This document shows, one piece after another, positions 1-46,091 of a stretch of 46,091 nucleotides of DNA; position 1 is the first letter of the stretch, and every line of letters starts with the position of its first letter. The stretch is from a virus, in the IMG/VR virus record IMGVR_UViG_3300024240_000005, positions 1 through 46,091 of that record. One strand, written 5' to 3'. Under the pieces are notes generated by a model that ran no database searches, had not been told where the DNA came from, and saw nothing but the letters and a program-made list of their open reading frames with translations. The translations under genes were made by a program, and so were the position numbers.

Positions 1-1373
1 CTATCACCCCAAACCCCATCATCCCCCGGCCATATAAGTTGACTTTCATTTATTATTTCCCATTCTGCGCCCTGATCATCCTCAATAATATGTCCTCCCG
101 GAATGAGTGCTATATTCTCATCAAACAAAAGATAACAATGATCTAATATGACCTTCGTAGTATTAGCAACTCCATGCGCATTGTATAAATAAGCATCAAA
201 ATATGGTTGTCCATATGGACAATACAAGTCTTTGGCATAAACCTTAACATGAAGACCTTTAATAATAATGCTTCCTGCAAAATCCCCTGCCATATCAATA
301 TTCTCTTTTCCTGCATTATCTAAACTTGTCTTAATCCCATCCCATGCCCCGGTAATATTAAACTGACAACTATCATTTAATTCAGCAATATCCCCTCTCC
401 ATTGTCCTACATCTAACGATTCGCCTGTATCTCTGTTAAAGACTTTGTGCTGAATATTAATCTTTAAATTTATAATAGAATTGTCCCATCCCTGTATTCC
501 ATGAGTGTAGTCACCTGTCCAGTAATAATCAACATTTATATTACTCACAGAATCATCCTCTGCTACTAACTGAGCCAGAAACTTATCTCCTTGAAAGTTA
601 AATATAGATGTATCTTTTAACTTTATGTTACTTGAGTGATAATTTGTAGCTTCAATAGCCCAACTTACACAATCCAATGTAGAATTGGTAAATGTTACTA
701 CTGAACCGTTTTCTATTAACATTGGATAGGTTGGAATATCTCCCGAAACGGAATCAAAGAATGTACTTGCTACCTTGCAATTATCAAAAATAGGACTACA
801 AGCAGAAATATGAAGTATTTCTTTTGCCCCATTAGTATTATCATTATTTTTTTGGAAAACAAGATTTGAAAATGTTGAATTTGTAGCAATATCTACTGTA
901 TGAAAAATGGTTGCAGGATTGTCAAGTTCGTGGTAATATAGAATCGTGTCCCTTGTTCCAGAACCAATCAGGTTAAGTCTTTTAGTTGTAAGGTCAAGAT
1001 GTTCATCAAATGTTCCTTCATCTATAATAATATTATTACCTGAAATTGCTCTTGTAATCGCTGCATTTATAGTAGTATAATTCTTTCCTGAACCTACCGA
1101 GTAAGTCATATTAGCACCAGAATATCTTGCAAAATTTGCATTTATTTTCCCTGCAAAATCAGAGCCTTTTAGTCCTCCTGTAATTGAACTCATACTTAGA
1201 GGAGAAGTTGTTTCTCCTAATATTGTTGAAAAATTACCACTGATAGTAGTAATACTAGAACTTCCTGCTATTGTAATCAATGAAGTTGCAGAATATTTTA
1301 TAGCATTGAAATTATTATTCATTGCCGTAATAAACTCCGCAGGAGTCATACCTTCTGTTATTGGAGTTATCAT
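1..1373 (-). CDS. Tail spike/fibre with right-handed beta-helix, N-terminal part (gene continues at the other window end)
   Basis: The open frame starts at ATG 1373-1371, overlaps the preceding stop by 4 bp (ATGA), and runs open to base 1, giving 457 codons. The N-terminus (MTPAEFITAMNNNFN) resembles the attachment region of virion fibres in Bacteroidota phages. From about residue 90 the pattern YTTINAAITRAISGNNIIID followed by repeated short beta-strands with Asn and Ser turns (NSTFSNLVFQ, SPIFDNCKV) is typical of the pectate-lyase-like parallel beta-helix. The probable role is a virion spike that binds, and perhaps cleaves, surface polysaccharide; I see no identifiable catalytic site. The C-terminal 134 codons are at 45688-46091. 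Base composition differs from the rest of the genome, with very few CCGG words. Confidence 0.8.
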   Translation of the reverse strand, partial: MITPITEGMTPAEFITAMNNNFNAIKYSATSLITIAGSSSITTISGNFSTILGETTSPLSMSSITGGLKGSDFAGKINANFARYSGANMTYSVGSGKNYTTINAAITRAISGNNIIIDEGTFDEHLDLTTKRLNLIGSGTRDTILYYHELDNPATIFHTVDIATNSTFSNLVFQKNNDNTNGAKEILHISACSPIFDNCKVASTFFDSVSGDIPTYPMLIENGSVVTFTNSTLDCVSWAIEATNYHSSNIKLKDTSIFNFQGDKFLAQLVAEDDSVSNINVDYYWTGDYTHGIQGWDNSIINLKINIQHKVFNRDTGESLDVGQWRGDIAELNDSCQFNITGAWDGIKTSLDNAGKENIDMAGDFAGSIIIKGLHVKVYAKDLYCPYGQPYFDAYLYNAHGVANTTKVILDHCYLLFDENIALIPGGHIIEDDQGAEWEIINESQLIWPGDDGVWGD

Positions 1374-2512
1374 GGCATCAAAACATTTTTAATTGATAAT
1401 GATGTTATTGTCCCATTAAAAGTATAAGAAAAAATAGTCATAGTATATTGAGCAGTAACAGTATAATATTTTGTCGTTACTAAATTAGTTGCATGTATAG
1501 GAGAAACTGCTTCACTGCCATCTATATATATATCCCCTGTTCCAGTTGTATGTACTACAATTTTATATTTTTTAGTGTTAAGCCAAAACCACTCCATACC
1601 GATATACCCACTTGACCCATTACATAATAACTTAGTGCCATCTGCTGACCATCCTTTCTGCCAATACAAAGCCCACCAAGCATGATTAACGTCAGCCCAA
1701 GTACCAGGAATCATTTCAGCCCCAAGCATAGCTATTGATACCTCACTTGTAAATTCTGAATAATTACCATTCTTTAATGATCTTGCTTTGCAGTATCTTA
1801 AATCAACGGGATCAGTTGTTTCACTTTTTGTTACAACTCCTGCATTTATGGTATATGCAAGTGCTGATGTTCCAGAGTCATTTCTACACCATAATTCTGT
1901 TTGTGCAGCAACATCCCCTGTCGTCCAATCCCATTTAACGCCACCTGAAATTAATGTGGCGGTTAATCCAGTAGGTATTGCGGGTGCAATTAATTCTGAA
2001 GTCCAAACTGACTGACCTGTAACCCTATTGGTTTTTGTGCTGCCATGAAAACTCAAAGTATTATTCCACCAAACAGATAAATCAAAGAAGTCCCTCATTG
2101 CATTCGTTACCACTACATTGGGTTTCAGTATTGCAATAGCTAAGATAGTGTAAGGGGAAGCGTTTAAATATTTGACGAGTATTCGGGAAAAGTCATAAGC
2201 GATTAACCTATTACCATCACAAGTACTTTCACTCGTGTCTGTTTTCCAGAAGACATTATCGCTGTCTGCTGTTTTGTATGGCACCGTATTTGGCGTTCTA
2301 TAACGAGCATTTAATCCAAGTCCTGTGACTGTTAGAAAATCTGTTTTCCCGGTTACTTGATTCGGAAGATGAGTTGAAGAAACTTTATTTAAAAGGCTTT
2401 TATTATCAGAAGCATAGAACAAAAAGGAATTATTTATCGCTTTTTGCGAAAGGTAATTACCTGTCAAGCCTTGACCTATAATCATTTTCCCGATTCCAAC
2501 TCTCATGCTCAT
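1370..2512 (-). CDS. Putative tail fibre or virion adhesin with an Fn3-like domain
   Basis: This 380-residue protein lies between a small structural gene and the beta-helix spike gene, overlapping the latter by 4 bp, so it is read as part of a fibre operon. The N-terminus (MSMRVGIGKMIIGQGLTGNY) is glycine-rich. Around residues 175-262 there is a fibronectin-III-like stretch beginning APAIPTGLTATL and ending near SEFTSEVSIAM, and the C-terminal 110 residues are Trp-, Tyr- and Thr-rich beta sequence resembling a carbohydrate-binding or fibre-tip domain. There are no transmembrane segments. The structural assignment rests on context and composition rather than a recognised family. Codon and word usage match the spike gene, not the capsid genes. 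Confidence 0.6.
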   Translation of the reverse strand: MSMRVGIGKMIIGQGLTGNYLSQKAINNSFLFYASDNKSLLNKVSSTHLPNQVTGKTDFLTVTGLGLNARYRTPNTVPYKTADSDNVFWKTDTSESTCDGNRLIAYDFSRILVKYLNASPYTILAIAILKPNVVVTNAMRDFFDLSVWWNNTLSFHGSTKTNRVTGQSVWTSELIAPAIPTGLTATLISGGVKWDWTTGDVAAQTELWCRNDSGTSALAYTINAGVVTKSETTDPVDLRYCKARSLKNGNYSEFTSEVSIAMLGAEMIPGTWADVNHAWWALYWQKGWSADGTKLLCNGSSGYIGMEWFWLNTKKYKIVVHTTGTGDIYIDGSEAVSPIHATNLVTTKYYTVTAQYTMTIFSYTFNGTITSLSIKNVLMP

Positions 2513-2515
2513 TTT

Positions 2516-2776
2516 TTATACCCCCCATCCAACATAAATTCCGGTTGCTGTGGTTCCTGTTTTTAATATTTTTATACATTGAACAGGGTCATTGAAATAG
2601 GCAGAGGCGTCTATTGTTTTTGTTATTTCTTCCCCGGGTTGATTACCCGCAGGTAAATAACAAATATCACCCCCATTAGCCGACCTGATGAAAAAGGCAT
2701 CATCATTTTCATAATCTTTCAATGACACATCACAGGGAAGCTCCCTTAAAATATTACCGGCAGGACTTGTTATCAT
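2516..2776 (-). CDS. Small virion-associated protein, unknown
   Basis: An 86-residue acidic protein without a recognised family. It begins MITSPAGNILREL, has no membrane segment, and ends in Gly- and Thr-rich beta sequence (TTATGIYVGWGV). It sits between a head-tail connector candidate upstream and the fibre gene downstream, with gaps of only 15 and 3 bases, so it is probably co-translated with structural genes. A small decoration, neck or fibre-attachment protein is plausible, but nothing in the sequence settles it. Confidence 0.5.
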   Translation of the reverse strand: MITSPAGNILRELPCDVSLKDYENDDAFFIRSANGGDICYLPAGNQPGEEITKTIDASAYFNDPVQCIKILKTGTTATGIYVGWGV

Positions 2777-2791
2777 GGCTTTAAAATTTAA

Positions 2792-3328
2792 TTATTCACC
2801 TACAACTCTAAATGTTGACTGTCTCCCAGGCATTCTTCTCCCGATACATTGCCATAGAGGATAGTCTTTATAATTACGATTCAAATACAATACCAGTTCA
2901 TCCCGGATAGCTTCGGCCGTAAGCCGGGCCTCATCATGTAAACGCTGAACAATTTTATCACTTACCGGAGTTGAAAGATCGCTGTCTTTTATTACTATCC
3001 CGGCAGCCGTATAATTATATGGTGTTCTATTTGTAAACCTTGCGAAAGCATAATAAATAATGGCAGCCTTAAGGCCCTGAAATATGAAAGTTTTTGTCTG
3101 ATGGGTATAAGTTCCCCCGTCTAAAATAAGCTTATTCTTATCACTTAGGCTTTCAGGACTTGAAGATAATTGAGTTACTATTTCATAAAGTAAGTTATCA
3201 CCAAGCCAGAGTTTTACATCAAGTAACTGGGCTTCTGATACAAATTGTGGCCAAGTCGCTGCATTCCTTACAGAGTCGGCAACATATTTGTAATTATTTA
3301 AGTCAGCCAAGGTTACAAGTGGTATCAT
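2792..3328 (-). CDS. Head-tail connector (neck) protein candidate
   Basis: 178 residues, starting inside the stop of the portal gene (4-bp overlap). The protein is mostly helical with an amphipathic N-terminal half (LTLADLNNYKYV-like start, then FVSEAQLLDVKLWLGDNLLYEI) and a long central helix (TFIFQGLKAAIIYYAFARF). This is the profile of helical neck/adaptor proteins that sit under the portal in Bacteroidota phages; such proteins join the portal vertex to the tail. Position directly after the portal and before small tail genes supports this. The exact family is not certain. Confidence 0.6.
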   Translation of the reverse strand: MIPLVTLADLNNYKYVADSVRNAATWPQFVSEAQLLDVKLWLGDNLLYEIVTQLSSSPESLSDKNKLILDGGTYTHQTKTFIFQGLKAAIIYYAFARFTNRTPYNYTAAGIVIKDSDLSTPVSDKIVQRLHDEARLTAEAIRDELVLYLNRNYKDYPLWQCIGRRMPGRQSTFRVVGE

Positions 3329-4488
3329 GGTAAAGCGGGTTGTGATTGAGTTGCGGTTACAAAATATGTCAGGGGCTTAACAGTAAAATCAGCGAAGGCA
3401 ATTATGTAAAACTGAAACAGATCACGAAAAGCCGTCTTAAGCATTTGCCTCTCATTATCGGTAACTGAGTTCATGAAGTCATAGGCGTTATTCATAAGGT
3501 CTGCACCGAACCCGGCCCCAACGTCAACGCCCCGTAAAATTGGGGGAATAATAAACATCTTACCGATATTTTCCTGAACTGAACTCTCAGTATATCTGTA
3601 TGACTGATCATAATTCTTTGAATCAAAAGGAATCCATTCAGGCATTTCTTCTTGGGCGTCAATATCAACAGTCCATATTTTACAGGCGTTTTCATCTCCC
3701 TGCATACGTCTTATTTCCTCTGCACTATCGGCCTGTTCCCGGTTGTATGGGTCATCCATATCAATTTCCCCATTTTTAGTAAGTACAGGTTTTATACCTT
3801 TTCTTACAAGTATTCCCCCGGGGAGAAAGTTATATTTTGCGTTACGGTGTTTGACCGTTGCAACGGAATCTTCGGTCAGCATATCAGTTATGATGGGGTC
3901 AAACGGGCAAGTAGGATATTCAAAGTCACCATCTGCAGTAAAATAGAATACCTGACCAAGATATTTTTCCGGCCCCCCGGCTTCAATCATTTCCTGAAGT
4001 GCGGTTGCGGGATTAAATCGATTGATAAATTTAACGTCATTGAGCTTAAACGTCAACCCGGTATATCCCGTCCAATCCGGATGAATAGCAACCCTCCCGG
4101 TATATTCCTTTTTACCATCTATTTCAATACGGCAATGTTCGAATGGAATATTATAATACTCGGAAGGCATTGCAAGGCCGTTATACTTTACAAGACAGGC
4201 AAAGCCGTTGAAGTTCTTAAGGTCTTTTGTAAATTTCCTGAGAAGGCTACTCGTTCTTTCGCCCCGTTCATTGACAACATTATCGGAAAATGCCTGATCA
4301 GTAAAGCCAGCCCCTTCAACAAACTTAATATAAATATCATAACAGGTCTTTCCTGTCCCGGAACTGTTTAATATCTCCAAAACCTTTTGCGGGTAGTCGT
4401 TGTTTTGACCATACCCTTTAATGTGTTTAGCAGTGAGATATTGGTTCCGCTCAACTCTTGGGGCTGTTTTTGTAGCGGAAACTCGCAT
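3325..4488 (-). CDS. Portal protein
   Basis: 387 residues. The N-terminal GYGQNNDYPQKVLEILNSS and the C-terminal SSVQENIGKMFIIPPILRG followed by a helical segment (NAYDFMNSVTDNERQMLKTAF) match the layout of the portal family found in Bacteroidota siphophages: stem/clip region in the middle and a long C-terminal helix. The portal forms the dodecameric DNA gate of the capsid and binds terminase. The gene overlaps its upstream neighbour by one base and its downstream connector gene by 4 bp. It is unusual that portal lies after the capsid gene and about 19 kb from terminase on this map. A large plus-strand open frame over it (3652-4371) is an antisense shadow. Confidence 0.8.
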   Translation of the reverse strand: MRVSATKTAPRVERNQYLTAKHIKGYGQNNDYPQKVLEILNSSGTGKTCYDIYIKFVEGAGFTDQAFSDNVVNERGERTSSLLRKFTKDLKNFNGFACLVKYNGLAMPSEYYNIPFEHCRIEIDGKKEYTGRVAIHPDWTGYTGLTFKLNDVKFINRFNPATALQEMIEAGGPEKYLGQVFYFTADGDFEYPTCPFDPIITDMLTEDSVATVKHRNAKYNFLPGGILVRKGIKPVLTKNGEIDMDDPYNREQADSAEEIRRMQGDENACKIWTVDIDAQEEMPEWIPFDSKNYDQSYRYTESSVQENIGKMFIIPPILRGVDVGAGFGADLMNNAYDFMNSVTDNERQMLKTAFRDLFQFYIIAFADFTVKPLTYFVTATQSQPALP

Positions 4489-5051
4489 TACTTTTTAGGC
4501 TTTGAGGCTACTTTTTGCTTATTGGCTGTCTTAGTCTCAGTTTTTACCGGGGCTATCTTTGCTACCGGGGCCGTTCCTGTATTGGCAATATGTGAGGCCG
4601 TTTCAATTGCTTCCTTTTCGGCTAATTTTAAAGCCTCTAAGGCTGCCGGGTCAGTTACGGTTTCTTTGGTCTTTACTATTTTAGTATCGGCCGGGGCCTC
4701 CCAGGGTTTTTCAGGTACTTTTGCAAATAGATTTATACAGCCGGGATTATTTTTCAAATGCCATTCTGCAAGTTCATCTGTGATATTTTTATTGGTACAG
4801 ATTTTTGAAGAGTCACCGAATGCCTGTAAGAGGGCTCCGGGTTTCAACTGATAACGGCAAGGTGTTTTTTCCATTTTGCTTCTGATTTTAAAAATATATT
4901 CTATAAGACAGGTTGAGCAAGTTGTACGAACGGTTTCGCCCGTTAATTCTCTGTAAGCTGATTTGATTTTGTTCTTACGTTCCGGGGTTCTTGCGGATTC
5001 ATTATTTACATAGTCCCGGGAGAAAGCAATAACTTCTTCAATTAGTGTCAT
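4488..5051 (-). CDS. Head-module protein of unknown function with Cys pair and Ala/Lys-rich tail
   Basis: 187 residues. Residues 1-100 form a compact part with a cysteine pair and nearby hydrophobics (CSTCLIEYIFKI) preceded by a basic helix (ERKNKIKSAYRELTG). From about residue 115 the protein turns into low-complexity Ala/Lys/Thr/Val sequence ending in KQKVASKPKK, like the disordered tails of head-assembly or DNA-binding virion proteins. It lies between the putative tail/head protein gene and portal, just below a terminator-like hairpin, and shares its last base with the portal start. Function is inferred only from context. Confidence 0.5.
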   Translation of the reverse strand: MTLIEEVIAFSRDYVNNESARTPERKNKIKSAYRELTGETVRTTCSTCLIEYIFKIRSKMEKTPCRYQLKPGALLQAFGDSSKICTNKNITDELAEWHLKNNPGCINLFAKVPEKPWEAPADTKIVKTKETVTDPAALEALKLAEKEAIETASHIANTGTAPVAKIAPVKTETKTANKQKVASKPKK

Positions 5052-5065
5052 ACTTAAAGAAAAAG

Positions 5066-5087
5066 AGTGCGGGGGTTAACCCGCACT
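5066..5087 (-). terminator. Terminator-like hairpin, minus direction
   Basis: On the minus strand an 8-bp perfect stem AGTGCGGG/CCCGCACT closes a 6-base loop (TTAACC) and is followed by CTTTTTCTTT (bases 5065 down to 5056). This is a classic intrinsic-terminator layout in the 50-base gap between the genes at 5102-5713 and 4488-5051. It would end or attenuate transcription after the major capsid genes and leave less message for portal and downstream genes. Confidence 0.7.
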
Positions 5088-5101
5088 TTCTTATTTAGTC
5101 C

Positions 5102-5713
5102 TTACCACGCTGTTGATAAGGCTGCAATGGCAGCCCGTGTGGCAGTAAGTGAGTTTCCAACAAAGAGGGTAAGCGGAGGCATGGATTCTTTCATTTTCTC
5201 CGAACACCCGGCAGTTAAAAGCCACCCACCCAGAAGTTCTTCTGAATTGGCGTCCCTTTCAGCAGCGTTCAACTCTAAACCAAAGTCCCATCCGAGTATC
5301 TCGAACACGGTCCTTCCATGTGGGGAAGTAAGACGTTTGTTATAGTTGTTTTCCTGAATGATCATAAACCGGCTATCAACAGCCTGTTGAACCCACAGTT
5401 TTACTTCGGGCGTGTTGTCAAATACCCGGAAAATAAAGCCATGTTCCCAAACTTTCTGATAGGTTTTCTTTACCAGAGAAGTTTTATGCTCATTAGAAAA
5501 GTTGTACCCTTCGATTTTGTAAGCCGATAATACCGGGGACGCTGTTTTCAGAACTAACTGAGTGCACAGCAACGGATTACTCGGGTCAAAAGCGGAGTTA
5601 TCTTTATCAACATCTTCATAGTTGATAAGATATGCGACATCCCGAATACCGGCCACGAGATTGGCACAGTTTTTCAGGATATCAGCAGCTATTCGGTTAC
5701 ATCCTATAGACAT
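5102..5713 (-). CDS. Virion structural protein, possibly tail tube or head completion
   Basis: 203 residues, following the capsid gene by 14 bases and followed by a terminator-like hairpin, so it is probably made in high amounts with capsid protein. The sequence is soluble and mixed alpha/beta (KLWVQQAVDSRFMIIQENNY, GRTVFEILGWDFGLEL), ending in an Ala/Leu-rich tail (TATRAAIAALSTAW). I do not recognise a named family. High-expression position favours an abundant virion component such as the tail tube or a capsid-associated protein. Confidence 0.5.
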   Translation of the reverse strand: MSIGCNRIAADILKNCANLVAGIRDVAYLINYEDVDKDNSAFDPSNPLLCTQLVLKTASPVLSAYKIEGYNFSNEHKTSLVKKTYQKVWEHGFIFRVFDNTPEVKLWVQQAVDSRFMIIQENNYNKRLTSPHGRTVFEILGWDFGLELNAAERDANSEELLGGWLLTAGCSEKMKESMPPLTLFVGNSLTATRAAIAALSTAW

Positions 5714-5727
5714 GATACTGAATTTTT

Positions 5728-6798
5728 TTAGATTCCTACCTGTACCAACTTATCCATCAGAACTTTTGCGTCGAAAGCATCTGATGTTTCAATTCTGTTG
5801 ATACGGCTCTTTTTGTCGTAAAACACGTTTACGGTATCAAAGAGTGATGTTCCTTCCATACCGATATTCAGGTTGGAAACTGTGGTATAGACTACACGGT
5901 GCGGGTTGTTTAATTTCGTCCCGTTGTTTTCATAAGCCTGAATTATCTCATCCCACAGAGGAATGGTTATTGCCTTCACGCCGTCCCATTCGCCTACTTC
6001 AAACCCGCCGGTTGCGTAGTTGATATTATAGACAATCCCCTTGGACTGTAAATATCTGCGAAGTTTCATGTTTACCGATCTGGTCATAAGAAGAACCTTA
6101 TCAGGCTGTGCAACCAATATTGGGTCGGCAGAATCCATAACGGTATTAACATCTTCAAATGCCAACGCCGGGGTAAGAACGCTGAACTGCAGGGCCTTTG
6201 TAGCCTGTGAGTTCCCTGATATTGCGGTTTTTCTGGTGGAATCAGCAGCGTAAATTTCTGCAAGCTGATAGAAAAATCCGTTGATCACATTGAAGTAATC
6301 AACATCAACGCCGGTTGTTATAACTCCTGACGGGGAAGCGTGAACATTGGCTGCGGACTGATCACCAAACCACGCATGACGGAAGATCATTTTTGGAATA
6401 TCCCTTGACAGAAGATCAAGAATGAAAGCGAAGTATTCTGTCTGTGTGAGGTCATTAACCTCAATTCCAAGTTTCCGGGTAAGTTTCAGCATTGAAGTTT
6501 CAAGATCAGTTGCGCACTGGTCAAGAATCATTTCAATACGTTTTGGTTCCCACTTCTTAAGCGCTGCCGTTATTGATAACGTGTCGGCTGTGGGGTTACA
6601 ACCCTGTGCTGCCTTACCAATAAGGCCCAGAGTTCCGGGTATGATACCTATTTCACGGTCATTTTTTATCCCGGTTGTAAACGAGTGAAATTCCGACATT
6701 ATTGGAGCATCCAATACGGCTTTCACTATTAACTCATTCATTGACCGAAGCTGATCAGCCGTGAATGATAATGCTGCGAGATTTAAGATTGCTGACAT
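5728..6798 (-). CDS. Major capsid protein, HK97-fold type
   Basis: 356 residues, directly downstream of the protease-scaffold gene (3-base gap) in the order expected for HK97-like head modules. The N-terminus (ILNLAALSFTADQLRSMNEL) and the C-terminal core (LFDTVNVFYDKKSRINRIET) resemble major capsid proteins of Bacteroidota phages. The central part contains an A-domain-like segment (KVLLMTRSVNMKLRRYLQSK). It has no signal peptide or membrane segment. The assignment follows from size, context and overall pattern; cleavage by the upstream protease cannot be judged from the sequence. Confidence 0.8.
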   Translation of the reverse strand: MSAILNLAALSFTADQLRSMNELIVKAVLDAPIMSEFHSFTTGIKNDREIGIIPGTLGLIGKAAQGCNPTADTLSITAALKKWEPKRIEMILDQCATDLETSMLKLTRKLGIEVNDLTQTEYFAFILDLLSRDIPKMIFRHAWFGDQSAANVHASPSGVITTGVDVDYFNVINGFFYQLAEIYAADSTRKTAISGNSQATKALQFSVLTPALAFEDVNTVMDSADPILVAQPDKVLLMTRSVNMKLRRYLQSKGIVYNINYATGGFEVGEWDGVKAITIPLWDEIIQAYENNGTKLNNPHRVVYTTVSNLNIGMEGTSLFDTVNVFYDKKSRINRIETSDAFDAKVLMDKLVQVGI

Positions 6799-6801
6799 AT
6801 T

Positions 6802-7950
6802 CTATTCTGTTTTTTCGGATTTGTTTTTTAACTTAGCCTGAACTTCCTGAACCCTTGAGAGGTTTATTCCGTCCACAACGTCAGCATTGCCTCCGTTATT
6901 TCTGGCCTTCGGTTTCCATGCGTTTCTCATGCTTTGCAGATCTGCAATGAGAGCGACTACCTCATCCTGTTTGGTTTTCAGGGCAAGCTTTTCAGCTTCC
7001 AGATCACCTTTGGCTGCCAAGGCTGTAGTGGCCTCATCAAGTTTTGACTGCAACTCAGCGATCTTCTCATTTGCCAGTTCCAGATCAGTTTTTGCTACCT
7101 GTGCCTTTTCAATCTTAGTAATGACTCCACCCGCAACCGTAATAGTATCGCCCGAAGCCATTTTGAAAGTTCCGTCAGGAGTACATTTATCCCCGACTAG
7201 CGGGTCTCCCGATTCTTTTTCAAGTTTCAACTCCTTCCCGTCAGCCGATGTTAACGTCTGATCTTTAGAAGGAAGTCTGGAAAGGCCAAGGGCTTGTAAC
7301 GCTGACGTTATCTTTTCACCCACCTTATCCATGAAGGTTTTTTCTTCCTGTGGTGTCATATTAAAAAATTTAGTTGGTTTTATATAAGCAAAAGCCACGA
7401 CCGGCTCGATTATTTTTGTTGCGAAGCCGAGTTTTACCATATCTTCGGCTGACAGTTTTGTGTCCTCTTTCATGTACCCGGCAAGAACGTCCTCTGGTTG
7501 CCCGGTTTTCTCAACGTAAAAATCCAAAATCTTCTTTTCTTCCTGTTTAAGGCTTTCAGCAATAGAAATCAGATCATCAGAACCATAGGCCCCGGCCAAA
7601 GTATAAGGGGGAATATAAGGATTGTGAATTAATCCATCAGCGTTCTTCATCATTTCCCGGTCTTTCCCGGCCAGAAATATGATAGTAGCTATTGAATAAA
7701 CCTTTCCAACGCCAATAGTTGTGATTTTTTTACCTGAATTGGTAAGGAGATCATAAATGGCCCATCCTTCCTGAACGTCACCGCCCCGGGAATTGATCTT
7801 TACTGTGATTTCTTTGGCGTCTTGGTGTTCATCGAGCCAGTCAGATACGACCTTTGATGAAACGGTATCATCTGTCATACCGAACATTTCCATCATTTTA
7901 TCGGGTTCACCGATATCGCCGTAAATCTTAAGAACTGCGGGACTTTCCAT
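6802..7950 (-). CDS. ClpP-like prohead protease fused to a scaffold domain
   Basis: 382 residues. Residues 1-190 are a ClpP/S14-type serine protease: KINSRGGDVQEGWAIYDLL near 51-69, nucleophile Ser86 in KVYSIA, His109 in LIHNPY and Asp163 in the KEDTKLSAED segment, giving the expected Ser-His-Asp order. Residues 200-382 look like a scaffold: a small DGTFKMASGDTITV beta motif, then a coiled coil (about 285-340) and a basic tail. Prohead proteases mature the capsid and scaffold guides shell assembly. An in-frame Met198 (near base 7359) could start a separate scaffold product, as in lambda C/Nu3. The gene follows a promoter at 8005-8012. Confidence 0.85.
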   Translation of the reverse strand: MESPAVLKIYGDIGEPDKMMEMFGMTDDTVSSKVVSDWLDEHQDAKEITVKINSRGGDVQEGWAIYDLLTNSGKKITTIGVGKVYSIATIIFLAGKDREMMKNADGLIHNPYIPPYTLAGAYGSDDLISIAESLKQEEKKILDFYVEKTGQPEDVLAGYMKEDTKLSAEDMVKLGFATKIIEPVVAFAYIKPTKFFNMTPQEEKTFMDKVGEKITSALQALGLSRLPSKDQTLTSADGKELKLEKESGDPLVGDKCTPDGTFKMASGDTITVAGGVITKIEKAQVAKTDLELANEKIAELQSKLDEATTALAAKGDLEAEKLALKTKQDEVVALIADLQSMRNAWKPKARNNGGNADVVDGINLSRVQEVQAKLKNKSEKTE

Positions 7951-8004
7951 TATAGATTCATAGGTTCATGATCTTGGATTTGCTTTTAAAGCTTAAGTTG
8001 AGGA

Positions 8005-8012
8005 CAAACATA
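8005..8012 (-). promoter_or_regulatory. Bacteroidota-type -7 box upstream of head module
   Basis: The minus strand reads TATGTTTG here, fitting the TAnnTTTG -7 element of Bacteroidota sigma factors. It lies about 55 bases above the protease-scaffold start in a 102-base gap after the sugar cassette. No good TTTG element is present about 20 bases upstream, so the promoter is only moderately supported. It would let the capsid genes be expressed independently of the long leftward transcript. Confidence 0.45.
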
Positions 8013-8052
8013 AATCTAAATTGAAAATAAACCGCTATCTGAAATAATAGAG

Positions 8053-8568
8053 TTATAGGTTTTTGAGAATACCGTCACCATGAACGATTATATTTCTTCC
8101 CTTTTTCCGAAGGGCAATTTTCAGGTTTTTGAAGTGAACTTTTATCCTCTTGCACATTCCCGTATCTATATTAGGATGATTGATTAAATCAACCCCGAAC
8201 AGGTGAATTTCTTTGGCATCATAAAATTTATATGCAACAATACAGGCAATAAACGGGCTGCAGAGTGACTTAGGAATTTGCGGAATATCCAGTTGACAAA
8301 TATAGTCCGGGAAGTAGGGAAGAAGATCGATCTTTTTGAAGTCAGGCCGGGAAGAATAACCATTTAATTGACTATAAAAAGCCTCTGGCGTACACTCATC
8401 TATTACTTTTAATCTTTCAGGGGTAAATCTGGCCCGGGCATCAATACAAACAACGGCGTTAGCCGGGTAAATACTCCATATATCATTGACTCCTATTGTC
8501 ATTTCAAACCCTGCCGGGTTAAATAATTTGATCGATTGGCCAAGGCCAAGAATTGCTACCTTATCCAT
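8053..8568 (-). CDS. DUF115/MptE-like or glycosyltransferase-like protein
   Basis: 171 residues, last gene of the sugar cassette. It begins with a Rossmann-type strand-loop AILGLGQSIKLF and continues IGVNDIWSIYP, VVCIDARARF, SPFIACIVAYKF and EIHLFGVDLINHP. This arrangement (GxGxS start, GVND, LFGVD) is seen in DUF115/6-hydroxymethylpterin-pyrophosphokinase-like and some sialyltransferase-like proteins that often occur next to glycosyltransferases in phages and surface-sugar clusters. A role in transferring or activating a sugar is inferred from this and from context; the substrate is unknown. It overlaps the upstream glycosyltransferase by 13 bases. Confidence 0.55.
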   Translation of the reverse strand: MDKVAILGLGQSIKLFNPAGFEMTIGVNDIWSIYPANAVVCIDARARFTPERLKVIDECTPEAFYSQLNGYSSRPDFKKIDLLPYFPDYICQLDIPQIPKSLCSPFIACIVAYKFYDAKEIHLFGVDLINHPNIDTGMCKRIKVHFKNLKIALRKKGRNIIVHGDGILKNL

Positions 8569-9272
8569 GTTCCTTCAATTTCTGTTTTACCTTTTGCCTT
8601 CCGGTCATAACGTGTTCCCCCGGGGTCATGCCTAATAAATTCCCGGGGTTCACCTTTCCAGTTTATACCTTCGCCGGATGAATGACCAAGCCCCGGGAAA
8701 CTTTTAAGTATTTTATCTGAAAGTCCAAGCCGGGCAATTTCAATCATAGTCTTGTAACAGGGTGCGCCATGATGAATATAGGGGGTGAACTTACGGTAGT
8801 TTGCAACGCTGATTAGTTGAAAGTAAGGATGAAGATATTTAATGGGCTTTTCACTTAAATGATGTGGCCATGTTCCGTAATCATAACCATCTGAACCTAT
8901 TTCAATTATATAACCTACCCCATAAGTATCTTCTTCCATCATTTTCAACATATCTTCAACCGGGCTTTTCAGCATTTCAGTATCAGAGTCAAATAATAAG
9001 GCATACTTTGTGGTCACTAAACTAATCCCTGCATTTATTCCCCCGGCGTGTCCTATATTATATCCGGTAAATATCACTTCCGTACAGTCTGATCTTAGTG
9101 TTTTCGCATATAAATAACACTCACTTCCCGGGTCTGAGCCGTCAATTATAATTAACTGCATATCCGGGTGAAACTTACGGAAGGATTCAACGGCCGTCTT
9201 TAGTAGTTTCTTTGTGTTGCTCACAACGACTATCGCTGTAACTTCCGTCATAGAATTTTGTGTCATCTCCAA
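8556..9272 (-). CDS. Family 2-type glycosyltransferase
   Basis: Up to 238 residues of a GT-A fold. The first beta strand (VTAIVVVSNTKKLLKTAVES), LIIIDGSDPGS, YNIGHAGGINAGI and the metal-binding DxD in ALLFDSDTE are all in the expected order. The C-terminal part (IHHGAPCYKTM, GLGHSSGEGINW) is likely the acceptor side. It would transfer a sugar from a nucleotide donor. The start is uncertain: Met at 9272, 9266 or 9251 are possible, and all overlap the upstream gene (86 to 65 bases); the one at 9251 starts just before the first strand. It belongs to the seven-gene cassette at 8053-13361. Confidence 0.75.
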   Translation of the reverse strand: MEMTQNSMTEVTAIVVVSNTKKLLKTAVESFRKFHPDMQLIIIDGSDPGSECYLYAKTLRSDCTEVIFTGYNIGHAGGINAGISLVTTKYALLFDSDTEMLKSPVEDMLKMMEEDTYGVGYIIEIGSDGYDYGTWPHHLSEKPIKYLHPYFQLISVANYRKFTPYIHHGAPCYKTMIEIARLGLSDKILKSFPGLGHSSGEGINWKGEPREFIRHDPGGTRYDRKAKGKTEIEGTWIR

Positions 9273-9948
9273 TTAGTTTTTTAAGTTGCTGCCAGTTAAC
9301 ATCATCAATCATATTCATAGATTTGCCATGACCGGTCCCGATACCGTAACGCCCGGGTTGACCTTTTATTCCAATAGCCAGGTTCCCATCATTGAATAAG
9401 TTTACGTGCTTACATATCCTGAAAAATACAAAGTCAATGAATTTTTCTGTATAACAGCTTTCAAACGTGGGCAAGGCTTCCGGGGTAAAGACAGTCTGAA
9501 ATAGACTTGACCACTTATCATTCCCGTTTACGCACCATCTTTTAAAATACACGTTATAGTAAATCGTATTCTTCTCACCGGCAGCCCAAAACTTCTTTAT
9601 CCGGGTCATCATCTGTTCAATGTAGATTACCTTGTAATAATCGTCATCCTCAATTATGAAAATAGCCTCAATATCTTTGGCCCGGTAGTTTTTCATCAGG
9701 GCATTAATGCCGGCAGCAATATTTCTGGCCTGTGTGTTCTGACCAAACTTCCAAGGTGGCGCCGGGAAAGTTTTTAATATAGTCCAATTTTCCCGGAAGG
9801 TTTCTTTTACCTCATTCGTAGTTTTGGGAATACAGTCATCGACAATTACCCACACGACTTTCCCCGGATACGTCTGACGTTTCATAAACAATGAACAAAG
9901 ATGAAATTGGTAAGGACGGGCCCCTGTTGGGGTAATTAAAGCTATCAT
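9187..9948 (-). CDS. Glycosyltransferase-like protein (GT-A fold)
   Basis: 253 residues starting MIALITPTGARPYQFHLCSL, the typical start of a GT2-like enzyme. WVIVDDCIP supplies the first acidic pair, NTQARNIAAGINALM the nucleotide-sugar helix, and AIFIIEDDDYY a DxD-type metal site (IEDDD). A late GIGTGHGKSMNMIDD segment may close the active site. The start overlaps the upstream epimerase gene by 4 bp (ATGA). Its product would act in the same sugar pathway as its neighbours; donor and acceptor cannot be read from the sequence. Confidence 0.7.
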   Translation of the reverse strand: MIALITPTGARPYQFHLCSLFMKRQTYPGKVVWVIVDDCIPKTTNEVKETFRENWTILKTFPAPPWKFGQNTQARNIAAGINALMKNYRAKDIEAIFIIEDDDYYKVIYIEQMMTRIKKFWAAGEKNTIYYNVYFKRWCVNGNDKWSSLFQTVFTPEALPTFESCYTEKFIDFVFFRICKHVNLFNDGNLAIGIKGQPGRYGIGTGHGKSMNMIDDVNWQQLKKLIGDDTKFYDGSYSDSRCEQHKETTKDGR

Positions 9949-10838
9949 ATTCTTTTCATTACGTTGTCAAAAACTCTTTTTATCCCCTCGTCAATTCCTA
10001 TTTCTGCCTTTAACCCTGTAAGTTCCTCCTGTAGTCTGACGTCCGGGGTTTTTGTTAAGGTCATATGATCGGGAAGATTTATTTCTTCCACGTAATCGGC
10101 ATATTTAAGTTCCAAATAGTTACACATTCCCCGGGCAAGGTCTTCCATTTTATAGACTTCGCTTGACCCTATATTTACAACATGAAAACCCGGAACATTT
10201 AACAATGCTTCGAGGACTCGAACCCCGTCGTTTATATGCATCCAAGATCTTTCAGCCCCCCTATGAACAGTAATTGTCTGCCTCTTTAAAAGTTTTTCAG
10301 CAAACCTTATCATTGCGGAACGGTGTTCTCCAAGTGTTTCGTTTTCATCGTAAAACATGAACGGGCGAACTATCATTGCGTTAAGTCCGTCTTTAACTTC
10401 GTACTTGACAAGGTTTTCACTCATTAACTTACTTGCGCCATAAATATTATTTGGGCTTAGATCTTCCCGGGACTCACTTAAGACGCCTCCGATATTTCCG
10501 TAAACTTCCGAGGTTGAAAAGTGAATCAGTTTTGCCCCGCATTCCTTACACAGCTGAATTACATTTTCCGTCCCGGATAGGTTTGTTTGAATAGTCAGGG
10601 CTTTTGACTTTTCGCAGGTTACCCGGCTGACCATTGCTGCCAGATGAAAAACAACTGTAGGCTTAAATCGGGAAAAGGCAAGGCAAAGATCAAGCGGATT
10701 ATTGATGTCTGCAACGGAATAGTAAGGTCCGACGCCTTGTTTTATATCACAACGATAAACGTAATGACCTTTTGAGCGCAAATAAGGAACCAATTTGGAA
10801 CCAATATTGCCCTCGCTTCCAGTAACTAAAATTTTCAT
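9945..10838 (-). CDS. NAD-dependent epimerase/dehydratase (extended SDR)
   Basis: 297 residues with the extended short-chain dehydrogenase pattern: nucleotide-binding TGSEGNIG (G7, G10, G13), Asp31 at the end of strand 2 (YRCDIKQG), VFHLAAMVS, the serine/threonine region HFSTSEVYG near residue 108 and catalytic Tyr133-x3-Lys137 (IYGASKLMS). Family members interconvert or dehydrate nucleotide sugars such as UDP-glucose, GDP-mannose or dTDP-glucose derivatives. Here it sits between a radical SAM gene and glycosyltransferases, with 4-bp overlaps on both sides, so it probably supplies a modified sugar donor. The exact substrate is not predictable. Confidence 0.85.
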   Translation of the reverse strand: MKILVTGSEGNIGSKLVPYLRSKGHYVYRCDIKQGVGPYYSVADINNPLDLCLAFSRFKPTVVFHLAAMVSRVTCEKSKALTIQTNLSGTENVIQLCKECGAKLIHFSTSEVYGNIGGVLSESREDLSPNNIYGASKLMSENLVKYEVKDGLNAMIVRPFMFYDENETLGEHRSAMIRFAEKLLKRQTITVHRGAERSWMHINDGVRVLEALLNVPGFHVVNIGSSEVYKMEDLARGMCNYLELKYADYVEEINLPDHMTLTKTPDVRLQEELTGLKAEIGIDEGIKRVFDNVMKRI

Positions 10839-11965
10839 TTTGCTGAATTTATAAGATTTGACCAGTGTAAAAGAGTGTTAATATCGTGTTCGTAAGTGTA
10901 ATAAGGCGCACCCGAAGTTAAATAAATTTCGTCATCAAAGCCCTGTTCTACAGCTTTTTTATGAACATTTGTTCCCGGGAGAATCCAAGCAACATTACAA
11001 CCCCGGCGAGATATCCGGCTTCCCTTCATATTTTTTACTGTTTCCAAAATATCTGCCTCAGTATCACCGGGAAGGCCCACAATAAACTGTGACATAGTAT
11101 GTAACCCGGTCTTTTCAGCCGTTTTAATACCACTCAATATCTCCCTGACTTCAATTTTCTTCCCGGCCCGGGCCAGACTACCTTCTGAAAGTGATTCAAC
11201 CCCAAGCCATACCGTCCGGCAGCCTGCAGAATAAAGTTCCCGACAAAGTTCTTCATCATTCAGGACGTCAGCCCGGGAAGCACATTGCCAAATAAACCCA
11301 TGTCCCCTTATAGCGTTACAAATTTCAATCGCCCGTTTTTTGTAAAGGGTAAAATTGTCATCCTCAAACATAAAGGTTTTTATCCCCTTCATTGAGTTAC
11401 GGAAAATTTCAGAAGCCACGTTTTCATGTGAACGCCCCCGCCATTTCCTGTTCCAGAATAAAGATGAGGCGCAAAAATTACATTCAAAGGGGCAGCCCCG
11501 GGAAGAAATTATTGGTAGTCCCATTGTCCCGTCATACTTTAGTCCAGTATAGTCCGGGAAAGGAATATCATTTATGGTAACGAATCTTTTCTCAAACTCC
11601 TTAATCGTTGGGCTATTGTTTCCTTCTATAATATCAACAATCGCTGATTCACCTTCACCGATAACTACCTGATCATAACCTATGCTTAACATCTGCGCCG
11701 GGAGTAAGGAAGGATGATGACCCCCGCAAATTAACCTACCTTTTACAAGCGACCTGATCATCCGGGCGTGTTTAACTGAAAAGCTATGGAAGGAAACAGC
11801 CACTAAATCGTAATGAATAGTGTTTAATGCTGATATTGCTTCGGTAAGGTCTTTTGCCTCAACCCGTATATCCGGCCGGGCCGTTTTTATTGCTGCCTGT
11901 AAGTATCCTATTGAGGGAGAGGGAAAGACTTCACCTTCCCAGGGATTTATAAGTAATACTTTCAT
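10835..11965 (-). CDS. B12-binding-domain radical SAM protein
   Basis: 376 residues. Residues 1-110 form a cobalamin-binding-like Rossmann domain (KVLLINPWEGEVFPSPSIG, VAVSFHSFSV, LICGGHHPSLLPAQML, VVIGEGESAI). The radical SAM domain follows with the 4Fe-4S motif RGCPFECNFC (Cys158, Cys162, Cys165), then FEDDNFTLY and WLGVESLSEG, typical of class B enzymes. Such proteins cleave S-adenosylmethionine reductively and often methylate unactivated carbon or remodel sugars and lipids. The cobalamin DxHxxG signature is not evident, as in many members. It lies between two sugar genes with 4-bp overlaps. The chemistry here is unknown; modification of a sugar or of the acceptor is an inference. Confidence 0.85.
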   Translation of the reverse strand: MKVLLINPWEGEVFPSPSIGYLQAAIKTARPDIRVEAKDLTEAISALNTIHYDLVAVSFHSFSVKHARMIRSLVKGRLICGGHHPSLLPAQMLSIGYDQVVIGEGESAIVDIIEGNNSPTIKEFEKRFVTINDIPFPDYTGLKYDGTMGLPIISSRGCPFECNFCASSLFWNRKWRGRSHENVASEIFRNSMKGIKTFMFEDDNFTLYKKRAIEICNAIRGHGFIWQCASRADVLNDEELCRELYSAGCRTVWLGVESLSEGSLARAGKKIEVREILSGIKTAEKTGLHTMSQFIVGLPGDTEADILETVKNMKGSRISRRGCNVAWILPGTNVHKKAVEQGFDDEIYLTSGAPYYTYEHDINTLLHWSNLINSAK

Positions 11966-12726
11966 AGGTCAGGCGTAAAAAGATGTTCAGCCCGGGGCTG
12001 TGGATTCCTTAATAATTCACCCAATAACCTTCTGTTATTTGCAACTAGTTCCGCTTTGTTTGCAGGGACGGCCGTATTATAATGCCATTGATGTACTACT
12101 ATTGGGCTTTCAGTTATTTCAACTTTCAGACCCAACATTTTCACCCGGGCAAGAAGGTAATCATCCCCAAATCCGCAACCAAAACTAAACCGTTCATCAT
12201 ACCCGTTGAGCTTTTTTATATTACTAGCGGTAATTGCGCTGCAAAAATCATATCCAACAGGGCGATATACCGGGTGATTATACCAAGCATTTTCCCCGTC
12301 ATTACTTGCGCCACGTTTATTTGTAAAGAGCATATCACCTTCAAGCCTATCAAATGTTTTTTGCTTATCAATTGAATAACAGCCAAAGGAAATATAATTT
12401 TCATCCGTAACTTCCGCAGCCCGGGAAATGACGTCCCCAAAGTGGTAACACTCAGCATTTTGTAAAATAATTATATCCGGGTTTTTTAACAGGGCAAAAG
12501 AAAGTCCTTTATTGTAAGCGGGTTCCGGGTTTGTCCATGCCTTTTTTATTGAATATAAAACTGTTACCGGGAATTTACAGGTAGAAACTTTAAGTGGTAC
12601 CGGACTGTAATCATCAACAATAATAACCTCAAAGTTTTTGTATTTACTTTCCCCTAAGGTACTTAGAGTTTTCAAGACCTGTGTCAGCCGGTCAAAATAG
12701 GTCATTACAATTACAATCTTTTTCAT
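11962..12726 (-). CDS. Family 2 glycosyltransferase with galactosyltransferase-like C-terminus
   Basis: 254 residues. The N-terminus KIVIVMTYFDRLTQVLKTL and VIIVDDYSPVPL are typical GT2; IIILQNAECYH occupies the DxD position but lacks the usual second acidic residue. The C-terminal FSFGCGFGDDYLLARVKMLG resembles the GxGxED/GGxDxD acceptor motif of the GT27-like C-terminal domain. It probably adds a hexose or amino sugar to a growing glycan. ATGA overlaps link it to the genes on both sides, so its translation is likely coupled to the rest of the cassette. Confidence 0.75.
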   Translation of the reverse strand: MKKIVIVMTYFDRLTQVLKTLSTLGESKYKNFEVIIVDDYSPVPLKVSTCKFPVTVLYSIKKAWTNPEPAYNKGLSFALLKNPDIIILQNAECYHFGDVISRAAEVTDENYISFGCYSIDKQKTFDRLEGDMLFTNKRGASNDGENAWYNHPVYRPVGYDFCSAITASNIKKLNGYDERFSFGCGFGDDYLLARVKMLGLKVEITESPIVVHQWHYNTAVPANKAELVANNRRLLGELLRNPQPRAEHLFTPDL

Positions 12727-13361
12727 TTCATCAGTCGTTTTTTACCGCTTGAACTTTCATTGGCTGTACGAAAGTAATATTTATCTTCTTCTGATAGGCT
12801 TTCAAAGTCCTTATAATACCAAGGAACGTGCCGGGCCGTATATGGCCGGTTTGTACGAATGCCTGAATGAGAATAAAAGGGCTGTTTGCAAAGGGCAAAG
12901 GTAGTATCAACGTCTGCCTTGTAATACTTTGAATCTAAAGGAGAAGTCCAATACTTAAACTCAAACTTATTCCTTACCAGAGAACCTTCTTCCGTATCTG
13001 GAAGATCGTTTATTTCAAGGCTGAACCCGCACTTATCATATTCCGGGTATTTGTCAAGCCCCTCATTTAATACTTGTAAAAAGTCCGGGGGAATTCCTGA
13101 AAGATTAAGGTCCGGGTCTGTAACAATGTACCTTCCTCCGGTGATGAATTTATTAAATTGAGGCTGTTCCCATATCACTTTATGCCCGTAATTTTCCTTC
13201 ATCCTAAAAACTATGTAGGGGCAATTGTAGTAGTACTCGAGTAGTGGCGGGTAATCTGAATGATTATCTATGAAAATTGGCTCACACCCACGGACGGAAA
13301 GCCAGTCAGCCATTTTTGACGGCAGGGTAAGACGGTTAAAATTGATAATAAATACCTTCAT
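12723..13361 (-). CDS. Putative glycosyltransferase
   Basis: 212 residues from ATG 13361, chosen because it overlaps the previous stop in ATGA; an in-frame ATG at 13400 would add 13 poorly folding residues. The protein begins MKVFIINFNRLTLPSKMADW, has CEPIFIDNHSDYPPLLEYY and then GGRYIVTDPDLNLSG with a DPD acidic triad in the position of the glycosyltransferase DxD. C-terminal Tyr/Arg-rich sequence (YTARHVPWYYKDFESLSEED) is similar to phage and capsule-cluster transferases. It is the first enzyme of the cassette. Substrate is unknown. Confidence 0.65.
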   Translation of the reverse strand: MKVFIINFNRLTLPSKMADWLSVRGCEPIFIDNHSDYPPLLEYYYNCPYIVFRMKENYGHKVIWEQPQFNKFITGGRYIVTDPDLNLSGIPPDFLQVLNEGLDKYPEYDKCGFSLEINDLPDTEEGSLVRNKFEFKYWTSPLDSKYYKADVDTTFALCKQPFYSHSGIRTNRPYTARHVPWYYKDFESLSEEDKYYFRTANESSSGKKRLMK

Positions 13362-13594
13362 ACTTCGGCCTCCATTTGTTTTTTTATATGATAAATCCAA
13401 GCGTCTTTTACTTTCAGATCTTCCCCGGTAAAGATAACAGCCATACAGACTGAGTTATTAAGCTTACGGTAATAATCAAACCGGCTGTAAATCTCCCAAT
13501 GCCTTAATACGGTGGGGGAAATAAGGCCGATTTTAATTTCATGTTTTATGTGGTCAAGATTCTGACTGATATAAATGAACCGTGTCATAATCAT
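13358..13594 (-). CDS. Small protein of unknown function between tape measure and sugar cassette
   Basis: 78 residues, start overlapping the tape-measure stop by 4 bp and stop overlapping the next start by 4 bp. The sequence (MTRFIYISQNLDHIKHEIKIG, SRFDYYRKLNNSVCMAVIF) is basic and aromatic-rich with no membrane segment or known motif. It reads like a compact single-domain protein. Its place at the junction of the tail and sugar genes gives no firm clue. Confidence 0.5.
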   Translation of the reverse strand: MIMTRFIYISQNLDHIKHEIKIGLISPTVLRHWEIYSRFDYYRKLNNSVCMAVIFTGEDLKVKDAWIYHIKKQMEAEV

Positions 13595-15756
13595 ATAGTT
13601 GCACGTACCGCTACTTTATTTGCTTCCTTCGTTCTGGCGTTTATATCTTCAACTGAAACTTGCGGATTAGGAAGCTTCTTAAAGGCTGCAACTAATTGTT
13701 CCGTTGTCAGGCCCCCGGCCCCGGGCAAACTATTTAATTGTCCCTGACTTAATTGTGGATTATTAAGTAAACTTGACCCAACAGCAGGGGCATAAACACG
13801 CTGAACAGCCGGGGCATTAGTAATTGAGGTAGGCATTGATGCTGAACTTGAACCGCCACCACTCCGGCCGGACGTATCAACGGCAAGAATATTTCTAACA
13901 TTGGCCATACCCTGCGCAATAATAGATATCATCAAGGCTACACGGGCAACGGTACTCGGGATTGTCTTATCTGCCAATGCCTGGGAAGCTGCAACCCACG
14001 TATTCATTGTTGCCTCTGCTATTGCAAAGCCTTTTCCAAGGGCCGTCTGCTTACCAACTAAATCAGACATTGACCCAAGGGCACTTGCCATAGATGAATA
14101 TTCCTTGTTTTGTATCTCAATCCGGGTTAAACTTAAATCCCGTTTAGCCTTATTATATTTCTCATCGATAAGTAACTGCTGATTTCTTTCGGCCTGTAAA
14201 TATTCAGTACTGCCTTTCATACTGAGATATTCGGCATCAAGTATTTTTTCCGTTTCATTAATATTACCTTCGGCCCGTAACTTCTGATATTCCCATCCGG
14301 CCTCAATATTACTCTTTGCCCTCTCTGCATCTATCTTATCCTTTTCATCCCAGTAAGCATTGAATTTGTCCTGTGCCTTTTTTATTTCATCATCTTCCAA
14401 CTTATCCTTCTTATCCCAATAGTCAGTCCATTTTTTGAAGTCATCACGATCTTTTTTGTCGGCTTCTTCCTTTGCTTTCTTTACCTTTTCAAGCTTGGCT
14501 ATGCGCTGATCATCTAAAGTATCTAACCGGGTCTGGGCCTTTTCCCGTAGGTTTATAGACTCATTATTTACCTGTTCCTGATTAACCAACGCATCAGAAT
14601 ATGCCTTAACTTCCTCATCTGAAATATTCTTTTTCTTTTGCATTTCAATAGCATAGGCAACGCCCTTCTCCCTTAACAACTTTAATTCCTCTGCGGTAAA
14701 TGCCCGGCCCTTTGTCAATGTTTGTTCAGCCAGACTAACTTGTGCGTCTGCTATTTTCTTGCGTTCATTGAATTGTACCTCTTCCAGTAACAAGGCCTGA
14801 CCTATCAATGCCTGTCTTTCTTCCTCAGATTTACTTCTATTGCGGGAGGCAAGTAATAATTCATCCATCTGTGTTTTCCTCTTAGCATCAGCAACGGCAT
14901 TTGTAGAAGTCATATCCTGTAAGTCCTTTTCCAACTGTTTCCATTTCACCCCTTCATCATACGCATTTTTTATTGAGGCTCCCAATCCCGCAAATGATTC
15001 CTTAAGGGATTTTTGCCCGGTAACGAGTCCTATAATCATATTTGATACGCCTGAGAATACCGCTTTTAACCCGGTCATGGCTCGTTGAACAGCTTCAACT
15101 ACCGGTTCAAACTTTTTGAATATCGCGACTAAACCGGTAACCGCACCAATAATAACTGCAATGATAATACCAATGGGGTTACTAATGAATGCTGCTTTTG
15201 TTGCAGCCCCAAATGTCTGTACCCCTTTTGCTGCCGTACCTAATGTCCCGGGTAAAGAACCAAGCTTACCCAATGCCCCATTTATTGCCTCACTATATAA
15301 ACCGATACTTGAACGCCCGTCACTTTGGGCTTTATCATAAGAGATAACGGCATCCTTCGCATCTTTTAGTCTTTTGACCGACTCAATATAATCCTGTGAT
15401 AAAACCCTTTGACCCTTATCATTGATAACATACTGGTTTGCCAGATCACCCAACCGTTGCTGTTCAAGGGTAATAATGGCAGATAATTGTTTCCGGCTAT
15501 TGGCGTTTGCATTATTGGCCTGAGTCTGCAGATCAACTAACTTCTTTGCCTGAGTGTATTCCTTTTGAGCGTTGCGAAGGGCTGCATTACTTTGTTCAAT
15601 CTCTACGGCTGACGCAGTCCCGGAAGCTTTAAGTTCATCATTAGACTCTTTTAATGCATCAACCTTTTCCTTCGCCTTTGCAGCATCTTCCGTATACTTC
15701 GGTAGGTTACTTTCGACGTTTATCAGGTAGGTTTTCTTTTCTATTGTGTCTGCCAT
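13591..15756 (-). CDS. Tail tape-measure protein
   Basis: 721 residues. A long Ala/Lys/Glu coiled coil (residues about 1-150), a hydrophobic membrane-like stretch near 193-216 (NPIGIIIAVIIGAVTGLVAI), a second coiled coil rich in KKAKEEADKKDRD-type sequence (about 290-580), another hydrophobic stretch (ARVALMISIIAQGMANV) and a Gly/Ser/Pro-rich C-terminal part. This order is that of tape-measure proteins, which fix tail length and help pass DNA through the envelope. At about 0.15 nm per residue the tail would be near 110 nm. No frameshifted chaperone pair is visible upstream; the neighbour is a large tail protein. Confidence 0.85.
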   Translation of the reverse strand: MADTIEKKTYLINVESNLPKYTEDAAKAKEKVDALKESNDELKASGTASAVEIEQSNAALRNAQKEYTQAKKLVDLQTQANNANANSRKQLSAIITLEQQRLGDLANQYVINDKGQRVLSQDYIESVKRLKDAKDAVISYDKAQSDGRSSIGLYSEAINGALGKLGSLPGTLGTAAKGVQTFGAATKAAFISNPIGIIIAVIIGAVTGLVAIFKKFEPVVEAVQRAMTGLKAVFSGVSNMIIGLVTGQKSLKESFAGLGASIKNAYDEGVKWKQLEKDLQDMTSTNAVADAKRKTQMDELLLASRNRSKSEEERQALIGQALLLEEVQFNERKKIADAQVSLAEQTLTKGRAFTAEELKLLREKGVAYAIEMQKKKNISDEEVKAYSDALVNQEQVNNESINLREKAQTRLDTLDDQRIAKLEKVKKAKEEADKKDRDDFKKWTDYWDKKDKLEDDEIKKAQDKFNAYWDEKDKIDAERAKSNIEAGWEYQKLRAEGNINETEKILDAEYLSMKGSTEYLQAERNQQLLIDEKYNKAKRDLSLTRIEIQNKEYSSMASALGSMSDLVGKQTALGKGFAIAEATMNTWVAASQALADKTIPSTVARVALMISIIAQGMANVRNILAVDTSGRSGGGSSSASMPTSITNAPAVQRVYAPAVGSSLLNNPQLSQGQLNSLPGAGGLTTEQLVAAFKKLPNPQVSVEDINARTKEANKVAVRATI

Positions 15757-15758
15757 GG

Positions 15759-18077
15759 CTATAATTTTATAAGGTCAACGGTACAAAGAATCCCGGGAAC
15801 ATAGTTATTGATTTTGTTCACATAGAAATATGCTTTGTACTGACTTAGATAAATAGGAATATTGTGTTTCAGCCCCGCAACTTCATAAACAGGAAGATTA
15901 AATTTTGCCTTCCTCAAATTTGTCCGGGTAAGCATCCGGGAAAGTGCCACATAATTGATATTCAATAATGAGAACGCTACCTCAATAGATGAAGCCTTTT
16001 GCGGGGTAACCGTATCATAAGATGTTCCCCCGGTAACAAGCGTTCTAAGGCCAAAGGTCTTTTCATAAAGAGGACTGACGGCCGACATTTTTGTTCTTGA
16101 AACATAAACTATGCGGGGGTCAATACTATTTTGCTGTTCATAAGTAACCGGGGTCTTTTTATCACTCTTGTTAAAGGCTATCCGGGACACATTTACATCA
16201 CCAAGAATCTTTACTTCATCACAGGTTGAAACGGGTATTTCCACAACGTCCTTTTCAGCCGGTAGTGTTTCATCATCAATCTGCATTACCCCGTTGCCGT
16301 TATTTTTTATTACATCATCAGAATCTTTGTACTTAAGATTATTTCGCTGTGCGTAATCACCAAACTTAAACTCAACTTCATCTTCCCTTTCTGATAAATA
16401 AGCTGACCAATCCCGGGCAATAGGTATGTTGTCATAAAGTTCCGAGTAGTTCCAGAACCTTATTTTTTTATCCCGGGGAACAGCATCAGGAACCAAGCCA
16501 AATAAATTACAGATCATTTTTATAAACTCTGTCTGACTAATATCCGGTAAGTGTAAGTGAGGCTCAACATTTGACAGGTAAGATATTTTGATTCCTGTTA
16601 TATCTGTAATCTGAATGTCATAATATGAAAGCCCGGTAATTGTAACTACTACCCTGAGAGTATCAAGGGCTGTCGTTGCATAGGTTACGGTATAGGCCCT
16701 AATCCAAGCGTTTGGGTGATACGTTCCGTCATCATTAAATTCCGCAACCTGAACAGCATCATTATAAAGATAAACATGAGTAGGTAAATAGAAACTTCCC
16801 CCGGCAGCCCGTAATACAACTCTTATAGTATAACTCCCCGCATACCGGGTTATATATCTTCCGTTCATTGTGAAAAATGAATCTCCAAGTAGGGCCGTAA
16901 CATCACCAAAAACACAGTCAAGGGCGTTATGACTTGCGTTCATTACCTTGTGATTGATAACGTGCATTGAATAAAGCCAAGGTTTAATATCAACATTGGA
17001 AAGATTTAGGTTTGCAATAGGAAGGAAAAGTCTGTTAAAAATATCATCCGTAAGAATCTCCCCGGTACAAAAATACCCGGCGTTGGTAAATATCTCATTC
17101 CATATTGCCCGGGCCTTAATAAAGGGCCAAACCCAACCACCATACATTTCTACCCGGTCACCATCATCAGTAAGCGGGGCAATTCCCCCATCATCTGACG
17201 GCTCACAAAGCGGGTAAACATAATCCATATCCCCGGCGTTACTTGCTGCCTGAATTACCGCAGCCCAGATATGATTTGTTGAAGGAAGAAGAAGGTCCGT
17301 AATCTTAAGCTTTTCAATCGATTTAAAGAAATTCATGTTCCCGGACAAAATAGAAACATAGTAATACTGATCATCTGCCTTGTCAAGTATCATAATTCCC
17401 CCGGTTATCATTTCTATATTGTCCTGAATAAGCCGGCACGTTTGAGTTTTATAAGGGAAGGTAGTATTGGCCCCGGGTTCCCCTGATAATTCAAAGAGTA
17501 ACCTCATTGCCCGGGTCTTTCTAATCTTAAATTGGGCCGTATAGTCGCTCTGCCGATCTTGCATTTCTGCTATATCATTGGTCTGCTTATTGATAGGAAT
17601 TATTTCGCTGTCATCTATATCGCAAAGGGTATCACCGCAATATAGTTTTTGAGTTTTCAGGTAAACCGAAGGCGTGTTAGGTAGTTCCTTCCGGGTAATT
17701 TCAAAGTTCAGGATATACCCCGGTGAGTTTTCTTCTTTAATTAAATGCTCTCCTCTGGTAATATCAACCTCATACCACTTGGTATTTTCATATTGCTCAA
17801 CTTTCTCGGCTATTAGCAACTCTGTAAATACCCGCACGTTTCCCGGGGTAATACCTTCAAGCGTTATCTGATAACTATATTCTGCCTTAAGTTTTGTGGG
17901 CCGTTCAATCTTCGAAATAACTGAGAAAAGCCGGGTTACCTGTGTTCCCAGGCTTTCGGTTTTCATTATAATTTCATATCCGTTTTGAAAGTTAAAATAA
18001 TGCCATCCATTAAGCCACCAACGGAGATAAACCCCGGAAGTACAATGAATAATTGGTATGCGTATTGAACTTATCAT
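15759..18077 (-). CDS. Large tail/baseplate protein
   Basis: 772 residues. The N-terminal 120 residues share a domain with the upstream 1025-residue protein: SGVYLRWWLNGWHYFNF here versus SGYYLRWFYNGWHYWFF there, followed by AEKVEQYENTKWYEVDI against AREVSQYTDNGWAPIRI. The middle (TAQFKIRKTRAMRLLFEL, GGIMILDKADDQYYYVSIL) and the C-terminal part (LHLPDISQTEFIKMICNLFG, RIVYVSRTKMSA) look like a distal-tail or tail-associated scaffold. It starts within the stop of the upstream gene and ends 2 bases before the tape measure, so it is a tail component. A precise equivalent in model phages is not clear. Confidence 0.65.
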   Translation of the reverse strand: MISSIRIPIIHCTSGVYLRWWLNGWHYFNFQNGYEIIMKTESLGTQVTRLFSVISKIERPTKLKAEYSYQITLEGITPGNVRVFTELLIAEKVEQYENTKWYEVDITRGEHLIKEENSPGYILNFEITRKELPNTPSVYLKTQKLYCGDTLCDIDDSEIIPINKQTNDIAEMQDRQSDYTAQFKIRKTRAMRLLFELSGEPGANTTFPYKTQTCRLIQDNIEMITGGIMILDKADDQYYYVSILSGNMNFFKSIEKLKITDLLLPSTNHIWAAVIQAASNAGDMDYVYPLCEPSDDGGIAPLTDDGDRVEMYGGWVWPFIKARAIWNEIFTNAGYFCTGEILTDDIFNRLFLPIANLNLSNVDIKPWLYSMHVINHKVMNASHNALDCVFGDVTALLGDSFFTMNGRYITRYAGSYTIRVVLRAAGGSFYLPTHVYLYNDAVQVAEFNDDGTYHPNAWIRAYTVTYATTALDTLRVVVTITGLSYYDIQITDITGIKISYLSNVEPHLHLPDISQTEFIKMICNLFGLVPDAVPRDKKIRFWNYSELYDNIPIARDWSAYLSEREDEVEFKFGDYAQRNNLKYKDSDDVIKNNGNGVMQIDDETLPAEKDVVEIPVSTCDEVKILGDVNVSRIAFNKSDKKTPVTYEQQNSIDPRIVYVSRTKMSAVSPLYEKTFGLRTLVTGGTSYDTVTPQKASSIEVAFSLLNINYVALSRMLTRTNLRKAKFNLPVYEVAGLKHNIPIYLSQYKAYFYVNKINNYVPGILCTVDLIKL

Positions 18078-21000
18078 ATCACTAAATCATCACAAAGTTT
18101 TGCTGCGCTATCGGTATGTCCGGCCTGTCCTATTATTGCTGCCGTATTTCCCGTCCCGTCACCAACGGCCATTCCCTGAGCTGTTACTCCTATTTCATTA
18201 CTATCTCTGTTACTCCAAAACTTAGCTGCACTTTGATCGCTTGGGGCGGTTTCAAAATAAGTAAAGGTCCCGTCATGATTATCAATTTTTAGAAATATTA
18301 GCCCTCCGCCCTGACCTATATCCCGCAATGCAAAACTGGCACTTGAAGTAAATTTACGACAGGCTCTAACTCGGTGCGTACTGCTCTTTGCATACCCGCT
18401 AAAAAGTCCTGATGCAAAATTAGTTGCCCCCCCTTCAGTTGCACTAAATTCTGTACTCATCCAATATATCCCATTTGTAAACCCACCTACTCCATACAAA
18501 TAAAGTTCTATATATATATGATTCATTTCCCCTTGGCTTGGAAGAAAATAATCGGAAACAGCCCCGGCACTATTTGTTGTTACTGCAACGTTCTTTGAAA
18601 GTAAGGTAGCTACGGCTGAATTACTTGCACTTGTGCGCCCTGCATTATTTCCCGCAATCCAAAGCGTCCCTCCCTGTACTCCATTTAAAGTCCAGTTTGA
18701 ATTTGCAAGATCTATAAGTAAATTATCAACCTCTGCCGAAGATAGCCCCCCGGAAACAGGACTTAAATAAATATAATTCATGCTATTACCCCACGTATGA
18801 CCGGAAGTATAATCTGATATTGTACTATTTCCCGCAACATAAAATTCGTAAATATTTGCCGGGAGATCATTCATGTTTCCTGAAAGGGTATTTTGTCCTA
18901 ATGCTTCAAATAACTGTACTGATGAAGGAATTGATGACAATGTTCCTGAAATAGTATTGTTTCCTTCAAGCATAAACTGAATCATTGCCGTTGGAATGTA
19001 AGATACGTCACCCGTTACTGTATTACTTCCCCCTATATAAAAATACGTAAGTGCTGTTTTTGAGGCAATACCTGATAAGTTGCCTGAAATAGTATTATTT
19101 CCATTAATTGAAATATGGTAACATGCTGAATCAATGTTTGAAATATCTCCCGATAGTGTGTTGTTTCCATCAACCCAAAAATACTGACAGGTAGAAGGCA
19201 TTCCCGATAAACTCCCTGTAATTGTATTATACCCAGTACATCCAAAATTAATAAGCCCTGTTTTCAATCCTGAAAGATTCCCTGACAGGGTATTATATCC
19301 ATAGGCTTGGAAATTATAGACAGATGACGGAATACTTGATATATTACCTGAGAGGGTATTAAGCCCTCCAATATCAAATACTTGTAAGGTAGAGGGTAGG
19401 CCGGAGATATTTCCGGTTAAGGTATTATTACCATACAAAATGATACTTGTAAGTGCCGTTTGGAAATGATTTATATCTCCTGATATTGTGTTCTGTCCTA
19501 AGCAATATAAAGAAGTCATTGCGGTTGAAAGTTCACTTATATTTCCGCTTACTATATTATTTCCACGTATATAAAAGTAAGTTATTGAAGTACTTAATTC
19601 AGATAATTTAGCGGTTACCGTTGGAGAATTAGGATTAGAAAGGCCAACGCTGTCCCAATCTATCCCCTTTAATCCATTCTGGCTAAATATTGAAATGTTA
19701 GCGTTTCCGCTAGGGACCTTAACATAAAACGTATAATATCCCGCTGCGTAAGTTCTGTCTGTATTTTCATTTGTAGTACCTGCAGAGTCATCATAAAATT
19801 TACCCGTTCCGCTTATTGTAAATCTCGTTGAACTAGTTAACTCGACAATCAATTTACTTAACCCACTACCATTACCTGCGCTTGCTATTGAGAAATTCAT
19901 TGCCGTCCAACCTGTAGCTAAATTACTATATAGTGAAAGGCTATCACCCCGAACGGCACGTACTCGATAAATATAACTTGTAGTTGGGGTTAATCCTACG
20001 CCTCCATTATTATCTATAAATGTAGTTACCCCTGCGCCAACGGTTCCAATTTGTGTGAAAGTAGTTCCCCCGTTATTGCTTCGTTCTATTCTAAAGCCCG
20101 TTTCATCAGTTGTGTTTCTTATCCAGTTTAATAACATTTCAGTTGCGGAATACGCAACGGCTGTTAATCCTGATGGTTCACCTTCTAATGCCGGGGCGTC
20201 TTTTATTAGACGAACTGAAAAGTATGGAGTATAAGCCGGTACAGTTGCAGGGACAAAAGGAAGTTCTAAAAGTTCACCCGTATCAAAAGCCATGCAATAA
20301 ACCTCTTGTGTTCCTTCCGGAGAGGCAGCCCAGAAATATGTGTATTGGTTAAGTTTAGAAAACACCACGCTAACAGACCAGTCGGGATTTATTAATATAA
20401 ACCAACATCCTGCGCCAAGTGCGGTAAAATCAAAGGCGTTGTCTGCATCTGTATTGGGGGTTTCCCAATGTGTTAGTCCGGCCTGTTTTAGTTTTCCCCC
20501 GGCTATAGATAGCCCCCCAACATAATCTATTAATGTGCGCCACTCTGCTATTGTAGGTACGTGCCAACCAATAGGACAAAAGCCCGGTGACATTACCTGA
20601 CTATAAGTGTAAAGGCCTCCGTAAATTGATCTGTTAACCTCATTATTATTATAAACTTTACTACCCGGGAATGCCCCATCCCAATTCTTACACATCCAAA
20701 TTTGGCTTCCAATTATCGTTTCGCATTGCTCTGCCGGGGGTATTATTGGGACTACAGTAACAGGACTATAACCTGATTTACTTGCTGCCCTATTACCAAC
20801 TATTGCAGTAAAATCAAATTCATACCCGGTAACAATATTCCCTTTTATTACTGGATTACTTGGCTCAATTCTTATCGGGGCCCATCCGTTATCTGTATAT
20901 TGAGAAACTTCCCGGGCATTAAAAATAGTTCTTATGGCCATAGATTCTGGTAGACTAACTTGCCCGGTTGACATAGTTAATTTTCGGGTTCCAAGCGTCC

Positions 21001-21151
21001 GGTATTTTTCCCCCTCTGTTGACATTGTAATTTTCCCGGGAAGGAAGAACCAATAATGCCAACCGTTGTAAAACCAACGCAAATAATAACCACTTATCGG
21101 CTTACGAATTGGTACTCTTTGTAGTTCATTATTTGTTAAGCCTATTTTCAT
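18074..21151 (-). CDS. Multidomain tail adhesin: N-terminal attachment domain, FISUMP, Fn3, leucine-rich-like repeats, DUF1566-like
   Basis: 1025 residues. Residues 1-125 match the N-terminus of the downstream 772-residue protein and probably anchor it to the tail. Residues about 145-316 are FISUMP-like (GSQIWMCKNWDG, CPIGWHVPTIAEWRTL, DFTALGAGCW). Residues 326-417 are a fibronectin-III domain. Residues about 515-782 hold twelve 22-residue repeats resembling leucine-rich repeats (LPSSL..F...G.NTLSGNIS). Residues 865-1025 contain DUF1566-like sequence (LPSQGEMNHIYIELY, YWMSTEF, RVRACRKF, GGGLIFLKIDN). FISUMP, Fn3, LRR and DUF1566 are surface-binding modules, so this is a likely receptor-binding tail protein. 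FISUMP is characteristic of Fibrobacterota and Bacteroidota. Confidence 0.75.
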   Translation of the reverse strand: MKIGLTNNELQRVPIRKPISGYYLRWFYNGWHYWFFLPGKITMSTEGEKYRTLGTRKLTMSTGQVSLPESMAIRTIFNAREVSQYTDNGWAPIRIEPSNPVIKGNIVTGYEFDFTAIVGNRAASKSGYSPVTVVPIIPPAEQCETIIGSQIWMCKNWDGAFPGSKVYNNNEVNRSIYGGLYTYSQVMSPGFCPIGWHVPTIAEWRTLIDYVGGLSIAGGKLKQAGLTHWETPNTDADNAFDFTALGAGCWFILINPDWSVSVVFSKLNQYTYFWAASPEGTQEVYCMAFDTGELLELPFVPATVPAYTPYFSVRLIKDAPALEGEPSGLTAVAYSATEMLLNWIRNTTDETGFRIERSNNGGTTFTQIGTVGAGVTTFIDNNGGVGLTPTTSYIYRVRAVRGDSLSLYSNLATGWTAMNFSIASAGNGSGLSKLIVELTSSTRFTISGTGKFYDDSAGTTNENTDRTYAAGYYTFYVKVPSGNANISIFSQNGLKGIDWDSVGLSNPNSPTVTAKLSELSTSITYFYIRGNNIVSGNISELSTAMTSLYCLGQNTISGDINHFQTALTSIILYGNNTLTGNISGLPSTLQVFDIGGLNTLSGNISSIPSSVYNFQAYGYNTLSGNLSGLKTGLINFGCTGYNTITGSLSGMPSTCQYFWVDGNNTLSGDISNIDSACYHISINGNNTISGNLSGIASKTALTYFYIGGSNTVTGDVSYIPTAMIQFMLEGNNTISGTLSSIPSSVQLFEALGQNTLSGNMNDLPANIYEFYVAGNSTISDYTSGHTWGNSMNYIYLSPVSGGLSSAEVDNLLIDLANSNWTLNGVQGGTLWIAGNNAGRTSASNSAVATLLSKNVAVTTNSAGAVSDYFLPSQGEMNHIYIELYLYGVGGFTNGIYWMSTEFSATEGGATNFASGLFSGYAKSSTHRVRACRKFTSSASFALRDIGQGGGLIFLKIDNHDGTFTYFETAPSDQSAAKFWSNRDSNEIGVTAQGMAVGDGTGNTAAIIGQAGHTDSAAKLCDDLVI
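18806..19609 (-). repeat. Twelve 22-codon leucine-rich-like repeats within the tail adhesin gene
   Basis: Repeat units of 66 bp encode the consensus (L/I)S.(L/I)P(S/T)(A/S)(L/M/V)..F...G.NT(L/I)SGN. Twelve successive units can be read without gaps except a two-residue insertion in one (SGIASKTALTYFYIGGSNTVTG). Amino-acid conservation is clear at the NT(L/I)SGN core while the DNA has diverged, so the array is older than the pentapeptide array at 30550. The expected structure is a beta-solenoid whose exposed residues could contact a receptor. Confidence 0.75.
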
Positions 21152-22092
21152 GCTGCAGCAATTTCAACAGTTAAGTATGAAGCAGTATCTTCTATTGAGG
21201 CCGGGTCAATATTTAATGAATTAACATAACCTTCCAAGGTGCCAACGGCTATAATTTTTGTTGTAGTTGACAAAAGAGTATTAAGGGAATTATACCGTTT
21301 AATGGTTACGGTCAATTCTGTGGCTGCCGTGTCCGGGAGAATAAATGAAAGATCAAAAGGCAAGCCCTGAAAAAATACCGGGTTCTCAAATGAATTTAAG
21401 AAAGGAACGTCCCCGGCTTCTGATGCAACATAATCATAAAGATTTGAACCCTGTTCTTCTGATCTTATACATTCAGCATAATACCATGTATTACCTTCGG
21501 CTGTATAATTCTCATCACTACCATACCAACATTCCCGGTATTCAAAAGTAAACTTCCCGGACTTACCTATTTCACTAATTATGTCTGCCGAATAATCACC
21601 TGTTTTTGTCAAGGTAGTTATTATACGAAGAATACCTGAAACGTCAAGATCTGCATAACCGAAAGAATCCGGGGAAGCTATAATAGTAAGACTTTGTAAA
21701 ATAGAATTTATGGTCAAGCGTCCTTCGAAGTAATAACCCCCCCGGAGTGTATTGTCATTCATGTATGAAATTGAAGTCCCGGCAACCCAGGGAATATCGG
21801 TGTTCAAAATAGTAACAGGAGAAGCCCCCAATGAAACGACCTTACCTATTAACATTGCGCCCGTTGTAGCGTTGTAACAGGCAATGTCATCACCAACATT
21901 CCCGGTAAAGTCCGTTGATAAAGTAAGCTTAAGGCATCCGGCCGGGCTTCCGCTTGTTTCTTCTGAAACTGAAACTAGCCAGTCAGCTCTTTGTAACCTA
22001 AAGTTATTCGGGCTTTCAGTTGCAAGCCACCGGGAAACTATTTCAGGGCTTACGTGGGTAACTACTTCCGGGGAACTGACTAAGGTTATCAT
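21148..22092 (-). CDS. Virion structural protein, probably tail
   Basis: 314 residues of mostly beta sequence with no membrane segment. The N-terminus (MITLVSSPEVVTHVSPEIVS) and the later PDSFGYADLDVSGILR, GQSGKFTFEYRECWYGS-like and NPVFFQGLPFDLSFILP pieces resemble uncharacterised tail proteins that precede adhesin-like genes in Bacteroidota phages. It overlaps a small upstream gene by 4 bp and the adhesin gene by 4 bp. Its role as a tail tube-tip, baseplate or fibre-attachment protein is inferred from context only. Confidence 0.55.
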   Translation of the reverse strand: MITLVSSPEVVTHVSPEIVSRWLATESPNNFRLQRADWLVSVSEETSGSPAGCLKLTLSTDFTGNVGDDIACYNATTGAMLIGKVVSLGASPVTILNTDIPWVAGTSISYMNDNTLRGGYYFEGRLTINSILQSLTIIASPDSFGYADLDVSGILRIITTLTKTGDYSADIISEIGKSGKFTFEYRECWYGSDENYTAEGNTWYYAECIRSEEQGSNLYDYVASEAGDVPFLNSFENPVFFQGLPFDLSFILPDTAATELTVTIKRYNSLNTLLSTTTKIIAVGTLEGYVNSLNIDPASIEDTASYLTVEIAAA

Positions 22093-22250
22093 TTTCTTGT
22101 GGCTTTTTTATGTGGGTGTTCAGCCCTGTTTCTATCTTCGGCTTTTAGTTGCCGGGCATAATAGTTAGAGTCCTTAAAAGTATGAATCCCGGAACGCTTA
22201 AAAATGTTTCGGGAAGTAAGGAAAGCAAATATACCTTTGTCCTGTTTCAT
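22089..22250 (-). CDS. Small basic protein in the tail operon
   Basis: A 53-residue frame from ATG 22250 to TGA 22089 that bridges otherwise non-coding sequence with perfect ATGA overlaps on both sides. The product begins MKQDKGIFAFLTSRNIFKRS and ends EHPHKKATRK; it is strongly basic and has no cysteine pair or membrane segment. The spacing pattern, identical to that of its neighbours, is the main support for it being a gene. Function unknown. Confidence 0.6.
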   Translation of the reverse strand: MKQDKGIFAFLTSRNIFKRSGIHTFKDSNYYARQLKAEDRNRAEHPHKKATRK

Positions 22251-22690
22251 AATATGTCCATTGTTACTTTATCAATTACCCCGCTGAATTTTTTATCAAT
22301 TTTCTCAATAGTCTGCTTACGTTCACTATCATAAATATCAATAAATGTCTTGCTGCGGAACTGCTTGTTACCGTACTTATTGATATACCAAGTAATAGAC
22401 CGGGCCTCATTCATTTTACCTTTGGGCGTGGAAGACCTGAACATATTATGTTTTTCCATCCACTTATAAATGATCTTGACAAGCCCCGAATCAACATTAC
22501 TCTTGCGTGGCCCCCGGCCTTTCTGTAAAACACTAATCCAAAAGGGTACCAATATCCCGATATTCTTGTCTGTTTCTTCTATCTTAAATAATGACAGGAC
22601 AGAGGTAGGGATTTTATTGCCTGAATACATATTCCGACTTCCAATTGCTTTAATAAGCTGTTCCATTTCTGGCTTCAAGTCGGGCTTCAT
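22247..22690 (-). CDS. HK97 gp10-like neck/tail-completion candidate
   Basis: 147 residues. The central PFWISVLQKGRGPRKSNVDS and the following helical, basic segment (LVKIIYKWMEKHNMF) are typical of a small neck or minor tail protein seen after terminase in Bacteroidota phages and comparable in place to HK97 gp10. Its neighbours are a putative tail-terminator gene upstream (4-bp overlap) and a small basic gene downstream (4-bp overlap). The assignment is by position and general sequence character. Confidence 0.5.
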   Translation of the reverse strand: MKPDLKPEMEQLIKAIGSRNMYSGNKIPTSVLSLFKIEETDKNIGILVPFWISVLQKGRGPRKSNVDSGLVKIIYKWMEKHNMFRSSTPKGKMNEARSITWYINKYGNKQFRSKTFIDIYDSERKQTIEKIDKKFSGVIDKVTMDIL

Positions 22691-23121
22691 TCGCAGTCGT
22701 TTTTATTTTCAAGGTAGAACAAATCCAGAGGAATAGACCAACCAAGAAAGTTCTGGTCATACCGGGTTTCAAGTATCTTGCTTACCTCAATCGATGTTAT
22801 TTTCTTGTACTCCTGTGATTCAATCAGGCCCCGGATAACTCCCTTGCAAATTTCCAGAAGGGCTTCAAAGATAGTTTCATTATTTTCCGCACTATCTTCC
22901 AGTTTAACTTGCTGCATAATCTCAACTGTGAGGGGCGGGTAATGCTCGGTAATGGCATTGGCTTTTACTTCAAGCTTTACTGAAGTGGGCTGTAAGATCA
23001 TCCCGACAATATCTTCCTTAAGACTGCCGTCTGCTACAATATTGGCAAGTTCTTTTGATTCATAGAATACCCGGGTACACCCGGCAGTTGTAAGTATTGC
23101 CTTAAGCTTGGTTGTCAACAT
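22687..23121 (-). CDS. Putative tail terminator/completion protein
   Basis: 144 residues, alpha/beta, starting MLTTKLKAILTTAGCTRVFY and containing LTVEIMQQVKLEDSAENNET then FLGWSIPLDLFYLEN. Small proteins with this size, place and alternating pattern often cap the tail tube. The gene overlaps its upstream neighbour by 20 bases and its downstream neighbour by 4. No catalytic or metal motif is visible. A different neck role is equally possible. Confidence 0.45.
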   Translation of the reverse strand: MLTTKLKAILTTAGCTRVFYESKELANIVADGSLKEDIVGMILQPTSVKLEVKANAITEHYPPLTVEIMQQVKLEDSAENNETIFEALLEICKGVIRGLIESQEYKKITSIEVSKILETRYDQNFLGWSIPLDLFYLENKNDCE

Positions 23122-23764
23122 TTGGGGTAGGTTTATGTTTATTCTTCGCTTCCATAACGGCTAAATACCGTTCCTGATACTCGGCCGTTTCCTTTGCCAA
23201 CATGAATCTTACAAGGCACTCGTTGTAAGGTGTCAGCATAACTTCTTCTTCATTTTTATTGAGTGATTCCCGGAGAAAATCAACGGCTGAAAGTTCTGAA
23301 AAGATGGTGAGTTTTTCAATCCCGGCAGCCTTTTGGAGTTGAGTAGGTTCCCGGAAAAGCAGCGTTTTTTCCCTGTCTGCCATTTGACTTACCAAGGTTA
23401 AAATGTGCATAGCAACGGGGTACAGTTCTTGGACGCTGCAATTTAGAACTTCTTTTCCGAATAACAACGCTTTTTGATCATTCCATTTTTGTTTACTTAC
23501 TAGCGGGTAATAATAACCGTCAATAGTTCTTAGTATACTTCCTATGTCATTGTCCTCTCTTACAACGAGAAACAGACGTTGACCGTAACAAATATTGTTG
23601 GTAAAATCTTCCATGCCATAGGGAATGTTTTGCCTCTTTCCGCATATCTTAAACGAATCAGGAATGGGAAATTGTACTAATCCGTCTGCAAGTCCGGCAT
23701 ACAAAGCAAGATTATTGACCATATCTTTCAGGGTCACTTTGTCTATTGGTTTTATCCTCTCCAT
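23102..23764 (-). CDS. Unknown protein following terminase
   Basis: 220 residues, starting in the last 13 bases of the terminase gene. It is largely helical and soluble, with a hydrophobic part around LYPVAMHILTLVSQMADREK and a polar tail (EAKNKHKPTPNVDNQA). I recognise no family. The place directly after the large terminase and before small neck proteins suggests a role in packaging or neck assembly, but this is only context. Confidence 0.5.
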   Translation of the reverse strand: MERIKPIDKVTLKDMVNNLALYAGLADGLVQFPIPDSFKICGKRQNIPYGMEDFTNNICYGQRLFLVVREDNDIGSILRTIDGYYYPLVSKQKWNDQKALLFGKEVLNCSVQELYPVAMHILTLVSQMADREKTLLFREPTQLQKAAGIEKLTIFSELSAVDFLRESLNKNEEEVMLTPYNECLVRFMLAKETAEYQERYLAVMEAKNKHKPTPNVDNQA

Positions 23765-24903
23765 GTCTGATGTGATACCGGGCGTGCCGTTGTTTCCATG
23801 AAGCGATACCGGCCCCCGTCAATAAGATGATCAAAGTCATCAATGGGAATACCGGCTTTCTTGTCACTCCAAACGTAATTGTTAAATTCCTTTGATAGAT
23901 TCAAACTATCTTCCGTCATGATGTGCTCATAGTCTTGCATCATACGGATTCCCTCTGATACCGTCCATTTCTTTTTGTCAACCCCCTTGATATTGAATAA
24001 GGATTTAAGGTCTGCTATCATACGGGCGTCCGCACAGTCAGCTATGATCTGATCATTACGGTTACAATGTAAGCCTATGAGTTCCTTTAGTTGGGCCGGG
24101 GTGTTTCCCTCTTTGTAAATCTTTTCATCCCAGTACATTTTTTTATTCTTTGTGTCAATGACCGTCTTTACCATTGCATCCGGGGCATTGAACCCGAAGT
24201 CAAGACCGAAGCCGTAAGGTAAGTATGTTGGCCATTCTTCCCCCGGGGCAAGGTAACGATGGTTGGAGAATATGAGCCCTTCAATCTGACCAATCATTCC
24301 AAGGCCGTAAACACGCCACCAATATTCATTATGCCGGTGACGTTCAATAGATTCTATGATACGGGTATTAAGATATGGGTTGTCAATATATGTTGAAAGG
24401 ATAATATCACATTCAGGCTTGGAGTTCTTAATTACTTCATCATGTACCCAAAACTGACTGACCGGGTTAAAGTCAATGATACAGAACCACTTTGTCCTGA
24501 CTTCCAACTGGTCAAATACCTCATACTTTATTCCGTAAGCCTCATTGACAAAAAGAATGTCACGCCTTGCCCCCTTCATCCTTTCCACTTTATCCCCGGA
24601 AAAGAATTCAATAAGATTGGAACCAATACGATATGAGCCGTCTGTTTTGTTGTGGTGGGCCGGATGATATAATCCTTCTGCCATTAGTATCTGATAGAAG
24701 TCCCTCATGGCGCCACGTTTCAGGTGCGGGTAAGTTTCAGCAACAATTGAAATAATCAGATTTTTCCTTTTGAGGCATATAATGATTAGAAGCTGTAAGA
24801 TCGAATAGGTCTTGGATGATGAAGTTCCCCCCTGATTGATGATAAACCTTTTCTTACTCGTTACTGCCTTGAGATTCTTCGTGAATACCGGTGTCAGTTT
24901 CAT
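23752..24903 (-). CDS. terL: Terminase large subunit
   Basis: 383 residues. The ATPase P-loop is NQGGTSSSKTYSILQ (residues about 24-38), a variant common in Bacteroidota phages. The Walker B strand is DILFVNEA, and the nuclease domain opens with GFGLDFGFNAPDAM and continues to QIIADCADARMIADL. The enzyme cuts concatemeric DNA and drives it into the capsid through the portal. It overlaps the small-subunit gene by 50 bases. At 383 residues it is short for a terminase but within the range of this group. Whether it makes cos or headful ends cannot be told from the sequence. Confidence 0.9.
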   Translation of the reverse strand: MKLTPVFTKNLKAVTSKKRFIINQGGTSSSKTYSILQLLIIICLKRKNLIISIVAETYPHLKRGAMRDFYQILMAEGLYHPAHHNKTDGSYRIGSNLIEFFSGDKVERMKGARRDILFVNEAYGIKYEVFDQLEVRTKWFCIIDFNPVSQFWVHDEVIKNSKPECDIILSTYIDNPYLNTRIIESIERHRHNEYWWRVYGLGMIGQIEGLIFSNHRYLAPGEEWPTYLPYGFGLDFGFNAPDAMVKTVIDTKNKKMYWDEKIYKEGNTPAQLKELIGLHCNRNDQIIADCADARMIADLKSLFNIKGVDKKKWTVSEGIRMMQDYEHIMTEDSLNLSKEFNNYVWSDKKAGIPIDDFDHLIDGGRYRFMETTARPVSHQTWRG

Positions 24904-25342
24904 TCTCTAATATATCTAATGCTTCCGATATTTGCTTTTCATCTTCTGCAGTATGAGGTAAAAGTTTAACCTGTGGAACTAATAGTGTTGTTTCAACCTG
25001 ATCTTTCTGTCCGAGTAACTGTTTCCCGAGCCATATCGCCATGGTAGTATTACCCGCCATCATCATATCAAACTGCTTGGCACGTAATAGTTCTAATCCT
25101 TCGGCCCTTTTTATCTTCTGGTACTCAGTAAAATTAGAAATATGATATTGGTCTTTATATCGTTCAACTACCTTATCATAAAGTGTTTGCGGGTGAATAC
25201 CAAAGATTCCGGCAATATTAGTACCATTACATTGTGCCTGAAGATACTGGTCAACCTTTTTCCAATCGATCTCAGCGGGTGGACGCCCGGGGGTATCTCT
25301 CTTTGCGGGTTCATTAGGAAATATCTTACTCTTGTTTTTCAT
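24854..25342 (-). CDS. terS: Terminase small subunit-like DNA-binding protein
   Basis: 162 residues. TPGRPPAEIDWKKVDQYLQ leads into a helix-turn-helix (CNGTNIAGIFGIHPQTLYD) and a long helix (FTEYQKIKRAEGLELLRAKQ), followed by GNTTMAIWLGKQLLGQKDQ, a sequence typical of small-terminase-like proteins in these phages. It should recognise the packaging site and hand DNA to the large subunit. It lies directly upstream of that gene and overlaps it by 50 bases; the overlap with the IbrB-like gene is 17 bases. Confidence 0.75.
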   Translation of the reverse strand: MKNKSKIFPNEPAKRDTPGRPPAEIDWKKVDQYLQAQCNGTNIAGIFGIHPQTLYDKVVERYKDQYHISNFTEYQKIKRAEGLELLRAKQFDMMMAGNTTMAIWLGKQLLGQKDQVETTLLVPQVKLLPHTAEDEKQISEALDILENETDTGIHEESQGSNE

Positions 25343-25982
25343 TCGCGAACTCTTTCTGTATAAGAATCTGGTGTTTGGTTACCCATGAACGGGAATATTC
25401 TGTGTTCTTGAAAAGCTTGCTGAACCCGGTAATGTGTTTAAGCTTTAACAATTCTTCTGGCTCCATACCAAGTTCATTACAAATGGCAGCATCTTCCCAC
25501 CCGTTATCAAGCATGTTGAATACCATTGATGACATACCGGAAATCGAATGTTTTCCCCGGGCCCTGTTATGACGGACAGTTGAGGCCATACGGTCATTGA
25601 TATCTTTCTTGATTACCGTAACCGGAACCATGCCAAGGTTACTATCGTAAATATCCTTGTTATTCAGGGCCACAAAATACCGGTGAAAGCCGTCAACGAT
25701 AATATACTTCCCAAGCTTTTCATCATAGATAGTTACAATAGGCTGAGTATAACCATCATGTGAAATTGAGGTATGAAGAAGTTTCATTTCAGTCCGGGCC
25801 ACAGAATTAGGATTGTAGTCATTAGGCTGAACCTTGTCAATAGGAACCCAACGTACTAAATCTACCGGCTGAGCATTTACCGGGGAAAGTTCATGAAGGA
25901 ATTCCCTTATCTCATTGAGGAATTTCAGTTTGTCCTTTGCCTCATCAAACGCTGACTTTATCTGTTTTTTTAAATCTTTCAT
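25326..25982 (-). CDS. ParB/Srx-fold protein, IbrB-like
   Basis: 218 residues. The ParB-type nuclease-like domain spans residues about 45-135: VPIDKVQPNDYNPN, LHTSISHDGYTQPIVTI, VDGFHRYFVAL and TVRHNRARGKH. The last motif is a signature of the IbrB branch, which occurs with IbrA-type PAPS reductases in prophages and phages. A C-terminal helical DNA-binding part follows (AICNELGMEPEELLKLKHI). Its partner gene lies immediately upstream with a 38-base overlap. It may regulate transcription or act with the reductase in DNA modification; neither is proven here. Confidence 0.8.
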   Translation of the reverse strand: MKDLKKQIKSAFDEAKDKLKFLNEIREFLHELSPVNAQPVDLVRWVPIDKVQPNDYNPNSVARTEMKLLHTSISHDGYTQPIVTIYDEKLGKYIIVDGFHRYFVALNNKDIYDSNLGMVPVTVIKKDINDRMASTVRHNRARGKHSISGMSSMVFNMLDNGWEDAAICNELGMEPEELLKLKHITGFSKLFKNTEYSRSWVTKHQILIQKEFANEKQE

Positions 25983-27120
25983 AATCGATGTATAGATTTG
26001 GGTAAGGGTCTTGCTTCCCGGATTCCTTATATTTCAGCCAAGAATTTATCTGGGGTGCACGCTTCCAGTTATTAAGCTTTGTGAAATAATAGTCGTTTGC
26101 CAAGATAGAATTTATCTCAATCATACAAAGGCTTTTCACAATCAGGTCATTATCACAATACCGCTTATCAGCTGACGCAAATTCTTTGCGGTAAATCTCC
26201 CTTATGGTTTCGTCCGAGATAAGGTTCTCGAGTAGGTAGTCGCGATATTCAGTCCATGACACAAACATATACGGAAGGTCCTTAATAAAAAACATATCCC
26301 GCTTGGTCTGCCCGGCCGTACTTATGCCATGTATTCTTTTGGTTATCCGGTTCCAGTTATCGGCCTCAATTTCCTGCAGATAGAATAGTGAATGAATTGC
26401 CGTTTCGTGGTGAACATTTGATACCCGCATATTCATTACCCGGACGCCGTACTGATACATGTAATCGTAAATCTTGCAATAGTCCCAACTATGATCAAAG
26501 ATTGACTTCCATATATCCCGGTAACTCCAATCATAAAGCGGGTAAAAAGTATAATGATTAAGCTTCTTGTTATTGGCGTTCCCCCATGTAATCCATTTAT
26601 AGGTTGCCTTTGATGTAAGGCCAATCATCCGGGAAGGGGATTCTTCACAACGAACCCCGGCGATATATGCCGTTGGCGTATCAGGGAATTCAACATCAAC
26701 GATATTTCCGAAAAGATATTTGAATCGTTCCGTCCCGTACTTATTTTCCTTGATGCTAATTTCTTCTTTAGGTCTAATCCATTCTTCCCCTTCGGCCCAA
26801 CAGTAAAGCCATGACTGAATGGTTGAAGTTGAATTGAATATTTTGATGGGCATTTGAAACCAGTAAGGTTTTATTTCCGGATTATTCATTACGTCCCGGA
26901 TATAGGAAATGACGGTGTCCCACTCTGCTTCCTGATCAATAAACATAACATTCAGCGGAAGCCGGTTCTTCTCCCGGGCCACCATCAGGGCAAGGTTAAG
27001 GCAAACGGTTGAGTCTTTCCCCCCGGAAAAAGCTACAACGATATTCGGGAATTCATCAAACAGGTAACGAATACGATCAAGGGCTGAATCAAAAACATTC
27101 TCTTTAAGGAACATTTTCAT
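25945..27120 (-). CDS. PAPS reductase-family protein, IbrA-like (DUF3440)
   Basis: 391 residues with the adenylation loop VVAFSGGKDSTVCLNLAL (SGGKDS at residues 32-37), shared by PAPS reductases, DndC and other ATP-pyrophosphatases. Long downstream parts (IAGVRCEESPSRM, KKLNHYTFYPLYDWSYRDIW, NVHHETAIHSLFYLQEIEAD) fit the DUF3440/IbrA branch rather than sulfate-assimilation enzymes. In this family an activated adenylate is formed; the true substrate in phages is unknown. Overlaps with the methyltransferase gene (4 bp) and IbrB-like gene (38 bp) show they form one unit. Confidence 0.85.
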   Translation of the reverse strand: MKMFLKENVFDSALDRIRYLFDEFPNIVVAFSGGKDSTVCLNLALMVAREKNRLPLNVMFIDQEAEWDTVISYIRDVMNNPEIKPYWFQMPIKIFNSTSTIQSWLYCWAEGEEWIRPKEEISIKENKYGTERFKYLFGNIVDVEFPDTPTAYIAGVRCEESPSRMIGLTSKATYKWITWGNANNKKLNHYTFYPLYDWSYRDIWKSIFDHSWDYCKIYDYMYQYGVRVMNMRVSNVHHETAIHSLFYLQEIEADNWNRITKRIHGISTAGQTKRDMFFIKDLPYMFVSWTEYRDYLLENLISDETIREIYRKEFASADKRYCDNDLIVKSLCMIEINSILANDYYFTKLNNWKRAPQINSWLKYKESGKQDPYPNLYIDYERFKKTDKVSV

Positions 27121-27887
27121 AACCGGACAATTTTGTAATTGTGATATTCTTCCCCAGGCATTTCATTATTAAAATGCTTTATACATAATCCGGTCTGTAA
27201 GTATGTAACCGGGGTATAGTCATTCTTATAGAACATCAGGAAGGCGGTCCCGTTTTTATTAAGCATTGATCTTACCCGGCTTATCGCCCCGGGCGTGATA
27301 TAACTCGGTGAACCAAATAGGGAAATGATAGTATCAAATTTCTGTTCCCACGCAAAATCTTCAAAGGCGCAGTTTATGGTAAAATAATCAGGATGATTTT
27401 TCTTGAAGAACCCGAGCATATTAAATGATGGGTCAATACCTACATAGTCAAGCGGAAGGATTTTTGCGTAATCAAGTAACAGGCCCGACCCGCAACCTAT
27501 GTCAAGAACTGAACCCTTTATGTCAATTTTTGATATTACTTCCCGGTTTTCTTCTTCGCTTTTATCATCATGGAAAAGCCCTTGGTACTGATCTGCTATT
27601 ACGTCATAATCATTATGAGAAATATTTACGGCCCGGTTTATCAGAATTGTATCGCTTAGGGGGGCTCCCATAGTCCAATATTTATATCCGTTGAGTTTGA
27701 ACATCTTGAAGGGCCTGCCGTGAAAGTGTTCCGTATAGGAATTATCCCGGATGAATTTTACCACGTCCTCAAAGTGATTAGTTCCCCAATTCTTACGAAG
27801 CGTATACCAATGGGGATTCTGTGGCATTGACTTTGCAAAGGTATATTCCTGTGCAATAAGTATCTTGGCGCATTGGTCAAATGTCAT
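27117..27887 (-). CDS. SAM-dependent methyltransferase
   Basis: 256 residues. A class I methyltransferase core starts near residue 125 with GSVLDIGCGSGLLLDY (motif I), DYVGIDPSFNML (acidic loop), FDTIISLFGSPSYI (motif IV) and LNKNGTAFLMFY (motif VI). The N-terminal 110 residues are a separate part (HWYTLRKNWGTNHFEDVV) seen in phage proteins of this type. The substrate may be DNA, a nucleotide or a small molecule; no DPPY or IRDxDPPY DNA-methylase motif is visible. It lies between ParB-like and IbrA-like genes, with 4-bp overlaps on both sides. Confidence 0.8.
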   Translation of the reverse strand: MTFDQCAKILIAQEYTFAKSMPQNPHWYTLRKNWGTNHFEDVVKFIRDNSYTEHFHGRPFKMFKLNGYKYWTMGAPLSDTILINRAVNISHNDYDVIADQYQGLFHDDKSEEENREVISKIDIKGSVLDIGCGSGLLLDYAKILPLDYVGIDPSFNMLGFFKKNHPDYFTINCAFEDFAWEQKFDTIISLFGSPSYITPGAISRVRSMLNKNGTAFLMFYKNDYTPVTYLQTGLCIKHFNNEMPGEEYHNYKIVRL

Positions 27888-28441
27888 GGTTTCTTAATAT
27901 CAAATACGTTTGCACACTTGGGGCAACATACTTCAATAAACTCTGTGTGTCCTTCCTGAAAGGCGCCATTTAGTTTATTCCCGGCGTTGATAATATCCTT
28001 ACCGGTTACATCGCCCTGTGAAGTTTCCGGGGAAAGATTAGGTGAGAAGGAAGAATAGTCTGTTTTCATGACCCCCCAATCTACAAGCGGACTGTCAGAC
28101 CATTCATTGGCAAAGGCGTCCCAATCATTTTCTCCATAATGGGAATTGTCCTTAACAATAAACGCCTTTAGTTTATCTATCGGCGTGTCATCCGGAAGAC
28201 GCATTATCGGTACTTCCTTCCATTTTAGTTCTTTACAGGCTCGGAGCCTCATGTTACCCCCAACGACTATATCCCGGAAAACGTATATGGGTTTGAATTC
28301 CATAAACTCCGGGTCTTCCTGAATTGATTTCAGAAGTCGTTTGTACTGTACATCTTTTATTAATCTTGGGTTTGCGGGGACGCCCTCAATCTGACCGGTA
28401 TTCAGAGAAAGCGAATTGATCTTTACAAGTTCTATTTCCAT
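27884..28441 (-). CDS. ParB-like N-terminal domain protein with zinc-ribbon end
   Basis: 185 residues, first gene of the leftward unit. Residues 1-75 are a ParB-type domain (EGVPANPRLIKDVQYKRLL, IVVGGNMRLRACKELKW). The following DKLKAFIVKDNSHYGENDWD and LVDWGV stretch is the usual linker of phage ParB-methylase proteins, and the C-terminus ends in a Cys pair CCPKCANVF. It resembles the DNA-binding half of such two-domain methylases without the methylase, the methyltransferase being supplied by the next gene. The start overlaps nothing; its promoter lies 19-50 bases upstream. Confidence 0.75.
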   Translation of the reverse strand: MEIELVKINSLSLNTGQIEGVPANPRLIKDVQYKRLLKSIQEDPEFMEFKPIYVFRDIVVGGNMRLRACKELKWKEVPIMRLPDDTPIDKLKAFIVKDNSHYGENDWDAFANEWSDSPLVDWGVMKTDYSSFSPNLSPETSQGDVTGKDIINAGNKLNGAFQEGHTEFIEVCCPKCANVFDIKKP

Positions 28442-28459
28442 TGGATGATTTGAGAACTA

Positions 28460-28491
28460 CAAAACTATACTATTCAGAATTAAGAACCAAA
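28460..28491 (-). promoter_or_regulatory. Bacteroidota-type promoter for the leftward operon
   Basis: Reading the minus strand: TTTG (28491-28488), a 20-base spacer, then TAGTTTTG (28467-28460). This fits the TTTG-N19-21-TAnnTTTG consensus of Bacteroidota primary-sigma promoters exactly. Transcription would start about 8 bases further, leaving a very short leader before the ATG at 28441. Confidence 0.75.
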
Positions 28492-28528
28492 TAAAAATAT
28501 ATGCAGATTTATTGTAAATATATAGTAA

Positions 28529-28536
28529 TATATTTG
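28529..28536 (+). promoter_or_regulatory. Bacteroidota-type -7 box for the rightward operon
   Basis: TATATTTG matches TAnnTTTG and lies 64 bases upstream of the first rightward gene. The -33 region is weak: only ATTT near 28507 is at about the right distance. The sequence around it is very A/T-rich (28491-28535), which would help melting. A palindrome just downstream could regulate it. Confidence 0.55.
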
Positions 28537-28551
28537 CACAACTAAACGATT

Positions 28552-28569
28552 CTTCGTAACTTTACGAAG
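28552..28569. promoter_or_regulatory. Operator-like inverted repeat
   Basis: CTTCGTAA and TTACGAAG form a perfect 8-bp inverted repeat around a CT spacer, 15 bases after the rightward -7 box. This is where a repressor dimer could block the early promoter, or where a hairpin would form at the 5' end of the message. No repressor gene is evident; the HTH protein at 42530-42751 and the ParB-like protein are candidates. Confidence 0.5.
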
Positions 28570-28586
28570 TAAAGATGATAAGAACC

Positions 28587-28595
28587 AAAAGCGAC
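28587..28595 (+). promoter_or_regulatory. Class I leader motif AAAAGCGAC before a start codon
   Basis: AAAAGCGAC ends 4 bases before ATG 28600. The same nine bases occur before the starts at 29226 and 41585, and a near copy (AAAACGAC) before 31110. It may be a translation-initiation signal in a host that lacks Shine-Dalgarno pairing, or a target for the RNA at 35878-36000. Confidence 0.5.
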
Positions 28596-28599
28596 AAAG

Positions 28600-29013
28600 A
28601 TGAAAATTCAAGAGTACAGGGAACTAAAAGAACAGTTGGGCCACGAACCAACCCCCCAAGAAGAAAGAGAATATGAAGTCAATCAGATCATGCAGATTAA
28701 GAAGTATGCGAACCATCTAATGTATTCGGACATTGACCCTTACGAAGTAATAAAAACCATATCACCGATATGCGTTGAAGTACGGGCCATGAAAACAACC
28801 CAAATTTCCCATCCAAAGGAGTTTTACCCCGGGGGATTTGTTGGTCACTTTGCCGATAATAGAGGCGGTCAGGATTACACTTATGAATCAGACGAAAATG
28901 GTCAGGTATTCAGAATCAGATTTAGCCGGGCAAAAGGTCAATGGTTTGACCGGAACAATGGCCGGTACGGAATGTCAGAGGCCCCATATAAATTTTACGA
29001 TTATAACTTTTAA
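28600..29013 (+). CDS. First rightward gene, unknown function
   Basis: 137 residues. The N-terminal half is helical and charged (LKEQLGHEPTPQEEREYEVN, MQIKKYANHLMYS); the second half contains FVGHFADNRGGQDYTYESDE and FRIRFSRAKGQWFDRNNGRY, an aromatic beta region. No known domain is recognised. As the first gene after the rightward promoter and operator it is likely expressed earliest and could act on the host. The start is supported by a class I leader motif 4 bases upstream. Confidence 0.6.
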   Translation: MKIQEYRELKEQLGHEPTPQEEREYEVNQIMQIKKYANHLMYSDIDPYEVIKTISPICVEVRAMKTTQISHPKEFYPGGFVGHFADNRGGQDYTYESDENGQVFRIRFSRAKGQWFDRNNGRYGMSEAPYKFYDYNF

Positions 29014-29015
29014 CC

Positions 29016-29213
29016 ATGAAGCACTTAAGCACATCAAGTAGAATGGTGATCTTGGAAAAGATCAGGGAAGAATCAGAAAAGTATCTCCCGGCAGAATATC
29101 AGCCACAGGAACTAGCCGGTATGATTTTAGTAAATATCATACGTAACAACTTCGGTGATGAAATCACCGATCAGATGATTGAAGAAGAAACAGCAATAGC
29201 ATTTATTAACTAA
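29016..29213 (+). CDS. Small acidic helical protein, unknown
   Basis: 65 residues, two bases after the preceding stop. It is almost entirely helical and acidic (MVILEKIREESEKYLPAEYQ, ITDQMIEEETAIAFIN) without cysteines or membrane segment. It reads as a small single-domain regulator or inhibitor, but no family is recognised. It is followed closely by a gene with a class I leader. Confidence 0.5.
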   Translation: MKHLSTSSRMVILEKIREESEKYLPAEYQPQELAGMILVNIIRNNFGDEITDQMIEEETAIAFIN

Positions 29214-29216
29214 TAA

Positions 29217-29225
29217 AAAAGCGAC
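29217..29225 (+). promoter_or_regulatory. Class I leader motif directly before a start codon
   Basis: AAAAGCGAC abuts ATG 29226 with no spacer. It is identical to the copies at 28587 and 41574. The zero spacing makes an ordinary ribosome-binding site unlikely. Confidence 0.5.
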
Positions 29226-29408
29226 ATGAAAACGAAAAAGTATTTGAAGGTTCTTGGTAAACGTAATGACGGAACCCTGTTCAGCAATCCGCTGAAACTT
29301 TCCGAAGCCCACCTGATCTCAAAGATCGCACAGGAGAATATGTACATTACCCGGGTACAGTGTATTGAGGTTCCAGAATCAGAGTATAACGCAATATTTG
29401 GTAAGTAA
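29226..29408 (+). CDS. Small basic protein, unknown
   Basis: 60 residues. The sequence starts MKTKKYLKVLGKRNDGTLFS and has a helical middle (LKLSEAHLISKIAQENMY) and a short C-terminal strand (VQCIEVPESEY). It shares one base with the start of the next gene, so the two are probably translated together. No recognised family. Confidence 0.5.
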   Translation: MKTKKYLKVLGKRNDGTLFSNPLKLSEAHLISKIAQENMYITRVQCIEVPESEYNAIFGK

Positions 29409-29650
29409 TGAAAGAGTTAATCGGAACATACAAACTTCATAACGGCAAGCACTTAACCGTTGAATCTGAAACTATTCCCGGGATGGCCGGGGAACCCATG
29501 GAAGCGGTTTGTCTTACCGTTGATAATCAGCCCGTTCAGTTTAAGGTTATCCGGGGGCAGATGAATTCTAATGATGCCAATGAGTTAGGGGAATACCTTG
29601 ATGATGTTTCAGAAAGTAATCATGATTCAGCAGTAAAATGGTGTATATGA
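29408..29650 (+). CDS. Small protein, unknown
   Basis: 80 residues of mixed beta character (GTYKLHNGKHLTVESETIPG, AVCLTVDNQPVQFKVIRGQM). It has one Cys near each end and no membrane segment. ATGA overlap with the next gene shows coupled translation. Function is not apparent. Confidence 0.5.
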   Translation: MKELIGTYKLHNGKHLTVESETIPGMAGEPMEAVCLTVDNQPVQFKVIRGQMNSNDANELGEYLDDVSESNHDSAVKWCI

Positions 29651-29949
29651 AAAACCTAACTATTGATACAGTATTAGATACCGACTTCGGAGAAATTGAC
29701 GTAACGGTATCTTACCATTGGGAAAATGACGGTATCGGCTCCTATGAGTTTTGGGGCCAACGTGGATTTGATGCCGGAGTAGATTACCCGGAGATTGACG
29801 ATATCACCCCGGCCTTCGGGCCTGATGATGATGACGAACACAAGGAAAACGTAAGGAACTTTATTAATGATCAGTTCGAATTGTGCGCCGAAAGGGTAAG
29901 CGGGAAGATAGAAAAGGAAGTTCCTGAAGACTGTGATATTGATGACTAA
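29647..29949 (+). CDS. Acidic protein, unknown
   Basis: 100 residues from ATG 29647, preferred over ATG 29638 because it forms the ATGA overlap used throughout this operon. It is strongly acidic (PDDDDEHKENVRNF and a CDIDD end). The N-terminal half has Gly/Tyr/Trp beta sequence (VTVSYHWENDGIGSYEFW). A DNA-mimic role would suit an early acidic phage protein but is speculative. Confidence 0.5.
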   Translation: MKNLTIDTVLDTDFGEIDVTVSYHWENDGIGSYEFWGQRGFDAGVDYPEIDDITPAFGPDDDDEHKENVRNFINDQFELCAERVSGKIEKEVPEDCDIDD

Positions 29950-29953
29950 CTAT

Positions 29954-29964
29954 AAATCAGAAGC
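29954..29964 (+). promoter_or_regulatory. Class II leader motif AAATCAGAAGC
   Basis: AAATCAGAAGC lies 3 bases before ATG 29968. Identical copies stand before the starts at 34074 and 37881, far from each other. It is a repeated leader element of unknown role, possibly for translation initiation. Confidence 0.5.
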
Positions 29965-29967
29965 AAA

Positions 29968-30279
29968 ATGAAAGAAATTGAATTACCAACATTAGAAGAA
30001 AAGATTAAGCAGATCGCCGGGCAAAAGCTTGATAACGATATTGCTAATCTTCACATGATTATTTATGGGGAGCAAGATAAGCCAGACCCGTGGTTTAAAC
30101 TGTTAAATAATGTTAATATTAAAGTTGAGAGAAGTGACGGCGTTCATATAAATGTCAATCTTTCAGCGATTTTTGATAATGCAGTAATAAAGGAAGCTAT
30201 AAGGGAAATAAGGCTTCCTGAATATATTGAAAGAGAAATTGAATTAGTTATTAACGGTAACAGAAATGCCAAACTATAA
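29968..30279 (+). CDS. Small helical protein, unknown
   Basis: 103 residues, helical and acidic (ELPTLEEKIKQIAGQKLDND, IKEAIREIRLPEYIEREIEL) with a beta stretch in the middle (NVNIKVERSDGVHINVNLS). A class II leader motif precedes its start. It overlaps the next small gene by 14 bases. No family recognised. Confidence 0.5.
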   Translation: MKEIELPTLEEKIKQIAGQKLDNDIANLHMIIYGEQDKPDPWFKLLNNVNIKVERSDGVHINVNLSAIFDNAVIKEAIREIRLPEYIEREIELVINGNRNAKL

Positions 30280-30442
30280 ACTACTATACGCCAAGGTATC
30301 AGTTAAGAAAGGCATCCTTTCAGTACAGATTAATGAACCCAAATATGGAGTAATCCAGTTAGTAAAACTCCCGGTAATAAGGTTTGCATATCTTACCCCG
30401 GGGGACAGAATGATATTCGGATTTCAAATTATACATAATTAA
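30266..30442 (+). CDS. Small beta-rich protein, unknown
   Basis: A 58-residue frame (ATG 30266 to TAA 30442) filling the space between the neighbouring genes. Sequence: [20 protein letters not shown] at the start, [20 protein letters not shown] near the end. It is basic and beta-rich, like a small SH3-type barrel. Close packing with its neighbours and CCGG-rich wording like the rest of the genome support it as a true gene. Confidence 0.55.
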
Positions 30443-30444
30443 TC

Positions 30445-31092
30445 ATGAAAACTAAAATTACTATTAAAACGATCTTAGGAAAAATTATTTTTGAGTTAGA
30501 AAAAGAAGATAACTCTATTAAAGAAACCGTTATTACCGCAGTTAAGTCAGGCGCAGACCTTACAGGCGCAGACCTTAGAGGCGCAGACCTTAGAGGCGCA
30601 GACCTTATAGGCGCAGACCTTACAGGCGCATACCTTACAGGCGCAGACCTTAGAGGCGCATACCTTATAGGCGCAGACCTTAGAGGCGCAGACCTTACAG
30701 GCGCATACCTTAGAGGCGCAGACCTTAGAGGCGCATACCTTATAGGCGCATACCTTAGAGGCGCAGACCTTAGAGGCGCATACCTTATAGGCGCAGACCT
30801 TATAGGCGCAGACCTTACAGGCGCATACCTTACAGGCGCAGACTATAATAAAATAAAAATTAAGAGGGCGGTTATTTTTACAGGGCTTTATAAATATATC
30901 GTTATTCCGTTTATTTCAGAGGACGGTACGAAGTACATAAAAATGGGGTGTTATACCCGTAAACTTTCAGAGTGGAATAAAGACTTTTGGAATAATCCAA
31001 ATGAGTTCATGAATGACAATTCAGAGAAATCTAATCTTAGACTATTAGCTTTCCAGACGGCAAAGAAATGGTTTAAACTAATTGATAAATAA
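30445..31092 (+). CDS. Pentapeptide-repeat protein
   Basis: 215 residues. After a 33-residue N-terminal part ([19 protein letters not shown]), residues about 35-134 consist of pentapeptides A(D/Y)L(T/R/I)G, a near-perfect form of the A(D/N)LXX repeat that folds into a right-handed quadrilateral beta-helix. With twenty repeats it makes about five coils. The C-terminal 80 residues form a separate domain ([46 protein letters not shown]). Some proteins of this fold mimic DNA and block gyrase, but exposed residues here are Asp/Tyr and Thr/Arg/Ile. Function is unknown. Confidence 0.8.
30550..30843 (+). repeat. 19.6 tandem 15-bp repeats within the pentapeptide gene
   Basis: Nineteen full units of GGCGCA(G/T)ACCTTA(C/G/T)A plus nine bases of a twentieth. 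Only positions 7 and 14 vary, and each change alters the amino acid (Asp or Tyr; Thr, Arg or Ile). There is not one synonymous difference in 285 bases, which points to recent expansion or continuing exchange between units. Confidence 0.9.
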
Positions 31093-31109
31093 TAACTAAA
31101 AAAACGACT

Positions 31110-32402
31110 ATGAAATACTTATTGATTGCCAACAAAGGCACACTTGAGGTAGAAGCCCTAACCCTTCTCGGGGCCTCAACAAAACGGGGTGACAAATCCA
31201 AAATCGGAAAGTTCGGTTCCGGGAATAAATACGCCCTTGCGTACTTCCTTCGTATGGGTTGCGGGGTCAGAATCTTTTCCGGGAACGATGAAATAATTCT
31301 TGGACTTGTACACAAGGAATTCCGTAATCAGCAGTTTGATGTGATAACGGTTAACGGACAGGAAACTTCCATAACCACAGAGTTCGGGCATGAATGGAGT
31401 ATCTGGCAGGCAATCCGGGAACTGTATAGTAACGCCGTTGATGAAGGACTTATCAACTTTGACTTTATAACAAACGAACCCCGGGGATGGGAAAATGAAA
31501 CCCATATTGCTATTGAGGCCACAAAGGAAGTGGAAGACTTCATGTTCAACGTACAGGATTATTTCGCGATTGGAAATGAGGTTCTTTTTGAATGTGAGGC
31601 CGGGAAGATTTACCGGAAGCATAACAGTACAGCATGTATTTATTACAAAGGGATAAGATGCTTTGATACACAAGATCAGAGTATTTTCGACTATGATCTG
31701 AATGATGTTGAACTGGATGAAAACCGGCTGATAAAATACAACTGGGAACTACCGGAAGAAATGTGGAAGATACTTTTCGCCTGTGACAACCCGGTAATTA
31801 TCCGCACCCTGTTAAATGAAATTCAGAAGGACAAAAAGGTAGAAAACCTGATTGATACCTCTTGGGTAAACCTTTCCGATAAGATCAATAAGCAAGCTTG
31901 GGCTGAAAGCATAAAGGGAAATTCTATTGTCCCGAAAAACCTGGGAGGGTATGTCAAGGATGAAGATAGGCCCAAAACACTATTTCTTCCTTCCCGGCTT
32001 TACGGGGCCTTAATAGGTCTATTCGGTGATGAGGTCAAAAATAAGCAGTTTACAGTAACTTCCCGGGGGGCACTTTACCACAAAGTTGACCCGGGTATTC
32101 TCGAAGGTGAAATACTCTTCGATGTAGATAAGTTTTTCACAGAATGCGGGTTCAAGATTCCCTATGAAATAATTATTGTTGAGTTCGATAATAAGGAAGT
32201 TATGGGAAGTATTACCGATGACAAAGAGATTCTTATTTCGGCCCAGGCGTTCACGCAAGGGAAGCAGTTTGTGACCAGAGTAATGATTGAGGAATACGTA
32301 CACATCAAACACGGCGTTGAGGATGAAACAAGGGGCTTCCAGAACGCCATAATCGATGAATTCATTTCCTACATGAAACTGAAAAACGCATACAGCTTAT
32401 GA
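31110..32402 (+). CDS. GHKL-type ATPase-like protein with permuted motif order
   Basis: 430 residues. The first 60 residues hold the later GHKL motifs: ANKGTLEVEALTLLGASTKR (like the G1 box and lid) and KIGKFGSGNKYALAYFLRMG (G2 box). The N-box-like helix IWQAIRELYSNAVDEG (ExxxNAxDE) comes afterwards, near residues 97-112, whereas in HSP90, MutL or histidine kinases it comes first. The C-terminal third (VMIEEYVHIKHGVEDETRGF) has an EExxH arrangement reminiscent of a metallopeptidase remnant. It probably binds ATP; the target is unknown. It starts after a near copy of the class I leader and overlaps the HNH gene by 4 bp. Confidence 0.65.
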   Translation: MKYLLIANKGTLEVEALTLLGASTKRGDKSKIGKFGSGNKYALAYFLRMGCGVRIFSGNDEIILGLVHKEFRNQQFDVITVNGQETSITTEFGHEWSIWQAIRELYSNAVDEGLINFDFITNEPRGWENETHIAIEATKEVEDFMFNVQDYFAIGNEVLFECEAGKIYRKHNSTACIYYKGIRCFDTQDQSIFDYDLNDVELDENRLIKYNWELPEEMWKILFACDNPVIIRTLLNEIQKDKKVENLIDTSWVNLSDKINKQAWAESIKGNSIVPKNLGGYVKDEDRPKTLFLPSRLYGALIGLFGDEVKNKQFTVTSRGALYHKVDPGILEGEILFDVDKFFTECGFKIPYEIIIVEFDNKEVMGSITDDKEILISAQAFTQGKQFVTRVMIEEYVHIKHGVEDETRGFQNAIIDEFISYMKLKNAYSL

Positions 32403-32869
32403 CCGGCTTAAATATAGAAAACTTCAAGGCTTGGCTATTATTACAAGGGGCCGAGATTTTACCAAAAACAAACGAATATGAATTACTCCGCTTCCGGGGC
32501 CGGGAAGTTGGAGTAGTTTATACTTCGGGTAAAACCTCAAACCGGTATACACTCAACGCCATCACCTGTTTTCTCAGACGGACGAAATGGGATGGAAGGC
32601 CGGTTAATACCGGGCGTCAGCCGGGCTATAGGAAAGAGAAAGCAAAGCTTCTTGATAGGGATGGGTCAGACTGTTTCTATTGTGGGCTTCCCCTTGGTGA
32701 TGATATTACACTTGAACATTTACAGTCATTAGTTTCCGGGGGAAGTAACACTCTGGCAAATGAAGTACTGGCCCATGAGAAATGTAATCAGGAAGCCGGG
32801 GTACTTTCAGTTGCAGAAAAGGTTAAAATAGCAATTTCTAAAAGAATCAAATTAAGTGATAGACAATGA
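32399..32869 (+). CDS. HNH endonuclease
   Basis: 156 residues. The zinc-bound HNH fold is clear: DCFYCGLPL, then ITLEHLQSLVSGGSNTLANE with the catalytic His in LEHL and Asn in NTLANEV, then HEKCNQEAG. The N-terminal 80 residues form a separate Arg-rich part (LLRFRGREVGVVYTSGKTS). Small HNH proteins in phages act in recombination, packaging or as free-standing homing enzymes. It overlaps the ATPase gene by 4 bases. It is not next to terminase here, so a packaging role is less likely. Confidence 0.8.
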   Translation: MTGLNIENFKAWLLLQGAEILPKTNEYELLRFRGREVGVVYTSGKTSNRYTLNAITCFLRRTKWDGRPVNTGRQPGYRKEKAKLLDRDGSDCFYCGLPLGDDITLEHLQSLVSGGSNTLANEVLAHEKCNQEAGVLSVAEKVKIAISKRIKLSDRQ

Positions 32870-33386
32870 GGGTATAGTAAATTGCCCCGATTGTAAGGGG
32901 GAAGGGTTAATAGAACGTAACGGCGAAGTTATCCCATGCCCCACTTGTAAAGGAACTGGATTAATAATTAAAAGCGATAAAATGAAAAATGAAAATGTAA
33001 TTGGAGTAGCACTTACTAAAGAAGCTTGCCCTTTATGTGGCGCCGTTCAGGATGGTGATATAATAATAAATACCCGGCTTTCCCCGGGGAACGCTAAGAA
33101 AGTAGAAGCCCTGCATGGTCAGGTAGTCGGCTATATGAAAAAGCCTTGTGAGGAATGTCAGGGAATAATGAAACAGGGAATTCTCCTTATTGGAGTAGTT
33201 GAGGCCAAGACAGATGATCACAATAACCCTTACCGATCAGGTAATAAATGGGGCGTTACGGAAGATTTTATTAATCGGGTATTTGACCCGGAAATGGCCA
33301 AAGAGGTAATAAGCAAACGGGCCTGTTTCTTCCCGGTAGAAGTTGCAGTACAAATGGGTTTCCCTAAGGTAAACATTGATGCCTGA
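32856..33386 (+). CDS. Zinc-finger protein with DnaJ-type CxxCxGxG motifs
   Basis: 176 residues from a GTG start at 32856, overlapping the HNH gene by 14 bases. Four CxxC knuckles: CPDCKGEG, CPTCKGTG, CPLCGA and CEECQG; the first two are DnaJ-like. The second half (GVTEDFINRVFDPEMAKEVI) is helical. An in-frame ATG at 32982 preceded by AAAAGCGAT offers a shorter product with only the second zinc pair, so two translation products are possible. Protein or nucleic-acid binding is likely, but the partner is unknown. Confidence 0.6.
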   Translation: MIDNEGIVNCPDCKGEGLIERNGEVIPCPTCKGTGLIIKSDKMKNENVIGVALTKEACPLCGAVQDGDIIINTRLSPGNAKKVEALHGQVVGYMKKPCEECQGIMKQGILLIGVVEAKTDDHNNPYRSGNKWGVTEDFINRVFDPEMAKEVISKRACFFPVEVAVQMGFPKVNIDA

Positions 33387-33586
33387 TGAAACGCAAGCCC
33401 TCACCCCAATGGCCATGTCCCTTTTGCGGAAGACTTTGTTGGACTTATGCAGACGCAATTCTTTGCGCTGATCTAAATGTAAAGGATGAACAGAATAAGG
33501 CCCGGAAGCTTCGGCCCGTAACGGATGTTGATAAATTAAGCAATAAAGAATTGAAAACCTTAACGAAATCAAATAAAATTACGTAA
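33386..33586 (+). CDS. Small zinc-knuckle protein
   Basis: 66 residues, sharing one base with the previous stop. Starts with PQWPCPFCGRLCWTYADAIL; the CPFCGRLC and a later Cys (LCADLN) make a probable zinc site, followed by a basic helical tail (KARKLRPVTDVDKLSNKELK). It resembles small phage zinc proteins of unknown role. Confidence 0.55.
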   Translation: MKRKPSPQWPCPFCGRLCWTYADAILCADLNVKDEQNKARKLRPVTDVDKLSNKELKTLTKSNKIT

Positions 33587-33609
33587 CTTACACTTAATAA
33601 GCATTATAC

Positions 33610-33822
33610 ATGGCACAGAATCATCTATTTTTGAAAGAGAAATTGAGGCCCGAAGGAAAGGAATTTGAGGGCTATACTACACTAACCGGGCTATTAAAGT
33701 CAGAGGGGCTATTTCACATATACGGTTCAATCCGGTATGTGATACTACAACAGAATATCTTCCAACACGGGAACATAATAATACGAAGGATTCCATTAAC
33801 ACACCAAAAACATGAGAAGTAA
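33610..33822 (+). CDS. Small protein, unknown
   Basis: 70 residues. The sequence begins MAQNHLFLKEKLRPEGKEFE and ends in a basic stretch (QHGNIIIRRIPLTHQKHEK). Mixed alpha/beta, no cysteines. Overlaps the next gene by 11 bases. No family recognised; kept because it fits the packing and word usage of the operon. Confidence 0.45.
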   Translation: MAQNHLFLKEKLRPEGKEFEGYTTLTGLLKSEGLFHIYGSIRYVILQQNIFQHGNIIIRRIPLTHQKHEK

Positions 33823-34051
33823 AAACATGATAACTGAGGCCGGATGGTCTGCTATTTCAGAGCCTTATAAAAGAGTAACAATAAGTTACGGTATGTTATT
33901 TAATGATGGTTCTCCGCGTCAATATTATGAACGGGAAACTATATCATTACCTAATAATGAGATAACAGAGGAACGAATATTAAGATACTTGCAATCGGGT
34001 TGGGTAAGTACTCCCACTATTGATAACTTAAAAATACTTTCAATTCGTTAA
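33812..34051 (+). CDS. Small protein, unknown
   Basis: 79 residues (or 74 if the second ATG at 33827 is used). Contains SEPYKRVTISYGMLFNDGSP and EERILRYLQSGWVSTPTIDN. Soluble and mixed alpha/beta. Start choice is open because the first ATG overlaps the previous gene while the second follows its stop. No recognised family. Confidence 0.45.
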   Translation: MRSKNMITEAGWSAISEPYKRVTISYGMLFNDGSPRQYYERETISLPNNEITEERILRYLQSGWVSTPTIDNLKILSIR

Positions 34052-34062
34052 TATTAACTTTA

Positions 34063-34073
34063 AAATCAGAAGC
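34063..34073 (+). promoter_or_regulatory. Class II leader motif before the annealing-protein gene
   Basis: AAATCAGAAGC directly abuts ATG 34074. Identical to the copies at 29954 and 37868. Confidence 0.5.
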
Positions 34074-34937
34074 ATGACAAAAAATGAAGAACTTGAAGTA
34101 GTGCCGATAGTAGAATCGGTATCAGTAATTGAGGCGCAGACCAGAGGCGAAATTGACATTCAGATCGCCACGGCTCACCGGTTCCCCCGGAACGCCATGC
34201 GTGCAATGCAAACGGTAATTGCGGTAATATCAAAAGACAAGGAACTGGCACAGACCTGTGTTTATTCTCTGCCCCGGGCCGGGAAGGAAATAACAGGCCC
34301 ATCAGTTCATCTTGCCCGGTATCTTGCATCAGAATATGGCAACCTTCGTGTTGATGCAAAGATTGTTGAAATTGGTGACGTAATGATTACGGCCCAGGCA
34401 ATCGCCCATGACCTTGAAAAGAACTATGCTATCCGTACAGAGGTCAAACGGCGTATCACCAAAAAGAACGGTGAGCGGTTTGAGGATGATATGATAGTGG
34501 TAACGTGTAACGCTGCCCTTGCTATCGCTTCCCGGAACGCAATCATGCAAGTTATCCCGGTAACAATTACTGATCAAGTTTACAAGGCTGCACAGAAAGC
34601 TATTACCGGCGATCTTTCCATTGAGCAGAAGCTTTTACAGAGGCGTAAGGAAATTCTTGACGGGTTCCTGAATACCTACAATGTAACTGAAACTGAAATA
34701 CTGGCCCTTTTGGAACTGGAAACGGTTAATCAAATACGTGAACCCCAAATGCTGACGTTAGTTGGATTGGGTCAAGCCCTTAAGGACGGTGATACAACTG
34801 TAGCAGAGGCATTCGGCAGAAACGCTACTAATGGAATTGCCAAAGAGACAAAAGACAAGGTTAAGTCTGCTATTGAGAAGGCCAATAAAAAAAGGCAGGA
34901 TTCTCAGGATAATAAACTAAGAATGGAGCCCAAGTAA
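34074..34937 (+). CDS. Probable single-strand annealing protein (RecT-like role)
   Basis: 287 residues, followed by a YqaJ-type exonuclease after one base, which is the usual pairing for a phage annealing protein. The middle contains SLPRAGKEITGPSVHLARYL, VDAKIVEIGDVMITAQAIAH and RITKKNGERFEDDMIVVTCN, and the C-terminus is a charged helical tail (IEKANKKRQDSQDNK). I do not see a clean RecT or Erf signature, so the family name is uncertain; function is inferred mainly from the neighbour. It would anneal single strands made by the exonuclease during replication and repair. Confidence 0.6.
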   Translation: MTKNEELEVVPIVESVSVIEAQTRGEIDIQIATAHRFPRNAMRAMQTVIAVISKDKELAQTCVYSLPRAGKEITGPSVHLARYLASEYGNLRVDAKIVEIGDVMITAQAIAHDLEKNYAIRTEVKRRITKKNGERFEDDMIVVTCNAALAIASRNAIMQVIPVTITDQVYKAAQKAITGDLSIEQKLLQRRKEILDGFLNTYNVTETEILALLELETVNQIREPQMLTLVGLGQALKDGDTTVAEAFGRNATNGIAKETKDKVKSAIEKANKKRQDSQDNKLRMEPK

Positions 34938-34938
34938 T

Positions 34939-35841
34939 ATGGCAACACAGACTGAAATTCACAAAGCACACAAGCGGGGAATTGGCGGGTCAGAAGTATC
35001 AGCTATTCTCGGACTTGATAAATATTCTTCCCCTTACAAAATATGGCTTATTAAAACAGGCCGGGAAGAATCATTTAAGGGAAACAAATATACCGTTGCC
35101 GGTAACCGTCTTGAACCGGCCGTGGTAGAATACTTTCAGGAGGAAACCAAATACCGGGTAATAAAATCTTCGGCCAACCAGAAATTAGTAATTCATCCAA
35201 AGTATGAGTTCGCGATTGGTTACCGGGACCGTCTGTATATCCGTAATTCAACTATCGGCAAGGGCGTTCTTGAATGCAAGACAACCCAACAGATGATTGA
35301 TGATGTACCCGAAACATGGTTCGCACAATTACAATGGTACCTTGGTATTTCTGATCTAAGTTATGGAGCCGTTGCATGGTTGGAAAAGGGCCTTGATTTC
35401 AAATACAAGGAATATGAGTATGACCCGGAATTCTTCAATTACATGATTGAGCACGTAAGGGAGTTTTGGGAATCATACATACTTCCTGATGTGCCCCCAC
35501 CGCCAATGAACGTTGATGATATCAACCGAATGTTCACCCGGCATATCGAAGGTTCCAAGATGGACGCCGGGCCGGAAATGATCTCCGTTCATAATGAACT
35601 AAAAACGGTAAAGGAGAAGATCAAAGAACTGGAAACCCGGGAAACGGAATTATCAGACCGGGTAAAGTTCGCAATGCGTGACACGGAAGTTGTACTTGAA
35701 GGAACCAAGCCACTTTTCACATGGCGTACAACCGCACCTATTCACTCATTTAATAAGGATGCGTTTAAGGTTGCAAACCCTGATCTTTACGAACACTTCA
35801 CAGAGGAAAAGCCCGGCATCAGAAAGTTCCTTGTAAAATAA
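34939..35841 (+). CDS. YqaJ-type viral exonuclease
   Basis: 300 residues. Motifs of the lambda-exonuclease-like YqaJ family appear in order: GIGGSEVSAILGLDKYSSPY (residues about 15-34), AGNRLEPAVVEYF, FAIGYRDRLY supplying the metal Asp, GKGVLECKTT giving the E-x-K pair, and AQLQWYLGISDLSYGAVAW. The enzyme resects double-stranded ends to feed the annealing protein encoded upstream. A C-terminal coiled coil (KTVKEKIKELETRETELSDR) is common in this family. The downstream gap contains the RNA candidate. Confidence 0.85.
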   Translation: MATQTEIHKAHKRGIGGSEVSAILGLDKYSSPYKIWLIKTGREESFKGNKYTVAGNRLEPAVVEYFQEETKYRVIKSSANQKLVIHPKYEFAIGYRDRLYIRNSTIGKGVLECKTTQQMIDDVPETWFAQLQWYLGISDLSYGAVAWLEKGLDFKYKEYEYDPEFFNYMIEHVREFWESYILPDVPPPPMNVDDINRMFTRHIEGSKMDAGPEMISVHNELKTVKEKIKELETRETELSDRVKFAMRDTEVVLEGTKPLFTWRTTAPIHSFNKDAFKVANPDLYEHFTEEKPGIRKFLVK

Positions 35842-35843
35842 AG

Positions 35844-35874
35844 TTGCAGACGGAAGATTAGTTTCTTACTTTTG
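35844..35874 (+). promoter_or_regulatory. Bacteroidota-type promoter of the RNA candidate
   Basis: TTG at 35844-35846, a 20-base spacer, then TACTTTTG at 35867-35874, matching TAnnTTTG. Start of transcription would be near 35880, exactly at the first arm of the structured region. This is the best plus-strand promoter match in the window. Confidence 0.65.
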
Positions 35875-35877
35875 TAA

Positions 35878-36000
35878 TGAAGCGACTAAAAGATAAGGAT
35901 TATGGAAAAAAAGAAATTCACATTTGAGCCAGCCCCGATAGAATCTTTGTCTTGGTTAGTCGCTTTTCCACTCAAAATATCGCCGGGGCTCGGCTTTTTT
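35878..36000 (+). ncRNA. Candidate structured small RNA with pseudoknot topology and terminal T-run
   Basis: The 172-base gap after the exonuclease gene holds two interlocked inverted repeats. Arm A AAGCGACTAA (35880-35889) pairs perfectly with A' TTAGTCGCTT (35956-35965). Arm B AGCC/AGCCCCG plus ATA (35927-35940) pairs with B' (35978-35995: TATC, CGGGGCT, GGCT), followed by TTTTTT. The order A-B-A'-B' is that of a pseudoknot, and B-B' plus the T-run looks like a terminator. A second pairing for the A' region exists (TGGAAAA 35903-35909 with TTTTCCA 35964-35970), allowing a switch. Bases 35959-35967 (GTCGCTTTT) are complementary to the class I leader motifs at 28587, 29217 and 41574. A short reading frame overlaps it (next entry). 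Confidence 0.55.
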
Positions 36001-36021
36001 AATACTATACGTAATGGGTAA
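35902..36021 (+). CDS. Possible 39-residue ORF inside the RNA candidate
   Basis: ATG 35902 to TAA 36019-36021, overlapping the next gene by 8 bases. Product starts MEKKKFTFEPAPIESLSWLV and contains FPLKISPGLGFFNTI. The DNA is constrained by the inverted repeats, and the coding sequence spans the T-run, so it may be a chance frame, a leader peptide or a real small gene whose message is attenuated. Listed with low confidence. Confidence 0.25.
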   Translation: MEKKKFTFEPAPIESLSWLVAFPLKISPGLGFFNTIRNG

Positions 36022-36268
36022 GTATTCAGAATTACTAAAAGACCCCCGTTGGCAAAGAAAAAGGCTTGAAATTTTTAATAGGGATAACTGGACTTGTACC
36101 TTTTGTGAAAGTAAGACTAAGCAATTACAGGTACATCATATATTCTATTTACTATTTATGAAACCTTGGGAATATCCTGATGAATTATTAACTACGTCAT
36201 GCGTTGATTGTCATGAAGAAATATCAGAATTTGTATTAACACATGAATTTCCAGATGGCTATGAGTAA
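36014..36268 (+). CDS. Small HNH endonuclease
   Basis: 84 residues. WQRKRLEIFNRDNWTCTFCE, then LQVHHIFYL with the paired His and TTSCVDCHEEISEF, giving the CxxC...HH...CxxC(H) layout of a compact HNH nuclease. No other domain. It follows the RNA candidate and precedes a replication-protein gene with 8-base overlap. Lack of codon divergence from its neighbours argues against a very recent homing insertion. Confidence 0.75.
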   Translation: MGKYSELLKDPRWQRKRLEIFNRDNWTCTFCESKTKQLQVHHIFYLLFMKPWEYPDELLTTSCVDCHEEISEFVLTHEFPDGYE

Positions 36269-37022
36269 AGACCCTGCTTTCTTATTTTACCCCAATGATT
36301 TCATGGGGGGAACAATGGGTATGTCCTTTGAAGAGAAAGGCGCATACATTGAATTATTGGTTTTACAGTTTAATAGAGGTCATATGACCACTGATATGGT
36401 AGGTCGAACGGTAGGTCAACTATGGGGTCAACTAAAGGATAAATTTACGGTAGATGATCAGGGATTATTTTATAATGAACGCTTGGATTTGGAAATGAAT
36501 AAGCGCAAAACCTTCATAGACTCCCGTAAAAACAACCTTTCCGGTAAAAATCAATATTCAAAAGAAGAAGAAGTTAATGGTCATATGGATGGTCAAGTGA
36601 CCTCCCTTACGGAAGATGTAAATAGAAATGTAAATAAAATTGATAATGTAATTAATGAAGAGGTTGAAAATCTTTATAATGAAGTTGTACCTTTCTTTGA
36701 TGAAAATACCCGTCCAAAAACAGATAGGCAGAAAAGAGATTGGTGTGATACCCTTGATAAGTTAATGCGTATTGATGGACACCAACCTGAATATATAAAA
36801 GCTATCATAGCCCACACCCGGGCCGATAACTTTTGGAAAACTAACTTCCTTTCAGTTCTAAAACTGCGGAAGAAAAATAGTGAACAGATAATGTACTTTA
36901 CCGTATTCGAAAAAAAGATAATAAATGGAGCCAAAAAAACTGGAACAACTAATGAGCAACTCGTTGGAAGTCTTGCAAAATCTTTCGGCACAGAGTTTTT
37001 CAAGAATGATGCCGGAAAATGA
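36261..37022 (+). CDS. DUF1376-like replication initiation/DnaD-type protein
   Basis: 253 residues from ATG 36261, preferred to an upstream in-frame ATG at 36243 because it begins at the conserved SKDPAFLFYPNDFMGG. That sequence plus MSFEEKGAYIELLVLQFNRG is the DUF1376 (YdaU-like) N-terminal winged helix. The middle (NKIDNVINEEVENLYNEVV) is a linker, and the C-terminal part (RQKRDWCDTLDKLMRIDGH, AIIAHTRADNFWKTNFLSVL) is a DnaD-like helical domain. Such proteins help load host helicase at the phage origin. No phage polymerase or helicase is present, so this protein may recruit the host machinery. Confidence 0.75.
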   Translation: MSKDPAFLFYPNDFMGGTMGMSFEEKGAYIELLVLQFNRGHMTTDMVGRTVGQLWGQLKDKFTVDDQGLFYNERLDLEMNKRKTFIDSRKNNLSGKNQYSKEEEVNGHMDGQVTSLTEDVNRNVNKIDNVINEEVENLYNEVVPFFDENTRPKTDRQKRDWCDTLDKLMRIDGHQPEYIKAIIAHTRADNFWKTNFLSVLKLRKKNSEQIMYFTVFEKKIINGAKKTGTTNEQLVGSLAKSFGTEFFKNDAGK

Positions 37023-37434
37023 GGTATCACTATATTCAGGAGAACTTACGCCCCGGGCTTTATTAGAATGTTCGGTAAGAATACAGAAAGCATTTCCGGT
37101 GTTAACCCCGGGGTTCTTTGAGGTATTTGGAGAAATGTTAAAAATGAATAATTTTTCAGATAGCCGGTTAAGGGATTCAGTTGACTTTGTAATATGTAAT
37201 TGCGTTTACCCGGCCCCAACAATAGCACAATTCTTATCATGGGATAGAAGAATAAAGGTATTGACATTTGAGGATATGATAAAGAAGGTTAATGAATTAG
37301 GGGGTGATGCAATGGCGGGTAAAATATTCTCAAAACAATACTCCCAGGTCAAGTTCCCTACAAGAGAGAAGGCCGTTTGGGTACACGTTGATGATGTTAA
37401 AATGTTCAATCTTACAGTTGTAGAATCAAAATAA
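36925..37434 (+). CDS. Probable replication-associated protein, unknown family
   Basis: Up to 169 residues; ATGs at 36925, 36952, 37006 and 37009 are possible, the last two giving only a short overlap with the previous gene. Conserved-looking core: PRALLECSVRIQKAFPVLTP, FEVFGEMLKMNNFSDSRLRD, CVYPAPTIAQFLSWDRRIKV and PTREKAVWVHVDDVKMFNLT. Helical, soluble, without a nucleotide-binding loop. Position after the DUF1376-like gene suggests a helicase-loader or replication accessory role, but I cannot name the family. Confidence 0.55.
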   Translation: MEPKKLEQLMSNSLEVLQNLSAQSFSRMMPENEVSLYSGELTPRALLECSVRIQKAFPVLTPGFFEVFGEMLKMNNFSDSRLRDSVDFVICNCVYPAPTIAQFLSWDRRIKVLTFEDMIKKVNELGGDAMAGKIFSKQYSQVKFPTREKAVWVHVDDVKMFNLTVVESK

Positions 37435-37448
37435 TTAATTTAAAAACT

Positions 37449-37868
37449 ATGGAAAAACAGCTAATGCCCCACCTTCAGGCTAAAGAAAGGAAGGAATATT
37501 TGGAGAATTCTGCCGATGCGGTTGAGGATTTGGGTTATACCAAGCCCTTCAAACCGGAAGAGATCATTGTATTTAAGGACGATCTTTCAACCACAATGAT
37601 TGAGTATGACATTCTTGATGGTGAACTGGATAAAATCAAGGATGAATACAAGGCCAAAATGAAGCCGTTGAAAGAGGAAACAAAGGAACTTCTTACCAAC
37701 ATCAAAAACAAAGCTAAGTTTCTCAATGAGAAATGTTACAAGTTTATTGAAGGTCAAGAGGCCGGATATTATAACGCTGATGGGGAACTTGTCTATCAAC
37801 GCCCGTTACTGCCCGGGGAAGCGCAGAAAACAATATTCTCTGTAAAAAGAGAAGGTACAAACGACTAA
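37449..37868 (+). CDS. Coiled-coil protein, unknown
   Basis: 139 residues. The central half is an acidic/basic coiled coil (DGELDKIKDEYKAKMKPLKE, LTNIKNKAKFLNEKCYKF), the end is beta-like (AGYYNADGELVYQRPLLPGE). No known motif. It is separated by 14 bases from the upstream gene and by 12 from the DUF2303-like candidate, whose leader motif overlaps the end of this gene. Confidence 0.5.
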   Translation: MEKQLMPHLQAKERKEYLENSADAVEDLGYTKPFKPEEIIVFKDDLSTTMIEYDILDGELDKIKDEYKAKMKPLKEETKELLTNIKNKAKFLNEKCYKFIEGQEAGYYNADGELVYQRPLLPGEAQKTIFSVKREGTND

Positions 37869-37878
37869 AATCAGAAGC
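37868..37878 (+). promoter_or_regulatory. Class II leader motif AAATCAGAAGC
   Basis: Lies 2 bases before ATG 37881. Third identical copy of the element found at 29954 and 34063. Its first base is the last base of the preceding stop codon. Confidence 0.5.
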
Positions 37879-37880
37879 AA

Positions 37881-38591
37881 ATGAAGAATGAAATTCACCT
37901 TTCAAACATCACCCTTGATGGCAATACTCTCATCATCAGGGAAGGACAGGCAACCAAGCCTGTTGAGCCAGTTAAAGTATTGATTGGCGGTAACATTGAT
38001 AGCCCCCTCAAATGGTTGGAAAAGAGAGTAGGGGAAATAAAGGTTCTTGATGCCCACGTTACGGTTAACCGGGAAAACCGGGTAATATGCCTTGTTATAG
38101 ATGAGAAAAGCCCAACGAAAGATTTTATTTCCGGGCAATTAGAATTTCACCCGGACTTTACAAAGTGGGGGATTAATACCGGGGAACAGCAGACCTCACA
38201 TGAACTTGCGGAATTTATCAAAATGAATCGTTCATCATTCAAAGATAAAAGTACCGCAATGAAGCTTGTAACTGATCTAAGAAAGTTTACAGCTAAAGTT
38301 GCCAAGGATTGTGAGGCTTTTAAGGATGACCGGGCCAACTATGCTATAAAGAAATCACAGGTAGTTGAAACCAACTTACCGGATTCTTTCGTACTTGTGA
38401 TACCTATTTTCAAGGGACAGAAGAAGGAAACCATAAATGTTGAGATAAGTATAAACCCGGATAGTCTGGCCTGTACTTTAGTTTCCCCTGAAGCGAATGA
38501 CTATATAGATGAATTCACGGACAAAATAATTGATGCACAGATAAAGGCTATACAGGAAGTTGCGCCGGAACTGGTCATAATTGAGATGTAA
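37881..38591 (+). CDS. DUF2303-like protein, unknown function
   Basis: 236 residues. The N-terminal half contains LIIREGQATKPVEPVKVLIG, SPLKWLEKRVGEIKVLDAHV and RENRVICLVIDEKSP; the second half GQLEFHPDFTKWGINTGEQQ, SHELAEFIKMNRSSF and IPIFKGQKKETINVEISI. The pattern is reminiscent of the YfdQ/DUF2303 family found near recombination genes in phages, though I am not certain of that match. It is followed by a terminator-like hairpin, so it ends a transcription sub-unit. Confidence 0.55.
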   Translation: MKNEIHLSNITLDGNTLIIREGQATKPVEPVKVLIGGNIDSPLKWLEKRVGEIKVLDAHVTVNRENRVICLVIDEKSPTKDFISGQLEFHPDFTKWGINTGEQQTSHELAEFIKMNRSSFKDKSTAMKLVTDLRKFTAKVAKDCEAFKDDRANYAIKKSQVVETNLPDSFVLVIPIFKGQKKETINVEISINPDSLACTLVSPEANDYIDEFTDKIIDAQIKAIQEVAPELVIIEM

Positions 38592-38621
38592 ACTAAGGGG
38601 GTGAAATTCCCCCTCTTTAGT
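38592..38621 (+). terminator. Terminator-like hairpin after 38591
   Basis: ACTAAGGGGG (38592-38601) pairs with CCCCC (38609-38613) and, across a 3-base bulge, TTAGT (38617-38621), around the loop TGAAATT. A CTTTT run comes about ten bases later rather than directly after the stem, so it may be a weak terminator or an RNA-processing structure. It occupies the 46-base gap before the secreted lysozyme-like gene. Confidence 0.55.
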
Positions 38622-38637
38622 ATTAACTAACTTTTAT

Positions 38638-39039
38638 ATGATGAAGAAAATGATTCTAATAATCCTACTTTTAAGCTTTACAAGGATTCTTCCGGCCCCC
38701 GGGTTTGCGGAAGTAAATATTGTAAGAGAGGCCCCAATAAATTATTACGATCCCCTGATAAAAGCCCTCACATGGGTTGAGGTAAGAAGCGGGGAACGTC
38801 TGTATAATGAAGTTGAGAACGCCGTTGGTTGGTTCCAGATCAGGCAGATCAGAGTTGATGATTATAACATAAGGTTGGGGACAAAATTTGTCCTAACAGA
38901 CTTTTACGACTATGATCTTTCCCGGGAAATGTTTCTTTATTATGCCCGGGGAAAAACTTACGAAAAAGCTTCCCGGGATTGGAACGGGACGGGGCCTAAA
39001 ACCATTGAATATTGGAAACTTATTACCGCAAGATTATGA
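38638..39039 (+). CDS. Secreted lysozyme/transglycosylase-like protein in the early region
   Basis: 133 residues with a clear signal peptide (MMKKMILIILLLSFTRILPA, cleavage probably near FAEVN). The mature part has a lysozyme-fold arrangement: ALTWVEVRSGERLYNEVENA with Glu48 as candidate acid, VGWFQIRQIRVDDYN and later SRDWNGTGPKTIEYWKL. It should enter the periplasm through the host Sec pathway. It is not in the late lysis cluster, so roles in early envelope remodelling, superinfection exclusion or help in lysis are all possible. It starts after a hairpin and ends in an ATGA overlap. Confidence 0.65.
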   Translation: MMKKMILIILLLSFTRILPAPGFAEVNIVREAPINYYDPLIKALTWVEVRSGERLYNEVENAVGWFQIRQIRVDDYNIRLGTKFVLTDFYDYDLSREMFLYYARGKTYEKASRDWNGTGPKTIEYWKLITARL

Positions 39040-39380
39040 AAATGTATAGATTAAAAAAAGAAGCAGTTGAGTTTTTTCAGGAAAAACATGCGACTGCAAT
39101 TTATTCCGCAGATACATGGGATAGTTTACAGGTTGATGCCATTGCACTTGAAGAGGTTAAAAACCCATATTTGAAATACGGTATTAAGCAAAGCGAAAAC
39201 TCATCAACACTAGGGGGATGGGATAAAGAGGGTTCAAGCTTTGAGTTTACAATCGTGTTCCCGTCAACTGAATTTCATGAACATGATAAGTTTTCGAATG
39301 GTAAGCTTACCAGAGAACTAATGAATAAGATTCAACAGCAAATTAATTATTGGTATATTGAATTTGCAAACAAAAAATAA
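39036..39380 (+). CDS. Unknown protein
   Basis: 114 residues from ATG 39036, chosen because it forms the ATGA overlap; a longer in-frame start at 39012 lies inside the previous gene. Sequence is soluble: LKKEAVEFFQEKHATAIYSA, LKYGIKQSENSSTLGGWDKE, FEFTIVFPSTEFHEHDKF and a C-terminal helix. No family recognised. Confidence 0.5.
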   Translation: MKMYRLKKEAVEFFQEKHATAIYSADTWDSLQVDAIALEEVKNPYLKYGIKQSENSSTLGGWDKEGSSFEFTIVFPSTEFHEHDKFSNGKLTRELMNKIQQQINYWYIEFANKK

Positions 39381-39388
39381 TTAATCTT

Positions 39389-39616
39389 ATGACAACAAAA
39401 GACAAAAAAATCATTGAAGAATCGGAAGCCAACGGCACACCGATATTCGTATTAACGGTAAAGGACTTATTGTCGTGGAAGGCCCTACAATTATATCATA
39501 CACAATGCGCTCACAACCTTTGTAACCCCGACCATCTTAAGGGTATAACTAATAGAATGGTTGAATTCAAGGCATGGCAGAAAAATAATCCTGACAAAGT
39601 TAAATTACCTGACTAA
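39389..39616 (+). CDS. Small protein, unknown
   Basis: 75 residues. Helical with a Cys/His-containing segment (LQLYHTQCAHNLCNPDHLKG) that could bind a metal, then MVEFKAWQKNNPDKVKLPD. It shares one base with the next start (TAATG). Function unknown. Confidence 0.5.
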   Translation: MTTKDKKIIEESEANGTPIFVLTVKDLLSWKALQLYHTQCAHNLCNPDHLKGITNRMVEFKAWQKNNPDKVKLPD

Positions 39617-39927
39617 TGGATACATCAGAGAAATTTGAAACGTGGGCGATTGTAGAACTGTTCGGTCATAACCAAATTGCCGGGAAATGTTCTGAACAGA
39701 ATATCGCCGGGGCCAATATGTTACGGGTTGACGTCCCGGAAACAAGTGAGCAACCCGCATTTACAAGGTTCTTGGGTAGTGGTTCAATATATGCCATTAA
39801 CCCGGTAACGGAAGAAATTGCCCGGCATTGGGCCGGAACCCTGCAAGTTTCCCCGGTTAACTCTTGGGATATACGGAAGTTTATGGAGAAGAATAAACTG
39901 GCATTAACAGGGGGAGATCATGAGTGA
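39616..39927 (+). CDS. Conserved-type small protein, unknown
   Basis: 103 residues. Begins with a strand FETWAIVELFGHNQIAGKCS and continues MLRVDVPETSEQPAFTRFLG, SIYAINPVTEEIARHW. This ordered core looks like a widely spread phage protein family, but I cannot attach a function. It overlaps the MazG-like gene by 8 bases, so they may act together. Confidence 0.55.
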   Translation: MDTSEKFETWAIVELFGHNQIAGKCSEQNIAGANMLRVDVPETSEQPAFTRFLGSGSIYAINPVTEEIARHWAGTLQVSPVNSWDIRKFMEKNKLALTGGDHE

Positions 39928-40228
39928 AAATAATCCTTCCGGCTTTATTGATGAAGATATTCTTCAAAAAGCAATTAATACATGGGGTACGGTTGTACAG
40001 ATTGAAATGTTAAAAGAGGAATGTATTGAACTTGCGCTGGCCCTTCAAAAGTTATCCCGGGCAAGGGGTGACGAAGAAGAAAAGGAACGGAATATAATTG
40101 ATGAAATTGCAGACGTAAAAATTATGATCTGTCAGGCTCAACGCATATTTCCCGCCGACAAAATTAATGAACGGGTTGACTATAAGATGAAAAGGCTTGA
40201 ACAGAGGTTAATTCAAAAGCTTGCATAA
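39920..40228 (+). CDS. MazG-like nucleotide pyrophosphohydrolase
   Basis: 102 residues. The metal site of all-alpha NTP pyrophosphohydrolases is visible: EMLKEECIELALALQKL (EExxE) and, after a loop, NIIDEIADVKIMICQAQRIF (ExxD). The expected reaction is hydrolysis of a nucleoside triphosphate to the monophosphate and pyrophosphate. Phage members may clear unusual nucleotides or lower stringent-response signals. One domain only. It overlaps its neighbours by 8 and 1 bases. Confidence 0.75.
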   Translation: MSENNPSGFIDEDILQKAINTWGTVVQIEMLKEECIELALALQKLSRARGDEEEKERNIIDEIADVKIMICQAQRIFPADKINERVDYKMKRLEQRLIQKLA

Positions 40229-40434
40229 TGGAAAGCTGGGCCGACAAATTCAAATGCAAGACCTGTTACGACACCGGGATAATACCTGATTCATACCCTG
40301 ACCAGCCTTGCCCGGATTGTAAGCAAAAGAAAGAGATTCAGGCAAACTTCAACTTCCACAATAACGGCGGGGATAATGACCCAACAGGTCACGGCCCGGA
40401 TATTTGTTATTCAGATGCAGATTCAGGATTATGA
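40228..40434 (+). CDS. Small zinc-finger protein (DnaJ-like knuckles)
   Basis: 68 residues. FKCKTCYDTGIIPDSYPDQP and CPDCKQKKE give two CxxC knuckles, the first followed by the DTG seen in DnaJ-like fingers. The rest is Asn/Gly-rich and likely disordered. The next gene begins with a similar finger (RCTDCFDTGIIL), so the two look like tandem duplicates at their N-termini. Confidence 0.6.
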   Translation: MESWADKFKCKTCYDTGIIPDSYPDQPCPDCKQKKEIQANFNFHNNGGDNDPTGHGPDICYSDADSGL

Positions 40435-40862
40435 AAAAGATCAGATGTACCGACTGTTTTGATACCGGGATTATTCTAAAGAGTGACCCCCCGAAACGCT
40501 GCCATTGTCAGAAGCAAATTAACTCACTCTATGATGATGCTGAACTGGCCCGGATAACAAAGCAGGGTAATAGTAACCCAATGGTTATGTTATACGGTAA
40601 GCTTCCCGGGGAGAAGAAATGTAAGACCTGTACTTTCCTGTTCGCAAAACAATTTGCAAATAGATATTATAAATGTGGCTTCCGGCAATGCACCGGGGGC
40701 CGGGCTTCCGATCATAGGATAGGTTGGGATGCGTGTAAAAAATATGAAGAAGATGAAAACTCATGTATCAAGGGCCGTTTTTCAAAAGGTCGCAGAAGAA
40801 AACAAAAGGCTCAAACTTCAATTAAGGATTCTCTGCTTGGAGCCGGGAGTCAATGCTATTAA
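40431..40862 (+). CDS. Zinc-finger protein, unknown
   Basis: 143 residues from ATG 40431 (ATGA overlap); a longer frame from 40404 lies inside the previous gene. N-terminal RCTDCFDTGIILKSDPPKRC and HCQKQ form a finger resembling the preceding gene; a second Cys-rich part follows (KKCKTCTFLFAKQFANRYYK, CGFRQCTGG). The last 44 codons overlap the next gene in another frame, and that part is basic and low-complexity. Function unknown. Confidence 0.55.
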   Translation: MKKIRCTDCFDTGIILKSDPPKRCHCQKQINSLYDDAELARITKQGNSNPMVMLYGKLPGEKKCKTCTFLFAKQFANRYYKCGFRQCTGGRASDHRIGWDACKKYEEDENSCIKGRFSKGRRRKQKAQTSIKDSLLGAGSQCY

Positions 40863-41205
40863 GTTACGCATGGAACTTCGTGATAAGTTCAAAAAAGAGG
40901 ACGGAATGAATCAGGCCATAAATGATGTTTTGAAAGTTGTGGCCCGGAAGTTTTTTAAAGATCATCCTGAACTTGACGTAATGCGGTGTGAATCACAAGA
41001 ACAATTCGTTGTTAAATTCAAGCGGATTTGCGGAGTTGCATTCAAAAAGGGTACAGGGTTTAAGGACTATAAAAGTAAAGAGGGCCGTATTGTAGTAGAA
41101 TTAGCCCGGGAGAAATTAGGTTATAAAGACACAACTTATGCCGGTGATATTTACGTCAGATTAGCAAAAACATATAATAAAGTTCATGGAAAGAAAAAAG
41201 TTTAA
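40729..41205 (+). CDS. Unknown helical protein overlapping its upstream neighbour
   Basis: Up to 158 residues; ATGs at 40729, 40744 and 40870 are possible. The last avoids a 134-base overlap with the preceding gene, but the overlapping part encodes a credible helix (AEENKRLKLQLRILCLEPG), so a long overlap may be real. The rest is basic and helical: INDVLKVVARKFFKDHPELD, VVELAREKLGYKDTTYAGDI. Coding overlap with the DnaA-like gene is 20 bases. No known family. Confidence 0.5.
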   Translation: MRVKNMKKMKTHVSRAVFQKVAEENKRLKLQLRILCLEPGVNAIKLRMELRDKFKKEDGMNQAINDVLKVVARKFFKDHPELDVMRCESQEQFVVKFKRICGVAFKKGTGFKDYKSKEGRIVVELAREKLGYKDTTYAGDIYVRLAKTYNKVHGKKKV

Positions 41206-41509
41206 TATCGATGCCTTCCCGGTAGAAGCAGTTGTAAAAATGATCTCTGATGAATATGGTATTTCCCCGGATGAATTCAACTCAAACTTCAAATACGGGA
41301 GCCTCCCGGAAGCCCGGCAGCTTTATTGCCTTACATTATCTTCTTACGGGGCCACCAACGCCGATATTTCACGATTGACAGGTTACGCCCCGGGCCGGGT
41401 AAGTTACACCATTGAGGCAGCAAATAAACTCATAGTATCAACCCCATTTTTCGGGCAAAGACATTCAAAATTGCTGAAAATGCTTAATAAATTACCGTTA
41501 AGTATCTGA
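41186..41509 (+). CDS. DnaA domain IV-like DNA-binding protein
   Basis: 107 residues. VVKMISDEYGISPDEFNSNF, EARQLYCLTLSSYGATNADI, SRLTGYAPGRVSYTIEAANK follow the order of the DnaA DNA-binding domain (helical start, ARQ helix, helix-turn-helix, and the position of the DHSTV loop). The ATPase domain of DnaA is absent. It may bind origin-like boxes in phage or host DNA, or regulate transcription. The resemblance is by pattern only. Confidence 0.6.
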   Translation: MERKKFNIDAFPVEAVVKMISDEYGISPDEFNSNFKYGSLPEARQLYCLTLSSYGATNADISRLTGYAPGRVSYTIEAANKLIVSTPFFGQRHSKLLKMLNKLPLSI

Positions 41510-41573
41510 ATTATATTACTATTTATTTGGATAATGAAGACTGGTTTACTAACTTTAGGTTACAAACCAAGTA

Positions 41574-41582
41574 AAAAGCGAC
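41574..41582 (+). promoter_or_regulatory. Class I leader motif AAAAGCGAC
   Basis: Third exact copy, two bases before ATG 41585. It supports that ATG as the true start rather than the in-frame ATG at 41534. Confidence 0.5.
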
Positions 41583-41584
41583 AC

Positions 41585-41785
41585 ATGGAAACAAAGGTAA
41601 TCAAGACAGAAACCGGGGGAACCTGGGATTTAAATAAGCCCGTAAGAAGCTCACTTTTTAAAGGTAATGGAAAGCTTACCGGGGCAATTGAATATCATAC
41701 CCTTCATGGAGAACAGGAATGTATGATAGAAGTTGATCACGGCTTCGGTACGGACTTCATTTTTGAACAATTCTTAAGTCAGTAA
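41585..41785 (+). CDS. Small protein, unknown
   Basis: 66 residues from ATG 41585. The class I leader two bases upstream decides this start; an in-frame ATG at 41534 would read through the leader. Sequence: METKVIKTETGGTWDLNKPV, FKGNGKLTGAIEYHTLHGEQ, ECMIEVDHGFGTDFIFEQFL. Beta-rich and acidic at the end. No family recognised. Confidence 0.5.
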   Translation: METKVIKTETGGTWDLNKPVRSSLFKGNGKLTGAIEYHTLHGEQECMIEVDHGFGTDFIFEQFLSQ

Positions 41786-41786
41786 T

Positions 41787-41918
41787 ATGGAAACTAATGA
41801 AGAAAAGTTCATCAGGAAGCTTTATGAGGATTACGAAAAACGTAAGGCCCGGAAAAGAAAGACGTTAAATTTATTATTTGGAGAGGTTAATAGTTGGTAT
41901 AAATTCTGGTTGTTATGA
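41787..41918 (+). CDS. Very small basic protein
   Basis: 43 residues, ATG 41787 to TGA 41916-41918, in ATGA overlap with the next gene. METNEEKFIRKLYEDYEKRK and a following RKRKTLNLLFGEVNS form a charged helix. It exactly fills the space between two genes, which is the main evidence for it. Function unknown. Confidence 0.55.
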   Translation: METNEEKFIRKLYEDYEKRKARKRKTLNLLFGEVNSWYKFWLL

Positions 41919-42190
41919 GTGAAATAGATAATAGTAAGGGAAAGAAGAAACAGAAGTACAATTATAATGCCGGTAAACAATATACGGCATTAGGTTATGT
42001 AGCAGAGTTCGGAAGGGCTCATTTTACATTGATTTGTCCTTTCTGTAATATATCAGTAAAAGTATATGTATGGAGCCTTGCCGGGGGCGGAAAGATTTGC
42101 CCGGGATGCGGGGCCATGCATACAAGTTTTGGTAGTTACCCTTTAACAGAAAATAATGAGTCAAGTAAAGGCCCTGATAAAAAAGTGTGA
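41915..42190 (+). CDS. Zinc-ribbon protein
   Basis: 91 residues. A basic N-terminus (KGKKKQKYNYNAGKQY) precedes FTLICPFCNISVKVYVWSLA and KICPGCGAMHT, a treble-clef type CPFC...CPGC ribbon. It overlaps the NinG-like gene by 35 bases. Nucleic-acid binding is likely. No exact family known to me. Confidence 0.6.
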   Translation: MSEIDNSKGKKKQKYNYNAGKQYTALGYVAEFGRAHFTLICPFCNISVKVYVWSLAGGGKICPGCGAMHTSFGSYPLTENNESSKGPDKKV

Positions 42191-42533
42191 TGATCTATTT
42201 AGTCAATGCATCCGGCTTAATGATATGAACGGGCGTTGTATTACGTGCGGGAAACCATTTAAGGGTAATTATTCACTTGTTACGTGCGGACATTTCCAGA
42301 AGCGCAGACACATGAGAACCCGGTGGAGTTTTGAAAATGCCTATGGTCAATGTTGGGAATGTAACGGGAAGGATGATCAGGAACTTTTTACCCGGAAAAT
42401 GATTGAATTCATAGGTCAGGAGAAAGTTGATATGATTATACAAATGGCCCGGGAAGAAGTACACCTTTCATATACCGATCTGAAAGATATTTATGAAGCT
42501 TTAAAGGAGTATAAACTAAAAATAAAATCATGA
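42156..42533 (+). CDS. ninG: NinG/Rap-like recombination nuclease
   Basis: 125 residues. GRCITCGKPFKGNYSLVTCG, HFQKRRHMRTRWSFENAYGQ and CWECNGKDD reproduce the zinc-bound H-N-H-like core of lambda NinG (Rap), which cleaves branched DNA and aids recombination. The helical C-terminus (MAREEVHLSYTDLKDIYEAL) is shorter than in lambda. It probably works with the YqaJ exonuclease and annealing protein encoded upstream. Confidence 0.75.
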   Translation: MSQVKALIKKCDDLFSQCIRLNDMNGRCITCGKPFKGNYSLVTCGHFQKRRHMRTRWSFENAYGQCWECNGKDDQELFTRKMIEFIGQEKVDMIIQMAREEVHLSYTDLKDIYEALKEYKLKIKS

Positions 42534-42751
42534 ATGAATCAAACGACAGCCAAAATGCCCAGATTCTTCTTTATTTGAGGCAAGGCAAGACGATCACAAG
42601 TTTGGAAGCCCTACGGCTCTTTGGATGCTTACGCCTATCTGGGCGCATATTTGACCTACGCCAGAGGCAAATACCAATTAAGGCCCGGACGTTAAAGACA
42701 CTTTCGGGGAAAAGGGTAGCTGAATATTATCTTGAACCCGTTAAGCCATGA
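42530..42751 (+). CDS. Small winged helix-turn-helix DNA-binding protein
   Basis: 73 residues. AQILLYLRQGKTITSLEALR, LFGCLRLSGRIFDLRQRQIP and VAEYYLEPVKP form a compact winged-helix, with LEALRLFG...RLSGRIFDLR as the helix-turn-helix, typical of small phage regulators or replication accessories. It overlaps both neighbours by 4 bases. It is a candidate ligand of the operator-like repeat at 28552-28569; nothing proves that. Confidence 0.7.
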   Translation: MNESNDSQNAQILLYLRQGKTITSLEALRLFGCLRLSGRIFDLRQRQIPIKARTLKTLSGKRVAEYYLEPVKP

Positions 42752-43053
42752 ATAGAATACAGGCAAAAGAATTAGCGGAAACCTTAACTGTTAGTCAGAT
42801 TAAGGAAATGCTTGATAACGCCAAGGCCGGGGTTAAAGATTGGACTAAAGCCAGTGTTGCAAATAAAGGTATTAGCCGGGGTTCACACTGGAATATATTC
42901 TGCAAGGATTATTCCACACAAACAGAGTTTACAAATATGCACAAATACCGGCTTATACAGGAGTATGGGGAGTTCTTGCCATATTCAATACGGCATAAAG
43001 AAAAGAGTAAAAAAGATTTCGGTAAACCAGTTCATCACGACCCAATATTTTAA
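42748..43053 (+). CDS. Unknown protein
   Basis: 101 residues. Begins with a helical part (IQAKELAETLTVSQIKEMLD, KAGVKDWTKASVANKGIS) followed by an aromatic and basic segment (HWNIFCKDYSTQTEFTNMHK) and a lysine-rich end. No recognised motif. It forms a coupled series with the genes on both sides. Confidence 0.5.
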   Translation: MNRIQAKELAETLTVSQIKEMLDNAKAGVKDWTKASVANKGISRGSHWNIFCKDYSTQTEFTNMHKYRLIQEYGEFLPYSIRHKEKSKKDFGKPVHHDPIF

Positions 43054-43055
43054 CT

Positions 43056-43280
43056 ATGAAGCACAAGACCCTCGCAACACTACACGCTGAATCCCTAAAA
43101 AGGGAACAGAGTAAGAAACCGGTAAGGATTAATGAGAAGATAACCATTTTTGTTAATCAGAACATTCCTGATCAGGAAGCCCGGGATACGTATTTTATGA
43201 AACTTGCTGATAATGAACGAAGGCATGATACTAAAGTTGACCGCACCCGTAACGCTTACCAAAAAAACATAGAACTATGA
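43056..43280 (+). CDS. Small basic helical protein
   Basis: 74 residues, highly charged (HAESLKREQSKKPVRINEKI, KLADNERRHDTKVDRTRNAY). Helical and soluble. ATGA overlap with the membrane-protein gene downstream. No function suggested. Confidence 0.5.
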   Translation: MKHKTLATLHAESLKREQSKKPVRINEKITIFVNQNIPDQEARDTYFMKLADNERRHDTKVDRTRNAYQKNIEL

Positions 43281-43420
43281 TTATCTTAATTATCGTTGTG
43301 GTAGTATTCCTATACTGGTTCCTTGATAAGTCCCGGAAGCACAAAGAAGTTAATGATGAGAAATACCGGGCTGCAAGAATACGTCAGATAAGGTCAATGA
43401 ATAAGACTGAAAAGAGTTAA
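43277..43420 (+). CDS. Small membrane protein, last rightward gene
   Basis: 47 residues, ATG 43277 in ATGA overlap with the previous gene. An N-terminal membrane helix (MIILIIVVVVFLYWFL) is followed by a basic cytoplasmic tail (DKSRKHKEVNDEKYRAARIR). Its stop region overlaps the end of the convergent spanin gene by 4 bases. It could act in exclusion or lysis regulation, but nothing points to one role. Confidence 0.6.
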   Translation: MIILIIVVVVFLYWFLDKSRKHKEVNDEKYRAARIRQIRSMNKTEKS

Positions 43421-43938
43421 ATGTACTTCAATAGCTTAAGGGCAATAAGTATTAAAAGAACAAATATTACCCCCACCCAGGCCCACAACGCACCACGATA
43501 AACCCCGGGGATATACTTTTCCCGGGTTACTTTCTGATTAAGAACGTTGATGTACTTATCCTTCCAGTAATACTTTTCCAAGAGTGCGCTATCAAGTTTT
43601 ATATTGAGATCAATCCCATTCTGGAATAAGGATAGATGTACCCGGGGCGATTTATAATAAGCCACAGCAAGCGCATAACTGGTTTCAAGTTTAAGGGTAT
43701 CTGAAAGTATTTGCCCGGGCTGCGCCGGGATGAGAATTGAATCATGTAAAGTTTCGCCCGGGATGATGACAAAAACGGTTGTATCTTTATAGACTATTGA
43801 ATCCCTCCGGGTCTCAATAACGATACTATCCCGGGAGGCAATAACAGGATATTTTCGTTCCCAACCTTTCTTAGTCATTAAGCATCCCGAAAGCGAAACT
43901 ACTATCAGAAGCAAACTGATAATTCTTAGAATTTTCAT
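43417..43938 (-). CDS. Unimolecular spanin (outer-membrane lipoprotein with C-terminal membrane anchor)
   Basis: 173 residues. A lipoprotein signal with lipobox LSGC (Cys19) would place the N-terminus in the outer membrane, while a C-terminal helix at residues about 149-173 (GALWAWVGVIFVLLILIALK) would anchor the inner membrane. The middle is beta-rich and hydrophilic (RDSIVIETRRDSIVYKDTTV). This is the architecture of u-spanins such as T1 gp11, which fuse the two membranes in the last step of lysis. It lies directly after the lysozyme gene, as expected. Confidence 0.8.
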   Translation of the reverse strand: MKILRIISLLLIVVSLSGCLMTKKGWERKYPVIASRDSIVIETRRDSIVYKDTTVFVIIPGETLHDSILIPAQPGQILSDTLKLETSYALAVAYYKSPRVHLSLFQNGIDLNIKLDSALLEKYYWKDKYINVLNQKVTREKYIPGVYRGALWAWVGVIFVLLILIALKLLKYI

Positions 43939-43944
43939 TATATT

Positions 43945-44442
43945 TTAAGTAAAATACTGTTGATGTTGTTTGGGTATTTGCTTAAGAAGCGCAGCCCTTA
44001 TTTCTGCCTTTTCAATATCCCCGTCCTTATCAATATCAAAAAGCGGATTTTGCTTTGCAACAATATCAGGGGTAATTCTATATGTATCAGGCTTACCCAC
44101 CGCAGCCGGCCAGAAAATACCACAGTATAAATCCAACCAATCCTTGTACCGGCCTTTGAAAAGGCCAAGATGTTTTTTAACATAATCCATCTGACTGACG
44201 TTACTCATGGCTGCCAACTGTTCACAGGTAGTTCCGAGAAAACGGGCTGTTGATGGCATGAACTGAATAAGGCCGGTGGCCCCGGTGATTTTATTCCGGG
44301 CCGTACTATCCAAAGTATGACCGGTTTCAAACCACATCAAAAACATTAACCATTCAGGCCGTACACCCAAAAAAGAGGCCACGCTTCTCACCTTGGCAAT
44401 AAACGTGGCGCTATTTTGTTTTATAAGTTCTTCGAAAATCAT
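43945..44442 (-). CDS. Endolysin: lysozyme-like transglycosylase with C-terminal EF-hand loop
   Basis: 165 residues. Lysozyme-fold core: WLMFLMWFETGHTLDSTARN with Glu39 as the acid, then KITGATGLIQFMPSTARFLG. At residues 136-147 the sequence DIDKDGDIEKAE fits the canonical calcium loop (Asp at 1, 3, 5 and 7, Glu at 9 and 12). No signal peptide, so export depends on the holin encoded upstream, which it overlaps by 4 bases. A dockerin-like single EF-hand is an alternative reading; a second one is not present. Confidence 0.85.
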   Translation of the reverse strand: MIFEELIKQNSATFIAKVRSVASFLGVRPEWLMFLMWFETGHTLDSTARNKITGATGLIQFMPSTARFLGTTCEQLAAMSNVSQMDYVKKHLGLFKGRYKDWLDLYCGIFWPAAVGKPDTYRITPDIVAKQNPLFDIDKDGDIEKAEIRAALLKQIPKQHQQYFT

Positions 44443-44903
44443 TTCATTACTTCCGCTTTTTGTTCAGCCACCTTGGGATTGAATAGTGTCTCAATCCAAT
44501 CAAGCGCCCCTTTTATCCAAGGAATATTGTATGCCCCATTTGCTGCTAATCCCGCTGCAAACCCGTGTATACAGGCTAATAGAATAGGGAATTTAGCTGC
44601 ATATCCAATATTGAGTAGATCGGTTACAACCAGTACCACAATAGCCACGCCCCAAGCCACAAGCTGACGTGGCCAACGCTTGACTATCTTAAGTACACCG
44701 TTTACAAAGGTCGCTACAAAGGCAATAAGCAGGGTAAATGCGCCGAAGTCTGCAAGCCATTTATTAGGGTTGATAATTACATCAGCCCAACTTGTGGGTG
44801 GCTCAGCCGGGGGGCTTGTGTCCTGTGCTAAAATTACCGGGGTAAAGAGTATTGCCACCGCAAAAAGTAACAATACAAATTTTTTAATTTCTCTTTTCAT
44901 CAT
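44439..44903 (-). CDS. Holin candidate
   Basis: 154 residues. An N-terminal signal-like segment (KKFVLLLFAVAILFTPVILA) is followed by three further hydrophobic helices: about residues 55-74 (FTLLIAFVATFVNGVLKIV), 83-98 (VAWGVAIVVLVVTDLL) and 106-124 (ILLACIHGFAAGLAANGAY). The C-terminus is charged. The size, helices and location directly upstream of the endolysin (4-bp overlap) fit a holin that opens the inner membrane. Confidence 0.7.
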   Translation of the reverse strand: MMKREIKKFVLLLFAVAILFTPVILAQDTSPPAEPPTSWADVIINPNKWLADFGAFTLLIAFVATFVNGVLKIVKRWPRQLVAWGVAIVVLVVTDLLNIGYAAKFPILLACIHGFAAGLAANGAYNIPWIKGALDWIETLFNPKVAEQKAEVMK

Positions 44904-44919
44904 ACTAAATTTAAGTTAA

Positions 44920-45225
44920 CTATTTAAGGCCCTGTACTTTTAAAAGTATTGCATCAATATCCTTGCGGTTAAGTGTTGCCTTTTTACCCAACTCCTTACA
45001 ATCCTTTTTAAGCTGTTCAATATCTGTGCCAAGCCCTTCAACAATACACTTATACTCGTCCAGCTTTTTAAACATCTGCCCCCATTGTTCCTCCACTACC
45101 CCAGACACAGAGTGTATGATAGTATCTGACATTACTTTTTTTAACCATCTCCCTCCAAAAAAAAGTATAGGGCTTAAGATTATCATAATTACCCAAAATT
45201 GGGGGTCAAATACTTTTTCCATCAT
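44920..45225 (-). CDS. Membrane-anchored coiled-coil protein in the lysis region
   Basis: 101 residues. One N-terminal membrane helix (FWVIMIILSPILFFGGRWL) and a long coiled coil (MFKKLDEYKCIVEGLGTDIE, QLKKDCKELGKKATLNRKDI). Starts at ATG 45225 or three bases later. It may be an antiholin, a pinholin-type protein or a coiled-coil partner of the holin. It has a 58-base upstream gap but no clear promoter. Confidence 0.5.
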   Translation of the reverse strand: MMEKVFDPQFWVIMIILSPILFFGGRWLKKVMSDTIIHSVSGVVEEQWGQMFKKLDEYKCIVEGLGTDIEQLKKDCKELGKKATLNRKDIDAILLKVQGLK

Positions 45226-45283
45226 TTAATATTTTTAAAGGGTGTTATAATTATATTGTATTGCCGTTTGAAAATGCTATTCG

Positions 45284-45688
45284 TCAATTGTTTTTTTTTA
45301 AAGCCTCCTGTAAAGCCTCAATTTTTTCATCCTTGTATTTACTAAGTTCCTCATTGGCCTTAAGTGTCTTTTCCAGAGTGCGAACATAACTCCGGTCGAG
45401 AACGAAATATGACCCCTGTAAGGTAGTAACATTTGCCTTGGTAATGGTATTTTCATCCGTCACCCCTTTAATCTTGCCGTCAATACCTTTCATCCAAACC
45501 AGTATTGCCTTATTCTGAATACTCTGTTTTGCCAAAGTATCAATCACTGCCTTATTGGCCTCACCCGATTTATATTTGTTAACTGCCGTGGTAGCAATAA
45601 GTGTTCCAATGGTCAAAATGGAAGTACCCAACCAGAAAAGTTCTTTGGCATTTTTTATAAAGCTAAATATATTGGCCTTTTCTTCCAT
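45284..45688 (-). CDS. Membrane protein with coiled-coil tail, lysis region
   Basis: 134 residues from ATG 45688, which overlaps the spike stop as TAATG; an in-frame ATG at 45700 is possible. A membrane helix occupies residues about 16-35 (LFWLGTSILTIGTLIATTAV) and the rest is helical, ending in a coiled coil (TLKANEELSKYKDEKIEALQ). It resembles the protein encoded at 44920-45225 in general shape, and may belong to lysis timing or to tail-fibre attachment. Function unknown. Confidence 0.5.
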   Translation of the reverse strand: MEEKANIFSFIKNAKELFWLGTSILTIGTLIATTAVNKYKSGEANKAVIDTLAKQSIQNKAILVWMKGIDGKIKGVTDENTITKANVTTLQGSYFVLDRSYVRTLEKTLKANEELSKYKDEKIEALQEALKKNN

Positions 45689-46091
45689 TAATTGGGACAA
45701 TTAGCTGTTAATATATTCCATTCTGTCATTTGTTCACAAATAGGATTTGGTGATTCAACTGTTACATTTTCAAGACAAGCCTTTTGAGTTGTGAAACTGC
45801 CGATCAGCGTAAAACAATATCCGTTATTTGAAACATTCGTTAGTTTAACATTTTTCAACCTGATATTGAAGACAAGACTTGCAGATATGGTCACTAAATA
45901 ATGTACTGTATGACCATCCCAATTTAAAGTAATAATCTCAGAATCTTCCATGTCAAGCGAATAATCGCCTCGGATAACATAATTATATCCTGCCCGACCC
46001 GCTGCGCAATCATAGTTAAGATGAGAAATGAGTTTGCTATTCCTTACTTTTAATCTTGCTGCGCCCTGTATTGAAATAGACTGCCCCCAAC
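45688..46091 (-). CDS. Tail spike/fibre with right-handed beta-helix, C-terminal part (gene starts at 1373)
   Basis: Open frame from the right window end to TAA 45690-45688, 134 codons. WGQSISIQGAARLKVRNSKL, YNYVIRGDYSLDMEDSEIIT and LVFNIRLKNVKLTNVSNNGY continue the beta-helix pattern of the N-terminal part at 1-1373. Read as a direct circle the two parts are out of frame by one base, but if base 1 and base 46091 are the same base the junction becomes Gly-Asp-Ser-Trp-Gly and the whole gene is 1776 bases (591 residues). The composition (no CCGG) also matches the other half. Confidence 0.75.
   Translation of the reverse strand, partial: WGQSISIQGAARLKVRNSKLISHLNYDCAAGRAGYNYVIRGDYSLDMEDSEIITLNWDGHTVHYLVTISASLVFNIRLKNVKLTNVSNNGYCFTLIGSFTTQKACLENVTVESPNPICEQMTEWNILTANCPN

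Follow-up and report, generated by a model that had tools for sequence, protein, structure and literature searches.

A candidate structured small RNA in a Bacteroidetes phage, with a putative loop complementary to a start-site motif

A gap between the recombination and replication genes of a Bacteroidetes phage very probably encodes a new, conserved, structured RNA of the intergenic small-RNA kind that is capable of forming a pseudoknot. We assign this reading, which is drawn from sequence, a probability of roughly 85%, because the locus is kept in a related phage in which the overlapping reading frame is lost, and because a blind scan recovers it. How the predicted RNA would act is more tentative; pairing in trans with start sites that share a repeated motif and regulation of its own transcript in cis are both considered below.

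Elements and setting of the locus

The window, i.e., the whole 46,091-nucleotide stretch analyzed, is a 46 kb virus record encoding a terminase (Terminase_3) and a Fib_succ_major protein. Searches with the terminase and the DUF2303-like protein found Bacteroidetes phages, and the window is a phage of Bacteroidetes-type bacteria. Bacteroidetes phages are abundant but their post-transcriptional control is poorly known, and Shine-Dalgarno sequences are largely absent from their hosts. The locus occupies a 172-base gap downstream of yqaJ, which is preceded by a gene that we read as RecT-like, and upstream of an HNH gene that starts 13 nt beyond a T-run. The putative RNA gene would thereby be placed between recombination genes (RecT-like, YqaJ) and replication genes (HNH, DnaD-like). 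The features are as follows.

34939-35841: YqaJ exonuclease gene (PF09588)
35844-35874 (+): promoter-like site of the Bacteroidetes type; TTG (−33, 35844-35846), N20, TACTTTTG (−7, box at 35867-35874, fits TAnnTTTG)
35879-35901 (+): arm A, GAAGCGACTAA (35879-35889) plus AAGATAAGGATT (35890-35901)
35902-36021 (+): overlapping 39-codon frame (MEKKKFTFEPAPIESLSWLVAFPLKISPGLGFFNTIRNG), probably no gene, not conserved
35927-35940 (+): arm B, 5' side of the long-range terminator stem, AGCCAGCCCCG(ATA)
35942-35967 (+): arm A', AATCTTTGTCTT-GG-TTAGTCGCTTTT
35978-35995 (+): arm B', 3' side of the terminator stem; 35984-35995 is CGGGGCTCGGCT
35995-36000 (+): T-run, predicted 3' end of an RNA of ~120 nt
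36014: start of the HNH gene, the next gene after the gap
36243: DnaD-like gene, after the HNH gene

The sequence-only reading had described two inverted repeats interlocked as A-B-A'-B' and followed by a T-run, and each of these elements is present at the positions given above. Bases 35880-35889 (AAGCGACTAA) are the exact reverse complement of 35956-35965. Stem A is longer than first noted, as 12 further pairs join 35890-35901 to 35942-35953 past a GG bulge. The B segment 35927-35937 pairs with 35984-35995 with one C bulged, and GATA/TATC pairing lengthens this stem to 35940/35978 with a CC bulge; the B' region also contains a small local hairpin, GCCG-GGGCT-CGGC. The start-site motif of the phage, AAGCGAC, lies in arm A, where the RNA is predicted to begin, and GTCGCTTTT, at 35959-35967 within A', complements leaders carrying AAAAGCGAC.

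The promoter proposed in the same reading was confirmed in part. Both boxes are in place and the −7 box fits the TAnnTTTG consensus, taken from PMC7366714, but the two-box pattern TTG-N19..22-TAnnTTTG is no more frequent in the window than in shuffled sequence (3 occurrences vs 3.2 expected). Two of these three sites, both with N20, head a transcription unit. At the Rfam gathering score no family matches the RNA, C4-type immunity models included (C4 of phage P1 is an antisense immunity RNA), and a relaxed threshold returned only a chance match to CRISPR-DR24 (E = 4). Judged by sequence, the promoter-like site and the terminator bound a short non-coding stretch, as in intergenic sRNAs. Bacteroides thetaiotaomicron sRNAs such as GibS, defined by a transcription start site and an intrinsic terminator, share both the TAnnTTTG promoter type and the terminator-ended layout (PMC7366714); these are encoded on host chromosomes, and by sequence the phage RNA was compared with them through Rfam, where it had no match.

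Conservation and crossing stems in a relative phage

One close relative, IMGVR_UViG_3300027721_000257 (L011/L051, hereafter L051), has YqaJ and RecT-like proteins that are 63% and 75% identical to those of the window. It holds the same elements in the same place: downstream of its yqaJ follow, in order, TATATTTG, AAAAGCGAC, CCGTCCC, GTCGCTT, GGGACGG and TTTTT.

L051:5987: TAnnTTTG box TATATTTG, homologue of the window box
L051:6004-6010: arm A, AAGCGAC, identical 7 bases
L051:6036-6044: arm B, AGCCGTCCC
L051:6069-6075: arm A', GTCGCTT, identical 7 bases
L051:6092-6100: arm B'

Compensatory changes in both stems had been named as support for the structure. For B/B' they were found, with two double-sided changes and one one-sided change among nine aligned pairs and pairing retained throughout, whereas the 7-base core of A/A' is letter-identical between these two sequences and so provides no covariation evidence for the A/A' helix. 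A fixed A/A' core next to a varying B/B' is what would be expected if targets, as well as A, constrain A'.

All crossing stem pairs were searched in a 127-base region, with 1000 dinucleotide shuffles as control. The best crossing pair in the window is exactly A:A' with B:B' and was equalled in 1 of the 1000 shuffles; in L051 the homologous pair likewise ranks first (6/1000). Both phages hence hold crossing helices of the H-type pseudoknot kind that exceed chance and are kept in the relative. In a blind scan for a TAnnTTTG box followed by a terminator, the locus was the sole match in L051, and the window gave four matches, this locus among them. Such units make up about 0.4-0.5% of each genome, counting both strands, and the single plus-strand GTCGCTT found per genome falls inside them in both phages.

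Searches of viral contigs with YqaJ, RecT-like, HNH and phrog_8203 baits returned this single close relative, alignments of YqaJ and RecT in genome contigs gave no close relative beyond it, and a DNA search of the locus against phage records had no match. An exact scan of viral contigs for AAGCGAC..GTCGCTT..GGNTTTT yielded 29 matches; those other than the known relative were judged by eye to be chance-like and set aside. The case for a structured RNA, like that for trans pairing, comes from two genomes compared as sequences. In another phage, L014 (YqaJ ~35% identical), the gap preceding the next large gene contains a TATCTTTG box together with a terminator-like RNA that has a long loop (AAACTCCG..CGGAGTTT; L014:6155-6285); the fold of this RNA was not better than that of shuffles (z −1.05) and no convincing A/A' was seen.

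Proposed pairing in trans with start sites and competing explanations

We tentatively propose, at somewhat short of even odds, that a ~120-nt RNA pairs with start motifs in trans, hinders ribosomes and is masked by its own pseudoknot. The RNA would be transcribed from its own promoter and ended by an intrinsic terminator, and its 3' half would form the long B:B' hairpin with GUCGCUU exposed in the loop. This loop could base-pair with AAGCGAC located 0-5 nt before several starts and thereby hinder ribosome binding. The 5' end, a copy of the motif, would pair with the loop to give a pseudoknot that shields the 5' end, masks the seed and keeps the free RNA in check. By these means the RNA may switch the motif-led genes off together. 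A 5'-terminal self-copy of the putative target motif appears to be an unusual feature of this RNA.

Because the loop is the complement of start-proximal AAGCGAC, these sites are where the RNA would most likely base-pair. The 9-nt stretch at 35959-35967 is the exact complement of three leaders of the window, as had been claimed.

28587-28595 (+): AAAAGCGAC, 4 nt before the start at 28600, first gene of a plus-strand operon
29217-29225 (+): AAAAGCGAC, directly before the start at 29226
41574-41582 (+): AAAAGCGAC, 2 nt before the ATG at 41585, possibly internal to ORF 41534-41785

The third leader is less certain, since the ORF that contains the ATG at 41585 could begin further upstream, at 41534. 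In L051, AAAAGCGAC precedes two other starts, and the complementarity to these leaders extends over only 7 nt. Of the AAGCGAC copies, 3 of 6 for the window (p 2e-5) and 2 of 4 for L051 (p 2e-3) stand in leaders; four other Bacteroidetes phages have 17 copies, not one of them in a leader. BLASTP revealed no homology between the AAGCGAC-led genes of the window and those of L051.

The claim that the RNA pairs with mRNA leaders finds support in complementarity, in L051 as well, but not in duplex energies, which are no better than random: A' duplexes at −12 kcal/mol were obtained for 6/70 leaders vs 570/6142 random phage windows. In the window, the A:A' state is predicted at −31.6 kcal/mol and the B:B' state at −25.1, a difference of 6.5 in favor of A:A'. 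In the B:B' state, A' is largely free of pairing (0.78 and 0.72 in the two phages), with the motif complement in the hairpin loop in both; the predicted L051 fold places A' in or beside an apical loop. As A' pairs more stably with A and the leader duplexes are not exceptional, action in trans on the leaders stays a little below an even chance, and regulation in cis only is a serious contender, albeit a somewhat unlikely one.

According to this second explanation, the locus is the leader of the HNH/replication transcript, and the balance between A:A' and B:B' sets whether transcription stops at the T-run or reads through. Arm A would be the start-site motif of a short upstream frame on which A' closes, an attenuation arrangement comparable to IsrK. 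A and A' do share one RNA and are each other's best partners at the energy given above, and the next gene begins shortly past the T-run in L051 as in the window. Furthermore, AAAAGCGAC-A-ATG opens an 18-codon frame in L051 whose TGA lies right before A'. However, the upstream frames differ between the phages (16 codons from before A in the window, 18 from after A in L051), and the match of A' to leaders of unrelated genes is left unexplained unless A is one more start motif. IsrK, a short RNA of the Gifsy-1 prophage, has a start of its own, ends at a Rho-independent terminator and also has a read-through mRNA (PMC4825925). The likeness lies in a short terminator-ended RNA ahead of phage genes; IsrK belongs to a Salmonella prophage, and a pseudoknot is not mentioned in PMC4825925.

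Ordinary operon punctuation, that is, a yqaJ terminator and a replication promoter with the A/A' match reflecting a common host-type start motif, is improbable. TAnnTTTG boxes and T-runs are common and the two-box count does not exceed chance, but the promoter precedes rather than follows the terminator in both phages, the 7-base A and A' are identical in both, and hardly any shuffle matches the crossing stems of either. The sequence-only reading had allowed the overlapped 39-codon frame as an alternative. A gene for a 39-residue peptide, its translation coupled to that of the HNH gene through ATGGGTAA and the repeats being by-products, is very improbable: its open frame (35902-36021) overlaps the following start by 8 nt, but L051 lacks the frame while retaining the stems, tblastn of the peptide over 50,697 phage records gave no match, and the crossing stems stand at 1/1000 shuffles. 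Retention of the promoter-like box, terminator and crossing arms in L051 instead favors a probable small RNA.

For the proposed trans-acting RNA, the CI RNA encoded by satellite phage P4, an antisense immunity RNA, offers a parallel, as it is structured and pairs with transcripts of its own phage, including adjacent sequence (seqA/seqC; PMC4825925). P4 CI arises by processing of a longer transcript and works through premature termination, whereas here a separate promoter and terminator are predicted and, unlike for P4 CI, the putative targets are start sites of scattered genes. If true, an RNA aimed at a repeated start motif would be a simple means of many-gene control in such hosts, and the trans reading makes clear predictions on RNA ends and reciprocal mutations.

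The motif may also be viewed as a translation-initiation element, which counts against trans action. Bacteroidetes starts are A-rich, and A at −3, −6, −12 and −13 raises initiation (PMC6847099). The AAAA part of AAAAGCGAC-N0-5-ATG fits this Kozak-like rule, which leaves the GCGAC part and its repetition across genes of one phage unexplained. The motif is found among degenerate relatives: AAAAACGACT precedes starts at 31101 (+), 12741 (−) and 22703 (−) in the window and at L051:8345, and occurs in late genes too, and the further degenerate AAAAACGCGACT precedes other starts. A second start-proximal repeat, AATCAGAAGC(A0-4)ATG, is located at 29955, 34064 and 37869 (+) and 4887 (−), with 4/4 copies directly before an ATG, and no RNA complementary to it was found in the window. 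Given these degenerate relatives, the normality of A-rich starts and a repeat without an RNA, a start motif held in common is not by itself proof of an RNA target.

Another candidate RNA, in Bacteroides phage BS-TP2, and further loci

We searched phage records and contigs for G+C-containing leader motifs repeated in at least three genes. Besides the window, only Bacteroides phage BS-TP2 had such a motif among the phages examined; five further Bacteroidetes-related phage records had none of this kind. The BS-TP2 motif, ACACGATTATG, occurs at eight plus-strand places, mostly gene starts. A candidate antisense RNA lies on the minus strand of BS-TP2 (PQ571275.1) at about 26657-26590 (L060:18590-18657). 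On that strand CATAATCGTGT, which exactly complements ACACGATTATG together with the start codon, comes immediately after a TATATTTG box at 26657 and is succeeded by a long terminator hairpin (z −3.7) and a T-run. The motif copy at this site precedes no annotated gene. The chance that one among about nine antisense copies falls in such a unit is near 0.04 (9 x 0.004), for a case found post hoc, after looking; a search for relatives of the candidate RNA found none.

BS-TP2 thus presents an independent candidate of similar logic and is suggestive of a shared principle. A general version, in which some Bacteroidetes phages tag a gene set with a start motif and encode one complementary RNA for joint shut-off, would combine the self-copy and pseudoknot of the window RNA, opened by targets, with an independent case using a different motif in BS-TP2; we regard it as unlikely.

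Elsewhere in the window, a divergent promoter region (28430-28600) carries TAnnTTTG boxes at 28467 (minus) and 28529 (plus). A TTCGTAA..TTACGAA hairpin comes after the plus-strand box, within the 5' leader of the operon on that strand, and L051 shows a matching layout, with boxes at 904 (−) and 970 (+). Between this region and the terminase region sits a block (25945-28441) in which a PAPS-reductase-like gene (PF01507/DUF3440) adjoins methyltransferase-like and ParB-like genes.
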